DNA of 64,000 nt from Marinifilum caeruleilacunae (GTDB taxonomy: Bacteria > Bacteroidota > Bacteroidia > Bacteroidales > Marinifilaceae): contig NZ_RZNH01000024.1 in assembly GCF_013141825.1 (NCBI RefSeq), positions 1-64,000 on the forward strand, read 5' to 3'. The translations under genes and the position numbers were made by a program. Under the pieces are notes generated by a model that did not search any database, was not told where the DNA came from, and saw nothing but the letters and a program-made list of their open reading frames with translations. Shown piece after piece: positions 1 through 64,000 of this stretch. The stretch's first letter is position 1. Every line of letters begins with the position of its first letter.

Positions 1-1416
1 ACGATTAGTTTAGATGCAGGCAATGCAGGAGCTACATATTTGTGGTCAAATGGCGCAACGACTCAAGCCATCACAGTTTCAACATCTGGCAACTACTCAG
101 TTGTGGAAACTGATGCGAATGGCTGTTCGGCTTCTGATGATGTGAACGTAACTGTTCATCCAAATCCTGTTGTGAACCTTGGCCCAGACCAGGAAACATG
201 TGTAGGCGGAACGATTACATTAGATGCAGGTAATGCAGGAGCTACATACTTGTGGTCAAATGGAGCAACAACACAAACGATCACAGTTTCAACATCTGGC
301 AACTACTCAGTTGTGGTAACTGATGCAAATGGTTGTTCTGCAAGCGATGATGTAAATGTTACTGTTCATCCAAATCCTGTTGTGAATCTTGGCGCAGACC
401 AGGAAACATGTGCAGGTGGCACGATTACTTTAGGTGCAGGCAATGCAGGATCAACATACTTGTGGTCAAACGGAGCAACAACTCAAACGATCACAGTTTC
501 AAGTTCAGGCAACTATTCAGTTGTGGTGACTGATGCCAATGGCTGTTCAGCTTCTGATGATGTGAACGTAACGGTTCATCCAAATCCTGTTGTGAATCTT
601 GGCGCAGATCAGGAAACATGTGCAGGTGGCACGATTACTTTAGATGCAGGCAATGCAGGTTCAACATATTTGTGGTCAAATGGAGCGACAAGCCAGACCA
701 TCACGGTTTCAACATCTGGCAACTACTCAGTTGTCGTAACTGATGCAAATGGTTGTTCTGCAAGCGATGATGTAAATGTTACAGTTCATCCAAATCCTGT
801 TGTGAACCTTGGTCCAGACCAGGAAACATGTGCAGGAGGAACGATTGGTTTAGATGCAGGCAATGCAGGAGCAACATATTTGTGGTCAAACGGAGCAACA
901 ACTCAAACGATCACAGTTTCAACATCAGGCAACTATTCAGTTGTCGTAACTGATGCAAATGGTTGTTCTGCTTCTGATGATGTAAATGTTACAGTTCATC
1001 CAAATCCTGTTGTGAATCTTGGCGCAGACCAGGAAACATGTGCAGGTGGCACGATTGGTTTAGATGCAGGCAATGCAGGAGCTACATACTTGTGGTCAAA
1101 CGGAGCAACAACACAAACGATCACAGTTTCAACATCTGGCAACTATTCAGTTGTGGTAACTGATGCAAATGGTTGTTCTGCAAGCGATGATGTGAATGTT
1201 ACAGTTCATCCAAATCCAACAGTTGATTTGGGTCCTGATCAACAGTCATGTGATAATAACCCAATCTTATTGGATGCAAGCAATTCTGGGGCTGCATATT
1301 TATGGTCAAATGGAGCGACAACTCAAACTATTGAAGTTTCGATATCAGGCAATTACTCAGTTGTCGTAACTGATGCAAATGGATGTTCAGCTAGTGATGA
1401 TGTGAATGTAAGCATT
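1..1416 (+). repeat. Tandem 210-bp repeats coding for 70-aa Ig/PKD-like units
   Basis: The phrase CATCCAAATCCTGTTGTGAA recurs at about 157, 367, 577, 787 and 997, with a diverged copy near 1207, giving an exact 210-bp period. The units are near-identical at DNA level; differences are mostly silent, plus a few swaps such as GPDQ/GADQ and TITL/TIGL. The unit ending at 1416 is clearly more diverged. The array continues past the left edge. Confidence 0.95.
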
Positions 1417-2988
1417 TTACCAGCCTTCGATTTTGATTTGATTTATACAACCAATTTGGTTTGTCATGGCGATTCAACATACATTGAAGGGCCAAATGTG
1501 GCAGGATACACCTATCAATGGAAAAAAGATGGCAATGATATCATCAATGAAAATTCATACTCAATTACAATTGGTGAGTCAGGAATCTATTCATTGGAAA
1601 TTATGAATGCAGATGGTTGTAGTGCTGAAGATGAAGTAGCAGTGGAAATCATTCAATTGCCTAATTCTCCATTGCCAGATCAAGTGGAAATGTGCTATGG
1701 TGAATCTGTTAAGCTTGATATTGGTGAAGGTGAGGAATTCTTATGGAGCGATGGTATCACAACTCAAACCAGGATGGTAAGTGAGGCAGGAGTTTATCAT
1801 GTTAGAGTTCAGGATATAAATGGTTGTATTGGACATGATTCTGTAGAGGTTATTGTACACGATCTTCCTATTGTTGACCTTGGACCTGACTTGTACATAT
1901 GTGAAGGAGAAGAGTTAATTCTGGAAGCTCCTGAGGGATACTATACAGAGTGGATTCCTGGTGGAGAAACACGAGCAATCTATGTTTATGAAGAAGGTAG
2001 TTTTACCCTTAGAACTACAGATGAATATGGATGTACAGGCGAGGATGATATCAACATTTTCGTTCATGAAAACCCTGATGTTTATTTAGGAAGGGATACT
2101 GTTATTGCCGAAGGAAGTTCAATCCTTCTGGATGCCGGTAGTGGTTATGTAGAATATGAATGGAGTAATCAGGAAGATTCTCAATATCTGAAAGTTGAAA
2201 AAGATGGAGAGTATTCGGTAAGCGTAGTAGATGTTAACGGATGTAGAGGGAATGGTAAAGTGAAGGTGGCTGTTAATCCAAGACCTTCAATTAACCTTGG
2301 TGGAAGCGCTGGAATTTGCGAAGGAACTTCCTTAATGTTGGATGCAGGGAACTGGGAGCAGTACTTATGGAGCACCGGAGATACCACCAGAACAATTATA
2401 GTGAACAATTCTGGCGATTATACCGTACAAGTGTGGGATATGTATGGAATTATGGGTACTGATACAATAAGTGTTGAGGTATATCCTTCACCAGAAGTAG
2501 AATTGGCAGCTGACACCTTAAGCATGTACAAGGGACAAACCATAACCCTGGATGCAGGATCAGGTTACTCATCATATTATTGGAGCACAGGATCAGACTG
2601 GAGAAGTATCGAAGTAGATGATGCGGGAGATTACAGCGTTCAGGTTGAAAATGAATATGGATGTGTTGCCCAGGCATCAATAGCAGTGAAGTTGCTGGAA
2701 CCAAAAATGGTAGTTCCTAATGTATTTACACCTAACGGTAAAGGACCAAACGAAATATTTTACCCGGTGTTTAAGGGTATTGTAAACGATTTTGAAATGT
2801 ATATCTATACTCGTTGGGGTGAGCAGGTATTCAAACTTGAAAAGGATATGGTTGCCAACAACGAATTAAAGCATGAAGGTTGGAATGGAACCTACAAGGG
2901 TAAAGATGCCGAAATAGGTGTTTATGTTTGGATTATATTTTATGGTGGAAAAGAACGTGCTCACGGAACGGTTACATTGTTTAGATAA
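1..2988 (+). CDS. Repeat-rich T9SS type-B secreted protein, C-terminal part (5' end outside window)
   Basis: The frame is open to the left edge, so this is the C-terminal ~995 residues of a larger surface or adhesin-like protein. Residues 1 to about 470 are Ig/PKD-like units of 70 aa, each with a LDAGN..YLWSNGATTQTI core, a VVVTDANGCSASDDVNV core and one conserved Cys pair. They are followed by about six diverged units that keep the ..YLWS.G.. and ..V.D..GC.. signatures. The last ~90 residues (VPNVFTPNG..., YTRWGEQVF, EGWNGTYKG, GVYVWIIFY) match the gliding-motility-associated C-terminal domain (CHU_C/TIGR04131), the signal for type IX secretion in its type-B form. The stop codon overlaps the start of a PorP/SprF gene (TAATG), the usual pairing for type-B substrates. 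Export and surface location are inferred from that family knowledge. The ligand cannot be told from the sequence. Confidence 0.9.
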   Translation, partial: TISLDAGNAGATYLWSNGATTQAITVSTSGNYSVVETDANGCSASDDVNVTVHPNPVVNLGPDQETCVGGTITLDAGNAGATYLWSNGATTQTITVSTSGNYSVVVTDANGCSASDDVNVTVHPNPVVNLGADQETCAGGTITLGAGNAGSTYLWSNGATTQTITVSSSGNYSVVVTDANGCSASDDVNVTVHPNPVVNLGADQETCAGGTITLDAGNAGSTYLWSNGATSQTITVSTSGNYSVVVTDANGCSASDDVNVTVHPNPVVNLGPDQETCAGGTIGLDAGNAGATYLWSNGATTQTITVSTSGNYSVVVTDANGCSASDDVNVTVHPNPVVNLGADQETCAGGTIGLDAGNAGATYLWSNGATTQTITVSTSGNYSVVVTDANGCSASDDVNVTVHPNPTVDLGPDQQSCDNNPILLDASNSGAAYLWSNGATTQTIEVSISGNYSVVVTDANGCSASDDVNVSILPAFDFDLIYTTNLVCHGDSTYIEGPNVAGYTYQWKKDGNDIINENSYSITIGESGIYSLEIMNADGCSAEDEVAVEIIQLPNSPLPDQVEMCYGESVKLDIGEGEEFLWSDGITTQTRMVSEAGVYHVRVQDINGCIGHDSVEVIVHDLPIVDLGPDLYICEGEELILEAPEGYYTEWIPGGETRAIYVYEEGSFTLRTTDEYGCTGEDDINIFVHENPDVYLGRDTVIAEGSSILLDAGSGYVEYEWSNQEDSQYLKVEKDGEYSVSVVDVNGCRGNGKVKVAVNPRPSINLGGSAGICEGTSLMLDAGNWEQYLWSTGDTTRTIIVNNSGDYTVQVWDMYGIMGTDTISVEVYPSPEVELAADTLSMYKGQTITLDAGSGYSSYYWSTGSDWRSIEVDDAGDYSVQVENEYGCVAQASIAVKLLEPKMVVPNVFTPNGKGPNEIFYPVFKGIVNDFEMYIYTRWGEQVFKLEKDMVANNELKHEGWNGTYKGKDAEIGVYVWIIFYGGKERAHGTVTLFR

Positions 2989-4022
2989 TGAATAGAAGAG
3001 GGCTTATAGCAGGCATATTATTTTTAATAATGAGTACTTTCAATCTGTATTCACAGGATGTCGAGTTTTCTCAGTTCTATGCAAATAAGGTGTATTTAAA
3101 TCCGGCCTTTGCAGGTTCTGATTTTGACGCCCGTATTTCTATGAACTATAGAAATCAATGGCCTGAAATTAGTTCTGCTTATGTAACTTATAGTGTAGCC
3201 TACGATCAGTATGTAAACCTGCTGGGCGGGGGAGTTGGATTGCAGGTAATGCAAGATGAACAGGGAGATGGTACCATTAGCACCACAACAATAAGTGGAA
3301 TGTATGCTTACACATTAAGAGTTTCGAGAGATTTGGCCATTAAAGCTGGTTTTCAAACCTCCTTTATTCAGCGAAAGCTAAATGATTCTAACTTTACTTT
3401 TCCTGATCAGACCGATGAATTTTACATTAATGGTTTAATCAGTCCATTTACAGGAGAAAGTGCAATTGATCATTTAAGTCGCAATTATATTGACTTTTCT
3501 ACTGGCCTGATTGCATCCTATAAGAATTGGTTTATTGGATTTGCAGCACATCACTTAACAGAACCTGACGAAGCCTATAAGGAAGAGAGTGATTATTCTA
3601 AATTGCCGAGAAAATACACCTTGCATTGTGGTGTAAATGTGCCTGTTTTTAGAAGAGGTTTGCATCAGTCTGATATTGGATTGGCTCCCAACTTTTTGTA
3701 CCAGCAACAAGGAACCAATAAACAGTTAAATTACGGACTGTACCTATCCAAAGGTTCGTTTATTGTTGGAATGTGGTATCGAGATAACCTGGAACTGGAA
3801 TATGATGCTGTGATTCTACAACTGGGTGTGATGCGCGATTGGTGGCAGGTGGCTTACAGTTACGACAAAACAGTTTCCAAATTGATTCACACCAATACCG
3901 GAGCCCACGAAATTTCATTCTTGATGCGATTTAAGAACAGCAAGAGAAACAAAAACAGTTGTCAGGAAATTGCGCTTAGAAGAAGAAGAAAAGTAGGACG
4001 AATTAAGTGCCCTCACTTCTAA
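2988..4022 (+). CDS. PorP/SprF family type IX secretion membrane protein
   Basis: 344 aa with an N-terminal signal peptide (hydrophobic stretch to about residue 22, ending LYSQ). It then has the family opening DVEFSQFYANKVYLNPAFAG and the RNQWPEISSAYVTY segment, which are hallmarks of PorP/SprF outer-membrane proteins. These proteins are partners of T9SS type-B substrates and probably anchor or help present them at the cell surface. The start codon overlaps the stop of the upstream repeat protein by one base, so the two are translationally coupled and this is very likely its dedicated partner. The C-terminus ends in a basic tail (KRNKN..RRRRK). The stop codon overlaps the stop of the convergent kinase gene by 4 nt. 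Confidence 0.92.
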   Translation: MNRRGLIAGILFLIMSTFNLYSQDVEFSQFYANKVYLNPAFAGSDFDARISMNYRNQWPEISSAYVTYSVAYDQYVNLLGGGVGLQVMQDEQGDGTISTTTISGMYAYTLRVSRDLAIKAGFQTSFIQRKLNDSNFTFPDQTDEFYINGLISPFTGESAIDHLSRNYIDFSTGLIASYKNWFIGFAAHHLTEPDEAYKEESDYSKLPRKYTLHCGVNVPVFRRGLHQSDIGLAPNFLYQQQGTNKQLNYGLYLSKGSFIVGMWYRDNLELEYDAVILQLGVMRDWWQVAYSYDKTVSKLIHTNTGAHEISFLMRFKNSKRNKNSCQEIALRRRRKVGRIKCPHF

Positions 4023-6454
4023 ATCATTTCGTTGATGATACTCAGCAGGTTCTTCTTAATAATAGGTTTAGCAATGTAACCATCGAAGCCCGAATCCATA
4101 ATTTGCTCTTTTTCATTGGCCAGGGCATAAGCAGTTTGAGCCACAATTTTAATTTCAGGATTATCTTTTTTAATCAGCTTTAAAGTGTCGTAGCCATTTA
4201 GTTCAGGCATTTGCAAATCTAAAAGCACCAAATCAAAATGCGATTCGCCACACTCTTCAACGGCAGATCTTCCGTTATCAGCAGAAGACAGTGTAACGCC
4301 GGTTGATTGAAGCATTTGCTTAATTAGTGTAATATTAACCGTGTAATCGTCCACAATAAGAATTTTCTTACCAGTCAAATCCTTATTGAATCCATTCTTC
4401 TGTGCTTTTTTAACAGGAGCAGTAGTCGATTTGTCATCAATAAGGTATGGTATACTCACAAAGAAGCTACTTCCAACATCCTCTGTCGATTCAACCCACA
4501 TATCACCATTAAGTAACTCAGCTAACTTTTTAGAAATGGATAAACCTAAACCAGTTCCTCCATACCTTCTTGCATGAGAATCATCCGCCTGACGGAAACG
4601 ACTGAAAATGATTTTCTGTTTTTCGGGTGAAATTCCTATGCCAGTATCTTCTACCGCAAAAATCAAATTACTCTCGTTTAACTGATAAGATACATGAATG
4701 CTGCCTGTTTCAGTAAATTTTAGGGCATTTTCAATCAAGTTGGTTATGATCTGCTTTAATCGCAAAGGATCGGTGTAGATAACCGATTCAGACTCTTCCA
4801 AGCCTTTGGTAAATTTTAAATCGATATGATCTTTTCCTTTGCTTGTTTTGATTTTTTGGAATGTATGATACAATTCATCAAACAATTGATTCAGGCTGTA
4901 ATACGTTTTGGAAATCTTCAACTTGCCAGATTCAATTTTTGAAAAATCAATAATGTCATTAATCAAATTCAATAGTGAATTGCCACTATTTCTGATATGA
5001 GTAAAAAACTGTTGTCTTGTTTCAAAAGGCAAATCATCTTCCTGCAGTAACTCAGAAAAGCCAATAATTGCATTCATTGGTGTACGAATTTCGTGCGACA
5101 TATTGGCCAGGAAAGAGGATTTTAATCGATCCGATTCTTCCGCTTTTTCCCTTGCAACCTGAAGCTCTTTTTCTTTTTGACTTCTGATATCAATCATCCG
5201 ATTGATTGTGGTGCCAAGATCCTGGAATTCGGAGAAATGAAGTTCGTTAATATCTACCTGGTATGACTGAGTGGAAGCCATTCTGAAAAAATTATTGAAC
5301 GAGATAAAATTCTGTTTCATTTTTACAGAAATGGTCTTCGAAGTAATGTAAATCACAATAATGGCAACAGCAATTAAAAGAATAATCTGAAGAATGTATT
5401 TTCTAACATTACTCCTTAATTCTGCCCTGGCAATTGCAATATTCTCATCAATTTCGCTGGTAAGTAAACCTGCACCAATAATCCAATCCCAATCCTTAAC
5501 CAACTTAATATAGGTCACCTTCCCATCTATTTGCGAATGTGGATTCTGATAATTTACAAAACCAGATTCTTCCAGTTCGGCAGCCTTAATCAATTGCTCC
5601 ACATTGTCTCTGCGAACTTTGCTCGTATAGTCTTTGTAATTTTTTCCAATACTTGTCGAATCTACATGCAACAAACAAGTTCCATCCTTTTTATAAACAA
5701 AGAAATAATTGTCCTGACTGGCATTAATTTGACTAATCCGAATCAAAGTTTCTTTTTGGATTTCGGGTTGTAAATCGTCTAAAAAAGCAAAACTTCCAAA
5801 ATACCAATTGTAAGGTGCAAATTTCCTGATATAAGAAATTTTGGTGTAAGCATTAAATTTGTTCTTTACCTGCTTGGTGTTCTCGTATTTGGTAAAAGCA
5901 CTATCCTTGTATTTCATTAATTCAACCTCATTCTTAACGATATAATTTCCATTGATATCTTTGAAATTAATTAAGCTCTTGTTTTCGTTTTGCTTTGAGA
6001 ATGGATAGAGTATGCCTGTGCCACTCAGATTGTTAATAAAAATATACCCCCTGTCATGATGAACTCTTAAAGGAGACAATGCTTCTTTGATTCGCTTTTT
6101 AATCTCGCGGTCGGATAAGGATCCTCTGTTTTCATTGTAAATATGTGTTGCGATTGCATGAGCTTGATTCACAAAGTTTTCCAGTCGGTCTTTTAAGCGG
6201 GATTCGGCGCGTGTATTCTGGTAGTTGATAAAGTCGATGCACTCATTGGCCTTATGAACCAATACATTTTTTTGCTCTTCAATATAATCTTTCTTAAGGT
6301 TATTCGATTCTGTATTGAATTCGTTAAACTTGGTATAAATCCATATGCCTCCAAAACCGACTAAAAATGTTATAGTCAGAACTAAAAATAGCAAAAAGTA
6401 GGCTCTACTTATGCTCATTTTGGTTTTGATTGACTTGCTAGGGGTTGAGTTCAT
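4019..6454 (-). CDS. Cache-domain hybrid sensor histidine kinase with C-terminal receiver
   Basis: 811 aa, inner-membrane sensor. Order: TM1 (about 19-39); a periplasmic double Cache-type region (about 45-340, with GYIFINNLSGTGILYP and YNWYFGSF motifs); TM2 (about 352-371); a short linker; HisKA with SHEIRTPMNAIIGFS (phospho-acceptor His454); HATPase_c with the DTGIGIS and GGTGLGLSISKKL boxes; and a C-terminal receiver with LLDLQMPELNG (Asp746). There is no DNA-binding output domain and no response regulator nearby, so signal flow must go through a separate HPt or regulator (inference). It is the second gene of a minus-strand operon, 14 bp after an unknown gene. Another Met at residue 13 could be the start. 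Its architecture is shared with the kinase at 43314-46127. Confidence 0.92.
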   Translation of the reverse strand: MNSTPSKSIKTKMSISRAYFLLFLVLTITFLVGFGGIWIYTKFNEFNTESNNLKKDYIEEQKNVLVHKANECIDFINYQNTRAESRLKDRLENFVNQAHAIATHIYNENRGSLSDREIKKRIKEALSPLRVHHDRGYIFINNLSGTGILYPFSKQNENKSLINFKDINGNYIVKNEVELMKYKDSAFTKYENTKQVKNKFNAYTKISYIRKFAPYNWYFGSFAFLDDLQPEIQKETLIRISQINASQDNYFFVYKKDGTCLLHVDSTSIGKNYKDYTSKVRRDNVEQLIKAAELEESGFVNYQNPHSQIDGKVTYIKLVKDWDWIIGAGLLTSEIDENIAIARAELRSNVRKYILQIILLIAVAIIVIYITSKTISVKMKQNFISFNNFFRMASTQSYQVDINELHFSEFQDLGTTINRMIDIRSQKEKELQVAREKAEESDRLKSSFLANMSHEIRTPMNAIIGFSELLQEDDLPFETRQQFFTHIRNSGNSLLNLINDIIDFSKIESGKLKISKTYYSLNQLFDELYHTFQKIKTSKGKDHIDLKFTKGLEESESVIYTDPLRLKQIITNLIENALKFTETGSIHVSYQLNESNLIFAVEDTGIGISPEKQKIIFSRFRQADDSHARRYGGTGLGLSISKKLAELLNGDMWVESTEDVGSSFFVSIPYLIDDKSTTAPVKKAQKNGFNKDLTGKKILIVDDYTVNITLIKQMLQSTGVTLSSADNGRSAVEECGESHFDLVLLDLQMPELNGYDTLKLIKKDNPEIKIVAQTAYALANEKEQIMDSGFDGYIAKPIIKKNLLSIINEMI

Positions 6455-6468
6455 GCTGTTTTACGAAA

Positions 6469-7029
6469 TCAAATTTGGAATTGACTTAGTACTTGATTAA
6501 AAATAGGATTAAATATTTGAAATCCATGATCAAATTCATTCTTTATATTGTCGTCTATAGGTAGTCCGTCAAAATCATCCATCGTTTGAATTTTATTGAG
6601 GATGCCTGTATTGTATCTTTTTACTTTCTGATTAATAATAAAATGTGGAATGGTATGATATTCTGCCTTCAATCGAAACTGATTTTCGCTAATGATTTCG
6701 TTTGACAATAAAAAATTGTAAATATCCAGAAAATGTATCGAAGACTTTGCAAAATACACACGAAACTCAAAATTACTCGACAAAGGAACTTCATAAAAAA
6801 ATGAAAAATCATTGCTTTTGTTTTGCTTGTACTCAATCAAAAGTCTGTTTTGATTTACATTAACATGATCGTATTCAAATTGCCATTCTAACTCATGAAG
6901 GTGTTTAAATTCCTTCTTTATGGCATAAATGGCTTTTAATCTTGGCAAAACGGTAAAAGTGAAATTCTGATTGTGTGCAAAAACTTCACTTGCCTTTTCA
7001 ATGCTTGCTTTCTCTAATTTAAACAGCAT
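6469..7029 (-). CDS. Hypothetical protein, first gene of a sensor-kinase operon
   Basis: 186 aa that I do not recognise. It has no signal peptide or membrane segment, is rich in Asn, Phe and Lys, and looks like a soluble alpha/beta protein. It lies 14 bp upstream of the Cache hybrid kinase on the same strand, and a good -7 element sits 29 nt before its ATG, so the two are probably co-transcribed. A role linked to the kinase (accessory sensor or small regulator) is only guilt by association. Codon use resembles its neighbours. Confidence 0.7.
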   Translation of the reverse strand: MLFKLEKASIEKASEVFAHNQNFTFTVLPRLKAIYAIKKEFKHLHELEWQFEYDHVNVNQNRLLIEYKQNKSNDFSFFYEVPLSSNFEFRVYFAKSSIHFLDIYNFLLSNEIISENQFRLKAEYHTIPHFIINQKVKRYNTGILNKIQTMDDFDGLPIDDNIKNEFDHGFQIFNPIFNQVLSQFQI

Positions 7030-7057
7030 ATTTTAATTCTTGAGGTTATCAATTTTG

Positions 7058-7065
7058 CAAAGTTA
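7058..7065 (-). promoter_or_regulatory. -7 element for the 7029/6454 operon
   Basis: On the minus strand this reads TAACTTTG, an exact match to the Bacteroidota -7 consensus TAnnTTTG, leaving a leader of roughly 25 nt to the ATG at 7029. I did not find a clear -33 element. Confidence 0.5.
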
Positions 7066-7269
7066 ATTTAATGTATAAATCTTCTGTTCGAATTCGATCA
7101 GTTTTTGCAAATGAAAATTATTTCTTTCTACGTATATGTTTCGGTTTTGTTTACAGATTTATTGATTTATAAAGATTTTAACGATGCGTTTATGTATAGA
7201 TTATGCAATTGAATCAACTTGACACATTTGACAGCTTAATTTTCATAGTATAATTAGTATAATTGCATT

Positions 7270-10260
7270 ATGAACCTTAAAATCAAGCAACAAATTATAT
7301 TTTTACTCCTGCTATTTCCAGCATTCAATCTTTTTGCCGGATTTAGTCAAACCGATGGTTTTACACAAGTAGATGGATTGCCTTGCAATTGTGTAAATCA
7401 CATCTTTGAAGATTCGCGTGGACTAATTTGGCTTGCTACCGATGCGGGTTTATGCGAGTTTAATGGTTATGAAGTTGGATTTAGAAAAGAATTGAATCGC
7501 TTACAAGGTGAAAAAGTAACCAGTCTGGCCGAAGATGCAAAGGGCAATCTTATTATTACAGCTTCGGGCGTTGGAGTGTGTGAATTCGATGGAGAGAAAC
7601 TTGAGGTATTAACGAATTTAATAGAAAATACTCCCATAGAGATACGTTCTGTATCAAAGCATAATAATTCGATATTTATTGGAGCTTCAAATGGCGTTTT
7701 TGTACGAGATACAGCCAAACATGCAGTTAAATTTTTACAGTTAAGCGGTTCTGAAAATTTGAATGTATCGTCAACAATGGTTCAAGATGACAATTTAATT
7801 GTATTTCCGAAATTTAAATTGGGCAGTTCAAAATATCAATCCGAACAAATTGTAAGTACAAAACATCATAAGCGCAAGGTCTTACAATTGAATACTAAAT
7901 TTCGTCAAAATATCTTAGTCGGAGAGCAAGTGATCCTAAAAGGTGATGGGGAAAATATCATTTGCGATGTAATCAATCGGCTGACCAACAAAAATGAATT
8001 GTTTGTCTTGTTGCGATATTTCAAAAATAATCAAGAACACAGAAAACTAATTTCAATAAAGGATGAGCTTTGTGTTGATTATTTGGAAGAAAACAATTTA
8101 CATGATGTGTTTGTACAATCACTTTTTAAGCATAAACTTACAAAAGATGTATGGTTGGGGACAAAAAATCATGGTTTAATTCGCTTGAAACAATCTATAT
8201 TCACTTTATACAAACTCGAAGATTTACTCCCGGAAATTGGCAATGTGGTCGATTTTGTTTCTCTGCTCGATGGCTCAGTATTTTTAGCAGGAAATGGGAT
8301 AGGTAAAGTAGTAGATGGAAGGGTTCAGGAAATGATTCCAATCCAGCAATTTCAGAACTTGCTTCCCAAAAATAGTAAAGACCGCGATATCATATTTAAT
8401 GATATTGAAAAGAATGGTGACGTACTGTGGATTGCCACAAATCATGGTTTTTTCACATTAGATGGTAACACTTTCCGACTTGAATATAAAGGAATTTCAA
8501 AAGCCATTAAGTTTATTGTTCTGTCCAACAATCGATTGTTTTATTACGATGGGAGCCGATTTGTAACCACAGGTATGAATTCTGGCAAGACTAAAATTCA
8601 TATGAAACATACCGAAAGAGATGAGCTTGAAATTACAAAAATGATTGAGTTTGATTCTAAGGTATGGGTGTCAACCGAAAACCAGGGGATTTATAGATTT
8701 GATGAAGATAGTGTTTATGAATATGGCAGGAAAAATTGTGGCATTCACAATGTGGTAAATGATATGCTTATTTTACCGGATTCAAGCATTATTGCAGGTG
8801 GAAATAATGGCATTCTTTACAAGTTAAAAAGCCAGGGAAATAAACTTATTATAAAGGATTCAATTGATAATAGTGATGGACTGGAAGGAATATCGGTTCA
8901 TGGCTTTCAATACCTTTCGGATGGTTCTATTTGGTGTGGAACCAATTTGGGTGTTCACAGGTTTGATTACAGTACATGGCATCCCGATTCTGTATTGCGA
9001 TATCGTTTTTGGAATGCAAGCAAAGATGTTGAATTCCGTGGCAAAGAATCCTTAATTGACAGGTACGGGAATATTTGGGTAAATTCCAACCATACTTTAA
9101 TGAAAATTAATGCCGATGATTATGATGTGGATAACACCTCCTATCAACCCTCATTGCTTGGTGTGAAAATAAAGCAAAATCATTGGAAATCTAAAAAATC
9201 AGAAGTCAACAAATGGACAAGTATTCCCAAAAATCCAATTCACCTAAACCATAGGGAGAACTATGTGAGTTTTACTTTTGGGATGCTCTATTGCGATAAC
9301 CTGGAGAATATAAAATACCGATATCGCCTGCTTGGTTTAGACGATGATTGGTCGGAATGGAAAACCACAAACGAGGTGGTCTATTCAAATTTAAAAGGTG
9401 GTGACTATAAATTTCAATTGGAAGCCCGAAAATTAAGTTCCGACCAGGTTTCAACTTATGCGATAGATGTTATTTTGGATACAGCATGGTGGAAAACCAT
9501 CTGGTTTTGGGTGATTGTACTGTGTATTCTGACTGTTGCCATTTATTACGGAATTAAGTATTACAAGTCGAGAATACGCTTCGAAGAAAAGCAAAGAACC
9601 AAACAATTTAACCGGGTAATCGGATTAAAAATTAAAGCCTTACAATATCAGCTCGATCCACACTTTATCTTTAATTCATTAAACTCGATACAAAGTTATA
9701 TTCTTGATGAAGAAGAAGATAAAGCCTTGGAATATTTGTCAGATTTTTCAATGGTTCTGCGCAACAATATCGATAATGCCAATAAAAATATGATTGGCTT
9801 GCATGAGGAGTTGGCCTATTTGAAATTGTATCTGAAACTTGAACAAATGCGATTTGAAGAGAAGTTTAGTTTCCAGATTAATGTAGATGAAAACATAAAT
9901 CCGCGAGACATTCAAATTCCACCCATGATTATACAGCCATTTTTAGAGCATGCCATAAGATATGGCATTGGCAAACTGGAAGCAACCGGCAAACTAATTA
10001 TCCGTTTCGTTTTAGAAGAAGATGGATATTTAAGGTGCGTGATTACCGATAATGGAAAAGGAAACAGAAAAGTCGACATTAAAAATACCGAATCGGACTT
10101 TATTGCGGGAAATTCTTTGCAAACTACTTGCGATCGAATGAAACTTCTAAATAAGGTGCTTAGCAATGGAAGAACTTATTCTTATAAGATTAATGAGTTT
10201 ATCGATTCGAAAACCAATTTCTCAGGAGTAATTACCGAAATAGGATTCCCAAAATTGTAA
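7270..10260 (+). CDS. Two-component propeller sensor with LytS-type histidine kinase domain
   Basis: 996 aa. Signal peptide at 1-23, then Reg_prop-type beta-propeller repeats to about residue 640 (e.g. IFEDSRGLIWLATDAGLCEF; DGSIWCGTNLGVHRF). These are followed by a Y_Y_Y domain (about 655-730, YRYRLLGLDDDWSEW), one TM helix (about 742-763), and a LytS/YehU-type His_kinase domain with QLDPHFIFNSLNSIQ (His798). The periplasmic part would sense a ligand and the cytoplasmic part would phosphorylate a LytTR-type regulator. None lies next to it, which is unusual. The N-box is altered: the common ENAI.HG reads EHAIRYG here (His894 instead of Asn), and the GLG box is also poor (GNSLQTTCDRM), though DNGKG is intact. 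ATP use may therefore be weak or absent (inference). Confidence 0.9.
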   Translation: MNLKIKQQIIFLLLLFPAFNLFAGFSQTDGFTQVDGLPCNCVNHIFEDSRGLIWLATDAGLCEFNGYEVGFRKELNRLQGEKVTSLAEDAKGNLIITASGVGVCEFDGEKLEVLTNLIENTPIEIRSVSKHNNSIFIGASNGVFVRDTAKHAVKFLQLSGSENLNVSSTMVQDDNLIVFPKFKLGSSKYQSEQIVSTKHHKRKVLQLNTKFRQNILVGEQVILKGDGENIICDVINRLTNKNELFVLLRYFKNNQEHRKLISIKDELCVDYLEENNLHDVFVQSLFKHKLTKDVWLGTKNHGLIRLKQSIFTLYKLEDLLPEIGNVVDFVSLLDGSVFLAGNGIGKVVDGRVQEMIPIQQFQNLLPKNSKDRDIIFNDIEKNGDVLWIATNHGFFTLDGNTFRLEYKGISKAIKFIVLSNNRLFYYDGSRFVTTGMNSGKTKIHMKHTERDELEITKMIEFDSKVWVSTENQGIYRFDEDSVYEYGRKNCGIHNVVNDMLILPDSSIIAGGNNGILYKLKSQGNKLIIKDSIDNSDGLEGISVHGFQYLSDGSIWCGTNLGVHRFDYSTWHPDSVLRYRFWNASKDVEFRGKESLIDRYGNIWVNSNHTLMKINADDYDVDNTSYQPSLLGVKIKQNHWKSKKSEVNKWTSIPKNPIHLNHRENYVSFTFGMLYCDNLENIKYRYRLLGLDDDWSEWKTTNEVVYSNLKGGDYKFQLEARKLSSDQVSTYAIDVILDTAWWKTIWFWVIVLCILTVAIYYGIKYYKSRIRFEEKQRTKQFNRVIGLKIKALQYQLDPHFIFNSLNSIQSYILDEEEDKALEYLSDFSMVLRNNIDNANKNMIGLHEELAYLKLYLKLEQMRFEEKFSFQINVDENINPRDIQIPPMIIQPFLEHAIRYGIGKLEATGKLIIRFVLEEDGYLRCVITDNGKGNRKVDIKNTESDFIAGNSLQTTCDRMKLLNKVLSNGRTYSYKINEFIDSKTNFSGVITEIGFPKL

Positions 10261-10270
10261 CAAAAAGAAA

Positions 10271-11092
10271 TTATACAGTTTCTGCCAAATTTTCGTTTAC
10301 CAATTTACAATACGCATCCATAATGGCTGATAACAATTGGTGATCAGCTGTAAAACTTAAAGAGTTGATTCTTTTTACAGGAAGAATCATTGGTGATGTG
10401 CCAGTCAGAAATACTGCATCGTAAAGAGGAAGCTCTTCGTATGGTATCGATTTAAAATGAATGGGGATAGATAGTTCTTTGGCAATTTGGATCACTTTAC
10501 CACGAACAATTCCATTCAGAACCTCATGGTCAGGAGAGGTGTACAACTCATTATTCCTGATAAAGAAAAGATTGGAGCGACTACCTTCGGTTACATTCCC
10601 GAGCTTGTTTAAAAGAATAACTTCAAAAATTTCAGCTTCAGCAATCAGATTATTGGTTTTGGACCTTAATTTATGGTTGTAAACTTTTGCAGTTGGTGTT
10701 GGCCTTTCTGCCTGGTGAATAATAGTTCTTACACCGTTTTCGTATTGAAAAGCTGTGGGATAGGAGTGGCGAACAAAATAGGCGTAAAAATTGCGCTCTT
10801 TGTCCTTAAAACTAAAAACAAGCTTAATGTTTCCATCTTTACAATCGTTTTTTTCAACCAGTATTTCTATGCATTTAACAAGCTGAGAAAAGTCGTGCGT
10901 GATTTTCACACCTATTTTCTGAGCTGATTTTGTCAAGCGTGAGTAATGCTCAGACAGAAATATTGCTTTGCCATTTATTACGCGTACCACTTCATACAAA
11001 GATGTTCCGTTCAACAAATAGCTGTCCTTAAAGCTTTCGGATGCTTTAAGTTTATCATTATGCAAGAAAAGATATTGAAAACACTCACTCAT
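10271..11092 (-). CDS. Class IV PLP-dependent aminotransferase (BCAT / aminodeoxychorismate lyase-like)
   Basis: 273 aa, the usual length of fold-type IV PLP enzymes. It shows GTSLYEVVRVINGKAIFLSEHYSRL near the N-terminus, a KVYNHKLRSKTNNL segment carrying the likely PLP lysine, EVILLNKLGNVTEGSRSNLFF (the conserved E..SNLF motif) and FLTGTSPMILPVKRI near the C-terminus. The family includes branched-chain aminotransferase, D-amino acid aminotransferase and PabC, and I cannot choose among them. PabC-type aminodeoxychorismate lyase is possible on length. It is cytoplasmic, monocistronic, and convergent with the propeller kinase with only a 10-bp gap. Confidence 0.85.
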   Translation of the reverse strand: MSECFQYLFLHNDKLKASESFKDSYLLNGTSLYEVVRVINGKAIFLSEHYSRLTKSAQKIGVKITHDFSQLVKCIEILVEKNDCKDGNIKLVFSFKDKERNFYAYFVRHSYPTAFQYENGVRTIIHQAERPTPTAKVYNHKLRSKTNNLIAEAEIFEVILLNKLGNVTEGSRSNLFFIRNNELYTSPDHEVLNGIVRGKVIQIAKELSIPIHFKSIPYEELPLYDAVFLTGTSPMILPVKRINSLSFTADHQLLSAIMDAYCKLVNENLAETV

Positions 11093-11193
11093 AATCGTAA
11101 CGCCTCAAATCGGATAAGTAATATTACAAATAAAGTGTATTTAGCCAGTTTATCCAATTTTGAGCAGATGATTTAATCAAGTAAGTGAAGCTG

Positions 11194-11206
11194 CTGTATT
11201 ATACAG
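11194..11206. promoter_or_regulatory. Short perfect palindrome in a divergent promoter region
   Basis: CTGTAT-T-ATACAG is a perfect dyad between the divergently transcribed aminotransferase and the 97-aa gene, 42 nt before the latter's ATG. It could be an operator. There is no other support. Confidence 0.3.
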
Positions 11207-11247
11207 TTTAATTTGTATTTTAGCATATATCAAAAAAAAATAAGAAT

Positions 11248-11541
11248 ATGGCAAGTAAAAAAGAATTCAAAAAAGATGTGAACTTTCTAACCAACGAGAT
11301 TGTGATGAGAGGAATGATTCACCTTGAGTTTTTTGGTGAAAAAAATTCAGAACAGATTTTTGAAATTATGAATAAAGCAGTTGAGTCACGAAACGACTAT
11401 ATTTCGAGAATTAATGATCGTTTGTCTGGGAAGAATGCAAAGGAAGTGAAGGCTCACTTTAAATTGATATATGATGATTTGTTGAAATCAACTCACAATT
11501 TATTGGAGGAAATTGATGGACTGGATATTACAGTAAAATGA
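11248..11541 (+). CDS. Small conserved-looking helical protein of unknown function
   Basis: 97 aa, charged and almost entirely helical in character, with no signal peptide or membrane segment. I do not recognise the family. It has a clean ATG, its own intergenic region upstream and a strong terminator directly after the stop, which supports a real monocistronic gene. There are many Lys/Glu residues and a central ISRINDRLSGKNAKEVKAHF stretch. Confidence 0.75.
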   Translation: MASKKEFKKDVNFLTNEIVMRGMIHLEFFGEKNSEQIFEIMNKAVESRNDYISRINDRLSGKNAKEVKAHFKLIYDDLLKSTHNLLEEIDGLDITVK

Positions 11542-11544
11542 TAT

Positions 11545-11580
11545 AAAAAAGGAGTTTGAATTTGTCAAACTCCTTTTTTA
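11545..11580. terminator. Bidirectional rho-independent terminator
   Basis: GGAGTTTGA pairs with TCAAACTCC around a 5-nt loop. There is a T-tract on the plus side and an A-tract on the left, so it can serve both the 97-aa gene and the convergent avidin-like gene. Confidence 0.85.
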
Positions 11581-11581
11581 T

Positions 11582-11923
11582 TTAAGGTTTTCTAAATGTT
11601 CCTACACCTGTTAATATAGCTTTGGCCATTTGCTCTTCATCGCTTCCTTCGCTTTGGGACAAATGCCACATGGTGTGTATCACCGGACCAATTTCATCCA
11701 GTTCAAAACGTCCTGTCCAGCAGGCCATCGAGCCATACTTTCCAAAATCAACCATAAAAGCAATTACATTATTATTGATTTTACCAGTGATCTCAAATTT
11801 TTCTTCAAATTTAGGCTGCCCAATGGCAGTTTGGAATGTGCCGCTAACTCTGTTTTCAACAACTGCCAGATCCATTTCGGAGTTGTATTGGTTTCTCCAT
11901 TTACCGTTTAAATTTATTGTCAT
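11582..11923 (-). CDS. Avidin/streptavidin-family protein, cytoplasmic
   Basis: 113 aa that align along almost the whole length of a streptavidin barrel: GKWRNQYNS, VSGTFQTAIG, CWTGRFELD, IHTMWHLSQSEG and LTGVGTFRK match GTWYNQLGS, LTGTYESAVG, TWSGQY, INTQWLLTSG and LVGHDTFTK. Of the streptavidin biotin contacts, N23, S27, S88, W92 and W108 are kept (here N11, S15, S65, W69, W86). Y43, S45, N49, W79, T90, W120 and D128 become F30, T32, Q36, F60, A67, A100 and G108. An in-frame TAA lies five codons before the ATG, so no signal peptide is possible, unlike classical avidins, which are exported. Loss of the Trp120 and Asp128 equivalents suggests weaker biotin binding, a dimeric form or another ligand (inference). 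Monocistronic, next to an asparaginase gene on the same strand. Confidence 0.85.
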   Translation of the reverse strand: MTINLNGKWRNQYNSEMDLAVVENRVSGTFQTAIGQPKFEEKFEITGKINNNVIAFMVDFGKYGSMACWTGRFELDEIGPVIHTMWHLSQSEGSDEEQMAKAILTGVGTFRKP

Positions 11924-11998
11924 GTTGTTTAAGGTTTAAAGGTAATACTTTCGTAATCTTAAGTTAGTCGGAAATTATGAATCAACAAAATATTCAAT

Positions 11999-12991
11999 CT
12001 ATTTATAAATGAATTTTTCTCTGCTTCCTTTTGAGTTGACATATCCTCTATACATTCCCGAAGTGTTCATCTTCATGGCTGGATTTCCATATTTATCCAG
12101 GGCAACAAAACCTCCGGTTCCTTGAATCTGATTTAACTTTTCAATCATAGCATCAGTGGCTTTATCCAGGCTTAGTTTCTGATATTCCATCATTGCAGCA
12201 ATATCCTGGGCAACACCTAGCCTGATAAAAAACTCACCATGCCCGGTACAGGATACTGCACATGTATGATTGTTTGCATAGGTTCCTGCGCCAATGATTG
12301 GAGAATCGCCAATTCGACCAAACTTTTTATTGGTCATTCCACCCGTAGAGGTTCCGGCAGCCAAATTTCCATTTTTATCCAGAGCTACACAACCCACTGT
12401 ACCATGGCGATCTGTCTGTGTCATTTCACGTTCTTTTTTTAAGATTTTCTGAAGGTAATTCCATCTTTTTTCAGTGAAAAAGAAAGAACTGTCAACCATC
12501 TCCAAGCCTTCCTGAACTGCAAATTCAGATGCTCCTTTTCCACTCAGCATCACATGTTCAGAATTCTCCATCACCTTACGTGCAGCACTAATCGGATTTT
12601 TGATATCACCAACACCAGCTACAGCTCCGGCATTTAAATCTTTCCCCCACATGATAGATGCGTCCAACTCATTTTTACCTGAATGAGTAAATACAGCTCC
12701 TTTACCAGCATTAAAAAGAGGAGAATTTTCAAGAACATGAATGGTTAACTCTACCGCATCCAAAGCCGAGCCTCCATTTTTTAAGACTGAATCACCAACA
12801 CTCAAGGCTTCATCAAGCTTGTCGAAATATGCTTTTTCTTTTTCCGGCGTCATGTTTTTCTTCAGAATGGTTCCGGCACCGCCATGAATACAAAGAGCAT
12901 ATTCAAGTTGTTCTGGGTTTTGTTCAGTAGACTTACAGGATATCACAGCAATTGCAATGATGACAGATAAGAGGATGTTGAAGTTTTTCAT
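11999..12991 (-). CDS. Isoaspartyl peptidase / plant-type L-asparaginase, lipoprotein
   Basis: 330 aa Ntn-hydrolase of the threonine aspartase family. I chose the Met at 12991 because it opens a lipoprotein signal (MKNFNILLSV..AVISC, lipidated Cys19); a longer frame begins at 13024. Motifs: YALCIHGGAGTI near the N-terminus, NAGKGAVFTHSGKNELDASIM, the autocleavage site RHGTVGCVALD with catalytic Thr198, and GTSTGGMTNKKFGRIGDSP, which lines the active site. It should self-cleave into alpha and beta subunits and hydrolyse asparagine or isoaspartyl dipeptides in the periplasm or at the outer membrane. The exported, lipid-anchored form is common in Bacteroidota. Confidence 0.92.
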   Translation of the reverse strand: MKNFNILLSVIIAIAVISCKSTEQNPEQLEYALCIHGGAGTILKKNMTPEKEKAYFDKLDEALSVGDSVLKNGGSALDAVELTIHVLENSPLFNAGKGAVFTHSGKNELDASIMWGKDLNAGAVAGVGDIKNPISAARKVMENSEHVMLSGKGASEFAVQEGLEMVDSSFFFTEKRWNYLQKILKKEREMTQTDRHGTVGCVALDKNGNLAAGTSTGGMTNKKFGRIGDSPIIGAGTYANNHTCAVSCTGHGEFFIRLGVAQDIAAMMEYQKLSLDKATDAMIEKLNQIQGTGGFVALDKYGNPAMKMNTSGMYRGYVNSKGSREKFIYK

Positions 12992-13008
12992 ATGGCTAAA
13001 TTTTGGGT

Positions 13009-13041
13009 AAAAAAATAGTGTCAAAATAGGTTTGACACTAA
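13009..13041 (-). terminator. Rho-independent terminator of the TPR hybrid kinase gene
   Basis: On the minus strand AGTGTCAAA pairs perfectly with TTTGACACT around a 5-nt loop, then a run of T follows. It lies 33 bp past the kinase stop codon and just before the asparaginase start. Confidence 0.8.
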
Positions 13042-13073
13042 ATTAGTTTTTTGTGGGTAATTATTGTATAAAC

Positions 13074-16073
13074 TTAATTTTTTTGATGCATGTTTTTCTG
13101 AATAATAGCCAGTAGCTCTTCTTCGGTATATGGCTTGGCAATAAAGGCATCGCAACCAGCTTCGGTCATCTTATTGCTTTCGTCTCTAAAAGCATAAGCC
13201 GATTGGGCAACAACAGGAACCGAAGGATTCTGCTTCTTGATTTCTCTGGTAGCCTGGTAGCCATTAATTCTTGGCAATTGAATGTCCATTAAAACAAGAT
13301 CGAAATGATCATCCTGAAATTTTTCGACGGCTTCTACACCATCTTGCGACCAGGTAACATTGGCATTCACTTTCTTTAGTACTTCGTTAATGTATAGGAA
13401 GTTCGATTCAACATCTTCAGCTACTAATATGTTTTTACCTGAAAAATCTAAAGGGTTGTTCTCTTTTCTTACCGATTTAGTCTGTACAATTGTATCATCA
13501 TCAATTAAAAATTCAACATAGAACTCACTTCCTTTATCGGGATCTGAGGTAAACCAAATTTTACCATTTAGGAGTTCCGCCAAACTTTTCGATATGGTTA
13601 GGCCTAAACCAGTGCCTCCATGTTGTACGCCATTATTACTGGCTTGTCTGAATCGGTCATAAATCAATGCCTGATCTTTATATGGAATTCCAATACCAGT
13701 ATCTTTTACGAAAAATCGAATATGTCCTTCAATCAGTTCAATTCCAAAATCAATTTTTCCTGAATCGGTGAACTTCATTGCATTTCTAAGCAGGTTGATC
13801 AAAATTTGCTTCAATCGAATTTGGTCAGAATGCATCGATATATTCTCAATTTCTTCTGGAATATACAGGTTGATCTCTAAATCAGATTTTTCTGCCTTGT
13901 GTTTTTGTTCTTCAAATACTTGTCGAAGTTCTTCCAGTACAGGATAGATGTAAAAATTTGATTTTTTAATTTTCAACTGCTTCGATTCAATCATCGAAAT
14001 ATCGATAATATCGTTCACCAATGTTAGTAGAATGTGACCGTTATCATTAATAATATTTGTATAATATTCGTGCTTTTCTTTGGAGTTGGTAAAGGCCATT
14101 AATTTTGAGAAACCAATAATGGCATTCATTGGTGTCCTGATTTCATGCGACATGTTGGCCAGGAAAGAAGTTTTTAATCGATCGGCCTGTTCTGCTTTTT
14201 CCTTTGCTTTTAACAATTCCAATGTTCGTATTTTAACCAGACTTTCCAGGTTTCTTTGATGATCGGCAAGCAAGGCTTCAGCTTTTTTACGCTCCTCGAT
14301 CTCGTTATTTAAATTTTTATTTGATTTTTTAACCACCAGGAAGAATCGGTAAACTATTCCCGAGAAAAGAATAATTAATCCAACAATAAGAATCAAAAAA
14401 GTATTAGTAAGTCTTTCTTTTTGAAGTTTTTCCTCTTTTAGAAATTGTTCTTTGGCATGCAGGCGAACAAGGTTTTCCCTTTTTTCTTTTTCGTTTTGCA
14501 TTTGAATCCAACCAATTCTGTTCTCAGCTTGTGCATTGTAAAGTTGATTGTATATGCTAACGTAATCTTTATAGTATTGTAATGAAAGCTTGTAATTTTC
14601 CTTTTTCAGGTAGATGTCCGACAGGTTTCTATAGTTCTCGGCCATTAAAGTTTTACGATTAATTTTTGTGGCCAGATTTAAACTGTTTTTTAAATAATGA
14701 ATGGCTTTTTTTGAGTCATTTTTAACATCATAAAGCGCAGCTAAATTGTTATAAACAGATCCCAATCCGCCAAGGTTTCCTGTATTTTTATTAATATCTA
14801 CCGAGAGGTTAAAATACTCTTCTGCTTTTTCAAAATTATTTTGCTTTACGTAAATCAGTCCAATATTTGTATAGCAAGAGGCAATGCCTTTTAGGTTATC
14901 AATCGATTTTTGGATTTGAAGCGATTTCTCATAATTGAACAGTGCTAAATCGAGCCTTCCTTCATGTAAATGTGCGTTACCAAGTTTACGCAGTACATTC
15001 GCGCTTCCTTTTACGTAGCTAATTTGGTTGTTTAAGGCAATGGCTTGCTCAAATTTTTCAATGGCAAGTTTATAGTCACGCATCGAGTAGGAAATTAATC
15101 CTAAGTTTTCATAACACTTGGCAATTTTCTTTTTTGAATCTAATTCTTCAAAAAGTTTAAGTGCCTTGTGCTGAAATTCAATCGCTTTGTCGTTTTGAGC
15201 CATAGATTGAAACACTTCTCCCATACCCATATAAGAACTTGCAATGCCATTTTTCGATCCCAACTCATAACTAAGGTTCAACGATTTGGTATACAGTTCT
15301 ATTGATGTGTTTCTGTTTCCCAGGTTATTCTGTAACGATGCCAATTGGTTTAAACTGTAGGCAATGTTTTTAATAAGTTGATTCTCTTCACCCAGTTTTA
15401 AGGCTTTATTAAAATACTCTATAGCTAAATCGGTATTGTTTATTTCTTTATAGGTGGTGCCAAGGGCATTTAAAGAGTAGCAGATGCCTGAAATATTATT
15501 GTATTTTCGGTTCAGATTGAGTGCTTTCAGGTAAAAGGTTAAAGCTTCGGTATAATGGCATGTTTCAAACTGCACATTTCCAAGTGCATTATAACTATAT
15601 GCATATGATAAAGTATCGCGAATTGTCTTTTTGAGTTCCAGACTTTTTTTGTAGAATCCATCAGCCGTAGAATAGTTACATTGAACAAAGTTCAACTCCC
15701 CAAAGTAACTGTACAAATAGCTCATTCTGCTAGTATCTCTTACACTTTCCCAATAATCAAACGAGCTAACAAAGCATTTCTCAGCTTCCTTTATTTCGCC
15801 CTGGAAAAGATAAATTCGACCCATCAATTCGTTTGCAAAAGCAAACTTATCCATTTGTTCCGCTTCCAAAGATTGATCTGCAAGCAGTTTTGCTGTGCTT
15901 AAAGCTTTTGGGTTATTTTTGTAGTAATAAGATTCCGCTTCAACATGCAATTTGTTGAGATCCGTAATATTAATCTTTCTTTCTAAAGGTGCTGAATCAG
16001 GTGACGAGAAACCGTAGGTCGCAAAAGCAACACATACAAGTAAAAGGAGAAAGTTCTTCATTCGTTGGGGCAT
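13074..16073 (-). CDS. TPR-containing hybrid histidine kinase with C-terminal receiver
   Basis: 999 aa. Signal peptide (MKNFLLLLVCVAFATYGFSS after the second Met), then about a dozen TPR repeats (roughly 60-520, e.g. AIEYFNKALKLGEENQ, AEEYFNLSVDINKNTG) in the periplasm. These are followed by one TM helix (about 550-572), a coiled-coil linker, HisKA with SHEIRTPMNAIIGFSKL (His643), HATPase_c (DTGIGIP, GGTGLGLTISKSL) and a receiver with LLVLMDIQLPRING-like core (Asp930). The TPRs probably sense a periplasmic protein or peptide partner (inference). It has no adjacent response regulator. Starts at 16073 or 16061 are both possible; the second gives the more typical signal peptide. Confidence 0.92.
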   Translation of the reverse strand: MPQRMKNFLLLLVCVAFATYGFSSPDSAPLERKINITDLNKLHVEAESYYYKNNPKALSTAKLLADQSLEAEQMDKFAFANELMGRIYLFQGEIKEAEKCFVSSFDYWESVRDTSRMSYLYSYFGELNFVQCNYSTADGFYKKSLELKKTIRDTLSYAYSYNALGNVQFETCHYTEALTFYLKALNLNRKYNNISGICYSLNALGTTYKEINNTDLAIEYFNKALKLGEENQLIKNIAYSLNQLASLQNNLGNRNTSIELYTKSLNLSYELGSKNGIASSYMGMGEVFQSMAQNDKAIEFQHKALKLFEELDSKKKIAKCYENLGLISYSMRDYKLAIEKFEQAIALNNQISYVKGSANVLRKLGNAHLHEGRLDLALFNYEKSLQIQKSIDNLKGIASCYTNIGLIYVKQNNFEKAEEYFNLSVDINKNTGNLGGLGSVYNNLAALYDVKNDSKKAIHYLKNSLNLATKINRKTLMAENYRNLSDIYLKKENYKLSLQYYKDYVSIYNQLYNAQAENRIGWIQMQNEKEKRENLVRLHAKEQFLKEEKLQKERLTNTFLILIVGLIILFSGIVYRFFLVVKKSNKNLNNEIEERKKAEALLADHQRNLESLVKIRTLELLKAKEKAEQADRLKTSFLANMSHEIRTPMNAIIGFSKLMAFTNSKEKHEYYTNIINDNGHILLTLVNDIIDISMIESKQLKIKKSNFYIYPVLEELRQVFEEQKHKAEKSDLEINLYIPEEIENISMHSDQIRLKQILINLLRNAMKFTDSGKIDFGIELIEGHIRFFVKDTGIGIPYKDQALIYDRFRQASNNGVQHGGTGLGLTISKSLAELLNGKIWFTSDPDKGSEFYVEFLIDDDTIVQTKSVRKENNPLDFSGKNILVAEDVESNFLYINEVLKKVNANVTWSQDGVEAVEKFQDDHFDLVLMDIQLPRINGYQATREIKKQNPSVPVVAQSAYAFRDESNKMTEAGCDAFIAKPYTEEELLAIIQKNMHQKN

Positions 16074-16423
16074 GAGAATGTTTAGATCTTTTTAAATGAA
16101 TTAAGCATTTTGGGCTTTTAGAGATTTAGTTCAATTTATTCATGCTATTAAACGACATCATAAGTTGAATATTGTGACCATTCAAAGGTAAAGAATGCTT
16201 ATCAGATTGATGTTAAACAAGCTTCTGTTTTTGAGAGACAGGATAATGTTAGGTGTGAATGACTTTTTTTACTTTACGGATAGCAATTCAGTATATTCCT
16301 ATTATCTTTGCGGATTCAGATTGAGGGACTTAATTCAATGGCATAAAACGAGAGTTCTGCTTTTGAATAAAAACCCAATTATAGATTGAAATTGAAGTAG
16401 AATTCTAAATACAGAATTTCCAA
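16074..16423. other. 350-bp intergenic region between the TPR kinase and argS
   Basis: Divergent promoter region, AT-rich. It contains a consensus -7 element for argS (listed separately). A 64-codon open frame at 16195-16389 has no family resemblance and overlaps that promoter, so I do not call it. I see no RNA gene. Confidence 0.6.
16303..16310 (+). promoter_or_regulatory. -7 element, probable argS promoter
   Basis: TATCTTTG fits TAnnTTTG exactly, giving a leader of about 110 nt to the argS ATG. The -33 element is weak. Confidence 0.5.
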
Positions 16424-18217
16424 ATGAGTATTGAAAATATTATTAAAGGCAAAGTAGTTGAAGCCGTAAGTTCTTGTTACGGACAGGGTATAGAGGAAAA
16501 AACCGTTCAAATTCAGAAAACGCGACGCGAATTCGAAGGGGATCTAACAGTGGTTGTTTTTCCATTTTTGCGCTTTTCTAAAAAGTCGCCAGAGGAAACC
16601 GCGAACGATCTGGGACAGTTTTTAAGCGAGAATATCGAAGCCGTATCAGCATTTAATGTGGTAAAAGGATTTTTGAATTTGGTAATTGATAACTCTTACT
16701 GGATTTCTGTACTGAATGATGCAGTTAAAACCGAAAACTATGGTTTTACAGCATTAGCAGAAGGTGCTAAAAAGGTGATGATTGAATATTCATCTCCAAA
16801 TACAAACAAGCCGCTTCACCTTGGACACATTCGTAACAACCTGTTGGGATATTCTGTTGCACAGATTTTAAAAGCAAATGGTTACGAAGTAATTAAAGTA
16901 AACCTGGTAAACGACCGTGGAATTCACATCTGTAAGTCGATGTTGGCATGGTTGCGATTTGGCGAAGGCGAAACTCCTGAATCAACAGGAATGAAAGGAG
17001 ATCACCTTGTAGGAAAATACTACGTGAAATTCGACCAGGAGTACAAGAAAGAAATTGAAGCTCTTGTAGCCAATGGAATGGATGCCGATGAGGCTAAGAA
17101 ACAAGCTCCATTATTGTTGGAGGCTCAGGAAATGTTGCGCAAATGGGAAGCGGGCGATGAAGAAACCGTTGCTCTTTGGCGTAAAATGAATGATTGGGTG
17201 TTGGCCGGATTTGATATCACTTACAAGAAAATGGGTGTTGATTTCGATAAGGTTTACTTCGAATCAAATACATACAAACAAGGTAAAGCCATTGTTGAAA
17301 AAGGATTGGCTGACGGTGTATTGTATCAAAAAGATACAGGATCGGTATGGGCAAATCTTGAAGCTGATGGATTGGATCACAAATTGCTTCTTCGCGATGA
17401 TGGTACGTCTGTATACATGACTCAGGATATTGGAACCGCATTTGAACGTTTCGATGAATTCAATATCGATGAGCACATCTACGTGGTAGGGAATGAACAA
17501 AACTACCACTTCCAGGTATTGTCATTAATTATGGGCAAGCTTGGTTACGAATGGCACGATAAAATTCAGCATTTGTCATACGGTATGGTTGAATTGCCTG
17601 AGGGTAAAATGAAATCGCGTGAAGGAACAGTAGTTGATGCAGATGATTTGATGCAGGAAATGGTAAATACTGCTCGCGATACTTCAAAAGAGCTTGGTAA
17701 ACTGGAAGGTTATTCTGAAGAAGAAGCAGAAGAAGTATTTGAAAAAGTAGCAATGGGTGCTTTGAAATACTTTATCCTAAAAGTTGATCCTAAGAAAAAC
17801 ATGATGTTTAATCCTAAGGAATCTATCGACTTTAATGGAAATACTGGTCCATTTATTCAATATACCTATGCTCGTATTCAATCGGTGGTAAGAAAAGCCA
17901 TTGATGCAGGATTTGAAGTACCGGAAACAGCTGTTTCGAACTTGAAGATCTCCGAAAAGGAATCTTTCCTGATTCAGATGGTAGCAAACTACCCAACAGT
18001 GGTGAAAGAGGCAGGTAAAGAAACCAGCCCGGCTCAGATTTCAAACTATGTATACGATTTGGTGAAAGAATACAACCAGTTCTATCACGATCATCCAATC
18101 GCAAAAGAGGAGAATACCGACTTAAGAGCATTCCGTTTGGTACTTTCCAAGCAAATTGGAGAAATTATTAAATCGGGTATGAGCTTATTGGGAATCGGAG
18201 TTCCGGAAAGAATGTAA
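16424..18217 (+). CDS. argS: Arginyl-tRNA synthetase
   Basis: 597 aa, typical length for class I ArgRS. The N-terminal Add1-like domain is followed by the HIGH signature in SSPNTNKPLHLGHIRNNLLG (about residues 121-140), then the Rossmann catalytic core. The family's signature stretch is HLSYGMVELPEGKMKSREGT, where the KMSKS loop is replaced by KMKSREG. The C-terminal anticodon-binding helical domain shows FIQYTYARIQSV and ends LLGIGVPERM, as in other bacterial ArgRS. It charges tRNA-Arg with arginine in the cytoplasm. Monocistronic, with its own promoter and a strong terminator. Confidence 0.98.
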   Translation: MSIENIIKGKVVEAVSSCYGQGIEEKTVQIQKTRREFEGDLTVVVFPFLRFSKKSPEETANDLGQFLSENIEAVSAFNVVKGFLNLVIDNSYWISVLNDAVKTENYGFTALAEGAKKVMIEYSSPNTNKPLHLGHIRNNLLGYSVAQILKANGYEVIKVNLVNDRGIHICKSMLAWLRFGEGETPESTGMKGDHLVGKYYVKFDQEYKKEIEALVANGMDADEAKKQAPLLLEAQEMLRKWEAGDEETVALWRKMNDWVLAGFDITYKKMGVDFDKVYFESNTYKQGKAIVEKGLADGVLYQKDTGSVWANLEADGLDHKLLLRDDGTSVYMTQDIGTAFERFDEFNIDEHIYVVGNEQNYHFQVLSLIMGKLGYEWHDKIQHLSYGMVELPEGKMKSREGTVVDADDLMQEMVNTARDTSKELGKLEGYSEEEAEEVFEKVAMGALKYFILKVDPKKNMMFNPKESIDFNGNTGPFIQYTYARIQSVVRKAIDAGFEVPETAVSNLKISEKESFLIQMVANYPTVVKEAGKETSPAQISNYVYDLVKEYNQFYHDHPIAKEENTDLRAFRLVLSKQIGEIIKSGMSLLGIGVPERM

Positions 18218-18253
18218 AAATAAGCTGTTAGCAACAGCAATCAGATACTTAAA

Positions 18254-18289
18254 AAGGCGAAATCAACATAGAGTGATTTCGCCTTTTTT
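18254..18289 (+). terminator. Rho-independent terminator of argS
   Basis: GGCGAAATCA pairs with TGATTTCGCC around an 8-nt loop and is followed by six T. Confidence 0.9.
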
Positions 18290-18456
18290 GTGAATCAGAA
18301 ATTAGACTGATTTTATGCCTGATATTAATATTATTTGATATCAGAAATTTAGCTGGGACAGGCTTGTTTCCGCCATAAAAACCAGCCTTGAATAGCCAGA
18401 GGCAAAAAACTTATTAAAATTTCTTCCTCAAAGATTGATATTTCTTCATTTAGCTC

Positions 18457-18486
18457 TTTAGCTCTACACATATTTTTTTATTTTTG
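18457..18486 (+). promoter_or_regulatory. Probable ffh promoter
   Basis: TTTA at 18457, 18 bp, then TATTTTTG at 18479-18486 (TAnnTTTG). The expected start site leaves a leader of about 20 nt before ffh. Confidence 0.55.
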
Positions 18487-18511
18487 CAGGGAAATATAAA
18501 TACGTAGAATA

Positions 18512-19843
18512 ATGTTTGAAAATCTTAACGAAAGACTTGAGCGATCGTTCAAAATATTAAAAGGACAAGGAAAAATTACGGAAATCAATGTGGCCGAAAC
18601 ATTGAAGGATGTAAGACGTGCTTTATTGGATGCCGATGTTAACTTCAAAATTGCCAAGTCGTTTACAAATGTTGTAAAAGAAAAAGCATTAGGACAAAAC
18701 GTACTTACTGCCCTGAAACCAAACCAGGTAATGGTGAAGATTGTTCACGATGAGCTGGCTGAGTTAATGGGTGGAACTCATGTTGATATCAACACTCAGG
18801 GAAAACCTGCCGTAATATTAATTGCCGGATTGCAAGGTTCTGGTAAAACCACATTTTCAGGAAAATTAGCGAATTTGTTAAAAACAAAGCGTTCTAAGAA
18901 TCCTTTGTTGGTTGCCTGTGATGTTTATCGTCCTGCTGCGATTGATCAGTTGCACGTATTGGGAGAGCAAATTGGCGTTCCAGTATATTCTGATCGAGAA
19001 AATAAGAACCCGGTAAAAATTGCCAAAGCTGCAATTAAAGAAGCAAAAGCAAATGGTAACGATCTTGTAATTGTCGATACTGCTGGTCGTTTGGCCATCG
19101 ATGAGGAGATGATGAACGAGATTGAAGCTGTTAAAAAGGCTATCGATCCAACAGAAACTCTTTTCGTTGTAGACTCGATGACTGGTCAGGATGCTGTTAA
19201 TACGGCAAAAGAGTTTAACGACAGATTGAATTTCGATGGTGTTGTTCTTACCAAGTTAGATGGTGATACACGAGGTGGTGCGGCATTATCAATTCGTTCG
19301 GTAGTGAACAAGCCAATTAAATTTGTTGGTACAGGCGAAAAAATGGAAGCACTTGATGTTTTCCACCCTGAACGTATGGCCGACCGTATTTTGGGTATGG
19401 GTGATATCGTATCGCTTGTAGAACGTGCCCAGGAACAATTCGATGCCGAGGAAGCAAAGAAACTTCAGAAGAAGATTGCCAAGAACCAGTTCAACTTTAA
19501 CGACTTCTTGTCTCAGATTTCCCAAATCAAAAAAATGGGTAACCTGAAAGATTTAGCTTCTATGATTCCAGGTGTTGGTAAAGCATTGAAGAATATCGAT
19601 ATCGATGATGACGCCTTTAAAGGTGTTGAAGCGATTATCTTCTCAATGACTCCGGCAGAACGTGAAGATCCAAAATTGATAAATGGTTCGAGAAGAAAAA
19701 GAATTGCCGACGGTAGTGGATCTACCATTCAGGATGTGAATCGCCTGATTAAACAATTCGATGAGACCAGAAAATTAATGAAAATGATGTCAAAAGGCGG
19801 AAACATGTCCAGGATGATGGGTAACATGGGACGCAGAAAATAA
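18512..19843 (+). CDS. ffh: Signal recognition particle GTPase Ffh
   Basis: 443 aa. N domain (1-90, with VRRALLDADVNFKIAK), then the G domain with P-loop GLQGSGKTTFSGKLA, DVYRPAAIDQL, DTAGR, TKLDGDTRGGAALS and a G5-like GTGEK loop, then the methionine-rich M domain (about 300-443) ending in SKGGNMSRMMGNMGRRK, which binds SRP RNA and signal sequences. It delivers inner-membrane proteins co-translationally to FtsY. No SRP RNA gene is visible around it. Its own promoter lies upstream and a terminator separates it from folD. Confidence 0.98.
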   Translation: MFENLNERLERSFKILKGQGKITEINVAETLKDVRRALLDADVNFKIAKSFTNVVKEKALGQNVLTALKPNQVMVKIVHDELAELMGGTHVDINTQGKPAVILIAGLQGSGKTTFSGKLANLLKTKRSKNPLLVACDVYRPAAIDQLHVLGEQIGVPVYSDRENKNPVKIAKAAIKEAKANGNDLVIVDTAGRLAIDEEMMNEIEAVKKAIDPTETLFVVDSMTGQDAVNTAKEFNDRLNFDGVVLTKLDGDTRGGAALSIRSVVNKPIKFVGTGEKMEALDVFHPERMADRILGMGDIVSLVERAQEQFDAEEAKKLQKKIAKNQFNFNDFLSQISQIKKMGNLKDLASMIPGVGKALKNIDIDDDAFKGVEAIIFSMTPAEREDPKLINGSRRKRIADGSGSTIQDVNRLIKQFDETRKLMKMMSKGGNMSRMMGNMGRRK

Positions 19844-19857
19844 TACTTAAAACCCCA

Positions 19858-19887
19858 AATGCTTGACCCTGCGTCAGGCATTTTTTT
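19858..19887 (+). terminator. Rho-independent terminator of ffh
   Basis: AATGCTTGAC pairs with GTCAGGCATT (one T-G pair) around a 5-nt loop and is followed by a T-run. Confidence 0.85.
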
Positions 19888-19908
19888 ATAATAACAAAGC
19901 TAACAGCC

Positions 19909-20790
19909 ATGGAATTAATCGACGGAAAAAAGATTTCTAATGAGGTTAAGCAGGAAATTGCTGCCGAAGTTGAACAAATTAAAAAAGCAGGTGGAAAAAC
20001 GCCACATCTTGCTGCAATGATTGTTGGACACGATGGTGCCAGCGAAACTTATGTTGCTGCGAAAGTGAAAGCTTGTCATGCAGTAGGATTCGAATCTTCA
20101 GAATTTCGTTTCGAGGACGACATTACAGAAGCACAACTTTTGGAAGAAATCCGTAAGGTAAACAATAACGATGATATCGATGGATTGATTGTTCAGTTGC
20201 CACTTCCTAAGCACATTTCGGAAACAAAAGTGATCGAAACCATTCGTCCGGAAAAAGATGTTGATGGATTCCACCCAATGAACGTAGGTAAAATGGTTGC
20301 AAGTTTGCCAACTTACCTGCCTGCAACACCAGCAGGAATTGTTGAGTTGATGAAGAGATACAATATCGAAACTTCAGGTAAAAACTGTGTTGTAATTGGT
20401 CGTTCAAACATTGTGGGTACTCCTATGAGTGTACTAATGTCGCGTAAAGCTGCTTATGGTGATTGTACCGTTACTTTGTGTCACAGTAGAACAAAAAATA
20501 TTGGTGAAATTACCCGTCAGGCGGATATTGTAATTGTAGCCTTGGGTATGATGGAATTCCTTACCGGTGATATGGTGAAAGAAGGAGCCGTAATTATTGA
20601 TGTGGGAATCCACCGTGTAAAGTCTGATCAAACCAAATCGGGATGGAAATTGAAAGGTGATGTGAACTTCGATGAGGTTGCTCCTAAAGCATCTTTTATT
20701 ACTCCTGTTCCTGGTGGAGTTGGTCCAATGACAATTGTATCATTGCTTCAAAATACACTTTTAGCAAGTAAAAAAGAGATCTATCAATAG
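19909..20790 (+). CDS. folD: Bifunctional methylenetetrahydrofolate dehydrogenase/cyclohydrolase FolD
   Basis: 293 aa. The N-terminal catalytic domain has [15 protein letters not shown], with the conserved Tyr48 and Lys52 pair, and [13 protein letters not shown]. The Rossmann domain shows [19 protein letters not shown] and [13 protein letters not shown], and [18 protein letters not shown] closes the protein. It interconverts 5,10-methylene-, methenyl- and 10-formyl-THF for purine and one-carbon metabolism in the cytoplasm. It begins only 22 bp after the ffh terminator, so read-through or a compact promoter may drive it. Confidence 0.98.
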
Positions 20791-20810
20791 ATCATCGAAA
20801 TACAATATTT

Positions 20811-20846
20811 AAACAGGCTTCTCATTTTTGAAGCCTGTTTTTTTTT
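20811..20846 (+). terminator. Rho-independent terminator of folD
   Basis: AACAGGCTTC pairs with GAAGCCTGTT around an 8-nt loop, followed by nine T. Confidence 0.9.
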
Positions 20847-20877
20847 GCTTACACTTTTTTAATTATTTCAATCTGAT

Positions 20878-20885
20878 TAGTTTTG
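20878..20885 (+). promoter_or_regulatory. -7 element of the small membrane protein gene
   Basis: TAGTTTTG fits TAnnTTTG. It overlaps a TTG codon that would otherwise be an upstream start, so it supports the ATG at 20907 as the true start. Confidence 0.5.
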
Positions 20886-20906
20886 TCGCAACACAAATCA
20901 ACAATC

Positions 20907-21269
20907 ATGAAACAAGATTTTAAAGAATTAGTTGAATTCTATCATAGTAAAAAGATTGATGGAATGGATTTTTCTCAAATCAGAAATGAGATGAAACAAA
21001 AAGGTATCGATGAGAATACCATAAAAAATGTAGTGAGAGAAATTGACAATAAGATTCTTTCTGGAGAAGTAAAAAAATCAGGCAAACTAAAAGCACGCGA
21101 GTTAAGGCTTATTGGTTGGGCACTAATGATTATAGGTGGTGTGATTACTTTGGGCACCTATTTTCAGTGGTTCGATGTAAAAGGATATTATATCGTGGGA
21201 TATGGTCCGGTAATTGCCGGATATTTAATGATTGTAGCTGCAAGAAGAGCACAAAAACGTGCTTCCTAA
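20907..21269 (+). CDS. Hypothetical two-TM membrane protein
   Basis: 120 aa. The N-terminal half is charged and helical (MKQDFKELVEFYHSKKIDG; it reads like a short winged-helix or SHOCT-like regulatory segment, unproven). Two hydrophobic segments follow (about 68-88, LIGWALMIIGGVITLGTYF, and about 95-112, YIVGYGPVIAGYLMIVAA), ending in a basic tail. The start was set by the promoter overlap noted above. I cannot assign a function. Confidence 0.8.
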   Translation: MKQDFKELVEFYHSKKIDGMDFSQIRNEMKQKGIDENTIKNVVREIDNKILSGEVKKSGKLKARELRLIGWALMIIGGVITLGTYFQWFDVKGYYIVGYGPVIAGYLMIVAARRAQKRAS

Positions 21270-21409
21270 GTAAAATCCAATAATTATGTGAATTAATCTT
21301 TGATTGATGTTTTTACATCATGATTTAAAGGCGATTCACCCATAAAATTCATGACTATTTTAAGACAAATCAACGTTTGTCAATAAAATCATATCATTCC
21401 TAAATTTCA

Positions 21410-21443
21410 GGGGCACTTTTAAAACAAAATTGCCCCTTTTTTT
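21410..21443 (+). terminator. Rho-independent terminator
   Basis: GGGGCA pairs with TGCCCC around a 15-nt AT-rich loop, followed by seven T. It lies 140 bp after the two-TM gene and before the CPBP protease gene. Confidence 0.75.
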
Positions 21444-21466
21444 GTAACTTATATAGAACGAGTCTT

Positions 21467-21488
21467 AATAAGAAGAATCTTTCTTATT
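21467..21488 (+). repeat. Inverted repeat in front of the CPBP protease gene
   Basis: AATAAGAA and TTCTTATT form a perfect 8-bp dyad with a 6-bp spacer, ending 40 nt before the ATG at 21529. It could be an operator or a leader hairpin; it has no T-run. Confidence 0.4.
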
Positions 21489-21528
21489 GTCGTTCATTTC
21501 TTGTTGTTTCTTTAAAATTTGGGGTGTT

Positions 21529-22149
21529 ATGAGGAGATTGTATTTGTGGACCGAAATGTTATTTTTATTTGTGGGATTACCATTGCTGTATTATTTTGAA
21601 ATGATTCCTGTCCACAAAGCAATTCCGCTTGTACTTGTCTTTTTATATTGTCTTTTTATCGTCATAAAAGATAAAAACTTCGATCGTGAAATATTTAGGG
21701 TCAAAAGAAATTATCCCTGGCAGGATTTTTTGCTAAAAGGATCCATTCTTCTCATCATCACATCCATTTGGGTATACGTGTTTCGAGCCGATGTATTTTT
21801 TCATTTGCCACGAAATAATTTCTGGATTTGGGTGGCAGTAATTATCTCTTATCCAATTTGGTCGGCCTACACACAGGAATTTATCTTCAGAGCCTTTTAT
21901 TATCACCGATACAAAACCTTATTTACCAGCCCTGTTGTAATGCTTCTGATTAATGCTTTCTGTTTTGCTATGGCTCACATCATTTTCCGCAATTGGGTAG
22001 CGCTTATCTTTACCTTTGTTGGAAGTCTGATTTTCTCTTACACATACTTGCGAAACAAATCACTTAATGCTGTATTTCTAGAGCATTCCTTATATGGCAA
22101 TATCTTATTCACCAATGGCTTGGGAATCTATTTTTATCTTCCGATGTAG
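21529..22149 (+). CDS. CPBP-family intramembrane protease-like protein
   Basis: 206 aa with about six hydrophobic segments. The three CPBP/Abi (CAAX protease) motifs are present: SAYTQEFIFRAFYYHR (normally EExxxR), FCFAMAH (FxxxH) and EHSLYGN (HxxxN), in the right order in the C-terminal half. The first glutamate of the EE pair is Gln here, so activity may be changed. The ATG at 21529 is preferred over an upstream TTG at 21487 that falls in the leader. Inner-membrane location. Substrate unknown; some relatives act on prenylated or bacteriocin-related peptides. Confidence 0.82.
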   Translation: MRRLYLWTEMLFLFVGLPLLYYFEMIPVHKAIPLVLVFLYCLFIVIKDKNFDREIFRVKRNYPWQDFLLKGSILLIITSIWVYVFRADVFFHLPRNNFWIWVAVIISYPIWSAYTQEFIFRAFYYHRYKTLFTSPVVMLLINAFCFAMAHIIFRNWVALIFTFVGSLIFSYTYLRNKSLNAVFLEHSLYGNILFTNGLGIYFYLPM

Positions 22150-22174
22150 ACTGTAAGTACTTCCTGGTAATGAA

Positions 22175-23059
22175 TTAGGCTTGTTTATGTTGTGTTGCCG
22201 ATCGGCTGTTTAAACGTAAAATACCCAAACAAGCCATTACGACCAGGGAAGAGCCAATAATTTCCTGCGTACTAAACACCTCATTAAATACAAATACTCC
22301 CACAATAACATTTACAATAGGTATTAGCATGTGAAATGGCGAACCCGTTGCAATGGAAACATGTCGATATCCTTCGGTGTTTAACAGTTGGGCGCATGCC
22401 GAAGCCAAACCAATAAATATCAACACATAACTACTTGTAACCGGACCGGTTAGTTCGGGTAAATTGGCCGGAATTAAGAACAACCAAAAGCCTACTATCG
22501 ATTGAGCAAAGAAAATGGCATAAGAATCGTCGGTACCATGTAATTTCTTTACAATTAAAATTGATATGGCATTCGTAACTGCACTCAGCATTGCCAGAAA
22601 ATCAAACCATCCAAAACTCCATGCTTTTTCGCTTCCACCAAACTGAAAAGAGACCAATACAATGCCAATTAGTGCCAAAAACATCATGAACCATTTGCTG
22701 GCATGCACTCGCTCTTTTAGTACAATTGCGCTAAGCAAGGAGGCAAAAAGCGGATAAGAGTAGGAGTAAACCGAAGCTTTGCCCATTCCGATTTTTACAA
22801 TGGCAAGGTAAAACAAGGCGACAGATGCCGTTCCGGTTATGCCACGAAGTAGTAGGAGTGGACTGCGAACAAATTTCAGATCAATTTTTCGCATCATGGC
22901 CAATATGCCAATTACACCAACACCAATGGCAAAGCGAACAAATACGGTAATATAAGTGCTTACATGCGACATGCTTCTTACCAAACTTGCCATAATGCCA
23001 AAGGCAATTACCGACAATATCATGAGTAAAATGCCATAACTACTTCCTTCTCGTTTCAT
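22175..23059 (-). CDS. EamA/DMT-family transporter
   Basis: 294 aa with ten predicted TM helices arranged as two EamA halves. These include SLVRSMSHVSTYITVFVRFA in helix 2, FASLLSAIVLKERVHASKW at the end of the first half and GVFVFNEVFSTQEIIGSSLV near the end of the second. The Glu before a positively charged residue in both halves is the usual DMT signature. It is likely an inner-membrane metabolite exporter of unknown substrate. The -7 element TACCTTTG lies 28-35 nt upstream on its strand. Convergent with the CPBP gene. Confidence 0.9.
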   Translation of the reverse strand: MKREGSSYGILLMILSVIAFGIMASLVRSMSHVSTYITVFVRFAIGVGVIGILAMMRKIDLKFVRSPLLLLRGITGTASVALFYLAIVKIGMGKASVYSYSYPLFASLLSAIVLKERVHASKWFMMFLALIGIVLVSFQFGGSEKAWSFGWFDFLAMLSAVTNAISILIVKKLHGTDDSYAIFFAQSIVGFWLFLIPANLPELTGPVTSSYVLIFIGLASACAQLLNTEGYRHVSIATGSPFHMLIPIVNVIVGVFVFNEVFSTQEIIGSSLVVMACLGILRLNSRSATQHKQA

Positions 23060-23086
23060 TAGCTAAGTGCTTTGTGTGTATCAGGA

Positions 23087-23094
23087 GCAAAGGT
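23087..23094 (-). promoter_or_regulatory. -7 element of the EamA transporter gene
   Basis: Reads TACCTTTG on the minus strand (TAnnTTTG), leaving a leader of about 24 nt. Confidence 0.5.
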
Positions 23095-23129
23095 AAATGC
23101 TTTACTTACCGATTGAAAAATTAAAATTC

Positions 23130-23816
23130 TTACTGCAACTGATCTTTGATGTCCTTTGTAATATCAGACTTTACTTCTCCCGTGTGAGCTGTCGATTTAT
23201 TCTCAATCAGTAATATTTTACACTCAGCCTGGGAGGAAACTCTGTGCTGTAAACCTTTTTTTACAATGTACATGTCTCCTTCGTTCATTGTAAATGCTTC
23301 CAATCCTTCCACCTCCATTAGTAGATTTCCTTCAAGCGATGTCTCTAAATAAATGGGCAATTGTTTGTTTTCCGAATCACGAAAAATGGCAGTTTGTAAT
23401 TCCCTTGCAGCTTCGCTTCCGCGATAGGATTCCTTTACGCCAAAAAACCAAAAATACAGGTAATTTCCATCTTGTGGCCTGATTTTCTTGATGTAAGATT
23501 CTCTTTGTAATATAGCGGGAAGTTTACGCACGCCTATTGCATTTATAAGCAGCATGATTTGATCCCAATAATCGGCCAATGAATTCTTTTTGCCACCAAA
23601 ATGATAGCAAATGGCAACACCTTTATCATTTGATGACAGGAATACACCTTTTCGCCGATTTGCAGTACGAAAGGCATATTTGGCCAACTCTTTTATTCGC
23701 TTGTTTATTTTGTGATCATTCTTTAGCGATGAGATTACACTTGGATTGTTTTTAAATGACTCAGAAATGATATCTGTAACTAGTTTTTCGTCGGATTGAT
23801 CAGATAATCTTGTCAT
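23130..23816 (-). CDS. GNAT acetyltransferase domain joined to the C-terminal half of a cupin
   Basis: 228 aa made of two unlike parts. Residues 1 to about 162 look like a GNAT N-acetyltransferase: YLYFWFFGVKESYRGSEAARE matches the acetyl-CoA-binding turn (V...YRG.G..), and PIYLETS matches the strand before the last GNAT motif. From about 163 on, LLMEVEGLEAFTMNEGDMYIV, KKGLQHRV and ILLIENKSTAHTGEV read as the second half of a small cupin, with the G(X)5P(X)G(X)2H motif in weak form (His191). The first cupin metal motif (HxH...E) is missing, and so is the end of the GNAT fold. An in-frame deletion joining two adjacent genes would give this. Function of either half is doubtful. A -7 element TATCTTTG lies 32-39 nt upstream. 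Confidence 0.8.
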   Translation of the reverse strand: MTRLSDQSDEKLVTDIISESFKNNPSVISSLKNDHKINKRIKELAKYAFRTANRRKGVFLSSNDKGVAICYHFGGKKNSLADYWDQIMLLINAIGVRKLPAILQRESYIKKIRPQDGNYLYFWFFGVKESYRGSEAARELQTAIFRDSENKQLPIYLETSLEGNLLMEVEGLEAFTMNEGDMYIVKKGLQHRVSSQAECKILLIENKSTAHTGEVKSDITKDIKDQLQ

Positions 23817-23847
23817 TGTTTAGTGATAAGTTGCTTTTTGTTTTTTA

Positions 23848-23855
23848 CAAAGATA
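23848..23855 (-). promoter_or_regulatory. -7 element of the GNAT/half-cupin gene
   Basis: Reads TATCTTTG on the minus strand, an exact TAnnTTTG match, giving a leader of about 28 nt. Confidence 0.5.
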
Positions 23856-23979
23856 TACATGTAAAAGTAAAGAATTTTTCAATTCATTGATTTGATTCCT
23901 GCAGAGTGGATACCGTGAAATTTTTTGGCTAGCTTCGAAAAGGCATATGAAAACATAGAGCTATATCCAGGCAAGCTTT

Positions 23980-24009
23980 TTTGGGCTTTAAAATTCTTTT
24001 GTAACTTTA
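23980..24009 (+). promoter_or_regulatory. BLUF gene promoter placing the start site at the ATG
   Basis: TTTG at 23980, 18 bp, then TAACTTTA at 24002-24009. The ATG begins 4 nt later, so transcription should start at or next to the first coding base (leaderless mRNA). Confidence 0.5.
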
Positions 24010-24013
24010 GTCT

Positions 24014-24439
24014 ATGCCTAATTTAATTCACATTGTATATGTTAGTTTTTCGAGATTCAAACTTTCCGAGTTGGAGCTCGATCAACTCCTGGCCGAGATC
24101 AGACCAAAAAATCTTGCCAATGGAGTAACTGGTTTACTGCTCTATAACGATGAAATTTTCATTCAAGTAATTGAAGGGGAACAGGACACAATAAACAGTC
24201 TTTACGATAGGCTGGAGAAAGACCGTCGCCATACCAATATTGTAAAAATACTCGAAGAAGAAATCAAACAGCGCTCATTTCCAGATTGGAGCATGGGATA
24301 CCACAAGCTGAGTAAAGAAGAATCGAATGATTTACCGGGCTATACCGATTTAATGACTGCGGAAGATTTGAGAACTTCTTTAAAACAAAGTTCAAAGGCC
24401 ATTATCGATTTGGTCGAAAAGTTTATGAAATACACCTAG
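24014..24439 (+). CDS. BLUF-domain blue-light photoreceptor (single domain)
   Basis: 141 aa. The whole N-terminal ~100 residues form a BLUF domain binding FAD: IHIVYVSFS with Tyr9, NLANGVTGLLLYNDEIFIQVIEG with Asn33 and Gln51, LEKDRRHTNIVKIL, and RSFPDWSMGYHKL with Trp92 and Met94. The spacings from Tyr (24, 42, 83, 85) equal those of AppA Tyr21, Asn45, Gln63, Trp104 and Met106, so the photochemical set is intact. The last ~40 residues are a helical cap (TSLKQSSKAIIDLVEKFM) without a fused output domain, so it must act through a partner protein. No obvious partner is adjacent. The start at 24014 matches the family N-terminus. Confidence 0.93.
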   Translation: MPNLIHIVYVSFSRFKLSELELDQLLAEIRPKNLANGVTGLLLYNDEIFIQVIEGEQDTINSLYDRLEKDRRHTNIVKILEEEIKQRSFPDWSMGYHKLSKEESNDLPGYTDLMTAEDLRTSLKQSSKAIIDLVEKFMKYT

Positions 24440-24443
24440 AGCC

Positions 24444-24974
24444 CTACTTCAGGGCAATCCATTTAATTTTCAATTGGAAATCTTCGGCTTTTTTGTTGCC
24501 AACCAGGAAGGCAATTTCTGACAATTGCTTTGAATCGAAGTTTGGATAGTTCAATTTTCTACCTCGAAAACTTGCATAAAAATCAGCCAATGGCATTTCA
24601 ATAATTTGCCAGTCACCGTTGGTAGAAAAGTAATTGATATAAGAATGATATTGCGATGTTTCAGATTTTAACCTGAACTGATATCTCTTTCCATCTCCTT
24701 TGATTTTCATTACGATTTTTGAGTGGTTTTCGATTTCAATCGGATTAAAAATGTGCTTCACCATGGCAAAGCCACCATTGTTTTCCAGTGAAACATTGCC
24801 TTTAAATACAGCACAATTCTCACCATTCAGGAAAATTCCTGAATCCGATCTGCCTCCCATCACCACATCGTTTACAATGTACCAATCCGATAAATTCGAA
24901 TCGTTGGTAAAGTCGGTCAATATGGTTGTGTCCGTATTCGCTAACATCTGTAAAAAAATCAATAGTGTTTTCAT
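24444..24974 (-). CDS. CIA30-family protein (complex I intermediate-associated 30-like)
   Basis: 176 aa with a short hydrophobic N-terminus (MKTLLIFLQMLAN) that may be a signal peptide. The CIA30 (PF08547) signature is clear: WYIVNDVVMGGRSDSGIFL, then VFKGNVSLENNGGFAMVKH, RYQFRLKSETSQYHSYINYF and PLADFYASFRGRKL. The fold is a galactose-binding-like beta-sandwich. In mitochondria a relative helps assemble complex I, but bacterial members have no settled role. It lies 57 bp downstream of the odd lipoprotein gene on the same strand and is convergent with the BLUF gene (4-bp gap). Confidence 0.87.
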   Translation of the reverse strand: MKTLLIFLQMLANTDTTILTDFTNDSNLSDWYIVNDVVMGGRSDSGIFLNGENCAVFKGNVSLENNGGFAMVKHIFNPIEIENHSKIVMKIKGDGKRYQFRLKSETSQYHSYINYFSTNGDWQIIEMPLADFYASFRGRKLNYPNFDSKQLSEIAFLVGNKKAEDFQLKIKWIALK

Positions 24975-25031
24975 GTACTAAAAACAACTATTGTGCCGAA
25001 ATGTTTTGGAGAGTAGTGGTTTGGGTAAAAA

Positions 25032-25913
25032 TCAGCCGGTTTTTGATATCGCTTCTTCCTCGCATTCTTCCTCCTCTTCAAATATCTCATAAACGATTTC
25101 AAGCTCTTCATCAAACTCAATTTCCTCCAAAAGTTCAAGAGCTTTTGGAGATAATATTGGAGGAGGAGGAGGAGGTGGTTTCTTAGGCTGATATGCATTA
25201 GGATAAAACCAAATTTGAATGGGATGGTATTGGCTTAATGCCCACTTTTCTTTTAAAGAACTTTCCTGATAAGATTTGTTAAAGTAGAGTTGTGCACTCT
25301 CATTTCGCAGTTCCAAAATGGATAATTGAGCAATTTTGATCACATTTTTAATTAGAAACCAATCAGTACTCTTTTGTGTTGAATCCGGGATTAATTGTGT
25401 TTTTATGAATAATGCTCCTTTACTAACTTGTAAGGTATCTAGTAAGGGGATGAATTTGATACTTTTTTCCGGTAGCTCTTCACTGTTGTTTTCATTAAGA
25501 GTGAATTCCTTAAATAGTTGTTTTATAGAGGACAGTAATAAAGTGTCAATAAATCTTGAGCTCATGTGGTTGTTTCCACCAATATTCACAGAGAAAATAT
25601 TTCGATTCTTGATTTTAAAACAATCTTCATCACCATATAAGTTGGAAGAAAAACCAAAGGTAAAATTGACTTGATTTGTAGTTGTGTCAATAAATTCATT
25701 TGGATAAAACATTCCATATGGATACTTCACAATGGAATCATCTAAAAACTGTATGAGTTTTTGCTCTTCAATGCTGTCATTGCTATTTATGAAAAGATTA
25801 AAAAGCTCGGCGACCTGGAGTTGCTCGTACTTAACTTGCTTTTTGGGTTCAGAACATCCCAAAAACAAAATAGAAAAAAACAGACTGATCAACACAAAGG
25901 AATTTGATTTCAT
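25032..25913 (-). CDS. Lipoprotein with a proline run and acidic tail, unknown function
   Basis: 293 aa from the Met at 25913, chosen because it gives a lipoprotein signal (MKSNSFVLISLFFSILFLGC, Cys20). The body (to about 235) matches nothing I know. The C-terminus is striking: KKPPPPPPPILSP is followed by a strongly acidic helix (LELLEEIEFDEELEIVYEIF, then EEEEE). This resembles the Pro-rich linker plus acidic stretch of Bacteroidota TonB proteins, but without the TonB C-terminal domain. It starts 13 bp after a small membrane protein gene, with which it is probably co-transcribed. Confidence 0.75.
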   Translation of the reverse strand: MKSNSFVLISLFFSILFLGCSEPKKQVKYEQLQVAELFNLFINSNDSIEEQKLIQFLDDSIVKYPYGMFYPNEFIDTTTNQVNFTFGFSSNLYGDEDCFKIKNRNIFSVNIGGNNHMSSRFIDTLLLSSIKQLFKEFTLNENNSEELPEKSIKFIPLLDTLQVSKGALFIKTQLIPDSTQKSTDWFLIKNVIKIAQLSILELRNESAQLYFNKSYQESSLKEKWALSQYHPIQIWFYPNAYQPKKPPPPPPPILSPKALELLEEIEFDEELEIVYEIFEEEEECEEEAISKTG

Positions 25914-25926
25914 CTTATCTCGAGAA

Positions 25927-26199
25927 TTAATTTGTCCAGTATATAAACACAAGAATCAAAGCAATCACAATAAACAAAACTGTCCCTACAATTCTTCTTC
26001 TTTCATTTGCTGCTTTTAAGCGAATGTCATCTTTTATCTTGCTTAATTCCTGCTGACTTACCTCTTTGTATTGTAAAGGTTTTCCTGCCGAATGAATGAT
26101 ATCCTTATCGGTTTTACCTTTCGTGAAAATATCTTTTTTAGGCCTTGCATTATTTCGAAGCGAAGTAATCATTCCCTGAACCGAACCACCAAATCCCAT
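25927..26199 (-). CDS. Small single-TM protein conserved in Bacteroidota, unknown function
   Basis: 90 aa. It begins MGFGGSVQGMITSLRNN, an N-terminus I recognise from small uncharacterised Bacteroidota proteins. A charged middle follows, then one C-terminal TM helix (about 70-88, IVGTVLFIVIALILVFIYW), which suggests a tail-anchored inner-membrane protein. It is first in a minus-strand cluster with the proline-tailed lipoprotein and possibly the CIA30 gene. A function cannot be given. Confidence 0.85.
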   Translation of the reverse strand: MGFGGSVQGMITSLRNNARPKKDIFTKGKTDKDIIHSAGKPLQYKEVSQQELSKIKDDIRLKAANERRRIVGTVLFIVIALILVFIYWTN

Positions 26200-26453
26200 A
26201 TCAGTAACATTTTTTATGATAGGAGTAAGGTAGCAAAAAGATTATGATTTTTTTGAACTGGGAGCTAAGATTTGTTAAGATCATTTATAGATAAGAAGAT
26301 TTTCTAAGGGCTTTCTTTCTCAGATGATAATATTTCGTAAATTTGTTTCAGTCAAAAGATGTTATTATGTGCTTAAACCATACTTTAACATACAGTTACC
26401 GCAGACTTTTTAGTTGTTTAATTATCTATTCCTAAACAATTAGTCCTTTCTAT

Positions 26454-26475
26454 GCAATATGTTGATACATATTGC
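26454..26475. promoter_or_regulatory. Perfect operator-like palindrome upstream of hypD
   Basis: GCAATATGT, then TGAT, then ACATATTGC: 9-bp arms with no mismatch and a 4-bp spacer, about 100 bp before the ATG. The size and symmetry fit a dimeric regulator of Crp/Fnr or similar type. There is no T-run, so it is not a terminator. Confidence 0.65.
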
Positions 26476-26499
26476 CACTACAAGCTATTTTTATAAGAG

Positions 26500-26539
26500 A
26501 AGTACTCAATTTCTAATGGAGAAATTGCATGCAGTACTT
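26500..26539 (+). promoter_or_regulatory. Long leader hairpin 35 nt before hypD
   Basis: AAGTACT pairs with AGTACTT and, inside it, CAATTTCT pairs with AGAAATTG around an AATGG loop, with one 5-nt bulge (CATGC) on the 3' side. That is 15 bp of stem, followed by TTATACTTTG. It could be an RNA element, an attenuator or a second operator. Confidence 0.5.
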
Positions 26540-26574
26540 TTATACTTTGTTTAGAACTGAAGAATTGAAATACA

Positions 26575-29016
26575 ATGACAATAGATAAAACCATTCCACA
26601 AAGAACAGCTAAATCGGGAAGTAATTTCGACAAAAGCAACGGACAAGGTCCGGGTATGAACGATAGAATAAAGCAGCTAAGAAAAGTAAGTGTTGAAACT
26701 GAACCTTCACTTTCTATCGAGCGTGCCTTAATAGAAACGGAGTTTTACAAAGAAAACTACGGGAAATTCTCAATTCCTGTACTTCGTGCAAAAACCTTTT
26801 ACGAAATCTGTAAGCAAAAAAGCATTTACATTGGCGAGGGTGAATTGATTGTTGGAGAACGTGGTCCTTCACCAAAATCGGTACCTACTTTTCCTGAATT
26901 AACTTGCCACAGTGTAGACGATTTGAATGTATTAAATACACGAGAATTGCAGCGTTATACCATCCCCCAGGAAGATATTGATACCTATGCCAAAGAGGTA
27001 ATTACATATTGGGAGGGTCGTACCCAACGCGAAAGAATATTTAACCATGTACCAGAAGAGTGGAAAGCAGCATACGAAGCAGGATTGTTTACCGAGTTTA
27101 TGGAGCAACGTGCACCGGGACATACCACTTTAGATGGTAAAATTTATCAAAAAGGACTGCTCGATTTTAAGAAAGATATTCAGGATCATATCGATCGCCT
27201 GGATTATATGAATGATGCTGAAGCTACAGATAAACTGGAAGAATTGCAGGCAATGGCCATTTCATGTGATGCCGCTATTCTTTTATCGGAGCGTCATGCC
27301 GATATGGCTGAAGAATTGGCAGCCAAGGAAAGCGATGAGGCAAGAAAGGCTGAACTCCTAAAAATTGCAGAGGTGTGTCGTTGGGTTCCTGCTCATGCAC
27401 CACGTACATTCTGGGAAGCCATTCAGATGTATTGGTGGATGCACCTTGGAACCATTACAGAGTTAAATGGTTGGGATGCAATGAATCCTGGTCACTTCGA
27501 TCAGCATTTAGAACCTTTTTACAACAAGGAAAATGCCGAAGGAAAGCTAAGCAGAGATGAAGCCAAAGAGCTACTTTCCTGTTTCTGGATTAAGGTGAAC
27601 AATCAGCCTGCACCACCAAAGGTGGGAATTACGGCACGCGAAAGTGGTACTTATAACGACTTTACCAATATTAACATTGGCGGTGTAAGAAAAGATGGAT
27701 CGGATGGTGTAAGTGAGGTTTCCTATATCATGCTTGACATTATTGAAGATTTGCACATTTTACAGCCTGGAAGCTCCATACATGTTAGCTCCCGAACTCC
27801 TGAACGCTTTTTAAAAGCAGGTTGTAATGTCATTCGCCAGGGGCATGGTTATCCTTCGGTTTTTAATCCTGATGTGTACATTATGGAGATGCTGGGACAT
27901 GGTAAAACCATTGAAGATGCTCGCGAAGGTGGATGTAGTGGTTGTATTGAAGTGGGTGCATTCGGAAAAGAAGCCTATGTGTTGACTGGCTATCTGAATG
28001 TTCCTAAAATATTGGAAGTTACTCTGAATAACGGAATCGATCCGGTTACCGGAAAAAAAGCAGGTATAGAAACTGGTGATCCAAGGTCATTTACTTCATA
28101 CAGTGAGCTTTACGATGCTTTTATGAAGCAGCTCAATTTTGTTGTGGATCAAAAAATCAGGGTAAGCAATTACATTGACAGAATGTTTGCAAAGTACGCA
28201 CCAGCACCTTTGCTTTCGGTACTTACCGACGATTGTATTGCACGTGGTAGAGATTATTACAATGCAGGTCCTCGCTACAATACAAACTATATTCAGTGTA
28301 CCGGACTTGGAACGGTAACCGATAGTTTATCGACACTTAAAAAGCATGTATTTGAGGATTGCAGTTTTAGCATGAATGATATTTTGCAAGCTGTTGCTTC
28401 GAACTTTGAAGGAGAGGAAATTCTGCGCCAAACCATTTTGAACAATACACCATTCTTTGGAAACGATGATGATTACGCCGATGATATCGCTGTAAAGGTT
28501 TATAACGATTTATTGGCAGCTATCGATGGAAAGCCAAATACCAAAGGAGAAACTTTCCACCTGAATATGCTATCGACCACTTGTCATGTATACTTTGGAA
28601 AGGTGATGGGCGCAACTCCAAATGGTAGACTGGCGGGAAAATCCATTTCTGATGGAACATCTCCATCTCACGGGTGCGATACCAACGGACCTTCGGCTGT
28701 GATTCGCTCACTTACAAAAATAGACCATACCAAATCGGGAGGAACATTGTTGAATCAAAGATTCCTTCCAAGTTTGTTGAAGCGAGATGAGGACATCGCC
28801 AAACTATCAAAACTAATCAGAAGTTATTTCTCCCTGGGAGGACATCATATCCAATTTAATATTGTTGATACAGCAACTTTGTTGGCTGCACAAAAATGTC
28901 CGGAAGACTATAAAGATTTATTGGTGAGAATGGCAGGATATAGCGATTATTTCAATGATATGAATGGAGACCTGCAGCAGGAAGTAATCGACAGAACAGA
29001 AAATGAATCGTTTTAA
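26575..29016 (+). CDS. hypD: Trans-4-hydroxy-L-proline dehydratase, glycyl radical enzyme
   Basis: 813 aa (family about 790). PFL-like domain to about 680, then the Gly-radical domain. The thiyl motif is GGCSGCIEVGAFGKEAYVL (Cys457, Glu459) and the radical glycine is Gly788 in VRMAGYSDYF. The protein follows the Clostridioides difficile HypD sequence, as I remember it, along its whole length. Its substrate residues (Phe152, His160, Asp278, Ser334, Asp339) look conserved here within FMEQRAPGH, ELNGWDAMNPG and RESGTYNDF. It should dehydrate hydroxyproline to pyrroline-5-carboxylate under anoxia. No proC reductase is close by. A start at 26656 (MNDRIKQLRK) would match the family N-terminus better. 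The stop overlaps the activase start (TAATG). Confidence 0.88.
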   Translation: MTIDKTIPQRTAKSGSNFDKSNGQGPGMNDRIKQLRKVSVETEPSLSIERALIETEFYKENYGKFSIPVLRAKTFYEICKQKSIYIGEGELIVGERGPSPKSVPTFPELTCHSVDDLNVLNTRELQRYTIPQEDIDTYAKEVITYWEGRTQRERIFNHVPEEWKAAYEAGLFTEFMEQRAPGHTTLDGKIYQKGLLDFKKDIQDHIDRLDYMNDAEATDKLEELQAMAISCDAAILLSERHADMAEELAAKESDEARKAELLKIAEVCRWVPAHAPRTFWEAIQMYWWMHLGTITELNGWDAMNPGHFDQHLEPFYNKENAEGKLSRDEAKELLSCFWIKVNNQPAPPKVGITARESGTYNDFTNINIGGVRKDGSDGVSEVSYIMLDIIEDLHILQPGSSIHVSSRTPERFLKAGCNVIRQGHGYPSVFNPDVYIMEMLGHGKTIEDAREGGCSGCIEVGAFGKEAYVLTGYLNVPKILEVTLNNGIDPVTGKKAGIETGDPRSFTSYSELYDAFMKQLNFVVDQKIRVSNYIDRMFAKYAPAPLLSVLTDDCIARGRDYYNAGPRYNTNYIQCTGLGTVTDSLSTLKKHVFEDCSFSMNDILQAVASNFEGEEILRQTILNNTPFFGNDDDYADDIAVKVYNDLLAAIDGKPNTKGETFHLNMLSTTCHVYFGKVMGATPNGRLAGKSISDGTSPSHGCDTNGPSAVIRSLTKIDHTKSGGTLLNQRFLPSLLKRDEDIAKLSKLIRSYFSLGGHHIQFNIVDTATLLAAQKCPEDYKDLLVRMAGYSDYFNDMNGDLQQEVIDRTENESF

Positions 29017-29924
29017 TGAGTCAGGCATTAATATTTGATATTAAAAGATACGCAATCAATGATGGGCCGGGAATTAGGGTGACAATCTTTTATAAAGGTT
29101 GTCCCTTATCCTGTGTCTGGTGTCATAACCCGGAGAGTATCTCGCCCTTTGCGCAAAAAATGTACACCGAATCGAAATGCATTGGTTCGGTAAAGTGTGT
29201 TGAAATTTGCCCTGAATCTGCTTTGGAATTAACGCCCAAAGGAATTGTAACTGATATTGAAAAATGCACTTTGTGTGGCAAATGTGCGGAGGTGTGCCCT
29301 ACCAAGGCCATCGAAATGTCGGGTAAGGTATATTCCAGTGATGAATTGGTGAAAATCATCGAAAGAGAAACCATTTTCTTCGATCACTCCGAAGGTGGTG
29401 TTACTTTTTCTGGCGGAGAACCCTTAATGCATCATAAGAGTTTGATTGAAATTCTGGACAAATGTAAAGAAAGAGACATCCACAGGGTTGTAGATACGAC
29501 TTTGTTTGCAAAATCAGAGGTGGTGCTGGAAGTTGCCAAAAGAACAGATTTGTTCCTGGTAGATTTTAAAGCTTACGATTCAGTGGTTCACAAAAAATAT
29601 ACAGGGGTAAACAATGAATTGATTTTAAAAAACATTCAGCTTTTGGCAGAAAATGATGCGGATTTTATCATTAGAATTCCACTCATAACTGGTGTAAATG
29701 CTGATGAGGAAACCCTTGTAAAAATGGCCGATTTTCTGTCTACCATTCCGTGGAAGCGCAAAGAGGTGAATATCTTGCCATATCACGATGTAGGCAAACA
29801 CAAGCATGTAAAATTGGGATCGGAATACCTGGTTGAAAACCTGGAAGTACCAAGCGAAGTACAACTTTTGCAGGCACAAAAAATATTTGCTGAATATGGA
29901 ATTTCGGCGAGCATTGGAGGCTAA
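29016..29924 (+). CDS. Glycyl radical enzyme activating protein (radical SAM), HypD activase
   Basis: 302 aa PflA-type activase. The radical SAM cluster motif is FYKGCPLSCVWCHNPES (CxxxCxxC), followed by a bacterial-ferredoxin insert with two further cluster sets (CIGSVKCVEICPESALE and CTLCGKCAEVCPTKAIEM), as in activases of dehydratase-type glycyl radical enzymes. GGVTFSGGEPLMH and LFLVDFKAYDS complete the family signature. It uses SAM to place the radical on Gly788 of the preceding enzyme. Translationally coupled to hypD by a one-base overlap and closed by a terminator, so the two form a two-gene operon. Confidence 0.95.
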   Translation: MSQALIFDIKRYAINDGPGIRVTIFYKGCPLSCVWCHNPESISPFAQKMYTESKCIGSVKCVEICPESALELTPKGIVTDIEKCTLCGKCAEVCPTKAIEMSGKVYSSDELVKIIERETIFFDHSEGGVTFSGGEPLMHHKSLIEILDKCKERDIHRVVDTTLFAKSEVVLEVAKRTDLFLVDFKAYDSVVHKKYTGVNNELILKNIQLLAENDADFIIRIPLITGVNADEETLVKMADFLSTIPWKRKEVNILPYHDVGKHKHVKLGSEYLVENLEVPSEVQLLQAQKIFAEYGISASIGG

Positions 29925-29947
29925 CTAACTTTATAAATGGGGGAAAG

Positions 29948-29981
29948 CAGCAGCACAATATATGTGTTGCTGTTTTTTTTT
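29948..29981 (+). terminator. Rho-independent terminator of the hypD operon
   Basis: CAGCAGCACA pairs with TGTGTTGCTG (one G-T pair) around a 6-nt loop, followed by nine T. Confidence 0.88.
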
Positions 29982-30021
29982 GGCTTATTGTGTTTTATTT
30001 AGAATCGATAAAAATAATTTA

Positions 30022-30029
30022 TATCTTTA
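30022..30029 (+). promoter_or_regulatory. -7 element 4 nt before the DUF255 gene
   Basis: TATCTTTA (TAnnTTTA) ends 4 nt before the ATG at 30034, which again implies a leaderless or nearly leaderless transcript. TTTA lies 20 bp upstream as a weak -33. Confidence 0.45.
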
Positions 30030-30033
30030 ATAG

Positions 30034-32160
30034 ATGTTACATCCAATACTGAGAAATCGATTTGTTTGGGCATTTATGATATGTTTTTGCCTCCTGGCAA
30101 CTGACTTGTTTTCTCAGACTAACAAGAATAAAATGAAAGTACAACATACAAATCGTTTAACGAACGAGAACAGTCCCTATTTGCTTCAACATGCTCATAA
30201 TCCGGTTGATTGGTATCCATGGGGAGAAGAGGCCCTTCAAAAAGCAAAAAACGAAAATAAGGTGATATTGGTAAGCATTGGATATGCAGCTTGTCACTGG
30301 TGCCATGTAATGGAACGTGAAAGTTTCGAAAATGAAGAAATCGCGAAAATTATGAATGAGTTTTTCGTTTGTATAAAAGTAGATCGGGAGGAGCGGCCAG
30401 ATATCGACCAAATATACATGGATGCCGTGCAGTTAATGACGGGTAGTGGTGGCTGGCCACTCAATTGTTTTGCCACGCCTGAAGGAAAACCTTTTTTTGG
30501 AGGAACCTATTTTCGTCCGAATGATTGGGTTAGAGTGTTGCAAGGAATTCAAAATGCCTGGCTAAACGAGAAGGATAAAGTAGAAAATGTAGCACAACAA
30601 ATATCAGAAGGCATTCGTTCCAATGAGTTGATAGAGAGCAAAGCTGAAAGGAAAGTTTTCGATTTTAAAGAGCTACAAAATGGCTATAGCAACTGGGAAA
30701 AAGATTTCGATCATGTAGAGGGAGGAAACAATCGAGCGCCCAAATTTCCTTTGCCCAACTCCTGGCAGTTTTTACTGAGGTATTACGATGCAAGTAGGGA
30801 GCAAAAAGCGCTTGATCACCTGGTGTTAACCCTTGATAAAATGGCTGCTGGCGGAATTTACGATCAGATTGGTGGTGGATTTGCCAGGTATTCGGTCGAT
30901 GCGATTTGGAAAGTACCGCACTTCGAAAAAATGCTATACGATAATGCTCAATTGGTGAGCTTGTATGCCGAGGCTTATAGTTTGACTAAAATTCCTGAAT
31001 ATAAACAGATTATTGAAGAAACTTTAGCATTTGTAGATCGGGAATTGAGCCTGCCAAATGGAGGTTTTTATTCTTCTTTAGATGCAGATAGCGAAGGTGT
31101 TGAGGGGAAGTTTTATGTGTGGGAGAAATCGGAAATAGATGAATTGTTGCAAGAGGATTCGAAATGGTTTTGCGAATTTTATGGCATTACAGAAAAGGCA
31201 AATTGGGAAGAAGGTAATATTTTGATGATATCAGCCGATAAAGATGAGTTGATTGCAAAGTATGGAATGTCGCAACCAGAATTTGAGACTAAATTGAAGC
31301 GTTGTTCTGATTTGCTTTTAGAGCATCGCGAAAGAAGAATTAGACCAGGATTGGATGATAAGAGCCTTACCAGCTGGAATGCCTTAATGATAAAAGGATA
31401 TGTTGATGCCTACAAGGCATTAGGACAGAAGAAATATCTGGATAGAGCTGAGAAGGCAATGCATTTTATTGAGGCAAATTCGCTCAAAGGAGAATCGCAC
31501 CTGCATCGAAATTACAAGGATGGAGTTTCAAAAATTAATGCATTCCTTGATGATTATTCATTCACCATTGAAGCATATATTGTATTGTACCAGGCAAGTT
31601 TTAAAGAGGACTACCTGCACAAGGCCGATCGACTTGTGAAGCAGGTCATGAAGCACTTTTCTGATGAAAAATCAGGAATGTTCTTTTACACTTCCGATGA
31701 AGATCCAGACCTTATCGCTCGTAAAATGGAGTTGATAGACAATGTGATTCCGTCATCGAACTCATCAATGGCCAAATCTTTGTATTTGTTGGGAACCTAC
31801 CTCGAGAATGAACTTTATATTGAAAGAGCAATGCAAATGCTTTCCAATGTAAAAGATCGATTGGTTAAAGCTCCGGCATACCACTCCAATTGGGGACAGT
31901 TGTTTTTCTGGTTGGCAAATTCAAGCTATGAAATCGTAATTGTAGGCGAAAATGCAATGAAGGCAAAGAAGAAAATTGAATCACTATTTCTGCCAAATGT
32001 TATACTAGCTGGTAGCGAAACAAAAAGTGATATGCCTTTGTTGAAGAATCGTTATGTTCCAAACCAAACAACTTTTTATCTTTGTAAAAATAGAAGCTGT
32101 AAAATTCCCGTTTATAGTGTAGAGGAATTATTAAATCAGCTAAAGGAAGAGTTGAATTAA
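30034..32160 (+). CDS. Exported DUF255 thioredoxin-domain protein (YyaL/SSP411 family)
   Basis: 708 aa. An N-terminal signal peptide (to about 28, ..LATDLFSQT) precedes the family opening [21 protein letters not shown] thioredoxin-like domain then carries [13 protein letters not shown] (CHWC at about 88-91), [13 protein letters not shown] and [11 protein letters not shown], followed by an (alpha/alpha) glycosidase-like domain with [39 protein letters not shown] and NSSMAKSL. The role is uncertain; a thiol-disulfide or sugar-related function is proposed for relatives. Most bacterial members I know lack a signal peptide, so export is notable. Another Met at residue 34 would give a cytoplasmic form. 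It sits 32 bp before an M48 lipoprotein gene. Confidence 0.93.
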
Positions 32161-32192
32161 TGCGCGAATAGAAAAACTAAAAACCAAATACA

Positions 32193-32999
32193 ATGACAAA
32201 CAAATCAGTTCGTAAGCTGTTATTATCTGCTTTAGTGATGATTTTGGCAGCCTGTGCCACCGTTCCGATCACCGGCCGTAAGCAGATGAATCTTTTTCCT
32301 GAAAGTGAAATGATTGCCACAAGTTTAACCCAGTATGATGCCTTTCTGAAAGAAAATAAACTATCAACAGACAAGGCCAATACGGAGATGGTGAAATCAT
32401 GCGGACATCGCATTGCCAAAGCGGTTGAGGAATTTATGAATGCCAACGGAATGGGTGACAGGGTAGCCAATTTTAAGTGGGAATTCAATTTAATTGACAA
32501 CGATACACCAAATGCATGGTGTATGCCGGGCGGAAAAGTTGTTTTTTATACTGGTATTTTGCCGTATACTCAAACCGAAACAGGACTTGCCGTTGTAATG
32601 GGACACGAAATTGCCCATGCAGTTGCCCGCCATGGTAACGAAAGAATGAGCCAGCAAATGGGGATTCAGGCATTGGGAACCGGATTGGCGATTGCCTTGA
32701 ACGAAAAGCCGGAAGAAACACAACAAATCTGGATGATGGCATTTGGTGTAGGAGCCAATGTAGGTGTGATGCTTCCATTCTCGCGTTCTCATGAAAATGA
32801 GGCAGATAAAATGGGGCTGATTTTTATGGCAATGGCAGGTTATGATCCTTCTGAGGCGGTTGAATTCTGGAAAAGGATGGGAGAAAGTGGTGGACAAAAA
32901 CCACCTGAGTTTTTATCGACTCACCCAGCCGATGCTACTCGTGTGAAAAACTTGCAGGAATTTCTACCAGAGGCAATGAAATACTATAAGAAAAGATAA
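32193..32999 (+). CDS. M48-family metalloprotease, lipoprotein
   Basis: 268 aa. Lipoprotein signal with lipobox ILAAC (Cys21), followed by TGRKQMNLFPESEM, typical of Bacteroidota/Proteobacteria M48 lipoproteins (LoiP/YcaL-like). The catalytic zinc motif is VVMGHEIAHAVARHGNERMS (HExxH), with the third ligand in HENEADKMGLIFMAMAGYDP. The C-terminus FLSTHPADATRVKNLQEFLP is also conserved. It likely degrades misfolded envelope proteins. It is 32 bp after the DUF255 gene, so probably in one operon, and is followed by a terminator. Confidence 0.95.
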   Translation: MTNKSVRKLLLSALVMILAACATVPITGRKQMNLFPESEMIATSLTQYDAFLKENKLSTDKANTEMVKSCGHRIAKAVEEFMNANGMGDRVANFKWEFNLIDNDTPNAWCMPGGKVVFYTGILPYTQTETGLAVVMGHEIAHAVARHGNERMSQQMGIQALGTGLAIALNEKPEETQQIWMMAFGVGANVGVMLPFSRSHENEADKMGLIFMAMAGYDPSEAVEFWKRMGESGGQKPPEFLSTHPADATRVKNLQEFLPEAMKYYKKR

Positions 33000-33021
33000 T
33001 TCCAGATATGATATAATGATT

Positions 33022-33058
33022 AAACGCAAAGGATCCATTTTTTTCTTTGCGTTTTTTT
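33022..33058 (+). terminator. Rho-independent terminator of the M48 gene
   Basis: AACGCAAAG pairs with CTTTGCGTT around a 13-nt loop and ends in a T-run. Confidence 0.85.
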
Positions 33059-33098
33059 ATTGAAATCAGCTTTACAATTCTTAATTCATCATTAATAA

Positions 33099-33779
33099 TT
33101 ATTTTCTCAGTTCTTCCTTGTTCTCAAATTTTTCGGAGTTCCAGATTTCCTCGGGAATGCTATCGTCATCTTCCGGAAGAACAACCTGCGGTTTTTGTGG
33201 GCCTTCTTTTCGGTAAGCCAAAGCATAGGTTAAACCTGATATGGCACCAAATAAATGACCTTCCCAGGAAACATCTTTCAGGATTGGGAAAACTCCCCAA
33301 AACAGACCGCCATACAAAAAAACCACCACGAATGATATGGCAATTAATCGGTAATAATTGCGAAAAATTCCACTGAAAAAAAGGAAAGAGGCAAAAGCAT
33401 AAACCAGGCCACTGGCACCAATATGATAGGCTTCCCTGGCACCAATCCACACCAGGACATTTGTGGTTAGATAGCACAAAATAAAAATTCGATAAGACAG
33501 CGGTCGGTAAAAATAAAATATCCCCCAGCTCAGTACCAAAAAAGGAACTGAATTTGCCATTAAATGACTAAAATCGCCATGAATCAGTGGGCTGGTTAAA
33601 ATGCCCAACAATCCTTTTACGTGAAGTGGGAAAATTCCAAGTTGCGTAAAGTTTAAGCCCAAACCCCACTCAAAAATCTTTATCGCCCATATCAAAATCA
33701 AAAAAGCAACAGGAAAAATTAAACTGTGCTTCAGTTTTAATTGCTCAAATTCTTTGTTGTATGGCTGATTTGGTCTCAA
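33099..33779 (-). CDS. Rhomboid-family intramembrane serine protease
   Basis: 226 aa with six TM helices. The rhomboid signature is complete: HGDFSHLMANSVPFLVL (conserved HxxxN in TM2), HIGASGLVYAFASF with nucleophile Ser123, and WEGHLFGAISGLTYA with the catalytic His175. The charged tail (EGPQKPQVVLPEDDDS) is cytoplasmic. It cleaves TM segments of membrane proteins; the substrate is unknown. It begins 5 bp after the ftsE stop, so the two genes form a minus-strand operon. Confidence 0.95.
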   Translation of the reverse strand: MRPNQPYNKEFEQLKLKHSLIFPVAFLILIWAIKIFEWGLGLNFTQLGIFPLHVKGLLGILTSPLIHGDFSHLMANSVPFLVLSWGIFYFYRPLSYRIFILCYLTTNVLVWIGAREAYHIGASGLVYAFASFLFFSGIFRNYYRLIAISFVVVFLYGGLFWGVFPILKDVSWEGHLFGAISGLTYALAYRKEGPQKPQVVLPEDDDSIPEEIWNSEKFENKEELRK

Positions 33780-33784
33780 TAGAA

Positions 33785-34510
33785 TTATTGCTTCGTTTCA
33801 CTTTCCTCATGGCTGGTTGAAGGTGCAAATTCCGGTGAAGAAATGTCAACCAATTTGCCATCGATACACTCTACCGTTCTGGCTGGGAACTTTTTAAGTA
33901 AATCGTGCTGATGAGTCGCCATTACTACTGTGCGCCCGTTTTTACTAATATCCATTAGCAATTCTGCCAATTCATCGGAAGTTTCGGGATCTAAATTACC
34001 TGTTGGCTCATCGGCGAAAATAATATCCGGAGAATTCAAAAGAGCGCGGGCTATGACAACACGCTGTTGTTCACCACCCGAAAGTTCGTGTGGCATTTTA
34101 TAACCTTTGTTGCCCATGTGAACTTTTTCCAGAACCTCCACAATTCTACTTTCAATTTCCTTTTTGTTTTTCCAGCCCGTTGCTTTTAAAACAAATTCAA
34201 GATTGTCTTTTACCGTTCTGTCGGTTAACAATTGAAAATCCTGGAATACAATTCCAATTTTTCTTCTCAGGAAGGGAATTTGTTTGCGTTTGATAATTGG
34301 CAAATAGAAACCTGCCACAGAACCTCCACCATCGGTAAGGGGTAAATCTGCGTATAGAGTTTTAAGCAGACTTGATTTTCCGCTTCCAACTTTTCCAATT
34401 AGATACACAAATTCACTTTTTTCGATTTTAAGATTTACATCGGTAAGTATAATGTTATCCGCTTGACGGATTGTAGCATTTTTTAATTCAATGATTGCAG
34501 ATTCTGACAT
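33785..34510 (-). CDS. ftsE: FtsE-like ABC transporter ATP-binding protein
   Basis: 241 aa from the Met at 34510 ([16 protein letters not shown]); a longer frame from 34537 lies in the leader. Walker A is [17 protein letters not shown], the Q-loop follows at [11 protein letters not shown], the signature is [16 protein letters not shown], Walker B is [13 protein letters not shown] and the H-loop is [11 protein letters not shown]. The sequence is closest to FtsE, the division ATPase that works with FtsX to control peptidoglycan hydrolases. FtsX is not adjacent, which is common in Bacteroidota. A LolD/MacB-type ATPase cannot be fully excluded. Promoter: TAGATTTG at 34551-34558 on the minus strand. 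Confidence 0.8.
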
Positions 34511-34550
34511 GTAAGTTCTTTTTTGTTGGTATAACAAATGTGTCGATTTA

Positions 34551-34558
34551 CAAATCTA
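34551..34558 (-). promoter_or_regulatory. -7 element of the ftsE-rhomboid operon
   Basis: Reads TAGATTTG on the minus strand (TAnnTTTG), about 40 nt before the chosen ftsE start. Confidence 0.45.
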
Positions 34559-34761
34559 AAAAATTATTTCTCGCAATACTTTTTTAGTTGTTAATAATTC
34601 TTAACAAAATAGGCAATTTTTGTGAATAAGCTTCGTTTGAAATAGGGATAAAGAAACATATTATTTTTACCTTTAAGGCTGGTTTTAAAAAATCTGAAAT
34701 GCAGCAATTATAGTACATTTTGGAGATATTATTACAACTAATTATACCTACACACAAAAGC

Positions 34762-37700
34762 ATGAGAAGCAGATATTTATTGTGGATATTTCTGTCGGTA
34801 TTTCTACTGGGTACAGGCAATCCATCGCAGGCTCAAAAATCTTTAAATCATTATTCCGATTCGCAGATCTGGCAATCGGCAAATGAAAAGTTCCAAAATA
34901 AGAATTTTGGAGCCGCTCGTCGAGAGTTTCAAGAATTTGTAAACAGAAGTAGTACAGAGTTTTCTGACAGAAAATCTCAGGCAGAGTTCTATATGGCACT
35001 TTGTTCCATCGAGCTGTTTCGCCCCGGCGCAGAAGAGGAAATGAAGGCTTTTATTCGCAATTATCCGGAAAGCAATAAAATTCAATCGGCTTATTTCCAA
35101 CTTGGTCGTCAGCAATATCGCAATAAAAAATACAAGGCAGCTTTGCTATGGTTCCAGCAGGTTGATCCATACTTGCTACATCATGATGATTTAAGCGAGT
35201 ATCGATTTAAACTGGGCTATTCCTATTTCAGAAAGAAAGATTATGAGAATGCCCGAAAGAATTTTTATGAAATTATAGAGGTTTCGGGAGATTACAATGC
35301 TCCGGCAAACTACTACTATTCTCACATTGCTTACCTGAATAAGAATTACCAAACGGCATTGAGTGGTTTTGAAAAATTGGAAGCCAATAAAACTTTTGCA
35401 CCCATTGTACCTTACTATATTTGCCAGATTTACTTCTTGCAGGAACAGTATCAGAAACTATTAAGCTACGCGCCCAAATATTTGGATGATGCCAGTGTAA
35501 AGCGACAGGGCGAAATTGCTAAAATGATTGGTTTGGCGCATTACCAGATAAAAGAGTATGCCAAAGCCATTCCTTATCTTGAAAAAGGAAAGAAAACTTT
35601 GGTTCGCGAAGATCGATTTGCTTACGGATATTGTTTGTACAAAGAGAAAAAGTTTGAACAAGCCATTCAGCAGTTTGAAAGAGTAGGAGGCGAAGATGAT
35701 GAAATGCTTCAGGTAGCTACTTTTTGCCTGGCAGATTGTTACCTAAAATCAGGCAATAAAAATGGAGCAAAGGTTGCCTTTGCCAGTGCGGCAAGAATGG
35801 ATTTTGACAAAAACATGCAGCAGGATGCGCTCTTCAATTATGCAAAGCTTACCTATGAATTGTCCTATTCTCCTTTTAACGAAACCATTAAGGCTTTTGA
35901 TGAGTACTTGCAAAAGTATCCTGATTCGGATCGAAATGATGAGGCCTACGATTATTTGGTGAAGGTATACATGACGACCAAAAATTATTCAGATGCATTG
36001 GCATCTATGGATAAAATCAGGAATAAAACACCTGAAATTGAAAAGGCATACCAGAGAGTTTCCTTCCTTCGCGGACTGGAATTAATGAAGCAGCTGAAGT
36101 ACGAAGAAGCCATACAGGCATTCGATTTGTCCTGGAAGTATAGAATGTACAATTCTAATATTTCAGCAGAACGTTTGTATTGGAAGGCCGAAGCCAATTA
36201 TCGTTTGGGTAATTTGAATGAAGCAATCAGCCAGTTTAAAACCTTCCTGGTTTCGCCAGGTTCAGGCACTTCGGAATATTTCGGACAAGCATATTACAAT
36301 ATCGCTTATGCCAATTTCGATCAGGATAAGTACGACGAAGCTTCCGACTGGTTCAGAAAGTATGTGAACCAGGCCAATGAAAAAGATGAATTTGTTTCGG
36401 ATGCATTCAATCGTATAGGTGATTGTTTCTTCCTGGATAGAAATTACAATAAAGCGGCAGAATTTTATGCAAAGGCGGCTAGAATTGATAGTTGGGATGC
36501 CGATTATGCGCTGTATCAGCAGGCATTTTGTATGGGATTATTGAATCAACCAAACGAAAAAGCTCGACTGTTGGAGCAGGTAAAATCGAAATATCCAAAA
36601 TCTGATTATTCTGATGATGCATTGTTTGAGTTGGCCCAGGCAAAGGTGAAAATGGATCAGCAACGCGAGGCAGCAGGTTTGTATCATGAGTTGGTAAAGA
36701 ATCATCCGAATAGCAGTTTTGCTGCAAAAGCCTTGGTTCAACTTGGCTTGATGAATTACAACCTGAAAGAATACGAAAAGGCAATTATAAATTATAAAGC
36801 CGTTATTACTGATTATCCTCAAAGTCAGGAAAAACAGGGTGCACTAATTGGTTTAAAAAATGTATATGTTGATTTGAACAGGGTGAATGAATATTTTGCT
36901 TTTGTTGAATCGGCGGGAAGTGGAACAGTTTTGAGAAGATCGGAAAAAGATTCGTTAAGCTATATTTCTGCCGAGAGATTATACATGTCTGGAAAAACAG
37001 AGCAAGGAATTACAGCCTTTGAAAGCTATCTTTCAAACTATCCTTATGGAATGTTCAGGTTGAATGCTCAATATTATAAGGCCGATGCAGCTTTGAATCA
37101 GAAGGATTACGAAACGGCTCTTGTTGGATTCGAAGAAGTAGTTGATCAGCCAGATAACCTGTTTACAGAAAAAGCGCTATTGGCAGCTTCTCAATTGAAC
37201 TACAGAAATGAGAATTATGACAGAGCGAAAGGCCAATATCAAAGATTAACACAAAGGGCAGAAATACCGGAAAATAGAAATGTTGCTAAGGTTGGTTACA
37301 TGCGTTGTGTGTATCATCTGAATGAATTTGAGAATGTAATTCCTGCTGCAACAGAGGTGTTGGAAATGCCAAAAATTCAGGAAGAAATGATTCGTGAAGC
37401 GACTTATAAAAGAGCAAAATCATACTTGAGTTTGGCAAAGAATTCCGAAGCCTTGATCGACTTGAAGAGTTTATCGAATGAAGTGCAGAGTGTTGAAGGA
37501 GCAGAAGCAAAGTTTAGAATTGCAGAAGTGTACTTTGCTCAAAGCAAATTCAATGAAGCAGAGAATGAAATCAATCAATTTATCGAGATGAATTCTCCTC
37601 ACCATTATTGGTTGGCAGAGAGTTTCTTGCTGCTTTCTGATGTGTTCCTAAAGAAAAATGACGAATTCCAGGCCAAATATACATTGCAAAGTATTGTAGA

Positions 37701-37950
37701 CAATTATGGCTCGAAAGAGGATGGAATATTGGAACGCGCCCAGCAAAAGTTGAATGTTTTACTGAAAGCTGAAAAACAAAAAGAGCAGGAAATTGCAAAT
37801 CAGGCTGTGGAACTTCAGTTCGAAGGAAGCGATAGCATTCAGAACAAAAAACTATTTGAGGAAAAAGCAGCTAAAAGTGACTCACTTGGATTGGATGAGG
37901 AGCGCTTGATGTTGCAGGAAATGTTAGACGAAGAAAAAGAAATTGAGTAG
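34762..37950 (+). CDS. Large exported TPR protein
   Basis: 1062 aa from the Met at 34762, which opens a signal peptide (MRSRYLLWIFLSVFLLG, cleavage near SQAQ); the frame runs back to 34720 without a good start. Nearly the whole protein is TPR/Sel1-like repeats (about 25 units, e.g. AYFQLGRQQYRNKKYKAALL, AAEFYAKAARIDSWDA, AIINYKAVITDYPQS), of the kind seen in YbgF/BamD-like envelope scaffolds. It ends in a Glu/Lys-rich tail. The next gene, an outer-membrane barrel, begins 1 nt after its stop. The pair probably works as a periplasmic scaffold and an outer-membrane partner (inference). Confidence 0.88.
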   Translation: MRSRYLLWIFLSVFLLGTGNPSQAQKSLNHYSDSQIWQSANEKFQNKNFGAARREFQEFVNRSSTEFSDRKSQAEFYMALCSIELFRPGAEEEMKAFIRNYPESNKIQSAYFQLGRQQYRNKKYKAALLWFQQVDPYLLHHDDLSEYRFKLGYSYFRKKDYENARKNFYEIIEVSGDYNAPANYYYSHIAYLNKNYQTALSGFEKLEANKTFAPIVPYYICQIYFLQEQYQKLLSYAPKYLDDASVKRQGEIAKMIGLAHYQIKEYAKAIPYLEKGKKTLVREDRFAYGYCLYKEKKFEQAIQQFERVGGEDDEMLQVATFCLADCYLKSGNKNGAKVAFASAARMDFDKNMQQDALFNYAKLTYELSYSPFNETIKAFDEYLQKYPDSDRNDEAYDYLVKVYMTTKNYSDALASMDKIRNKTPEIEKAYQRVSFLRGLELMKQLKYEEAIQAFDLSWKYRMYNSNISAERLYWKAEANYRLGNLNEAISQFKTFLVSPGSGTSEYFGQAYYNIAYANFDQDKYDEASDWFRKYVNQANEKDEFVSDAFNRIGDCFFLDRNYNKAAEFYAKAARIDSWDADYALYQQAFCMGLLNQPNEKARLLEQVKSKYPKSDYSDDALFELAQAKVKMDQQREAAGLYHELVKNHPNSSFAAKALVQLGLMNYNLKEYEKAIINYKAVITDYPQSQEKQGALIGLKNVYVDLNRVNEYFAFVESAGSGTVLRRSEKDSLSYISAERLYMSGKTEQGITAFESYLSNYPYGMFRLNAQYYKADAALNQKDYETALVGFEEVVDQPDNLFTEKALLAASQLNYRNENYDRAKGQYQRLTQRAEIPENRNVAKVGYMRCVYHLNEFENVIPAATEVLEMPKIQEEMIREATYKRAKSYLSLAKNSEALIDLKSLSNEVQSVEGAEAKFRIAEVYFAQSKFNEAENEINQFIEMNSPHHYWLAESFLLLSDVFLKKNDEFQAKYTLQSIVDNYGSKEDGILERAQQKLNVLLKAEKQKEQEIANQAVELQFEGSDSIQNKKLFEEKAAKSDSLGLDEERLMLQEMLDEEKEIE

Positions 37951-37951
37951 C

Positions 37952-39721
37952 ATGATAATGAGAGAAACAATGTTGAAAAAGATAGTATTGGCAATTGTAG
38001 TTTTCGGATTTTCCTACTCGGTTGCACAGGCTCAGGAACAAAGAGAGCTAAATAAAGAAGTAAAGGTTAAAACCACTTACCAACCTAAAATTAATAAAGC
38101 ATTGCGCCTGGGCAAACTGCCTGTAATTCAGGATACGGCCACTTTTGTGCCTAGCTTCGACTATTTTATACAGGCCAAACCTTTAAGCGTAGGATTTTGG
38201 CCAGCTGAAATTCCAGCAGCAAAAATGCTGGGCGAACCCTTAAAAAAGCTGCATTCGCATGAACTGACCTTAGCAGGAGGAAATTACTCCACTTTGTTCG
38301 GCGATTACAGATTTAACAATCAGCGTTCGAAAACTGCGGATATTGGAGTTCACCTGAGGCATTACTCTACAAATGGGGAGCTTACACTGGAAGATGACGA
38401 TAAGGTGAAGCCTGATTTTACGGAACAATTGGCAGAAGTGTATGGTACAGCTTATTTGGATGAAGGAAAGATATCAGGAAAGTTATTTTATAAACATTCG
38501 GGATTTAATTATTATGGATTTCCTCAAGAGGATGACGTAGAGAATTACTTAAGTGATTTATTCCCATATGAAGAGCAAAAGCTTAATAACTTTGGCCTTA
38601 ATGCCTACTACCAGTCTACATTTAATGATGAGGAGAAGTTAAATTTTGGACTCGGTTTAAAATATGAACATTTCTCTGATGATATCGATGTTAAAGAAAA
38701 TGACATCCTGCTTTCGGGTAATGCTAAAATAAGAAGAGGAGATGCCTTTTGGAGTCTGGGCTCGGACTTCGATTATTTTGCCACTACAGGTTTGAATGAC
38801 TGGGGTGATAACGAACCTGTAACAGAACGAAAAAGCATGAAATGGAGTATCACTCCAAGCTACCTTTTGCAAACAGGAAGTTTGAATTTACACTTGGGTG
38901 TGAATGCAGTTCTGGCTATGGGAGATGATTCTGAAACGAAATTATATCCAGATGTTAAAATCGATTTGGAATTGGTTGATGGAATCATGAGTTTCTTTGC
39001 TGGCGTGAATGGAGACTTACAAATGAATCGTTATAAGGATATTGTGGAAGAAAACAGATTTATCTTTTCAGGATTAGATGTGAAACCAAGCAATGTAAAA
39101 TATAAACTTTATGGAGGGCTAAGGGGAAGTTTATCTTCAAACTCGTCATTTAGTTTAATAGCTGAATATAGTGATGTTGAGGATATGTATTTCTTTACAA
39201 GGTCTAGTGTTGGTATGTCGGCTGAACCATCGGGTTTTACAATATCTGAATCCAATAAATTTGAGGTGGCTTCAGACGATGTAACCATGCTAAAATTAGG
39301 TGCAGAAATTGGCATTGCATGGACCGATAAGCTAAAATTAAACGCTGCGGTTTGGTATTACAATTACCAAATGGATGAGTTGGAAGAGCCATGGCACAAA
39401 CCGGAATTCGAATTAGATGTGAATGCACTCTATCAGTTTAATAAAGAATTAAGCTTTCAGGCAGGAGTGAATATAATTGGGAAAAGATCATTTTATTTTA
39501 TAGACTCTACTACCGAGAATGGAATTATCACTAATGCCTGGATGGCAAGTGGAGAATTAGATGCTGTCTACGACCTAAATGTAGGTGCCAATTATCAAAT
39601 CAATGAGCACTTTTCGGCTTTTGGACAGGTTAACAACCTGTTTGCCGATAAATATTACCAGTGGGATGGATATCCTTCACAAGGGCTCAACTTTCTCTTA
39701 GGAATCAAAATAAGCTTGTAA
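37952..39721 (+). CDS. Outer-membrane beta-barrel protein (TonB-receptor-like C-terminus)
   Basis: 589 aa from the ATG right after the TPR gene stop; the third Met (37970, MLKKIVLAIVVFGFS) gives the cleanest signal peptide, ending VAQAQ. The mature start is basic (ELNKEVKVKTTYQPKINKA), then alternating amphipathic strands with many aromatic residues fill the rest. The C-terminus reads NYQINEHFSAFGQVNNLFA and ends GINFLLGIKISL-like, as in barrels of the TonB-dependent receptor class. The plug domain and TonB box are not evident, so it is either a plug-less relative or a general barrel. Co-transcribed with the large TPR protein; a terminator follows. Confidence 0.82.
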   Translation: MIMRETMLKKIVLAIVVFGFSYSVAQAQEQRELNKEVKVKTTYQPKINKALRLGKLPVIQDTATFVPSFDYFIQAKPLSVGFWPAEIPAAKMLGEPLKKLHSHELTLAGGNYSTLFGDYRFNNQRSKTADIGVHLRHYSTNGELTLEDDDKVKPDFTEQLAEVYGTAYLDEGKISGKLFYKHSGFNYYGFPQEDDVENYLSDLFPYEEQKLNNFGLNAYYQSTFNDEEKLNFGLGLKYEHFSDDIDVKENDILLSGNAKIRRGDAFWSLGSDFDYFATTGLNDWGDNEPVTERKSMKWSITPSYLLQTGSLNLHLGVNAVLAMGDDSETKLYPDVKIDLELVDGIMSFFAGVNGDLQMNRYKDIVEENRFIFSGLDVKPSNVKYKLYGGLRGSLSSNSSFSLIAEYSDVEDMYFFTRSSVGMSAEPSGFTISESNKFEVASDDVTMLKLGAEIGIAWTDKLKLNAAVWYYNYQMDELEEPWHKPEFELDVNALYQFNKELSFQAGVNIIGKRSFYFIDSTTENGIITNAWMASGELDAVYDLNVGANYQINEHFSAFGQVNNLFADKYYQWDGYPSQGLNFLLGIKISL

Positions 39722-39741
39722 AGCAAATCAAAATAAAAAAA

Positions 39742-39769
39742 GAGGGATGTCAGAACTGGCATCCCTTTT
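39742..39769 (+). terminator. Rho-independent terminator of the TPR/barrel operon
   Basis: AGGGATGTCA pairs with TGGCATCCCT (one mismatch) around a 4-nt loop, followed by TTTTG. Confidence 0.8.
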
Positions 39770-39790
39770 GTTATTACTGACGATAATATA

Positions 39791-39820
39791 TTGTAGATTG
39801 GATTGTTTTTACTAGCTTTA
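39791..39820 (+). promoter_or_regulatory. Probable promoter of the 166-aa exported protein
   Basis: TTG at 39791, 19 bp, then TAGCTTTA at 39813-39820. This gives a leader of about 20 nt. Confidence 0.45.
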
Positions 39821-39843
39821 ATTTAATAAACACGCACAACCAC

Positions 39844-40344
39844 ATGAATTTTATTGGAACTTCAAGATATCGTCATATAATCACCATTCTGTTTTTTCTT
39901 TTGTTTTTTTCGGGCATAACTAAAGCTCAGGATATGGAACGATGGAAACTATCGGTGAATAATGATAAAAAGCCATTAGAGATTTTAATGGACCTTGAAT
40001 CCGACGATAAAGAAATTACCTACTTGTTTGATATTACCAGAGATACGCTTAACATGTCCTTCGTTGCCGAGGAAGCACTTAGCTGGAAAAAACATGGCGT
40101 AAGTGTATTTGCCATGCCAAAAGGCAAAGAGGTACTAAAACTCAAGCTCGACGATGCCGACCTGGAAAATGTTCAGGTGGTGTTTTATCGAATGTGGAAA
40201 GCCATGCCCAAAGGATTTAAAACCGTTACAACAATCTTTGAATTGCGTGAATATGGTGTCACCGAAAATGGAAAAAAAGTAGATCATTTTATTATAAAAT
40301 TTAAAATGAAACGTCCTCGTCGGGGTCAATCGATGACATTTTAA
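39844..40344 (+). CDS. Small exported protein of unknown function
   Basis: 166 aa. N-terminal signal peptide (hydrophobic ITILFFLLFFSG, cleavage near TKAQ). The mature part of about 135 residues is mixed alpha/beta and charged, with a basic C-terminus (KMKRPRRGQSMTF). I do not recognise the family. It has its own likely promoter and lies between the TPR/barrel operon and gyrB. Confidence 0.8.
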   Translation: MNFIGTSRYRHIITILFFLLFFSGITKAQDMERWKLSVNNDKKPLEILMDLESDDKEITYLFDITRDTLNMSFVAEEALSWKKHGVSVFAMPKGKEVLKLKLDDADLENVQVVFYRMWKAMPKGFKTVTTIFELREYGVTENGKKVDHFIIKFKMKRPRRGQSMTF

Positions 40345-40706
40345 GATTTTGATTTTCAAATAAACATAAACAATACCAAAATATTGTGAATTGCGTGGCA
40401 TAAAATTGCTTCGTCAAAAACTGTCGAAATGCATGATTTTTCATCATTTTCCTGCCTGTAGATTCAGCATTTTTATTATCTTTGTTTAACTTTTGTTTTT
40501 TGGCTCCAGTGAGTTGGTAATTTGTTGATATTTAAAGTTTTCTAGCTTTGAAATGTGATGTCGGTTTTCCAACTTAAAATTCATGAATGATGAGCCTGAA
40601 AGCATTCTGAAATATGCACAAAAAAATATTAGAATTTTACTTGGGTAATCAAATGACTTTTTGGTTGTCTGTAAGGTTCTTTTTCGAAAAACTAAAGATC
40701 TATTAG
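40345..40706 (+). other. 362-bp intergenic region upstream of gyrB
   Basis: AT-rich, no gene. It contains a weak hairpin at about 40426-40451 (GAAATGCATGA / TCATCATTTTC) that may end the 166-aa gene, and a consensus -7 element at 40477. The gyrB leader from that promoter would be over 200 nt. Confidence 0.55.
40477..40484 (+). promoter_or_regulatory. -7 element, probable gyrB promoter
   Basis: TATCTTTG, an exact TAnnTTTG match. The long leader that results is unusual, so another promoter nearer the gene may exist. Confidence 0.4.
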
Positions 40707-42668
<1,962 letters not shown>

Positions 42669-42685
42669 GTTCTAAATCATATTGC

Positions 42686-42717
42686 AAAGCCCTTGGGAAT
42701 TTCTCAAGGGCTTTTTT
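42686..42717 (+). terminator. Rho-independent terminator of gyrB
   Basis: AAAGCCCTTG pairs with CAAGGGCTTT around a 9-nt loop and ends in T. Confidence 0.9.
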
Positions 42718-42750
42718 GAATCATTATTTTACCACCAAACAATTGTAAAA

Positions 42751-43317
42751 ATGAATATCTGTGTATTTTGTTCTTCAAGCAATTCGCTTGATTCTGTTTA
42801 CTTCGAAGAAGCCAGACAACTTGGAAATTTAATTGGAAGTAAAGGATTCGGCTTGGTTTATGGAGGCACCAATGTTGGTTTAATGAACGAGGTTGCAGAA
42901 TCGGTGAAAACCTCAGGTGGAAAAGTAATGGGAGTAATCCCGAAATTGATTAACGAGTATGGAATTTCAGCCGATTTTCTCGATGAACTGATTATTACTC
43001 CGGATATGGCTGAACGCAAAAAGTTACTGCGAGATAAATCTGATGCATTCGTAGCTCTTCCCGGCGGTTTTGGCACTTTGGAAGAAATATTGGAGGTGAT
43101 AACCCTAAAGCAATTAGGCTATCACAATAAGGCCATTGTGTTTGTGAATACCAATAATTTCTATGAGAATTTAAAAGCACAATTTGAGCTATCGTACAAG
43201 GAGAAATTTGCCAAGGCCGAGTATCGTAAATTGTTCTACTTCGCCAATAATTATCAGGATGCAATAGAATACATTGAAAATTACAAGATAGAAAACCGCG
43301 GTACCAAATGGGATTAG
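42751..43317 (+). CDS. LOG-family protein (putative nucleotide 5'-monophosphate phosphoribohydrolase)
   Basis: 188 aa from the ATG at 42751; the frame is open back to 42682 but that part overlaps the gyrB terminator. Rossmann-like start MNICVFCSSSNSLD, then GLVYGGTNVGLMNEVAE and the LOG signature MAERKKLLRDKSDAFVALPG followed by GGFGTLEEILEVI (PGGxGTxxE). The family removes ribose 5-phosphate from cytokinin-type nucleotides or other NMPs. The bacterial role is mostly unknown. Its stop codon overlaps the stop of the convergent kinase. Confidence 0.93.
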   Translation: MNICVFCSSSNSLDSVYFEEARQLGNLIGSKGFGLVYGGTNVGLMNEVAESVKTSGGKVMGVIPKLINEYGISADFLDELIITPDMAERKKLLRDKSDAFVALPGGFGTLEEILEVITLKQLGYHNKAIVFVNTNNFYENLKAQFELSYKEKFAKAEYRKLFYFANNYQDAIEYIENYKIENRGTKWD

Positions 43318-46127
43318 TTTATCGAAAACTGTTTGTTGATTGAGTCCAGCAAGGTTTTCGTTTTAACAGGCTTTACAAGATAGTCATCGCAACCTGCTGC
43401 AATGGCTTTCTTTTTATTTTCGGTTTCGACAAAAGCTGTTTGTCCGATAATTGGAATGGCAGCATTCTGGTGTTTAATTTTTTTTGTCGCTTCGTAACCA
43501 TTCATTACCGGCATCTGGATATCCATTAAAACAATATCGATATTTACCGATTCGCACAACGAAATGGCTTCAATACCATTTTTAGCCCAGTAAATTTCAG
43601 CATGTGTATGCTCTAAAGCCGTTTTAAAGTAGGCAAAGTTGTTTCTTTGATCATCTACTATCAAAATCTTTTTGCCTCTCCAGTTGTAAGCATTCTCTTT
43701 GATTGGAGTGAGTTCATCCTCCTTTTCAAGACTAAAGGGGAATCGAATATAGAAACATGTGCCTTCCTTTTCTACTGATTCCAGGCTGATTTTACCTCCT
43801 AAAACTTCCGTAAGTCGATGTGTAATGGTTAAGCCCAAGCCAGTTCCGCCATGCTGCCTGGTATCAGAACCATCAATTTGCGTGAACGATTTGAATATGT
43901 CTTTCTGTGCTTCTTCTGCAATGCCAATGCCGCTATCTCTTACAAACAATTCTATTAAAGATTGTTCTTCAATGACTTGATATCCAAACTCAACAAAACC
44001 TTCATCGGTAAATTTTATGGCATTTTCAATTAAATTGGATAACAACTGTTCCAATCTTTTTGCATCAGTATACAGCATCGAATCCTTATCACAAAGTGGC
44101 TTCTGAACATTTATATTGATATGCCCTTTGCTATGAAAGTTTTTCTGAGCATTATATTTCTCATACAGAGAAGAGATGATTCCATTCAGATTCGAATTGG
44201 CCCAATTCAATTTAATTTGTCTCGATTCAATTTTTGAAAGGTCAATAATATCATTAATTAATTGCAACAAGTTATTGCTGCTCTGTTTAATCAACTCACC
44301 ATATTCATGTCTTTCATTTTCATCGATATGTTGCGATGTCATGATATCGGTAAAACCAATAATGTGGTTCATTGGAGTTCTAATTTCATGCGACATGTTG
44401 GCCAGGAAGGCAGATTTTAACAGATCAGACTCTTCGGCCTTGTTTTTGGCTTCTGTCAAGTGTTTCTCGTACAGTTTTCTTTGCGTGATATCGCGATAAA
44501 TACCGAAAATGGCAATTGGTTTTTTATCGACAACAATTGGGTTACCCACAATCGAAACATCTATCATTTCACCAGTTTTGCACTTTCTCTTGGTTTCAAT
44601 TTCAACCAGTTGACCATTGGCGGTTAATGAATTTAATTTGGTCGCTTCCTCCTGTCTGTCTTTGTCGGCAAGCAAATTATCAATTACAACTCCTTTAATA
44701 TCCTGCGATGTATAACCAAAAAGTTCGGTGAATTTTTTATTGATTTTGATCCCCTTACTTTCATTGTCGGTAATGGCAATGGCTTCAGGCGAGTTTTCGA
44801 ACAATTGCTCGAAATAGGCCGTTTCAATATTAAGTTGTTGCTCAATGCTCTCACGCTTCGTAATCATTTGATTGGCAAGCGTACCCAACTCTTTAAACTC
44901 CTTAAATTGAAGAGATGAAGTATTGATTTTGAGCGATTCGGAAGCCGCTTTTTCGAAAAATCGTGTAAACACGATCAGGCCATTTTCTGTAACACGAACC
45001 ACATATCTCGAGAATATAATGATAAAGATTACGATAAAAACCAGAAGAATGACTCCATTATAGATGTAACGGTTTACATTGGCTTGTAATTCACTCTTTC
45101 TTTTTTCAATGGCATGATTTAACTCTTGAAGATGTATTCCCGAACCTACAACCCATTGCCAATCTTTATAAGCTTTGGCATGTGTTAATTTTGGTAAGGG
45201 CAGGTCTGCCGTATTGGCAAATGGTTCCAGGTACTCAATAAATCCACCACCCGAATCGGTTCCCCTTGATATAAATTCCTGAACAATTTTATTTCCATTG
45301 CCATCGCGCATGGGCCATAAATTCTTCCCAATTAAGGATTTGTTGGTATGAGCCAGGCAGCTTCCATCAAAACTGATTACTGCGATGGTAAAATTATCAT
45401 CAAATCGTAAATCTGTGATTTTATCTAATACTTTTTCCTGAACTTCAAGTTTATAATGATTTACATATTGTGTACAGCCGATATACCAGTTAAACTCTTT
45501 GAACAACTTCACGAAAGAGATTTTCGGATGGATTTTTTGACTGTTTTCCGCTTGCCATGAATAGTCGGTATAACCTTCTCCCAGCCTTTTTGCCGTTTCA
45601 ATTTCCGATTGAATGATAGGTACTCCATACACATCCTTAACCTGTAGTTTATTTCTTCCTACCCAATCAGGATTTTCAGGATCCATAACCACCGTACCAT
45701 TTAGGTTGTTGATGTAAAAGAATCCATCGCCATTGTTGAAGCGAACCGACTGCAATGCATTAATAATTAGCCTCTGAAGTTCGTATTTTGACAGTTGGTT
45801 TTTATAGCTTTTATATAAATTGGTGGCAATGGAATGTGCCTCGTACACCCTACTGCTGATGTCTTTTTTTAAGAGATTTCGGGTTTGAAGCCTTTCGTTC
45901 TCTATATAATTAATAAGGGTTTGAGTTTCCTGTTGTAGGGTCTTTTTCTGGTTTTTTATAAAATCTTCCTGTATCTGTTGTGACTCCCGCTTAAACTTTT
46001 GATTTTCCTGTTGAATCATAAACAAGCCAAAGACCACTATCAAGCCAATAGATATGGACAAGAGTGAAAGTAAAAATACCTTTGATATGCTTTTGTTATT
46101 AAACAGTTTGGCGAAAATAAACTTCAT
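43314..46127 (-). CDS. Cache-PAS hybrid sensor histidine kinase with C-terminal receiver
   Basis: 937 aa. TM1 (about 14-35); double Cache-type periplasmic region (about 40-345, with GFFYINNLNGTVVMDP and FNWYIGCTQYV); TM2 (about 352-375); PAS (about 435-550, SPEAIAITDNESKGIKINKKF and the PAC-like IFGIYRDITQRK); HisKA with SHEIRTPMNHIIGF (His580); HATPase_c (DSGIGIAEE, GGTGLGLTITHRL); receiver with IVLMDIQMPVMNG (Asp869). Same plan as the kinase at 4019-6454 plus a PAS. The Cache region probably reads a small ligand in the periplasm. No response regulator is near. It lies 18 bp after dapF on the same strand and overlaps the LOG stop by 4 nt. Confidence 0.93.
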   Translation of the reverse strand: MKFIFAKLFNNKSISKVFLLSLLSISIGLIVVFGLFMIQQENQKFKRESQQIQEDFIKNQKKTLQQETQTLINYIENERLQTRNLLKKDISSRVYEAHSIATNLYKSYKNQLSKYELQRLIINALQSVRFNNGDGFFYINNLNGTVVMDPENPDWVGRNKLQVKDVYGVPIIQSEIETAKRLGEGYTDYSWQAENSQKIHPKISFVKLFKEFNWYIGCTQYVNHYKLEVQEKVLDKITDLRFDDNFTIAVISFDGSCLAHTNKSLIGKNLWPMRDGNGNKIVQEFISRGTDSGGGFIEYLEPFANTADLPLPKLTHAKAYKDWQWVVGSGIHLQELNHAIEKRKSELQANVNRYIYNGVILLVFIVIFIIIFSRYVVRVTENGLIVFTRFFEKAASESLKINTSSLQFKEFKELGTLANQMITKRESIEQQLNIETAYFEQLFENSPEAIAITDNESKGIKINKKFTELFGYTSQDIKGVVIDNLLADKDRQEEATKLNSLTANGQLVEIETKRKCKTGEMIDVSIVGNPIVVDKKPIAIFGIYRDITQRKLYEKHLTEAKNKAEESDLLKSAFLANMSHEIRTPMNHIIGFTDIMTSQHIDENERHEYGELIKQSSNNLLQLINDIIDLSKIESRQIKLNWANSNLNGIISSLYEKYNAQKNFHSKGHININVQKPLCDKDSMLYTDAKRLEQLLSNLIENAIKFTDEGFVEFGYQVIEEQSLIELFVRDSGIGIAEEAQKDIFKSFTQIDGSDTRQHGGTGLGLTITHRLTEVLGGKISLESVEKEGTCFYIRFPFSLEKEDELTPIKENAYNWRGKKILIVDDQRNNFAYFKTALEHTHAEIYWAKNGIEAISLCESVNIDIVLMDIQMPVMNGYEATKKIKHQNAAIPIIGQTAFVETENKKKAIAAGCDDYLVKPVKTKTLLDSINKQFSIN

Positions 46128-46145
46128 ACAAGCGAAACCTGGACA

Positions 46146-46931
46146 TTAAACATTTATAGTTCCGGAAAATACTTTTGTTGCAGGACCAATTAACCACACA
46201 TTTTTGATGTTTTGAGCGTCGATTTTTTCAAATCTTACTTCCAAAAGGCCTCCTTTGGTTTGTATATTAAACTGTTCCTTGCCTTTTTCAAAACCAGAAC
46301 TAATGGCCGAAGCAACCACACCAGTTCCACACGAATAGGTTTCATTTTCAACTCCGCGTTCATAGGTGCTTACCTGAATGCCTGAATCGTTGAATGAAAC
46401 AAAATTCACATTTGTACCTTCTTTTGCAAAACGATCGTTGTAGCGTATTGCTTTGCCTTTCGAATAGGTGTCAAAATTTTCGTGGGATTCGATAAACTCT
46501 ACATAGTGAGGCGAACCTGTATCCATATAATAATGCTGGTCTTCATGCTCAATTCCCGAAACATCAATCATTTTAAGGCTTACCTGTATATATGATCCTT
46601 TATCTTCAACCAATGCTTCATGTTCACCATCAACAGCAATAAAAACAGTTTTATCCTTAATAATGCCCAAGTGGTATGCAAAGGCAACAATGCATCTTCC
46701 TCCGTTACCGCACATACTCGCTTCACCACCATCTGAATTAAAGTAGCGCATTCTGAAATCATAGCCATCTGCATTTTCAAGCAGCATCAGACCATCGGCC
46801 CCAATTCCAAACCTTCTGTGACAAAGTTTTTCAACCAATTCTTTATTGTCCGGAGATATGATGTTATTACGATTATCGATAAGAACAAAATCGTTTCCTG
46901 TTCCCTGGTATTTCCAAAATTCAATCTGCAT
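46146..46931 (-). CDS. dapF: Diaminopimelate epimerase
   Basis: 261 aa. Start MQIEFWKYQGTGNDFVLIDN is the classic DapF N-terminus. The catalytic cysteines are Cys74 in EASMCGNGGRC and Cys201 in ENETYSCGTGVVASAI, with FGIGADGLMLLEN and MDTGSPHYVEF between. It turns LL- into meso-diaminopimelate for lysine and peptidoglycan. It is upstream of a hybrid kinase gene in a likely two-gene transcript, which may be incidental. Confidence 0.97.
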   Translation of the reverse strand: MQIEFWKYQGTGNDFVLIDNRNNIISPDNKELVEKLCHRRFGIGADGLMLLENADGYDFRMRYFNSDGGEASMCGNGGRCIVAFAYHLGIIKDKTVFIAVDGEHEALVEDKGSYIQVSLKMIDVSGIEHEDQHYYMDTGSPHYVEFIESHENFDTYSKGKAIRYNDRFAKEGTNVNFVSFNDSGIQVSTYERGVENETYSCGTGVVASAISSGFEKGKEQFNIQTKGGLLEVRFEKIDAQNIKNVWLIGPATKVFSGTINV

Positions 46932-47100
46932 TGCTGTGTAATCCTGTTAAAGAGTGTTAAATACGTTAAAATGCAAAACACTTCTAAACTTATATCGTTA
47001 AAATTGTAGGATAAAAGTAAGAATCTTATTGGTTTTCCCCCTATTTCGGAAAGTGAAAAGTCTAACATTTTGATGAAAGTAGCTTCCTTGGAAATAACTG

Positions 47101-47131
47101 TTGACTATGTGAATCTGATTTCGTAACTTTT
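47101..47131 (+). promoter_or_regulatory. Probable promoter of the HtrA protease gene
   Basis: TTG at 47101, 20 bp, then TAACTTTT at 47124-47131, close to TAnnTTTG. Leader of about 70 nt. Confidence 0.45.
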
Positions 47132-47206
47132 TATGTTCGAAACAGAATGTGGATTTCACCAATAAGATTGATCCAAAGTTTCACTCTTAAAAATTTTTAT
47201 TGCATT

Positions 47207-48655
47207 ATGAAAGCTAAATTGTTTTTTGGAAGAGTTTTAACTGCAGTTTTCGGTGGTGGAATTGCCATTATTTTATTTGTGTTGTTCGTTGATAGAGAAG
47301 AGAAAATCATTACTGTTCAGGAACCTAATGCCATTCAATTAGCGACTTTACCCACAACTGTTACCGGACAAATCGATTTGACTTTTGCAGCTGAATCGTC
47401 TGTAAAATCAGTTGTACACGTTAAAACCTTATATACAAAGGGAGAATATCAATCGAATCCATTTTACGATTTTCTATTTGGGAATAGTGAGAGAGGATAC
47501 CAACAGCAACCAAGTTTAGGGTCTGGATCCGGAGTAATTATTTCTAATGACGGATATATCGTAACAAACAATCATGTTGTGAAAGGTTCGAATTTAATTA
47601 ATGTGGTTTTACAGGATAAAAGATCTTACGAAGCCAAATTAATAGGACAGGATCCTTATACCGATTTGGCTTTGATAAAAATTGATGAAGAAGATCTACC
47701 ATTCATGAACTTTGGAAACTCCGACGAGTTAAAATTGGGAGAATGGGTTCTGGCTGTAGGTAATCCCTTTAATCTTACCTCTACCGTTACTGCAGGTATT
47801 ATTAGTGCCAAGGCCAGAAACCTGGGCATCATGAATAACAGAATGAGTATTGAATCATTCCTGCAAACCGATGCTGCTGTAAATCCTGGAAACAGTGGAG
47901 GAGCCCTGGTTGATACCAAGGGAAGACTCGTGGGGATTAATACCGCAATTGAATCCAGAACAGGTTCCTACTCAGGCTACTCGTTTGCGATACCCGTAAC
48001 CATTGTAGAGAAAGTAATTGCTGATTTAAAAGAGTTTGGTAAAGTACAACGAGCAATGATTGGTGTTGTTATTAGGTCTGTAGATGCCGGTTTGGCAGAA
48101 GAAAAAGGATTGGAAAGGATAGAAGGTGTTTATGTTGATGAAACCACTGAGGGTGGTGCAGCTGGTGAAGTTGGAATAGAAGAAGGTGATGTTATTCTTG
48201 AAATTAATAACAAGGAAGTTAACTCAGGTGCCGAGTTACAAGAGCAGGTGAGCAAGTACCGTCCGGGCGATGAAATCGAAGTTTTAATAAAAAGAGATGG
48301 CAAAAGGAAACAATTTGATGTTGTTTTACGTAATAGGTTAGGAAATACCAACGTGTTAAAATCAAGGGACTTATCTTTCCTTGGTGCCGATTTTGAACCA
48401 ATCAGCTCGAAAGAGAAGTATCGACTTCAAATTAATAGGGGAGTAAAAGTGAAGAATCTGCGTAGTGGTAAGTTGAAGGAGGAGAATGTGAAAGAGGGGT
48501 TTATAATTTACAAAATTAACAACACACCAATTTATAAGATTAATGATATTGAAGAGGCGTTGCAGGACGTTAAGGATGGAGGTGTATTTATTTCAGGCAT
48601 CTATCCCAACGGCAGCGTGAAGTATTATGCCTTTTCTTTGAAGGGTGATGAATAG
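47207..48655 (+). CDS. HtrA/DegP-type periplasmic serine protease (Do family)
   Basis: 482 aa from the ATG at 47207 (signal anchor MKAKLFFGRVLTAVFGGGIA); the upstream frame to 47147 overlaps the leader. The trypsin-like domain carries the triad: His in GYIVTNNHVVKG, Asp in DPYTDLALIKI and Ser in VNPGNSGGALVDTKG. Two PDZ domains follow, the first with GAAGEVGIEEGDVILEIN, the second short. It degrades or refolds damaged periplasmic proteins and is commonly called DegP, DegQ or HtrA in Bacteroidota. Its promoter is seen upstream. The next gene is rpoD, 105 bp away with its own promoter. Confidence 0.95.
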   Translation: MKAKLFFGRVLTAVFGGGIAIILFVLFVDREEKIITVQEPNAIQLATLPTTVTGQIDLTFAAESSVKSVVHVKTLYTKGEYQSNPFYDFLFGNSERGYQQQPSLGSGSGVIISNDGYIVTNNHVVKGSNLINVVLQDKRSYEAKLIGQDPYTDLALIKIDEEDLPFMNFGNSDELKLGEWVLAVGNPFNLTSTVTAGIISAKARNLGIMNNRMSIESFLQTDAAVNPGNSGGALVDTKGRLVGINTAIESRTGSYSGYSFAIPVTIVEKVIADLKEFGKVQRAMIGVVIRSVDAGLAEEKGLERIEGVYVDETTEGGAAGEVGIEEGDVILEINNKEVNSGAELQEQVSKYRPGDEIEVLIKRDGKRKQFDVVLRNRLGNTNVLKSRDLSFLGADFEPISSKEKYRLQINRGVKVKNLRSGKLKEENVKEGFIIYKINNTPIYKINDIEEALQDVKDGGVFISGIYPNGSVKYYAFSLKGDE

Positions 48656-48702
48656 AAATCAAACGAGAAAAATATAAATATTCGAATAAAATGACAATTA
48701 AT

Positions 48703-48734
48703 TTTGACTTTTTTTATTAAAAAGTCTAATTTTG
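48703..48734 (+). promoter_or_regulatory. Canonical Bacteroidota promoter of rpoD
   Basis: TTTG at 48703-48706, 20 bp, TAATTTTG at 48727-48734. Both elements match the consensus of the primary sigma factor itself, with a leader of about 22 nt, which would suit autoregulation. Confidence 0.75.
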
Positions 48735-48760
48735 CGAAATATTTTCGATGAAAAGGGACT

Positions 48761-49621
48761 ATGAGACAATTAAAGATAACCAAATCAATTACCAATCGTG
48801 AGAGTGCTTCCTTAGACAAGTACTTGCAAGAGATTGGTAAAGAAGATCTTATTACAGTTGAGGAAGAAGTTGAATTGGCGCAGCGAATCAAAAAAGGCGA
48901 CCAAAGAGCTTTGGAAAAGTTAACCAGAGCGAATTTGCGTTTCGTTGTTTCTGTAGCTAAGCAATACCAAAATCAAGGGTTGAGTCTACCTGACTTGATC
49001 AATGAAGGTAATTTGGGATTGATTAAAGCAGCAGAAAAGTTTGATGAAACTCGTGGATTTAAATTCATTTCTTACGCTGTATGGTGGATTCGTCAGTCTA
49101 TCCTTCAGGCTTTGGCAGAGCAGTCTCGAATCGTTCGATTACCATTGAACCAGGTTGGTTCGTTGAACAAGATCAACAAAGCATTTTCGAAATTCGAGCA
49201 AGAACATGAAAGAAAGCCATCTCCTGAAGAATTAGCAGAGTCCTTGGAGTTACCTGCAGATAAAGTTGCAGATACCCTACGTGTTTCAGGTCGTCACATT
49301 TCTGTCGATGCTCCGTTTGTTGACGGAGAGGACAACAGTTTGTTGGACGTATTGGTGAATGATGATTCTCCAATCGCAGACAGAAGTCTCTTGAATGAAT
49401 CCTTAACCAGAGAAATTGATAGAGCTTTAGCTACTCTTACCGAGAGAGAAAGCGATATCATTAAATTATTCTTCGGTATTGGAATTCAAGAAATGACCTT
49501 GGAAGAAATTGGCGAAAAATTTGGATTGACACGTGAGCGTGTTCGTCAGATTAAAGAAAAAGCGATTCGTCGTTTGCGTCATACTTCCCGAAGCAAATTA
49601 TTGAAATCATATTTGGGATAA
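48761..49621 (+). CDS. rpoD: Primary RNA polymerase sigma factor (RpoD/SigA, Bacteroidota type)
   Basis: 286 aa, the short form typical of the phylum (no region 1.1). Region 1.2: [19 protein letters not shown]. Region 2: [20 protein letters not shown] and [20 protein letters not shown], then [18 protein letters not shown]. Region 3: [14 protein letters not shown] and the [11 protein letters not shown] helix. Region 4: [20 protein letters not shown], the -33 recognition helix-turn-helix. This protein reads the TTTG / TAnnTTTG promoters seen throughout the window. Its own promoter and terminator are clear. Confidence 0.97.
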
Positions 49622-49640
49622 GATTTCCCGCGAGATAACT

Positions 49641-49669
49641 AAAGCAGTTTCGAAAGAAACTGCTTTTTT
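49641..49669 (+). terminator. Rho-independent terminator of rpoD
   Basis: AAGCAGTTTC pairs with GAAACTGCTT around a GAAA tetraloop and is followed by T. Confidence 0.9.
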
Positions 49670-49675
49670 ATTGCT

Positions 49676-51691
49676 CTATTTTGAGGTCTTTTCCTTCAAC
49701 TGTTCCTGGAGTTTGTACATCTCATCCCTGTACTGTGCAGCTTGAAGGAAATCCATATCCTTGGCAGCTTTTTGCATGAGTTTCTTGGTCTTTTCAATGC
49801 TCTTCTCCAAACTTTCCTTACTCATATACTGAACAACCGGATCGGCAGCAATCTCAACCGTTTCAGGTCCGGCATAAACATTTTCATCTACCTTTTGAGC
49901 CTGATTGATAATGCTTTTCTTCGATTTGACAATTTGCTGTGGCGTTATTCCATGCTTTTCATTGTAAGCCAACTGCTTTTCGCGCCTGTGGTTTGTAGAA
50001 TCAATGGTCTCTTTCATCGATTTGGTAATCTTGTCGGCATACATGATTACCTTACCATTTACATTACGTGCAGCTCTACCCGAAGTCTGAATCAGTGATC
50101 TTGTTGAACGAAGAAATCCTTCCTTGTCGGCATCCAGAATGGCAACAAGCGATACTTCCGGCAAATCCAAACCTTCACGAAGCAGGTTTACACCAATCAA
50201 AACATCGAACTCCCCATTTCTAAGGTCTTCCATTATTTTTACACGATCCAGCGTATCAACATCGGAGTGAATGTAGCGACAGCGAATACTCATATTTGCG
50301 AAATATTCCGATAACTCTTCTGCCATTCGTTTGGTTAGTGTTGTCACCAGTGTACGTTCATCTTTTTCAGTTCGCTCGTTAATTTCAGCAATCAAATCAT
50401 CAATCTGATTTAAACTCGGACGAACATCAATTTGCGGATCAAGCAAACCTGTTGGGCGAATTACCTGTTCAACCACTACACCTTCGCACTTTTCCAGTTC
50501 ATAATCGGCCGGTGTAGCACTCACATAAATGGTCTGATCGGTAACTTCTTCAAATTCTTCAAATTTTAAAGGTCTGTTATCCAGTGCAGCCGGTAAGCGG
50601 AATCCATATTCTACCAGGTTAATTTTACGGGAATGGTCGCCACCATACATGGCGCGAATCTGTGGAATGGTAACATGACTTTCGTCGATTACCATCAGAA
50701 AATCATCCGGGAAATAATCGATCAGGCAGAATGGACGAGTTCCGGCAGGTCTTCCATCGAAATATCGTGAATAGTTTTCGATGCCTGAACAGTGTCCAAG
50801 CTCTCGAATCATTTCCAAATCGAAGCTCACCTTTTCTTCCAGTCGCTTGGCCTCCAGGTGTTTTCCAATCTCTTTTAGAAAAGCCACTTGCGCAACCATA
50901 TCATCCTGAATTTGATGGATGGCCGATTGAACACGATCTTTACTGGTTACAAAGATATTGGCCGGATAAATGGTTGCCCTTTCATAATCTTCAATTTTGA
51001 GTCCATTAATCGGATCAAAAGAGTAGATTTCATCAATTTCATCATCCCAGAAAATAATTCTGTAGGCAAAATCAGCGTAAGCAGGATAGATATCTACCGT
51101 ATCACCTTTCACCCTAAAATGGCCACGCTCAAACTCCACCTCATTTCTTGAATAAAGCGCATCAACAAAGGCATGAAGCAATTTGTTACGTGAAATAGTT
51201 TGGCCTTTTTCCAAAACGGTAACATTGTTGTGAAAATCATCGGGGTTACCAATACCGTACAGACAGGAAACCGAAGAAACAACGATTACATCTTTTCTTC
51301 CCGAAAGAAGGGCCGAGGTAGCGCTAAGTCGGAGTTTTTCAATTTCATCGTTTATGGAAAGATCCTTTTCAATATATGTATCAGTTACGGGCAAATAGGC
51401 TTCCGGCTGATAGTAATCGTAGTAGGAAACAAAGTATTCTACTGCATTGTTTGGAAAAAAATTCTTGAACTCGCCATACAATTGGGCAGCCAGGGTTTTA
51501 TTATGGCTCAATACCAGGGTAGGTCTTTGAACTTCCTGAATTACATTGGCCACCGTAAAGGTTTTACCCGAACCAGTTACCCCTAAAAGGGTCTGAAACG
51601 GAGAACCATCATTCAATCCATTACTCAACTCTTCTATGGCTTCCGGCTGATCGCCTGTTGGCTTAAATTTCGATACTATTTTAAAATCCAT
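49676..51691 (-). CDS. uvrB: UvrABC system protein B
   Basis: 671 aa. Helicase-like core with Walker A in TLLGVTGSGKTFTVANVIQ, the beta-hairpin DNA-gripping YYDYYQPEAYLPVTDTYIEK, DESHVTIPQIRAMYGGDHSR (DEAD-type box II) and the C-terminal helicase motifs LREGLDLPEVSLVAILDAD and RSLIQTSGRAARNVNGK. The final UVR domain (about 625-665, MQKAAKDMDFLQAAQYRDEM) binds UvrC. It takes damaged DNA from UvrA and recruits UvrC for nucleotide excision repair. Monocistronic, convergent with rpoD. Confidence 0.98.
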   Translation of the reverse strand: MDFKIVSKFKPTGDQPEAIEELSNGLNDGSPFQTLLGVTGSGKTFTVANVIQEVQRPTLVLSHNKTLAAQLYGEFKNFFPNNAVEYFVSYYDYYQPEAYLPVTDTYIEKDLSINDEIEKLRLSATSALLSGRKDVIVVSSVSCLYGIGNPDDFHNNVTVLEKGQTISRNKLLHAFVDALYSRNEVEFERGHFRVKGDTVDIYPAYADFAYRIIFWDDEIDEIYSFDPINGLKIEDYERATIYPANIFVTSKDRVQSAIHQIQDDMVAQVAFLKEIGKHLEAKRLEEKVSFDLEMIRELGHCSGIENYSRYFDGRPAGTRPFCLIDYFPDDFLMVIDESHVTIPQIRAMYGGDHSRKINLVEYGFRLPAALDNRPLKFEEFEEVTDQTIYVSATPADYELEKCEGVVVEQVIRPTGLLDPQIDVRPSLNQIDDLIAEINERTEKDERTLVTTLTKRMAEELSEYFANMSIRCRYIHSDVDTLDRVKIMEDLRNGEFDVLIGVNLLREGLDLPEVSLVAILDADKEGFLRSTRSLIQTSGRAARNVNGKVIMYADKITKSMKETIDSTNHRREKQLAYNEKHGITPQQIVKSKKSIINQAQKVDENVYAGPETVEIAADPVVQYMSKESLEKSIEKTKKLMQKAAKDMDFLQAAQYRDEMYKLQEQLKEKTSK

Positions 51692-51799
51692 GAATCCCTT
51701 CTTTCTTTACTACAAAGCAATGCTAAAAATAGAGAAACATTATGAAACAAACATGATTTAAATAATTATTAACAGATGAAGCTGAAATATTTTTTGCAC

Positions 51800-51830
51800 A
51801 AAAAATGCCGACCATTTGATTTGGCCGGCA
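51800..51830 (-). terminator. Rho-independent terminator of the EEP-lipoprotein gene
   Basis: On the minus strand TGCCGGCCA pairs with TGGTCGGCA (one mismatch) and runs into T. Confidence 0.75.
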
Positions 51831-51850
51831 CCTGTATTTTTTATTGAAGT

Positions 51851-52867
51851 TTACTCGGTAATTTTGAAGTAAACAGGAAAATGATCGCTGTATCCTCCGT
51901 AATAATTAGGTCCGCCATAAGTTCTACTTGGCACTAAAACACCATTTTTGTTTTTGTAGCAAATCCACTCTTCGGTAAACAGATTACCCGAACCATAAGT
52001 TGTACTTAAACCATTTTTATTCCCGATTAGTGATTTTGAAACAATTAAGTGATCCAGCATGTTCCAGTCGCCCCTGTAGTTGTACGAACCTTGGCCTGCT
52101 TCGAATAAATCGTACATCAGATTGTGCAATTCTTCGGTATTTTCAGCTGTTTTGGCATTGTTTGCCTGAAGCGATTTTGTTACCGAAATGTTGTTAGGCT
52201 CATCATTAAAATCACCCATAATAATGATTTTTGCCATTGGATTTTTATCCTGAATTTTATCTACTGATTTTCTCAGCTGTTCAGCAACAAAAACTCTGTT
52301 CTTCTCCGATTTTTCTTGCCCACCTCTTCTCGAAGGCCAGTGGTTTACAAAAATATGAACCGTATCTTTCTTGCCTAAAATACCTTCTACATGCAGAATG
52401 TCTCTTGTTGTATAATCTGGTTCCCAGGGAAATTGTATGCCAATGGCTTCGTGATTTAGGTATTTAAAGTCGTCACTTTTATAGATTAAAGCACAATCAA
52501 TCCCTCTTTTATCAGGACTTTCGGTGTGTGCAATTTTATAATTTCCAGCAATTAAGGCATCTTCTTTGCACAAATCTTCAATCACCAAACGATTTTCAAT
52601 TTCACATAGACCAATTACTGTTGGTAAACTTAATGTATCTATAGACGACAATACTTTTGAAAGTTTTTCAAGTTTATCCCCATAACGTTGGGTGCTGTAC
52701 TTTAGCTTTCCTTCAGGTGTAAAATCATCGTCCCATTTTACCGGATGATTAATGGTATCGAATAAATTTTCGACATTGTAAAAAGCAAGTGTGTACTCCT
52801 TTTTTTGTTCGCTACACGAGAAAAGAACAAGTGCAACAGAAATCAGTAAGAGTAATTTTTTAAACAT
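51851..52867 (-). CDS. Endonuclease/exonuclease/phosphatase-family lipoprotein
   Basis: 338 aa. Lipoprotein signal MFKKLLLLISVALVLFSC (Cys18). EEP-domain motifs in order: LAFYNVENLFDT (N), VIGLCEIENRLVI (catalytic Glu), HIFVNHWPSRRGG (His), AKIIIMGDFNDEPNN (DxN) and GGYSDHFPVYFKI (SDH). It is therefore a metal-dependent phosphodiesterase acting in the periplasm or at the outer membrane, on nucleic acid, phospholipid or inositol phosphate; the substrate is open. It begins 17 bp after the HAD phosphatase gene on the same strand, so a two-gene operon is likely. Confidence 0.9.
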   Translation of the reverse strand: MFKKLLLLISVALVLFSCSEQKKEYTLAFYNVENLFDTINHPVKWDDDFTPEGKLKYSTQRYGDKLEKLSKVLSSIDTLSLPTVIGLCEIENRLVIEDLCKEDALIAGNYKIAHTESPDKRGIDCALIYKSDDFKYLNHEAIGIQFPWEPDYTTRDILHVEGILGKKDTVHIFVNHWPSRRGGQEKSEKNRVFVAEQLRKSVDKIQDKNPMAKIIIMGDFNDEPNNISVTKSLQANNAKTAENTEELHNLMYDLFEAGQGSYNYRGDWNMLDHLIVSKSLIGNKNGLSTTYGSGNLFTEEWICYKNKNGVLVPSRTYGGPNYYGGYSDHFPVYFKITE

Positions 52868-52884
52868 GATGTAGAGTTATTGAT

Positions 52885-53475
52885 TTAGTAATATGGAGTG
52901 ACATCGGTAACCATCATTCCTGCTTTTTCAGCTGCCTGTATACCCAACAATCCATCTTCAAAAACCTGGCAATTTTTAGGATCAATTCCCATTAAATCGG
53001 CGCACTTTAAAAAGGTTTCTGGTTCTGGTTTGTGTAGGCTAACATCGTCAGCACTCACCAATATCGGAATGTACTTGTCCAAACCAAGAATCTCCATGGT
53101 TTCCTGGGCGATATTCCTTTTACCTCCTGTGCCCACTGCCATTGGAAGTTGCTTGTGGTATTTGTAAACCAAGTCAGTTACAGGTTTAATTTCGGTTATT
53201 TTATGCATCTCCTTAGCAAAAAATTCTTCTTTAATCACGGAGAATTCCTGCGGATCAATAGAATGGTTGTATTCTCTATTTAGCTTCTCAATAATCTTGG
53301 CTGATGGCATTCCTGCACAAGCTGATAAAAATTCAAATGAATATTCAACATTCAAGATTTCAGCAGCTTTTTTCCAGGCTTCAAAATGCAAGGGCATTGT
53401 ATCGGCCAGGGTTCCATCCAAATCAAAAATTAGAGCTTTTGTATCGGCATATATATTTATCGATTTCATATTCAT
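52885..53475 (-). CDS. HAD-superfamily hydrolase, beta-phosphoglucomutase-like subfamily
   Basis: 196 aa. Motif I ALIFDLDGTLADTMPLHFEAW (nucleophile Asp18, Asp20), a small helical cap (about 30-90), motif II MAVGTGGKR, motif III around the Lys of SADDVSLHKPEPETF and motif IV CQVFEDGLLGIQAAEKAGM. Asp/Glu positions needed for Mg are present. It is likely a sugar-phosphate phosphatase (YqaB/fructose-1-phosphatase-like) or a beta-phosphoglucomutase relative. A start at residue 3 (MKSINIY) is equally possible. Upstream partner of the EEP lipoprotein gene. Confidence 0.9.
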   Translation of the reverse strand: MNMKSINIYADTKALIFDLDGTLADTMPLHFEAWKKAAEILNVEYSFEFLSACAGMPSAKIIEKLNREYNHSIDPQEFSVIKEEFFAKEMHKITEIKPVTDLVYKYHKQLPMAVGTGGKRNIAQETMEILGLDKYIPILVSADDVSLHKPEPETFLKCADLMGIDPKNCQVFEDGLLGIQAAEKAGMMVTDVTPYY

Positions 53476-53788
53476 TCTGTTAATTCATTCAACTTCACAA
53501 TTGCTTCGATGTATTATATCAACTGTTGTATTTAAGAACAATAATAGTACAGATCCGATATAAAAGAAAGCGCAAATTATTAATTATTTCTTAATAAATA
53601 GCATACTTAACTTTATTATTTATAAGAGTTTTATCGATATCTTTGGTATGTATTTTGCAAGTGCATAATATTGAGAATCTGTTTGTTGAATTCTCGTTTT
53701 TTTTATATTTTTCTATCGAATTGTAAAACATTTCTCGAAAGCATACGTTTGTAGAAGTGTGTATATTTTAGAATTAAAAGTGAAGTTT
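53476..53788. other. 313-bp intergenic region between divergent genes
   Basis: Very AT-rich. A TATCTTTG at 53638-53645 fits a plus-strand -7 element but is 143 bp from the next gene, and TATATTTT at 53762 is closer but weaker. A minus-strand open frame here (to 53925) is a shadow of the Spy-like gene. I see no RNA gene. Confidence 0.45.
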
Positions 53789-54151
53789 ATGAAGTTGGTA
53801 CAAGGAAGTTTGATTCTATTATTTGTGTTTCTAAGTGTTAATTTGAGCGCTAAGAAAATTTCGGAGGCTGAGAAAAGAGCAGATGTCATTACTAAATGGA
53901 TGACTGAAAAGTTAGATTTGAGCACCGACCAAATCCTAAAAGTAAAAGAACTGAATCTTGAATGTGAAAAAGAAATAGATCGATTAACAACCGAGAAAGC
54001 TGGTTTTCCTTGTATGCAAGCAGTTCGCGATAGCTTATTACAAAAGGAGAATGATTTTAGTGAGGTGTTAACAGAAACGCAATTGGCCAGTTATAAAAAA
54101 TCGAAATGTGAGTTAAAAGAAAAACTCAAAAGAATGTTTAAAAGACTTTAA
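53789..54151 (+). CDS. Small exported Spy/CpxP-like protein
   Basis: 120 aa from the ATG at 53789. Signal peptide MKLVQGSLILLFVFLSVNLSA, then a helical mature part: KRADVITKWMTEKLDLSTDQ is the family's LTxxQ-like first motif, and LTETQLASYKKSKCELKEKL is the second. Such all-helical periplasmic proteins act as stress-induced chaperones or regulators in the Cpx system; in Bacteroidota the role is unproven. Two Cys in the mature part (KAGFPCMQ, KSKCELK) may pair. It ends with a terminator. Confidence 0.75.
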   Translation: MKLVQGSLILLFVFLSVNLSAKKISEAEKRADVITKWMTEKLDLSTDQILKVKELNLECEKEIDRLTTEKAGFPCMQAVRDSLLQKENDFSEVLTETQLASYKKSKCELKEKLKRMFKRL

Positions 54152-54169
54152 CGAATAAAATATATAAGC

Positions 54170-54200
54170 CATCCCAATCGAAATTCGGTTGGGATTTTTT
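54170..54200 (+). terminator. Rho-independent terminator of the Spy-like gene
   Basis: ATCCCAA pairs with TTGGGAT, with inner CGAA/TTCG pairs, then six T. Confidence 0.88.
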
Positions 54201-54258
54201 GTCTCCAAAACATGCTTAGAGGAAAAAAAGATAAAAAAATCTGATTTTTTTAGTGTTT

Positions 54259-54272
54259 GTAACATCCGTTAC
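54259..54272. promoter_or_regulatory. Crp/Fnr-type operator of hcp (HcpR-like)
   Basis: GTAAC-ATCC-GTTAC is a perfect 5-4-5 dyad. The nearest -7-like element is GATATTTG at 54295-54302, so the dyad centre is about -43 from the likely start site. That is the class II activator position of Crp/Fnr proteins. Published HcpR sites upstream of hcp genes are of this dyad type as far as I recall; that identity is an inference. Confidence 0.65.
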
Positions 54273-54294
54273 ACTTTTTAGGTGGTGAATGTCG

Positions 54295-54302
54295 GATATT
54301 TG
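54295..54302 (+). promoter_or_regulatory. -7 element of hcp
   Basis: GATATTTG differs from TAnnTTTG only in its first base and has no good TTTG 17-23 bp upstream. A weak core like this fits a promoter that needs an activator. Confidence 0.45.
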
Positions 54303-54384
54303 TAATGTCAAAAGGAAATAACTTCCCATTCGACACGAATTTGAAACTGAATAAACTAAATAAATAACACTAAAAAATACTATT

Positions 54385-56031
54385 ATGAGCATGTTTTGTT
54401 ATCAATGTCAGGAAGCAGCCAAGGGAACTGGTTGTACTATTCAAGGGGTTTGTGGTAAAACCGATGAGGTTGCAAACATCCAGGATCTTCTTATGTACGT
54501 AATGAAAGGAATTTCACAGTACAGTGTAAAAGCTCGCGAAGCTGGTGTTGAGAATGATAAGGTAAACAATTTCATTATGAACGGATTGTTTATGACTATC
54601 ACAAACGCAAACTTCGATAAAGTAAAATTCGTTGAAGCAATTCGCGAAGGATTAAAACTAAAAGAAGAAATTAAAAAACAAGCTGAAGAAGCTGGTGTTT
54701 CTTTCGGTGATCTTCATCATTCTGCAACATGGTTTGCTGATTCAGAAAATGATTTTGATGCAAAAGCTCGCGTAGTTGGTATTTTGGCTACAGAAAACGA
54801 AGATGTTCGTTCATTACGTGAATTGTTAACTTACGGTTTGAAAGGTTTGGCAGCCTATGCTGAGCACGCTTATAACCTAGGTTTCGAAAAAGCAGAAATG
54901 TATGCTTTCATGCAAGAAGCTTTGGTAGCAACTATCGACGATACACTTTCTGCTGACGATTTAGTAGGATTGGTTATGAAGTGTGGAGCTAATGGTGTAA
55001 CTGCAATGGCTACTTTGGATGAAGCAAATACATCTGCATACGGAAATCCTGAAGTAACAGAAGTAAATATTGGCGTTAGCAACAAACCAGGTATCTTGAT
55101 TTCGGGTCACGATTTGAAAGACATGGAAGAATTGTTAAAGCAAACTGAAGGAACTGGTGTTGATGTTTACACTCACTCTGAAATGTTGCCAGCTAACTAT
55201 TACCCAGCATTTAAAAAGTACGAACACTTTGTAGGAAACTATGGTAATGCATGGTGGAAACAAAACGAAGAGTTCGAAACTTTCAACGGACCAATCTTGT
55301 TCACTACCAACTGTATTGTTCCTCCAAAATCAAGTTCAACTTACCAGGATAAAGTATTTACAACTGGTGCATCTGGTTTCCCAGGATTCAAGCACATTGC
55401 TGCTGATGAAAACGGAAAGAAAGATTTCTCAGAAATTATTGAATTGGCGAAAACTTGCCAGGCTCCAACAGAGATCGAAAAGGGTAAAATCGTTGGTGGA
55501 TTTGCTCACAACCAGGTAATGCAAGTTGCTGATAAAGTTGTTGATGCTGTAAAATCAGGAGCGATTCGTAAGTTCTTTGTAATGGCTGGTTGCGACGGTA
55601 GAATGAAAGGTCGTGATTACTATACAGAATTCGCTGCTAAATTACCACAAGATACAGTGATTTTGACTGCAGGTTGTGCTAAATATCGTTACAACAAACT
55701 TGAATTAGGTGATATCGGAGGTATTCCAAGAGTATTGGATGCAGGTCAGTGTAACGACTCATACTCATTGGCAGTTATCGCATTGAAATTGAAAGAAGTA
55801 TTTGAGTTGAACGATATCAACGAACTTCCAATAGCATACAACATTGCATGGTACGAGCAAAAAGCAGTAATCGTATTATTAGCTCTTCTACACCTGGGTG
55901 TTAAGAACATTCACTTAGGACCTACATTGCCAGCATTCTTGTCACCAAACGTAGCAAAAGTATTGGTTGATACTTTCGGAATTGGTGGAATTGGTACTGT
56001 AGACGAAGACATGAAAATGTTCCTGAACTAG
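54385..56031 (+). CDS. hcp: Hydroxylamine reductase / hybrid cluster protein
   Basis: 548 aa. The N-terminal cluster motif is C5-x2-C8-x8-C17-x5-C23 ([15 protein letters not shown]...GVCGK), the spacing of the [4Fe-4S] forms from strict anaerobes rather than the [2Fe-2S] enterobacterial type. Hybrid-cluster ligands are visible: His in VLISGHDL-like [14 protein letters not shown], Cys in [13 protein letters not shown], Cys in [13 protein letters not shown] and [11 protein letters not shown], and Glu in [14 protein letters not shown]. It reduces hydroxylamine and, in vivo, probably nitric oxide. No Hcr reductase is fused or adjacent. An operator and promoter are upstream, terminators downstream. 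Confidence 0.97.
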
Positions 56032-56051
56032 TATTTAGTTTGAATTGATAG

Positions 56052-56105
56052 AATTGCGCCCAGGGTGAAGTTTGATGAGAGTGGGTTTGTACCGGGCGCA
56101 ATTTT
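56052..56105 (+). terminator. Stem-loop after hcp
   Basis: AATTGCGCCC pairs with GGGCGCAATT across a long loop, followed by TTTTC. A weak T-tract; a second, stronger terminator follows. Confidence 0.6.
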
Positions 56106-56150
56106 CACTTACCTGTAATGGTTTAGTTTAATTTTAGGGTTAAAGAAAAA

Positions 56151-56196
56151 AACTGTCTGATAGAAACACTTGCCGTTCTTTCAGGCAGTTTTTTTA
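56151..56196 (+). terminator. Rho-independent terminator between hcp and the PepSY gene
   Basis: AACTGTCTGA pairs with TCAGGCAGTT (one T-G pair) and ends in a T-run. Confidence 0.8.
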
Positions 56197-56202
56197 TGTT
56201 GT

Positions 56203-56210
56203 TATCTTTA
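56203..56210 (+). promoter_or_regulatory. -7 element 4 nt before the PepSY gene
   Basis: TATCTTTA ends 4 nt before the ATG at 56215. The same spacing occurs at the BLUF and DUF255 genes, so a leaderless transcript is likely. Confidence 0.45.
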
Positions 56211-56214
56211 CGAT

Positions 56215-57726
56215 ATGGCGAAAAGCAAGACAATTCAGTTTCTGAAAAAATACCACAAGTGGCCATCCTTGCTGCTTACACTTTTTATCATTTTATTTTC
56301 CCTTTCCGGGATTATCATGAACCACCGTTCCTTGTTTTCTTCCTGCGAAGTAAATCGAAAATACCTGGGTTCTGAATACCAGTATCAAAACTGGAACAAA
56401 GCTGCTGTAAAATCGGCAATTCACCTCCAGGATGGTACTTCATTGATCTACGGGAATATTGGAGTTTGGGAAAGTTCAGATAATTTGAAATCTTTTGTCG
56501 AATTCAATACAGGATTTCCCAAAGGAATTGACAATAGAAAGGTTGAGAAAATAATTCAGACGAAAAGAGGAGAGGTGTTTGCCGGAACTTTATTTGGCCT
56601 ATATCAATACCAAAATCGGAAATGGAATAAACTTGAATTGCCTGTAGATGAAGAGCGAGTGGTTGATTTTATGGAGATTGATAACGACTTGTATTTGTTA
56701 ACCCGAAGCAATCTACTAAAAAAAAGTGGCAATACTTTCGAAGTTGTTCCCATTCCGGCAAGTACAGACTATGATGGAAAAACAAGCCTGTTTAAAACCT
56801 TGTGGGAAATTCACAGTGGTGAAGCCTTTGGGCTGTTTGGAAAGCTCTTTGTTGATTTTATTGGTCTGATATTCCTGTTTCTTTGTTTTAGTGGTTTGGT
56901 TTACTTCTTTTTTCCCAACTGGATTAAGAGAATCAAGAAAAAAGGAGGAGATGCCAAAAGAAAAATCAACTTCCTAAAATTCAATTTGAAATGGCACAAT
57001 CATTTCGGGAATTGGTTAATCATTTTTCTGATTTTAACCACCCTTACCGGGATGTTTCTTCGTCCGCCTTTGCTCATTGCCATAGCCAGCAGCAGAGTCG
57101 ATAAAATTCCTTTCACCCATCTCGATAACCCCAATCCATGGTACGATCAATTGAGAAGGGTTTTGTATGACGAGCACTCGAATCGGGTAATTCTAGCAAC
57201 CAACGAAGGCATTTATTACAGCGATAACTTCTTTGAAACGGCACCTGAAAGCTTCGATAATCAGCCACCAGTTTCGGTGATGGGTGTGAATGTGCTGGAG
57301 AAGGTTGGAGAAGATCAATTCCTGGTTGGATCCTTTAGCGGAATATTCTATTGGATGCCCGAGAGAAATCTCTTATTCGATTATATCACCAAACGCCCTC
57401 ATGTTCCGGTTCGAAGAATGGGACCACCCATTGCAACTCATCCAATTGCTGGTTATTTAAAAGACAAGGATGGGAGAGAGATACTTTTCGATTACAATTT
57501 GGGTGCGGGAAATTTAAGTGACGATACAGGTTTTACACCAATGCCTTTGAATATTCAGGAAAGTCGCATGTCGCTATGGAATCTTTGTCTGGAAGTTCAT
57601 ACCGGGCGCATTTACCAATACATTTTTGGTAAAATGTACATTTTATTTATTCCCATTGCTGGATTAACAATTCTGTGGATTCTTATTGTTGGATATTTAT
57701 TGTATCGAAAACAGAGAAAGAAATAG
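56215..57726 (+). CDS. PepSY-associated transmembrane protein
   Basis: 503 aa from the ATG at 56215 (MAKSKTIQFLKKYHKWPSLL); the longer frame runs through the terminator. Four TM helices: about 19-38 (ending GIIMNHR), about 220-240 (GLIFLFLCFSGLVYFFFPNW), about 264-285 (NWLIIFLILTTLTGMFLRP) and about 475-497. HKWPSLLLTLFIILFSLSG and KWHNHFGNW are the typical PepSY_TM family His-rich helix ends. Large extracytoplasmic loops between helices 1-2 and 3-4 carry propeller-like repeats (NRKVEKIIQTKRGEVFAGTL). In relatives this fold takes part in iron or heme reduction and uptake; here no iron gene is adjacent. Confidence 0.85.
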   Translation: MAKSKTIQFLKKYHKWPSLLLTLFIILFSLSGIIMNHRSLFSSCEVNRKYLGSEYQYQNWNKAAVKSAIHLQDGTSLIYGNIGVWESSDNLKSFVEFNTGFPKGIDNRKVEKIIQTKRGEVFAGTLFGLYQYQNRKWNKLELPVDEERVVDFMEIDNDLYLLTRSNLLKKSGNTFEVVPIPASTDYDGKTSLFKTLWEIHSGEAFGLFGKLFVDFIGLIFLFLCFSGLVYFFFPNWIKRIKKKGGDAKRKINFLKFNLKWHNHFGNWLIIFLILTTLTGMFLRPPLLIAIASSRVDKIPFTHLDNPNPWYDQLRRVLYDEHSNRVILATNEGIYYSDNFFETAPESFDNQPPVSVMGVNVLEKVGEDQFLVGSFSGIFYWMPERNLLFDYITKRPHVPVRRMGPPIATHPIAGYLKDKDGREILFDYNLGAGNLSDDTGFTPMPLNIQESRMSLWNLCLEVHTGRIYQYIFGKMYILFIPIAGLTILWILIVGYLLYRKQRKK

Positions 57727-57808
57727 ACTTATGGCTTAAAAAGGTCCAACAATTGAATGCCAGTTGCCCTTTACCTTTAATCCTGCATTTCTTCATTATA
57801 GAAATGAA

Positions 57809-57837
57809 TTGATATTTAACGAAAGTGAGTATCTTTG
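57809..57837 (+). promoter_or_regulatory. Promoter of the nucleoid-associated protein gene
   Basis: TTG at 57809, 18 bp, TATCTTTG at 57830-57837. It overlaps a possible TTG start at 57825 and so favours the ATG at 57861. Confidence 0.6.
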
Positions 57838-57860
57838 TCAGGTTCTTAAAAAAGTACCAT

Positions 57861-58907
57861 ATGTTTAATTTTGAAGAGATAAACCTGGATCGCATTGTGG
57901 TTCACAATGTTGGAAACAAACACCTTGAAGAAGATCTAAAACTTTCCAAATCGGAAATAGAAATTGACGATGAAGATGTGAGAGATGTATTGCTAAAGTA
58001 TTTTCTTACAGCTTTTAACAAGGAGGAGTTCTATCATTTTCAGAACGAAGCAGGAATTAACATGAACGAGGTGTACTGCTATGCTTCAGAATTTTTTGAG
58101 AACAATGAAAGCTTCTACGATCAATCTACAAATATTGCAGTTCACCTGTACGAAAAATCGAACCATCCAAACATTAAAGGCGGGGAGTTTTATCTTGTGG
58201 CCTTTTCGGGCTGCGTGGTCGATGGTGAAGTTTGTAATGCCCTGGGAATTTTCAAATCGGAAAATAAAGATACCTTCCTAAAAGTATACCAGCGCCAGGA
58301 TAATTTTGAGCTGGGCTGCGAAAATGGCATCAATATCAAGAAATTAGATAAAGGTTGCCTGATTTTTAATACAGAAAAAGAGGAAGGATTTAAGGTTTGC
58401 ATTGTGGATAAAACCAATCCAAACAAAGATGCTTTGTACTGGAAGGAAGACTTCTTGGATTTGAAACTTCGCGAAGATAATTTCTATCATACCCAGAACT
58501 ATTTGGACATGTGTAAAGGTTTTATTGGTGATGTGTACAACGATGAGAATGAAGTTGCCAAAGCTGATCAGATTGACATGATGAACAAATCAATTAACTT
58601 TTTTAAGGATAAAAAGGAGTTTAACGAGGATTTGTTTAAGCAGGAAGTAATTGAGCAACCTGAGGTGGCTTCGGCCTTTGATGAATACAAGGAATACTAC
58701 CAGAACGAAAGAGGAACACAAATAGAGGATGATTTTGATATTAGCAAGGATGCCGTGAAAGGTGAGCAGCGCTATTTCAAACATGTGCTAAAGTTGGATA
58801 AGAACTTTCATGTTTACATTCACGGGCAACGTAAGTTTATCGAAAAAGGCTACGATGCAGCCCGCGATTTGAGTTACTACAAACTCTTTTTCCGCGAAGA
58901 GAATTAA
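57861..58907 (+). CDS. Nucleoid-associated protein (NdpA/YejK family)
   Basis: 348 aa from the ATG at 57861 (MFNFEEINLDRIVVHNVGN). The match to NdpA-type proteins is over the full length: VVHNVGNKHLEEDLKLSKSE, LLKYFLTAFNKEEFYHF, GEFYLVAFSGCVVDGEVCNA, FNTEKEEGFKVCIVDK, and the C-terminal FHVYIHGQRKFIEKGYD. Relatives bind the nucleoid, but a function is not settled. Cytoplasmic. Promoter and terminator both identified, so it is a single-gene unit. Confidence 0.9.
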   Translation: MFNFEEINLDRIVVHNVGNKHLEEDLKLSKSEIEIDDEDVRDVLLKYFLTAFNKEEFYHFQNEAGINMNEVYCYASEFFENNESFYDQSTNIAVHLYEKSNHPNIKGGEFYLVAFSGCVVDGEVCNALGIFKSENKDTFLKVYQRQDNFELGCENGINIKKLDKGCLIFNTEKEEGFKVCIVDKTNPNKDALYWKEDFLDLKLREDNFYHTQNYLDMCKGFIGDVYNDENEVAKADQIDMMNKSINFFKDKKEFNEDLFKQEVIEQPEVASAFDEYKEYYQNERGTQIEDDFDISKDAVKGEQRYFKHVLKLDKNFHVYIHGQRKFIEKGYDAARDLSYYKLFFREEN

Positions 58908-58919
58908 AAATACAGCATG

Positions 58920-58956
58920 TGGCTTTTCCTATTATCAGGTAAAGCCATTTTTTTTT
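58920..58956 (+). terminator. Rho-independent terminator of the NdpA-type gene
   Basis: TGGCTTTTCCT pairs with AGGTAAAGCCA (one mismatch) around a 6-nt loop, followed by T9. It overlaps the end of the convergent gene. Confidence 0.82.
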
Positions 58957-59932
58957 ATTTCACAATCACCTTGTACCCAAGGGCAGGCTCTCCATTAAAG
59001 TAGATCACCAACTCATCTTTACCCTTCAATTCTGAATAAATTTTGAATGAGAGCGTATCTGCTTTTGTGAAAGATTTTACTTTTTGACCATACTTTTCTC
59101 GCTTAAAATGATAGGCAATTTCGGTATCTGCAGGAACATTCTGCAAGTTGAATTGCACCCCCGTTGATTTAAGCATATTGATTGTTCCCTTTTGTGGGCT
59201 CAATAATTTAATGTTTTTACCCAGGAAATATTTGTAAGGAATTGGTTGACTTGCGAACTCAGCTTTACTGTTAATATTATCTGTTAGCAACCATTTTTGA
59301 TCATCAGGCAGGTGTTTCATGGCAAACTCATTTGGATCTGAAGCAAAGTAGGCGGATGAGAATTCTTGGTGAAATTTCATTTTTGAATAATCTACCCAAC
59401 CGGCAGCCCACGTTACATCGACCAATAACCATTTGCCGTTTATTTTTACCGCATTCCAGGCATGGTTAGATGGCAGATTTTGGCGATCAATTTCGGAAAT
59501 CAACCTACGTGCAATACCCGGAACAATTTCACATTCGATATTCATTTGTTGGCACAAATTCTGAAAAAGGGTGGAGTAGCCTTCGCATAAAGCTTTCCGT
59601 TTTTTTAATGTTTGTAAGGCCAAATCTTTTCTGAATTGCTTCTTCTTGGCCTCCAATTCGGCTAGAGTTCGATAAGAAAAACGCACTCGTTGTGGTTTGC
59701 CTAATGCTTTTGTGTCGTAAGCAACGTGTAGTGCAATCCACTTGTAAATGGCTCTTACCCTTTCCAAATCATTCGAAAAATCGTTCTTGATCCGATTTGC
59801 CAGCTCTTCTGTTGAACTTGGATTAGCCGGATAATTGGATAACATGCGATCTACTTTATCAAGATCTTGTCCATATCCCTTTGTCAAGGCAAGAAATAAG
59901 GTAAGAGTTAAGATGTATTTGAAGAATCTCAT
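58955..59932 (-). CDS. Exported transglutaminase-like domain protein
   Basis: 325 aa. Signal peptide MRFFKYILTLTLFLALTKG (cleavage near YGQ). The transglutaminase-like core holds all three catalytic parts: Cys in KRKALCEGYSTLFQNLCQQM, His in SNHAWNAVKINGKWLLVDV and Asp in the same VDVTW stretch. It is preceded by RVRAIYKWIALHVAYDT, as in kyphoscoliosis-peptidase-type proteins. The C-terminal ~90 residues form a beta-rich domain (ITVQF.. type, with AYHFKREKYGQK). Probably a periplasmic cysteine protease or crosslinking enzyme. Confidence 0.9.
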   Translation of the reverse strand: MRFFKYILTLTLFLALTKGYGQDLDKVDRMLSNYPANPSSTEELANRIKNDFSNDLERVRAIYKWIALHVAYDTKALGKPQRVRFSYRTLAELEAKKKQFRKDLALQTLKKRKALCEGYSTLFQNLCQQMNIECEIVPGIARRLISEIDRQNLPSNHAWNAVKINGKWLLVDVTWAAGWVDYSKMKFHQEFSSAYFASDPNEFAMKHLPDDQKWLLTDNINSKAEFASQPIPYKYFLGKNIKLLSPQKGTINMLKSTGVQFNLQNVPADTEIAYHFKREKYGQKVKSFTKADTLSFKIYSELKGKDELVIYFNGEPALGYKVIVK

Positions 59933-60002
59933 ATTTTTATCGCTTTCTGTTTAAAAATATGAACAAGAATCGAGCCTTAAAAGTTTTGGAAAGTTAAAAA
60001 AA

Positions 60003-60043
60003 AGTAAAAAGCCCACACTTACGGAAGCTTAAGCATGGGCCTT
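60003..60043 (-). terminator. Probable rho-independent terminator of the M14 peptidase gene
   Basis: GCCCAtgCTTAA pairs with the mirror ..AGTGTGGGC arm on the minus strand with two mismatches, and then TTTTTACTTT. Confidence 0.6.
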
Positions 60044-60079
60044 TCGAGTAATATACTTAGAAGTATAATCTTTAATATC

Positions 60080-61207
60080 TTATCTTAAGTGATCTACCAC
60101 TTTCATAATTGGCTGTAGAACCGATTCTCCAAGTAGGATGCTACGGTCTGGTGACCAGCCACATTCAGGTTCTGGTAAATCATTATTGTCCTTGAATGGC
60201 ATTTCAATTGTCAAAGATAAACATTTAAATCGTTCTCCAATGTGTTTTGAACAGATTGCTAGGTTGCCTTTTCCTGGTTCGTTTTTAGGATAGCCATGAG
60301 TGTCCTGAAAATCAGGGCATGTATCCATCCATGTGCCAATGAAATTTTCCGTTAAATTTTTCAATCTTTCATCAAAAGAAGGAATTCCTTCAATGCCTGA
60401 AATAAAGTTGTACGGCAATGCTTCATCACCATGAATATCTAAATTTAGGTCACAACCATATTCATCCATTAAATTACGAACGTGGAATACCTCCGGACTA
60501 TTTTCTTCGCTAGGCTCAGCCCATTCTCTGTTGTAGTTGAATCCTTTGGTGTTTACACGAAGGTTGCCGGCAATACTACCATCAATATTCATGTTTGGTA
60601 CAATGTAGAAAACAGCTTTGCTCAGTAAGGTTCTGGCCACTGCATCATCTTCATCTAACAATTTGCCCAATAAGCCTTGAATAAACCATTCAGCCATACT
60701 TTCACCCGGATGCTGACGAGCAATTACCCAGATTTTCTTCTTGCTTTCATCCGGCTCACCAACAATTAACATATCGATGTCTTTGCCTTCAACGGTTTTG
60801 CCGATCGATACCAATTCACACTCCTGAGACATTTGTGCATTGTGCACCAAATCAAGATGTTGTTCGTAAGTATATGGCGCAAAGTAAGCATAGTAAACCG
60901 AGTTGAATTCGGGAGTATGCTCGATGGTCAATTGTTTTCCATCGTAAAAAGTAGGAACTCTGAACCAATACTCGCGGTCGTAAGAAGCTACAGCATAATA
61001 TTCGTCATATCCTTCGGGATATGATGCCTCGCTGGCATTCTGAATGCACATTTTTACAGCTTTTTCCTGCATTCCAGATAAACGGAAATGGAACCACTGA
61101 AAATGTTCAGAGTTCGTATCGTTAGGAATTCGCAGTTGAATATTTTGTGGGTCAAGAGCTTCGATCACCTCTATTTTTCCGCTATCGAAATTTGATGAAA
61201 TGTTCAT
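60080..61207 (-). CDS. M14-family zinc carboxypeptidase (cytosolic carboxypeptidase-like)
   Basis: 375 aa, no signal peptide. An N-terminal beta-sandwich (about 1-115, the M14 N-domain seen in cytosolic carboxypeptidases) precedes the catalytic domain. Zinc ligands: His166 and Glu169 in ARQHPGESMAEW, and His259 in LNLDIHGDEALPYNF. The NLRVNTKGFNYNREW motif matches the substrate-binding N-R pair, and LTIEMPFKD holds the likely catalytic Glu. It trims C-terminal residues from peptides in the cytoplasm. Promoter TATATTTG at 61234-61241. Confidence 0.93.
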   Translation of the reverse strand: MNISSNFDSGKIEVIEALDPQNIQLRIPNDTNSEHFQWFHFRLSGMQEKAVKMCIQNASEASYPEGYDEYYAVASYDREYWFRVPTFYDGKQLTIEHTPEFNSVYYAYFAPYTYEQHLDLVHNAQMSQECELVSIGKTVEGKDIDMLIVGEPDESKKKIWVIARQHPGESMAEWFIQGLLGKLLDEDDAVARTLLSKAVFYIVPNMNIDGSIAGNLRVNTKGFNYNREWAEPSEENSPEVFHVRNLMDEYGCDLNLDIHGDEALPYNFISGIEGIPSFDERLKNLTENFIGTWMDTCPDFQDTHGYPKNEPGKGNLAICSKHIGERFKCLSLTIEMPFKDNNDLPEPECGWSPDRSILLGESVLQPIMKVVDHLR

Positions 61208-61233
61208 GTGTGTAAGTTTATAATTGTGTGAGT

Positions 61234-61241
61234 CAAATATA
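61234..61241 (-). promoter_or_regulatory. -7 element of the M14 peptidase gene
   Basis: Reads TATATTTG on the minus strand (TAnnTTTG), with a leader of about 23 nt. Confidence 0.5.
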
Positions 61242-61360
61242 ATAATTTGGCATTACTTCCGGTATTTAAAAATGCATGTACTTAGACTTAAAAGTGTATA
61301 AATTTGAATTCGCGTAAGGCTTTTTAGGCAGTTTGAGTATTTTAGGCACTGAATTTCTTT

Positions 61361-61368
61361 TATTTTTG
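61361..61368 (+). promoter_or_regulatory. -7 element of mltG
   Basis: TATTTTTG fits TAnnTTTG, with TTTA 16 bp before it as a weak -33. Leader about 30 nt. Confidence 0.5.
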
Positions 61369-61400
61369 CGAACTTAGCATTTACATTCAACACCTAAGCA

Positions 61401-62471
61401 ATGATAAACTTTTTGCGATTAAACGACATCCGTTCTAAAAGATTAAGAATTTTCCTCATTTCAGTAATGTTGATCCTGATTGTTGCAGGAGCAATTCTAT
61501 TTCATTTATACACCCGAATTTTTTCTTCAAATGTTGATTTAAACGGAGAGGATACTGCATACCTATATGTATCATCTACTGCAACACAGGCTGATGTAAT
61601 TGATCTTTTGGAGCAAGAAGATTGGATTAAAAATGCAAACTCACTGGAGTGGGTCATGGACAAAAAGAATTTTGCAAATCACATTCATGGTGGTCGTTAC
61701 CAAATCAAAAATGGAATGAGTAATAATGATTTGGTAAACCTACTCAGATCGGGTGTTCAAAGTCCAATTCAGCTGACCTTTAATAATACCAGAACACTTG
61801 AGGATTTTGCCGGTAAGATTGCGAAGCAGATCGAAGCTGACTCTTTGAGCTTAATCACCGCTTTACGCGATGAAAATAGAATTTCAAAATATGGATTCAA
61901 GCCCGAAACTGTGATTGGAATGTTTATTCCGAATACCTACCAACTGTATTGGAACACAACTACCAATGCCTTTATGGATAGAATGTACAAGGAGTACTCT
62001 CGATTTTGGAATGCTGAGAGGTTAAAGAAAGCTGAAAAAATTGGTTTATCGCCTGTTGAAGTGAGCATACTGGCCTCAATTGTTGATGAGGAAACCATAA
62101 AAAATGATGAGAAAAACCGCGTTGCAGGTGTTTACATGAACCGACTGAATCGAAAAATAAAACTGGATGCCGATCCAACTCTGAAATTTGCTTTGGGCGA
62201 TTTTACCATTAAACGCGTACTGAATAAGCACAAAAGAATTGACTCTCCATACAATACATACAAATATCGTGGTTTGCCCCCAGGGCCTATCCGCCAGGCA
62301 TCTATTTCTGGCTTAAATGCCGTACTGAATTACGAAAATCACAAGTATTATTACTTCTGTGCAAACCCCGATTTTTCAGGCTATCATATTTTTGCACGAA
62401 CACTTCGCGAGCACAACCGCAATGCCAGAAAATATCAGAATGAGTTGAATAGGAGACGAATCATGAAGTAG
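61401..62471 (+). CDS. mltG: Endolytic transglycosylase MltG
   Basis: 356 aa. Cytoplasmic tail, one TM helix (about 17-38), a LysM-like region, then the YceG catalytic domain. LASIVDEETIKNDEK holds the catalytic Glu231, which aligns with E. coli Glu218. GVYMNRLNRKIKLDADPTLKF, SPYNTYKYRGLPPGPI and YYYFCANPDFSGYHIFA are all standard. It cuts nascent peptidoglycan strands in the periplasm and so sets glycan length. Single-gene unit with promoter and terminator. Confidence 0.96.
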   Translation: MINFLRLNDIRSKRLRIFLISVMLILIVAGAILFHLYTRIFSSNVDLNGEDTAYLYVSSTATQADVIDLLEQEDWIKNANSLEWVMDKKNFANHIHGGRYQIKNGMSNNDLVNLLRSGVQSPIQLTFNNTRTLEDFAGKIAKQIEADSLSLITALRDENRISKYGFKPETVIGMFIPNTYQLYWNTTTNAFMDRMYKEYSRFWNAERLKKAEKIGLSPVEVSILASIVDEETIKNDEKNRVAGVYMNRLNRKIKLDADPTLKFALGDFTIKRVLNKHKRIDSPYNTYKYRGLPPGPIRQASISGLNAVLNYENHKYYYFCANPDFSGYHIFARTLREHNRNARKYQNELNRRRIMK

Positions 62472-62518
62472 GTAAACATACTGTATCTAAGAAAATTGCA
62501 GCGAATATTTAAATGAAA

Positions 62519-62560
62519 AATGCAAAGTATCATTATTGTAATGAACTTTGCATTTTCTTT
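62519..62560 (+). terminator. Rho-independent terminator of mltG
   Basis: TGCAAAGT pairs with ACTTTGCA around a 16-nt loop that can itself fold (CATTATTGTAATG), followed by TTTTC. Confidence 0.75.
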
Positions 62561-62586
62561 TATAATATTTTAAGTGTGAAATCCTT

Positions 62587-63600
62587 CTAAATCGCATTCA
62601 CTTCCATTTCCAATTTCACCCCAAATTTGATAAGAACAGATTTGCGGATGTCATTTGCCAGTTTCAAAATGTCGTTTCCTTTGGCATTGCCATAGTTTAC
62701 CAGAACCAAGGCCTGGTCTTTGTGTACGCCGGCATCGCCAAATCTTTTACCCTTCCAATCGCATTGTTCAATTAACCATCCGGCAGCCAATTTAGTTTCC
62801 ATATCGCTAATTTCGTAAGTGGGCATATTTTCGTATTGCGATTTAAGCTTATCGGCTTTTTCTTTATCAACAATTGGGTTCTTAAAAAAACTACCCGCAT
62901 TTCCTATTTCTTCAGGATCTGGCAATTTGCTTTCGCGGATTTTAATAATGGCTTTGCGTAAGTTCTTTAGATTGATTTCGCCGTAGGCTTCCATTTCTTT
63001 TTGAATGGCACCATACTGAAGTTTGAGCTCAGCCTTTTTCTTCAACCTGAATTGTACATGTGTAATAATGAACAGGTTTTTGTATTCGTTTTTGAAGACT
63101 GAATTTCGATAAGCGAATTCACAGTGAGCATTGCTAAAAATGACAGGCTCTTTGGTTTCGATTGAAATGGCTTCTACATTTTCAATCACCTCTTTTACTT
63201 CAACGCCATATGCACCTATATTTTGCACAGGCGATGCACCAATTGTTCCAGGAATTAAAGATAGGTTTTCGATGCCATAGAGCTGGTTTTCCACTGCCCA
63301 TTCCACAAACTCATCCCACTCTTCGTTACAACCCACGCGCAATAAAACCGATTCTTCATCTTCATCGAGCAGTTCTATTCCAGTAATGTTAGGATGTAAA
63401 ACCAAACCATTAAAATCTTCGGTAAACAGCAGGTTGCTTCCACCACCCAAAATCAAATATTGAGTATCTGCAATGTTATTTTCCTTCAGGAATTCCAATA
63501 TCTCTTCTTCCTGTTCGAATTCGAAGAAATATCGGGCCGTAGCCTCAATTCCAAATGTATTGTACTTTTTAAGAGAAATATTTTCGAGTAAGTGAGCCAT
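62587..63600 (-). CDS. murB: UDP-N-acetylenolpyruvoylglucosamine reductase
   Basis: 337 aa, the E. coli-type (type I) MurB length. FAD-binding motifs: NTFGIEATARYFFEF, YLILGGGSNLLFTEDFNG and LSLIPGTIGASPVQNIGAYG. The C-terminal domain carries RNSVFKNEYKNLF and GNAGSFFKNPIV, with the catalytic Ser. It reduces enolpyruvyl-UDP-GlcNAc to UDP-MurNAc with NADPH in the cytoplasm. It and the next gene are on the same strand but 74 bp apart, without a clear promoter between. Confidence 0.97.
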   Translation of the reverse strand: MAHLLENISLKKYNTFGIEATARYFFEFEQEEEILEFLKENNIADTQYLILGGGSNLLFTEDFNGLVLHPNITGIELLDEDEESVLLRVGCNEEWDEFVEWAVENQLYGIENLSLIPGTIGASPVQNIGAYGVEVKEVIENVEAISIETKEPVIFSNAHCEFAYRNSVFKNEYKNLFIITHVQFRLKKKAELKLQYGAIQKEMEAYGEINLKNLRKAIIKIRESKLPDPEEIGNAGSFFKNPIVDKEKADKLKSQYENMPTYEISDMETKLAAGWLIEQCDWKGKRFGDAGVHKDQALVLVNYGNAKGNDILKLANDIRKSVLIKFGVKLEMEVNAI

Positions 63601-63674
63601 TATTTTACGCAGTTAGCCTCTAACAATTGGTCAAAAGCTGTTTAATCTTAGTATTAATTATATGAGCTGAATAT

Positions 63675-64000
63675 TTAATTTACAGAGAGTTCTTTTTTTA
63701 GAAGGTCTACAAATCCTAAAATGTCCTCTTTTGTGGTATCAAAAGAGCATAACCAACGCACTTCACCAGCGTGTTCATCCCAAATCCAGAAGAAATATTC
63801 TTCTTGCAGTTTCTCAATTTTATCTTTAGGAACCAAAGCCCAAATACCATTGGTTTGTACTTCTTGCGTAATGCTTACCTCTGGGATTTTTTCAACCTCT
63901 TCTTTTAGAAGTTTGGCCATTGCATTGGCATGGCGAGCAGTTTTTAGCCAAAGTTCATTGCTTAACATGGCATCGAACTGTGCACCAATATATCGCATTT
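63675..64000 (-). CDS. Low-specificity L-threonine aldolase, C-terminal part (5' end outside window)
   Basis: The frame runs past the right edge. The visible ~108 residues match the small C-terminal domain of PLP-dependent threonine aldolases: MRYIGAQFDAMLSNELWLKTARHANAMAK (the end of the large domain and the helix after it), TNGIWALVPKD and a final EVRWLCSFDTTKEDILGFV. The active-site lysine lies outside the window. The enzyme cleaves L-threonine and L-allo-threonine to glycine and acetaldehyde. Confidence 0.85.
   Translation of the reverse strand, partial: MRYIGAQFDAMLSNELWLKTARHANAMAKLLKEEVEKIPEVSITQEVQTNGIWALVPKDKIEKLQEEYFFWIWDEHAGEVRWLCSFDTTKEDILGFVDLLKKELSVN

Follow-up and report, generated by a model that had tools for sequence, protein, structure and literature searches.

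A conserved avidin-family protein with no signal peptide and an altered biotin pocket in Marinifilum and related genera

The stretch of DNA analyzed here, hereafter called the window, comprises 64,000 nucleotides of a Marinifilum caeruleilacunae contig (NZ_RZNH01000024.1, positions 1 to 64,000). It carries on its minus strand an avidin-family gene (11582..11923; open reading frame, Pfam and alignments), whose product of 113 amino acids lacks a signal peptide and has an altered biotin pocket. From the features described below, we infer a ligand, an affinity, a location in the living cell and a buffering role: the protein would be a weak, reversible cytoplasmic avidin, most likely a reversible biotin buffer, a reading to which we assign a probability of about 0.4.

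An earlier note on this DNA had proposed an avidin homologue at this position without giving a strand. The open reading frame is real and lies on the minus strand, with its ATG at 11923 and its stop codon at 11584-11582. The encoded protein matches the Pfam family Avidin (PF01382) over residues 4-109 with an E-value of 2.9e-16 and 60.3 bits (cut-off 24), spanning positions 1-114 of the 116 in the profile. Solved avidins are matched by sequence with best E-values of 1.1e-7 for the single sequence and 8.4e-10 for the family profile, and NCBIfam gave no match for the protein. An AlphaFold2 model made from an alignment of 15 family members has eight strands that form a predicted avidin barrel (mean pLDDT 86.9); its lower-confidence parts are residues 31-40 and 91-100, which we take to be loops 3,4 and 7,8. 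When the predicted model was submitted to Foldseek, the best 50 of 146 matches (E up to 0.001) were all avidins or streptavidins with TM values by query of 0.74-0.86, and the listed matches include xenavidin, chicken avidin, rhizavidin and shwanavidin. A chance match is ruled out by the Pfam E-value together with the conservation across six genera and the dN/dS values given below. Thus, the proposed homology holds, and profile and model together show a true member of the avidin family with a predicted avidin fold.

PF01382 occurs in 23 of the family's 57 genomes, and all 23 belong to the 24 genomes that make up six genera: 6/6 of the genus itself, 5/5 of g172, 1/1 of g179, 8/9 of g181, 1/1 of g182 and 2/2 of g184. 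The single g181 genome lacking the gene is 63% complete. The other 11 of the 17 family genera, including g180 with a single complete genome, have no PF01382 match, and a search with the family profile, in which up to 11 candidates were scored per genome, matched none of 392 other genomes sampled from the order. The base rates are 1/395 for genomes of the phylum (the genome studied here) and 2/395 for those of the class (this genome and L044), and in the other groups where an avidin turned up the occurrence is sporadic, at 1/397 (one other family), 1/36 and 1/11. Records of Marinifilum, Labilibaculum and one Marinifilaceae MAG make up the named relatives. Loci L001-L014 and L015-L037 represent largely the same genomes found in two ways, and all genome counts use one set only.

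The avidin is 90% identical to that of Labilibaculum L009, where five neighboring genes are 49-72% identical and arginyl-tRNA synthetase (argS) is 88% identical over the 163 residues present in the locus. Against L036 of genus g172 the corresponding values are 73% for the avidin and 90% for argS, and the avidin therefore evolves faster than argS in that comparison. The median dN/dS is 0.039 and the maximum 0.164 in the 48 of 190 pairs with dS of 0.05-1.5 (20 genes), a set that excludes L031 and in which one of the 48 usable pairs involves the window gene (with L001: dN 0.034, dS 1.49). Synonymous sites are largely saturated, and 11 of 19 comparisons with the window gene have no computable dS. 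On these comparisons, the avidin gene is a maintained gene shown to be inherited vertically. A gene that is decaying or unexpressed might account for the altered binding site, but the dN/dS median speaks against this, as do a frame that is open in all 23 gene-bearing genomes (22 complete, one cut by a contig end) and a terminator-like hairpin directly downstream of the avidin stop (11543..11581, minus strand), making such decay hardly conceivable. The hairpin lies between convergent genes and is the one found in 11400-12100, where shuffled sequences gave a mean of 0.3.

An origin from a phage or mobile element was considered and rejected, with no match in 50,697 phage records and with conserved chromosomal synteny; among viral contigs, 54 candidate stretches gave no confirmed avidin match. 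Plasmid records contain 82 matches, all below 60% identity (44 Xanthomonas, 37 Burkholderia and 1 Rhizobium), of which just one covers 80% of the query and two were inspected.

The in-frame stop that the earlier note placed five codons before the start was located: a TAA is the fifth codon upstream of the ATG, with T-L-N-N between, inside the 75-base gap (11924..11998, minus strand) that extends from the end of the upstream gene to the avidin start. With this TAA so close and residue 7 already belonging to the first predicted strand, no space is left for a signal peptide. In all 23 gene-bearing genomes the frame is closed by a stop codon 1-26 codons ahead of the same Met. The longest of these upstream stretches, the 26 codons of L023, contains one internal Met and has no counterpart in the other genomes. 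Judged from sequence, the signal peptide of secreted avidins is lacking, and we conclude that the protein would not be exported by this route. The assertion that it cannot be secreted like known avidins is correct as to the signal peptide, but it overstates the contrast, since the part of PMC8033661 cited here gives a predicted signal peptide for only about 50% of putative bacterial avidins.

The biotin pocket was assessed at the twelve streptavidin contacts of the earlier note, paired by MAFFT alignment with streptavidin and by HMMER pairs with xenavidin and zebavidin. Five contacts are kept (N23, S27, S88, W92 and W108, corresponding to N11, S15, S65, W69 and W86), and seven are changed (Y43 to F30, S45 to T32, N49 to Q36, W79 to Phe, T90 to A67, W120 to A100 and D128 to G108), in agreement with the count and substitutions first reported. 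The partner of W79 is ambiguous, being F56 by MAFFT and F60 both by HMMER (to xenavidin) and by spacing to W92; because both candidates are Phe, the change stands. The conserved set of biotin contacts is therefore incomplete, with W120 and D128 both lost. The Trp120 that is donated to the neighboring subunit in a tetramer has no counterpart, since Ala100 occupies its site in all 21 complete 113-residue copies, the one in this genome included. The protein has one Cys, C68, which is Ser in L030 and L031, so that no loop disulfide of the dimeric-avidin type can form within the chain, and the rhizavidin-type bond between loops 3,4 and 5,6 is absent.

Taken singly, several of these changes would be less unusual than they appear. 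W120A streptavidin still binds biotin with a Kd of 3e-9 M (PMC3334968, in the part cited), Phe is found by spacing at the W79 site of L039, and the dimeric avidins rhizavidin, shwanavidin and hoefavidin have no W120 equivalent, a loop disulfide taking the place of the lid Trp (PMC5398887, in the part cited). Single losses are thus tolerated, as would be expected if the protein were an ordinary high-affinity avidin with different contacts. Like the dimeric avidins, it has no lid Trp (A100), and rhizavidin and shwanavidin are among the nearest folds listed. Those proteins have their own disulfide between loops 3,4 and 5,6, however, and shwanavidin aligns with Asp at the D128 site where the window protein has Gly. 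Moreover, the lid Trp, D128, T90, Y43 and W79 are changed all together, and we therefore judge high-affinity binding of this kind to be very unlikely. It is the combination of the changes, and its fixation, that appears to stand out.

Conservation was examined at the 15 contact residues named in the cited part of PMC3334968, using a 15-row alignment of 14 of the 22 complete proteins from family genomes plus L002. In this alignment L024 stands for the identical L025, and the near-identical L018, L020, L026, L027, L028, L029 and L036 and the cut-off L034 were left out. Invariant residues occupy 11 of 15 pocket positions versus 23 of 98 others (one-sided Fisher p = 2.6e-4), and 13 of 15 versus 55 of 98 (p = 0.020) once the most divergent row, L031, is removed. 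We regard this as support for a putative ligand and not as proof, because some of the residues also hold the fold and the rows are related, not independent. Counting the window's own, 16 of the 21 complete copies in the closer family share one string of 15 contacts; the remaining five, from genus g172, have Leu at N49 and Tyr at W108, and L034, which is cut by a contig end, agrees with the common string as far as it reaches. The divergent L031, at 39% identity, carries Glu in place of N49 and Gly in place of T90, and its alignment is gapped at W120. Across the gene-bearing genomes, Y43F, S45T and W79F occur in 23/23, T90A in 22/23 (the exception being L031), D128G in all 22 copies reaching the site and W120A in 21 of 22 (again excepting L031), L034 ending before these two sites. 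The pocket changes, whose persistence in close relatives had been named as a point to check, are thus nearly uniform across the 23 genomes.

The description of this pocket as unusual is made against few comparison avidins (L038, L039, L040, L044 and streptavidin) and the cited papers. Relative to streptavidin, with which it shares the fold and the five kept contacts, the window protein differs at the other seven, in lacking a signal peptide and in its length of 113 residues. L038, from a family (f7) that may be Flavobacteriaceae, and L039, from a Rhizobium gallicum plasmid, have hydrophobic leaders by eye, and the annotation of L040, from a Xanthomonas plasmid, marks it as exported. W120 and D128 are retained in all three. 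A second leaderless avidin is found in L044 (1486-1911), from another Bacteroidia family in which 1 of 36 genomes has the gene. Its upstream stop is four codons away, and equivalents of both W120 (..DTWKST..) and D128 (..GQDVF..) are visible by eye in a canonical-looking site. An avidin can therefore lack export without having lost the tight site, so that the two traits are separate, and cytoplasmic life alone does not explain the changes. The Marinifilaceae protein combines the two traits. As a separate observation, the L039 avidin frame (1381-1857 of that locus, plasmid pRGM101a), with its leader-like N-terminus and a Pfam Avidin score of 57 bits, has no gene in the PLSDB table, which is incomplete.

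We propose that in Marinifilum and close genera the avidin barrel remains cytoplasmic. The floor of the pocket is kept, with the N23, S27 and S88 equivalents, two of the four Trp residues and Thr for S45. The polar groups of D128, T90 and Y43 are lost, one Trp is replaced by Phe and the lid Trp120 is gone. Because D128, T90 and the Y43 hydroxyl are lost on top of W120, we expect micromolar or no biotin binding. Such a protein may bind biotin, a biotin precursor or a biotinylated form weakly and reversibly, and would then buffer biotin inside the cell or hand it over, in a host that probably makes its own biotin. This genome carries bioB (356 bits, cut-off 225), and no BioY was detected in it. 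The bioB gene lies on another contig in a 3.9-kb locus where no further biotin gene was recognized by eye among the open reading frames.

The model for an avidin that serves the biotin economy of its own cell is rhizavidin of Rhizobium etli. A rhizavidin mutant grows more poorly when subcultured, and either the gene or biotin corrects the defect, an indication that a bacterial avidin is able to conserve biotin and keep it in store for the cell that makes it (PMC8914248, in the part cited). According to the same source, rhizavidin is a high-affinity binder in a biotin auxotroph, whereas the window protein has an altered pocket and a host that bears bioB. The view in the earlier note, that a weak binder or a different ligand is likely, remains reasonable, but a cytoplasmic location does not force it: L044 retains W120 and D128, and the rhizavidin knock-out points to biotin storage (PMC8914248).

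Several points argue against a buffer. The joint loss of D128, T90 and Y43 could abolish biotin binding, and the kept part of the pocket appears to drift too, as in the Tyr for W108 and Leu for N49 of genus g172 and the gap at W120 in L031. Furthermore, the presence of bioB does not track the avidin, and bioB is not adjacent to it. A bioB gene scores above cut-off in 53 of 57 family genomes, with or without avidin, and BioY was found in 0 of 57 by a search that was positive in 9 of 14 control genomes. A link between avidin and biotin genes by co-occurrence was dropped because neither gene discriminates.

The main rival to the biotin buffer is a barrel turned to a different small cytoplasmic ligand, with biotin binding lost and the pocket reshaped. 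In its favor, seven of the twelve contacts are changed, and the changes other than N49Q hold in all or nearly all gene-bearing genomes even though synonymous sites have largely reached saturation. Non-polar groups stand in place of the polar ones of D128 and Y43, which we take to form the ureido end of the biotin site, and residues invariant and specific to this family include Y13, P37, Y63 and F39-x-E41-K42-F43. The Foldseek matches listed also include an avidin structure with 8-oxodeoxyadenosine (2a5c), from which it follows that the barrel tolerates other ligands. However, the floor of the biotin site is kept (N23, S27, S88, W92 and mostly W108), and the neighborhood suggests no candidate ligand. 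We hold this rival to be possible but, on balance, unlikely. Tentatively, the protein might then be a housekeeping small-molecule binder of the cytoplasm, established throughout a group of marine bacteria, whose pocket was reshaped for a ligand other than free biotin, for example a precursor of biotin, a biotinylated stretch of protein or a metabolite unrelated to biotin.

The barrel might instead have no small ligand and serve as a structural or protein-binding element, in the manner of the sea-urchin fibropellins. These carry an avidin-like domain with altered Trp residues and do not bind biotin, as stated in the part of PMC8033661 cited; in five genomes, likewise, W108 is replaced by Tyr. 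The fibropellins are eukaryotic, however, and the avidin mutants modeled on them have Lys and Arg at two Trp places (PMC8033661), where Ala and Phe are found here. The pocket is also more conserved than the rest of the protein, which would be unexpected if it were idle, though fold constraints overlap the pocket positions. We consider this reading quite improbable.

Both the gene family and its occurrence in these genera have already been published. Laitinen et al. 2021 (PMC8033661) list Marinifilum, Labilibaculum and Ancylomarina as carriers of putative avidins, which share the Pfam family of the window protein and probably include orthologues of its gene. In the part of that paper cited here, the new clades as a whole are described as apparent biotin binders, the 'Metavidins' are doubtful, the function of bacterial avidins is an open question, and the text gives no one-by-one treatment of pocket or location for the Bacteroidetes proteins. 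It was the only paper found in the open-access literature naming both Marinifilum and avidin. In searches on cytoplasmic or intracellular avidins, biotin storage and non-biotin-binding avidin domains, it was likewise the only one on this group among the matches listed. The open-access literature searched yielded no account of this pocket, which the supplements of PMC8033661 may hold. What appears to be new is the combination of no signal, loss of both W120 and D128, and strong conservation.

Bacterial avidins are usually explained by secretion and by biotin starvation of competitors or predators. An unsecreted avidin that lacks the tight-binding residues, yet has a dN/dS of about 0.04 and an identity close to that of argS between Marinifilum and Labilibaculum, points to a function inside the cell. 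We know of no other avidin kept for an in-cell function independent of tight biotin capture. The gene thus offers a direct test of whether avidins act in biotin homeostasis or have taken on another ligand. If weak biotin binding is true, engineers of reversible biotin binders would have an interest in a natural avidin that is 113 residues long and has one Cys; if the pocket has been reshaped for another ligand, the cell would be keeping an avidin for an internal function in which tight biotin capture plays no part.

At the locus, a scan with the sigma-70 consensus, which does not cover other promoter types, found no site in 11924..11998; its one match lies inside the avidin gene, against a mean of 3.0 in shuffles. 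No Rfam family was detected in the window. The upstream neighbor (11999..12994, minus strand) is a member of the asparaginase/isoaspartyl peptidase family (PF01112) with a lipoprotein-like N-terminus by eye. It is absent at the locus in L008, L012, L014 and L025, where a histidine kinase gene directly precedes the avidin gene (the genomes of L008, L012 and L014 recur as L024, L017 and L034, respectively). The convergent neighbor is a 97-residue open reading frame (11248..11541, plus strand) with no family above cut-off in Pfam or NCBIfam. In those Marinifilum and Labilibaculum loci that reach far enough, synteny is kept for this frame, argS, two histidine-kinase-like genes and an aminotransferase. 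No match to the 97-residue frame lies within 1.5 kb of the avidin gene in five g172 loci, and of seven window genes tested, only argS is found within that distance in g172 and none in L031. Neighboring genes were accordingly dropped as functional partners, the peptidase being missing in some relatives and the genes tested other than argS not staying close in g172, nor any of them in L031. In L031, of genus g179, the avidin gene (1489-1821 of that locus) adjoins dehydroquinase-like and glycyl-radical-enzyme-like open reading frames, both assigned by eye. Three large sensor-kinase-like genes, also recognized by eye, lie within a 12-kb stretch around the avidin gene in the window (4019-6454, 7270-10260 and 13074-16073). 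For the two compared, at 7270 and 13074, identity with the counterparts in L008-L014 is only 39-57%, against 88-90% for the avidin.
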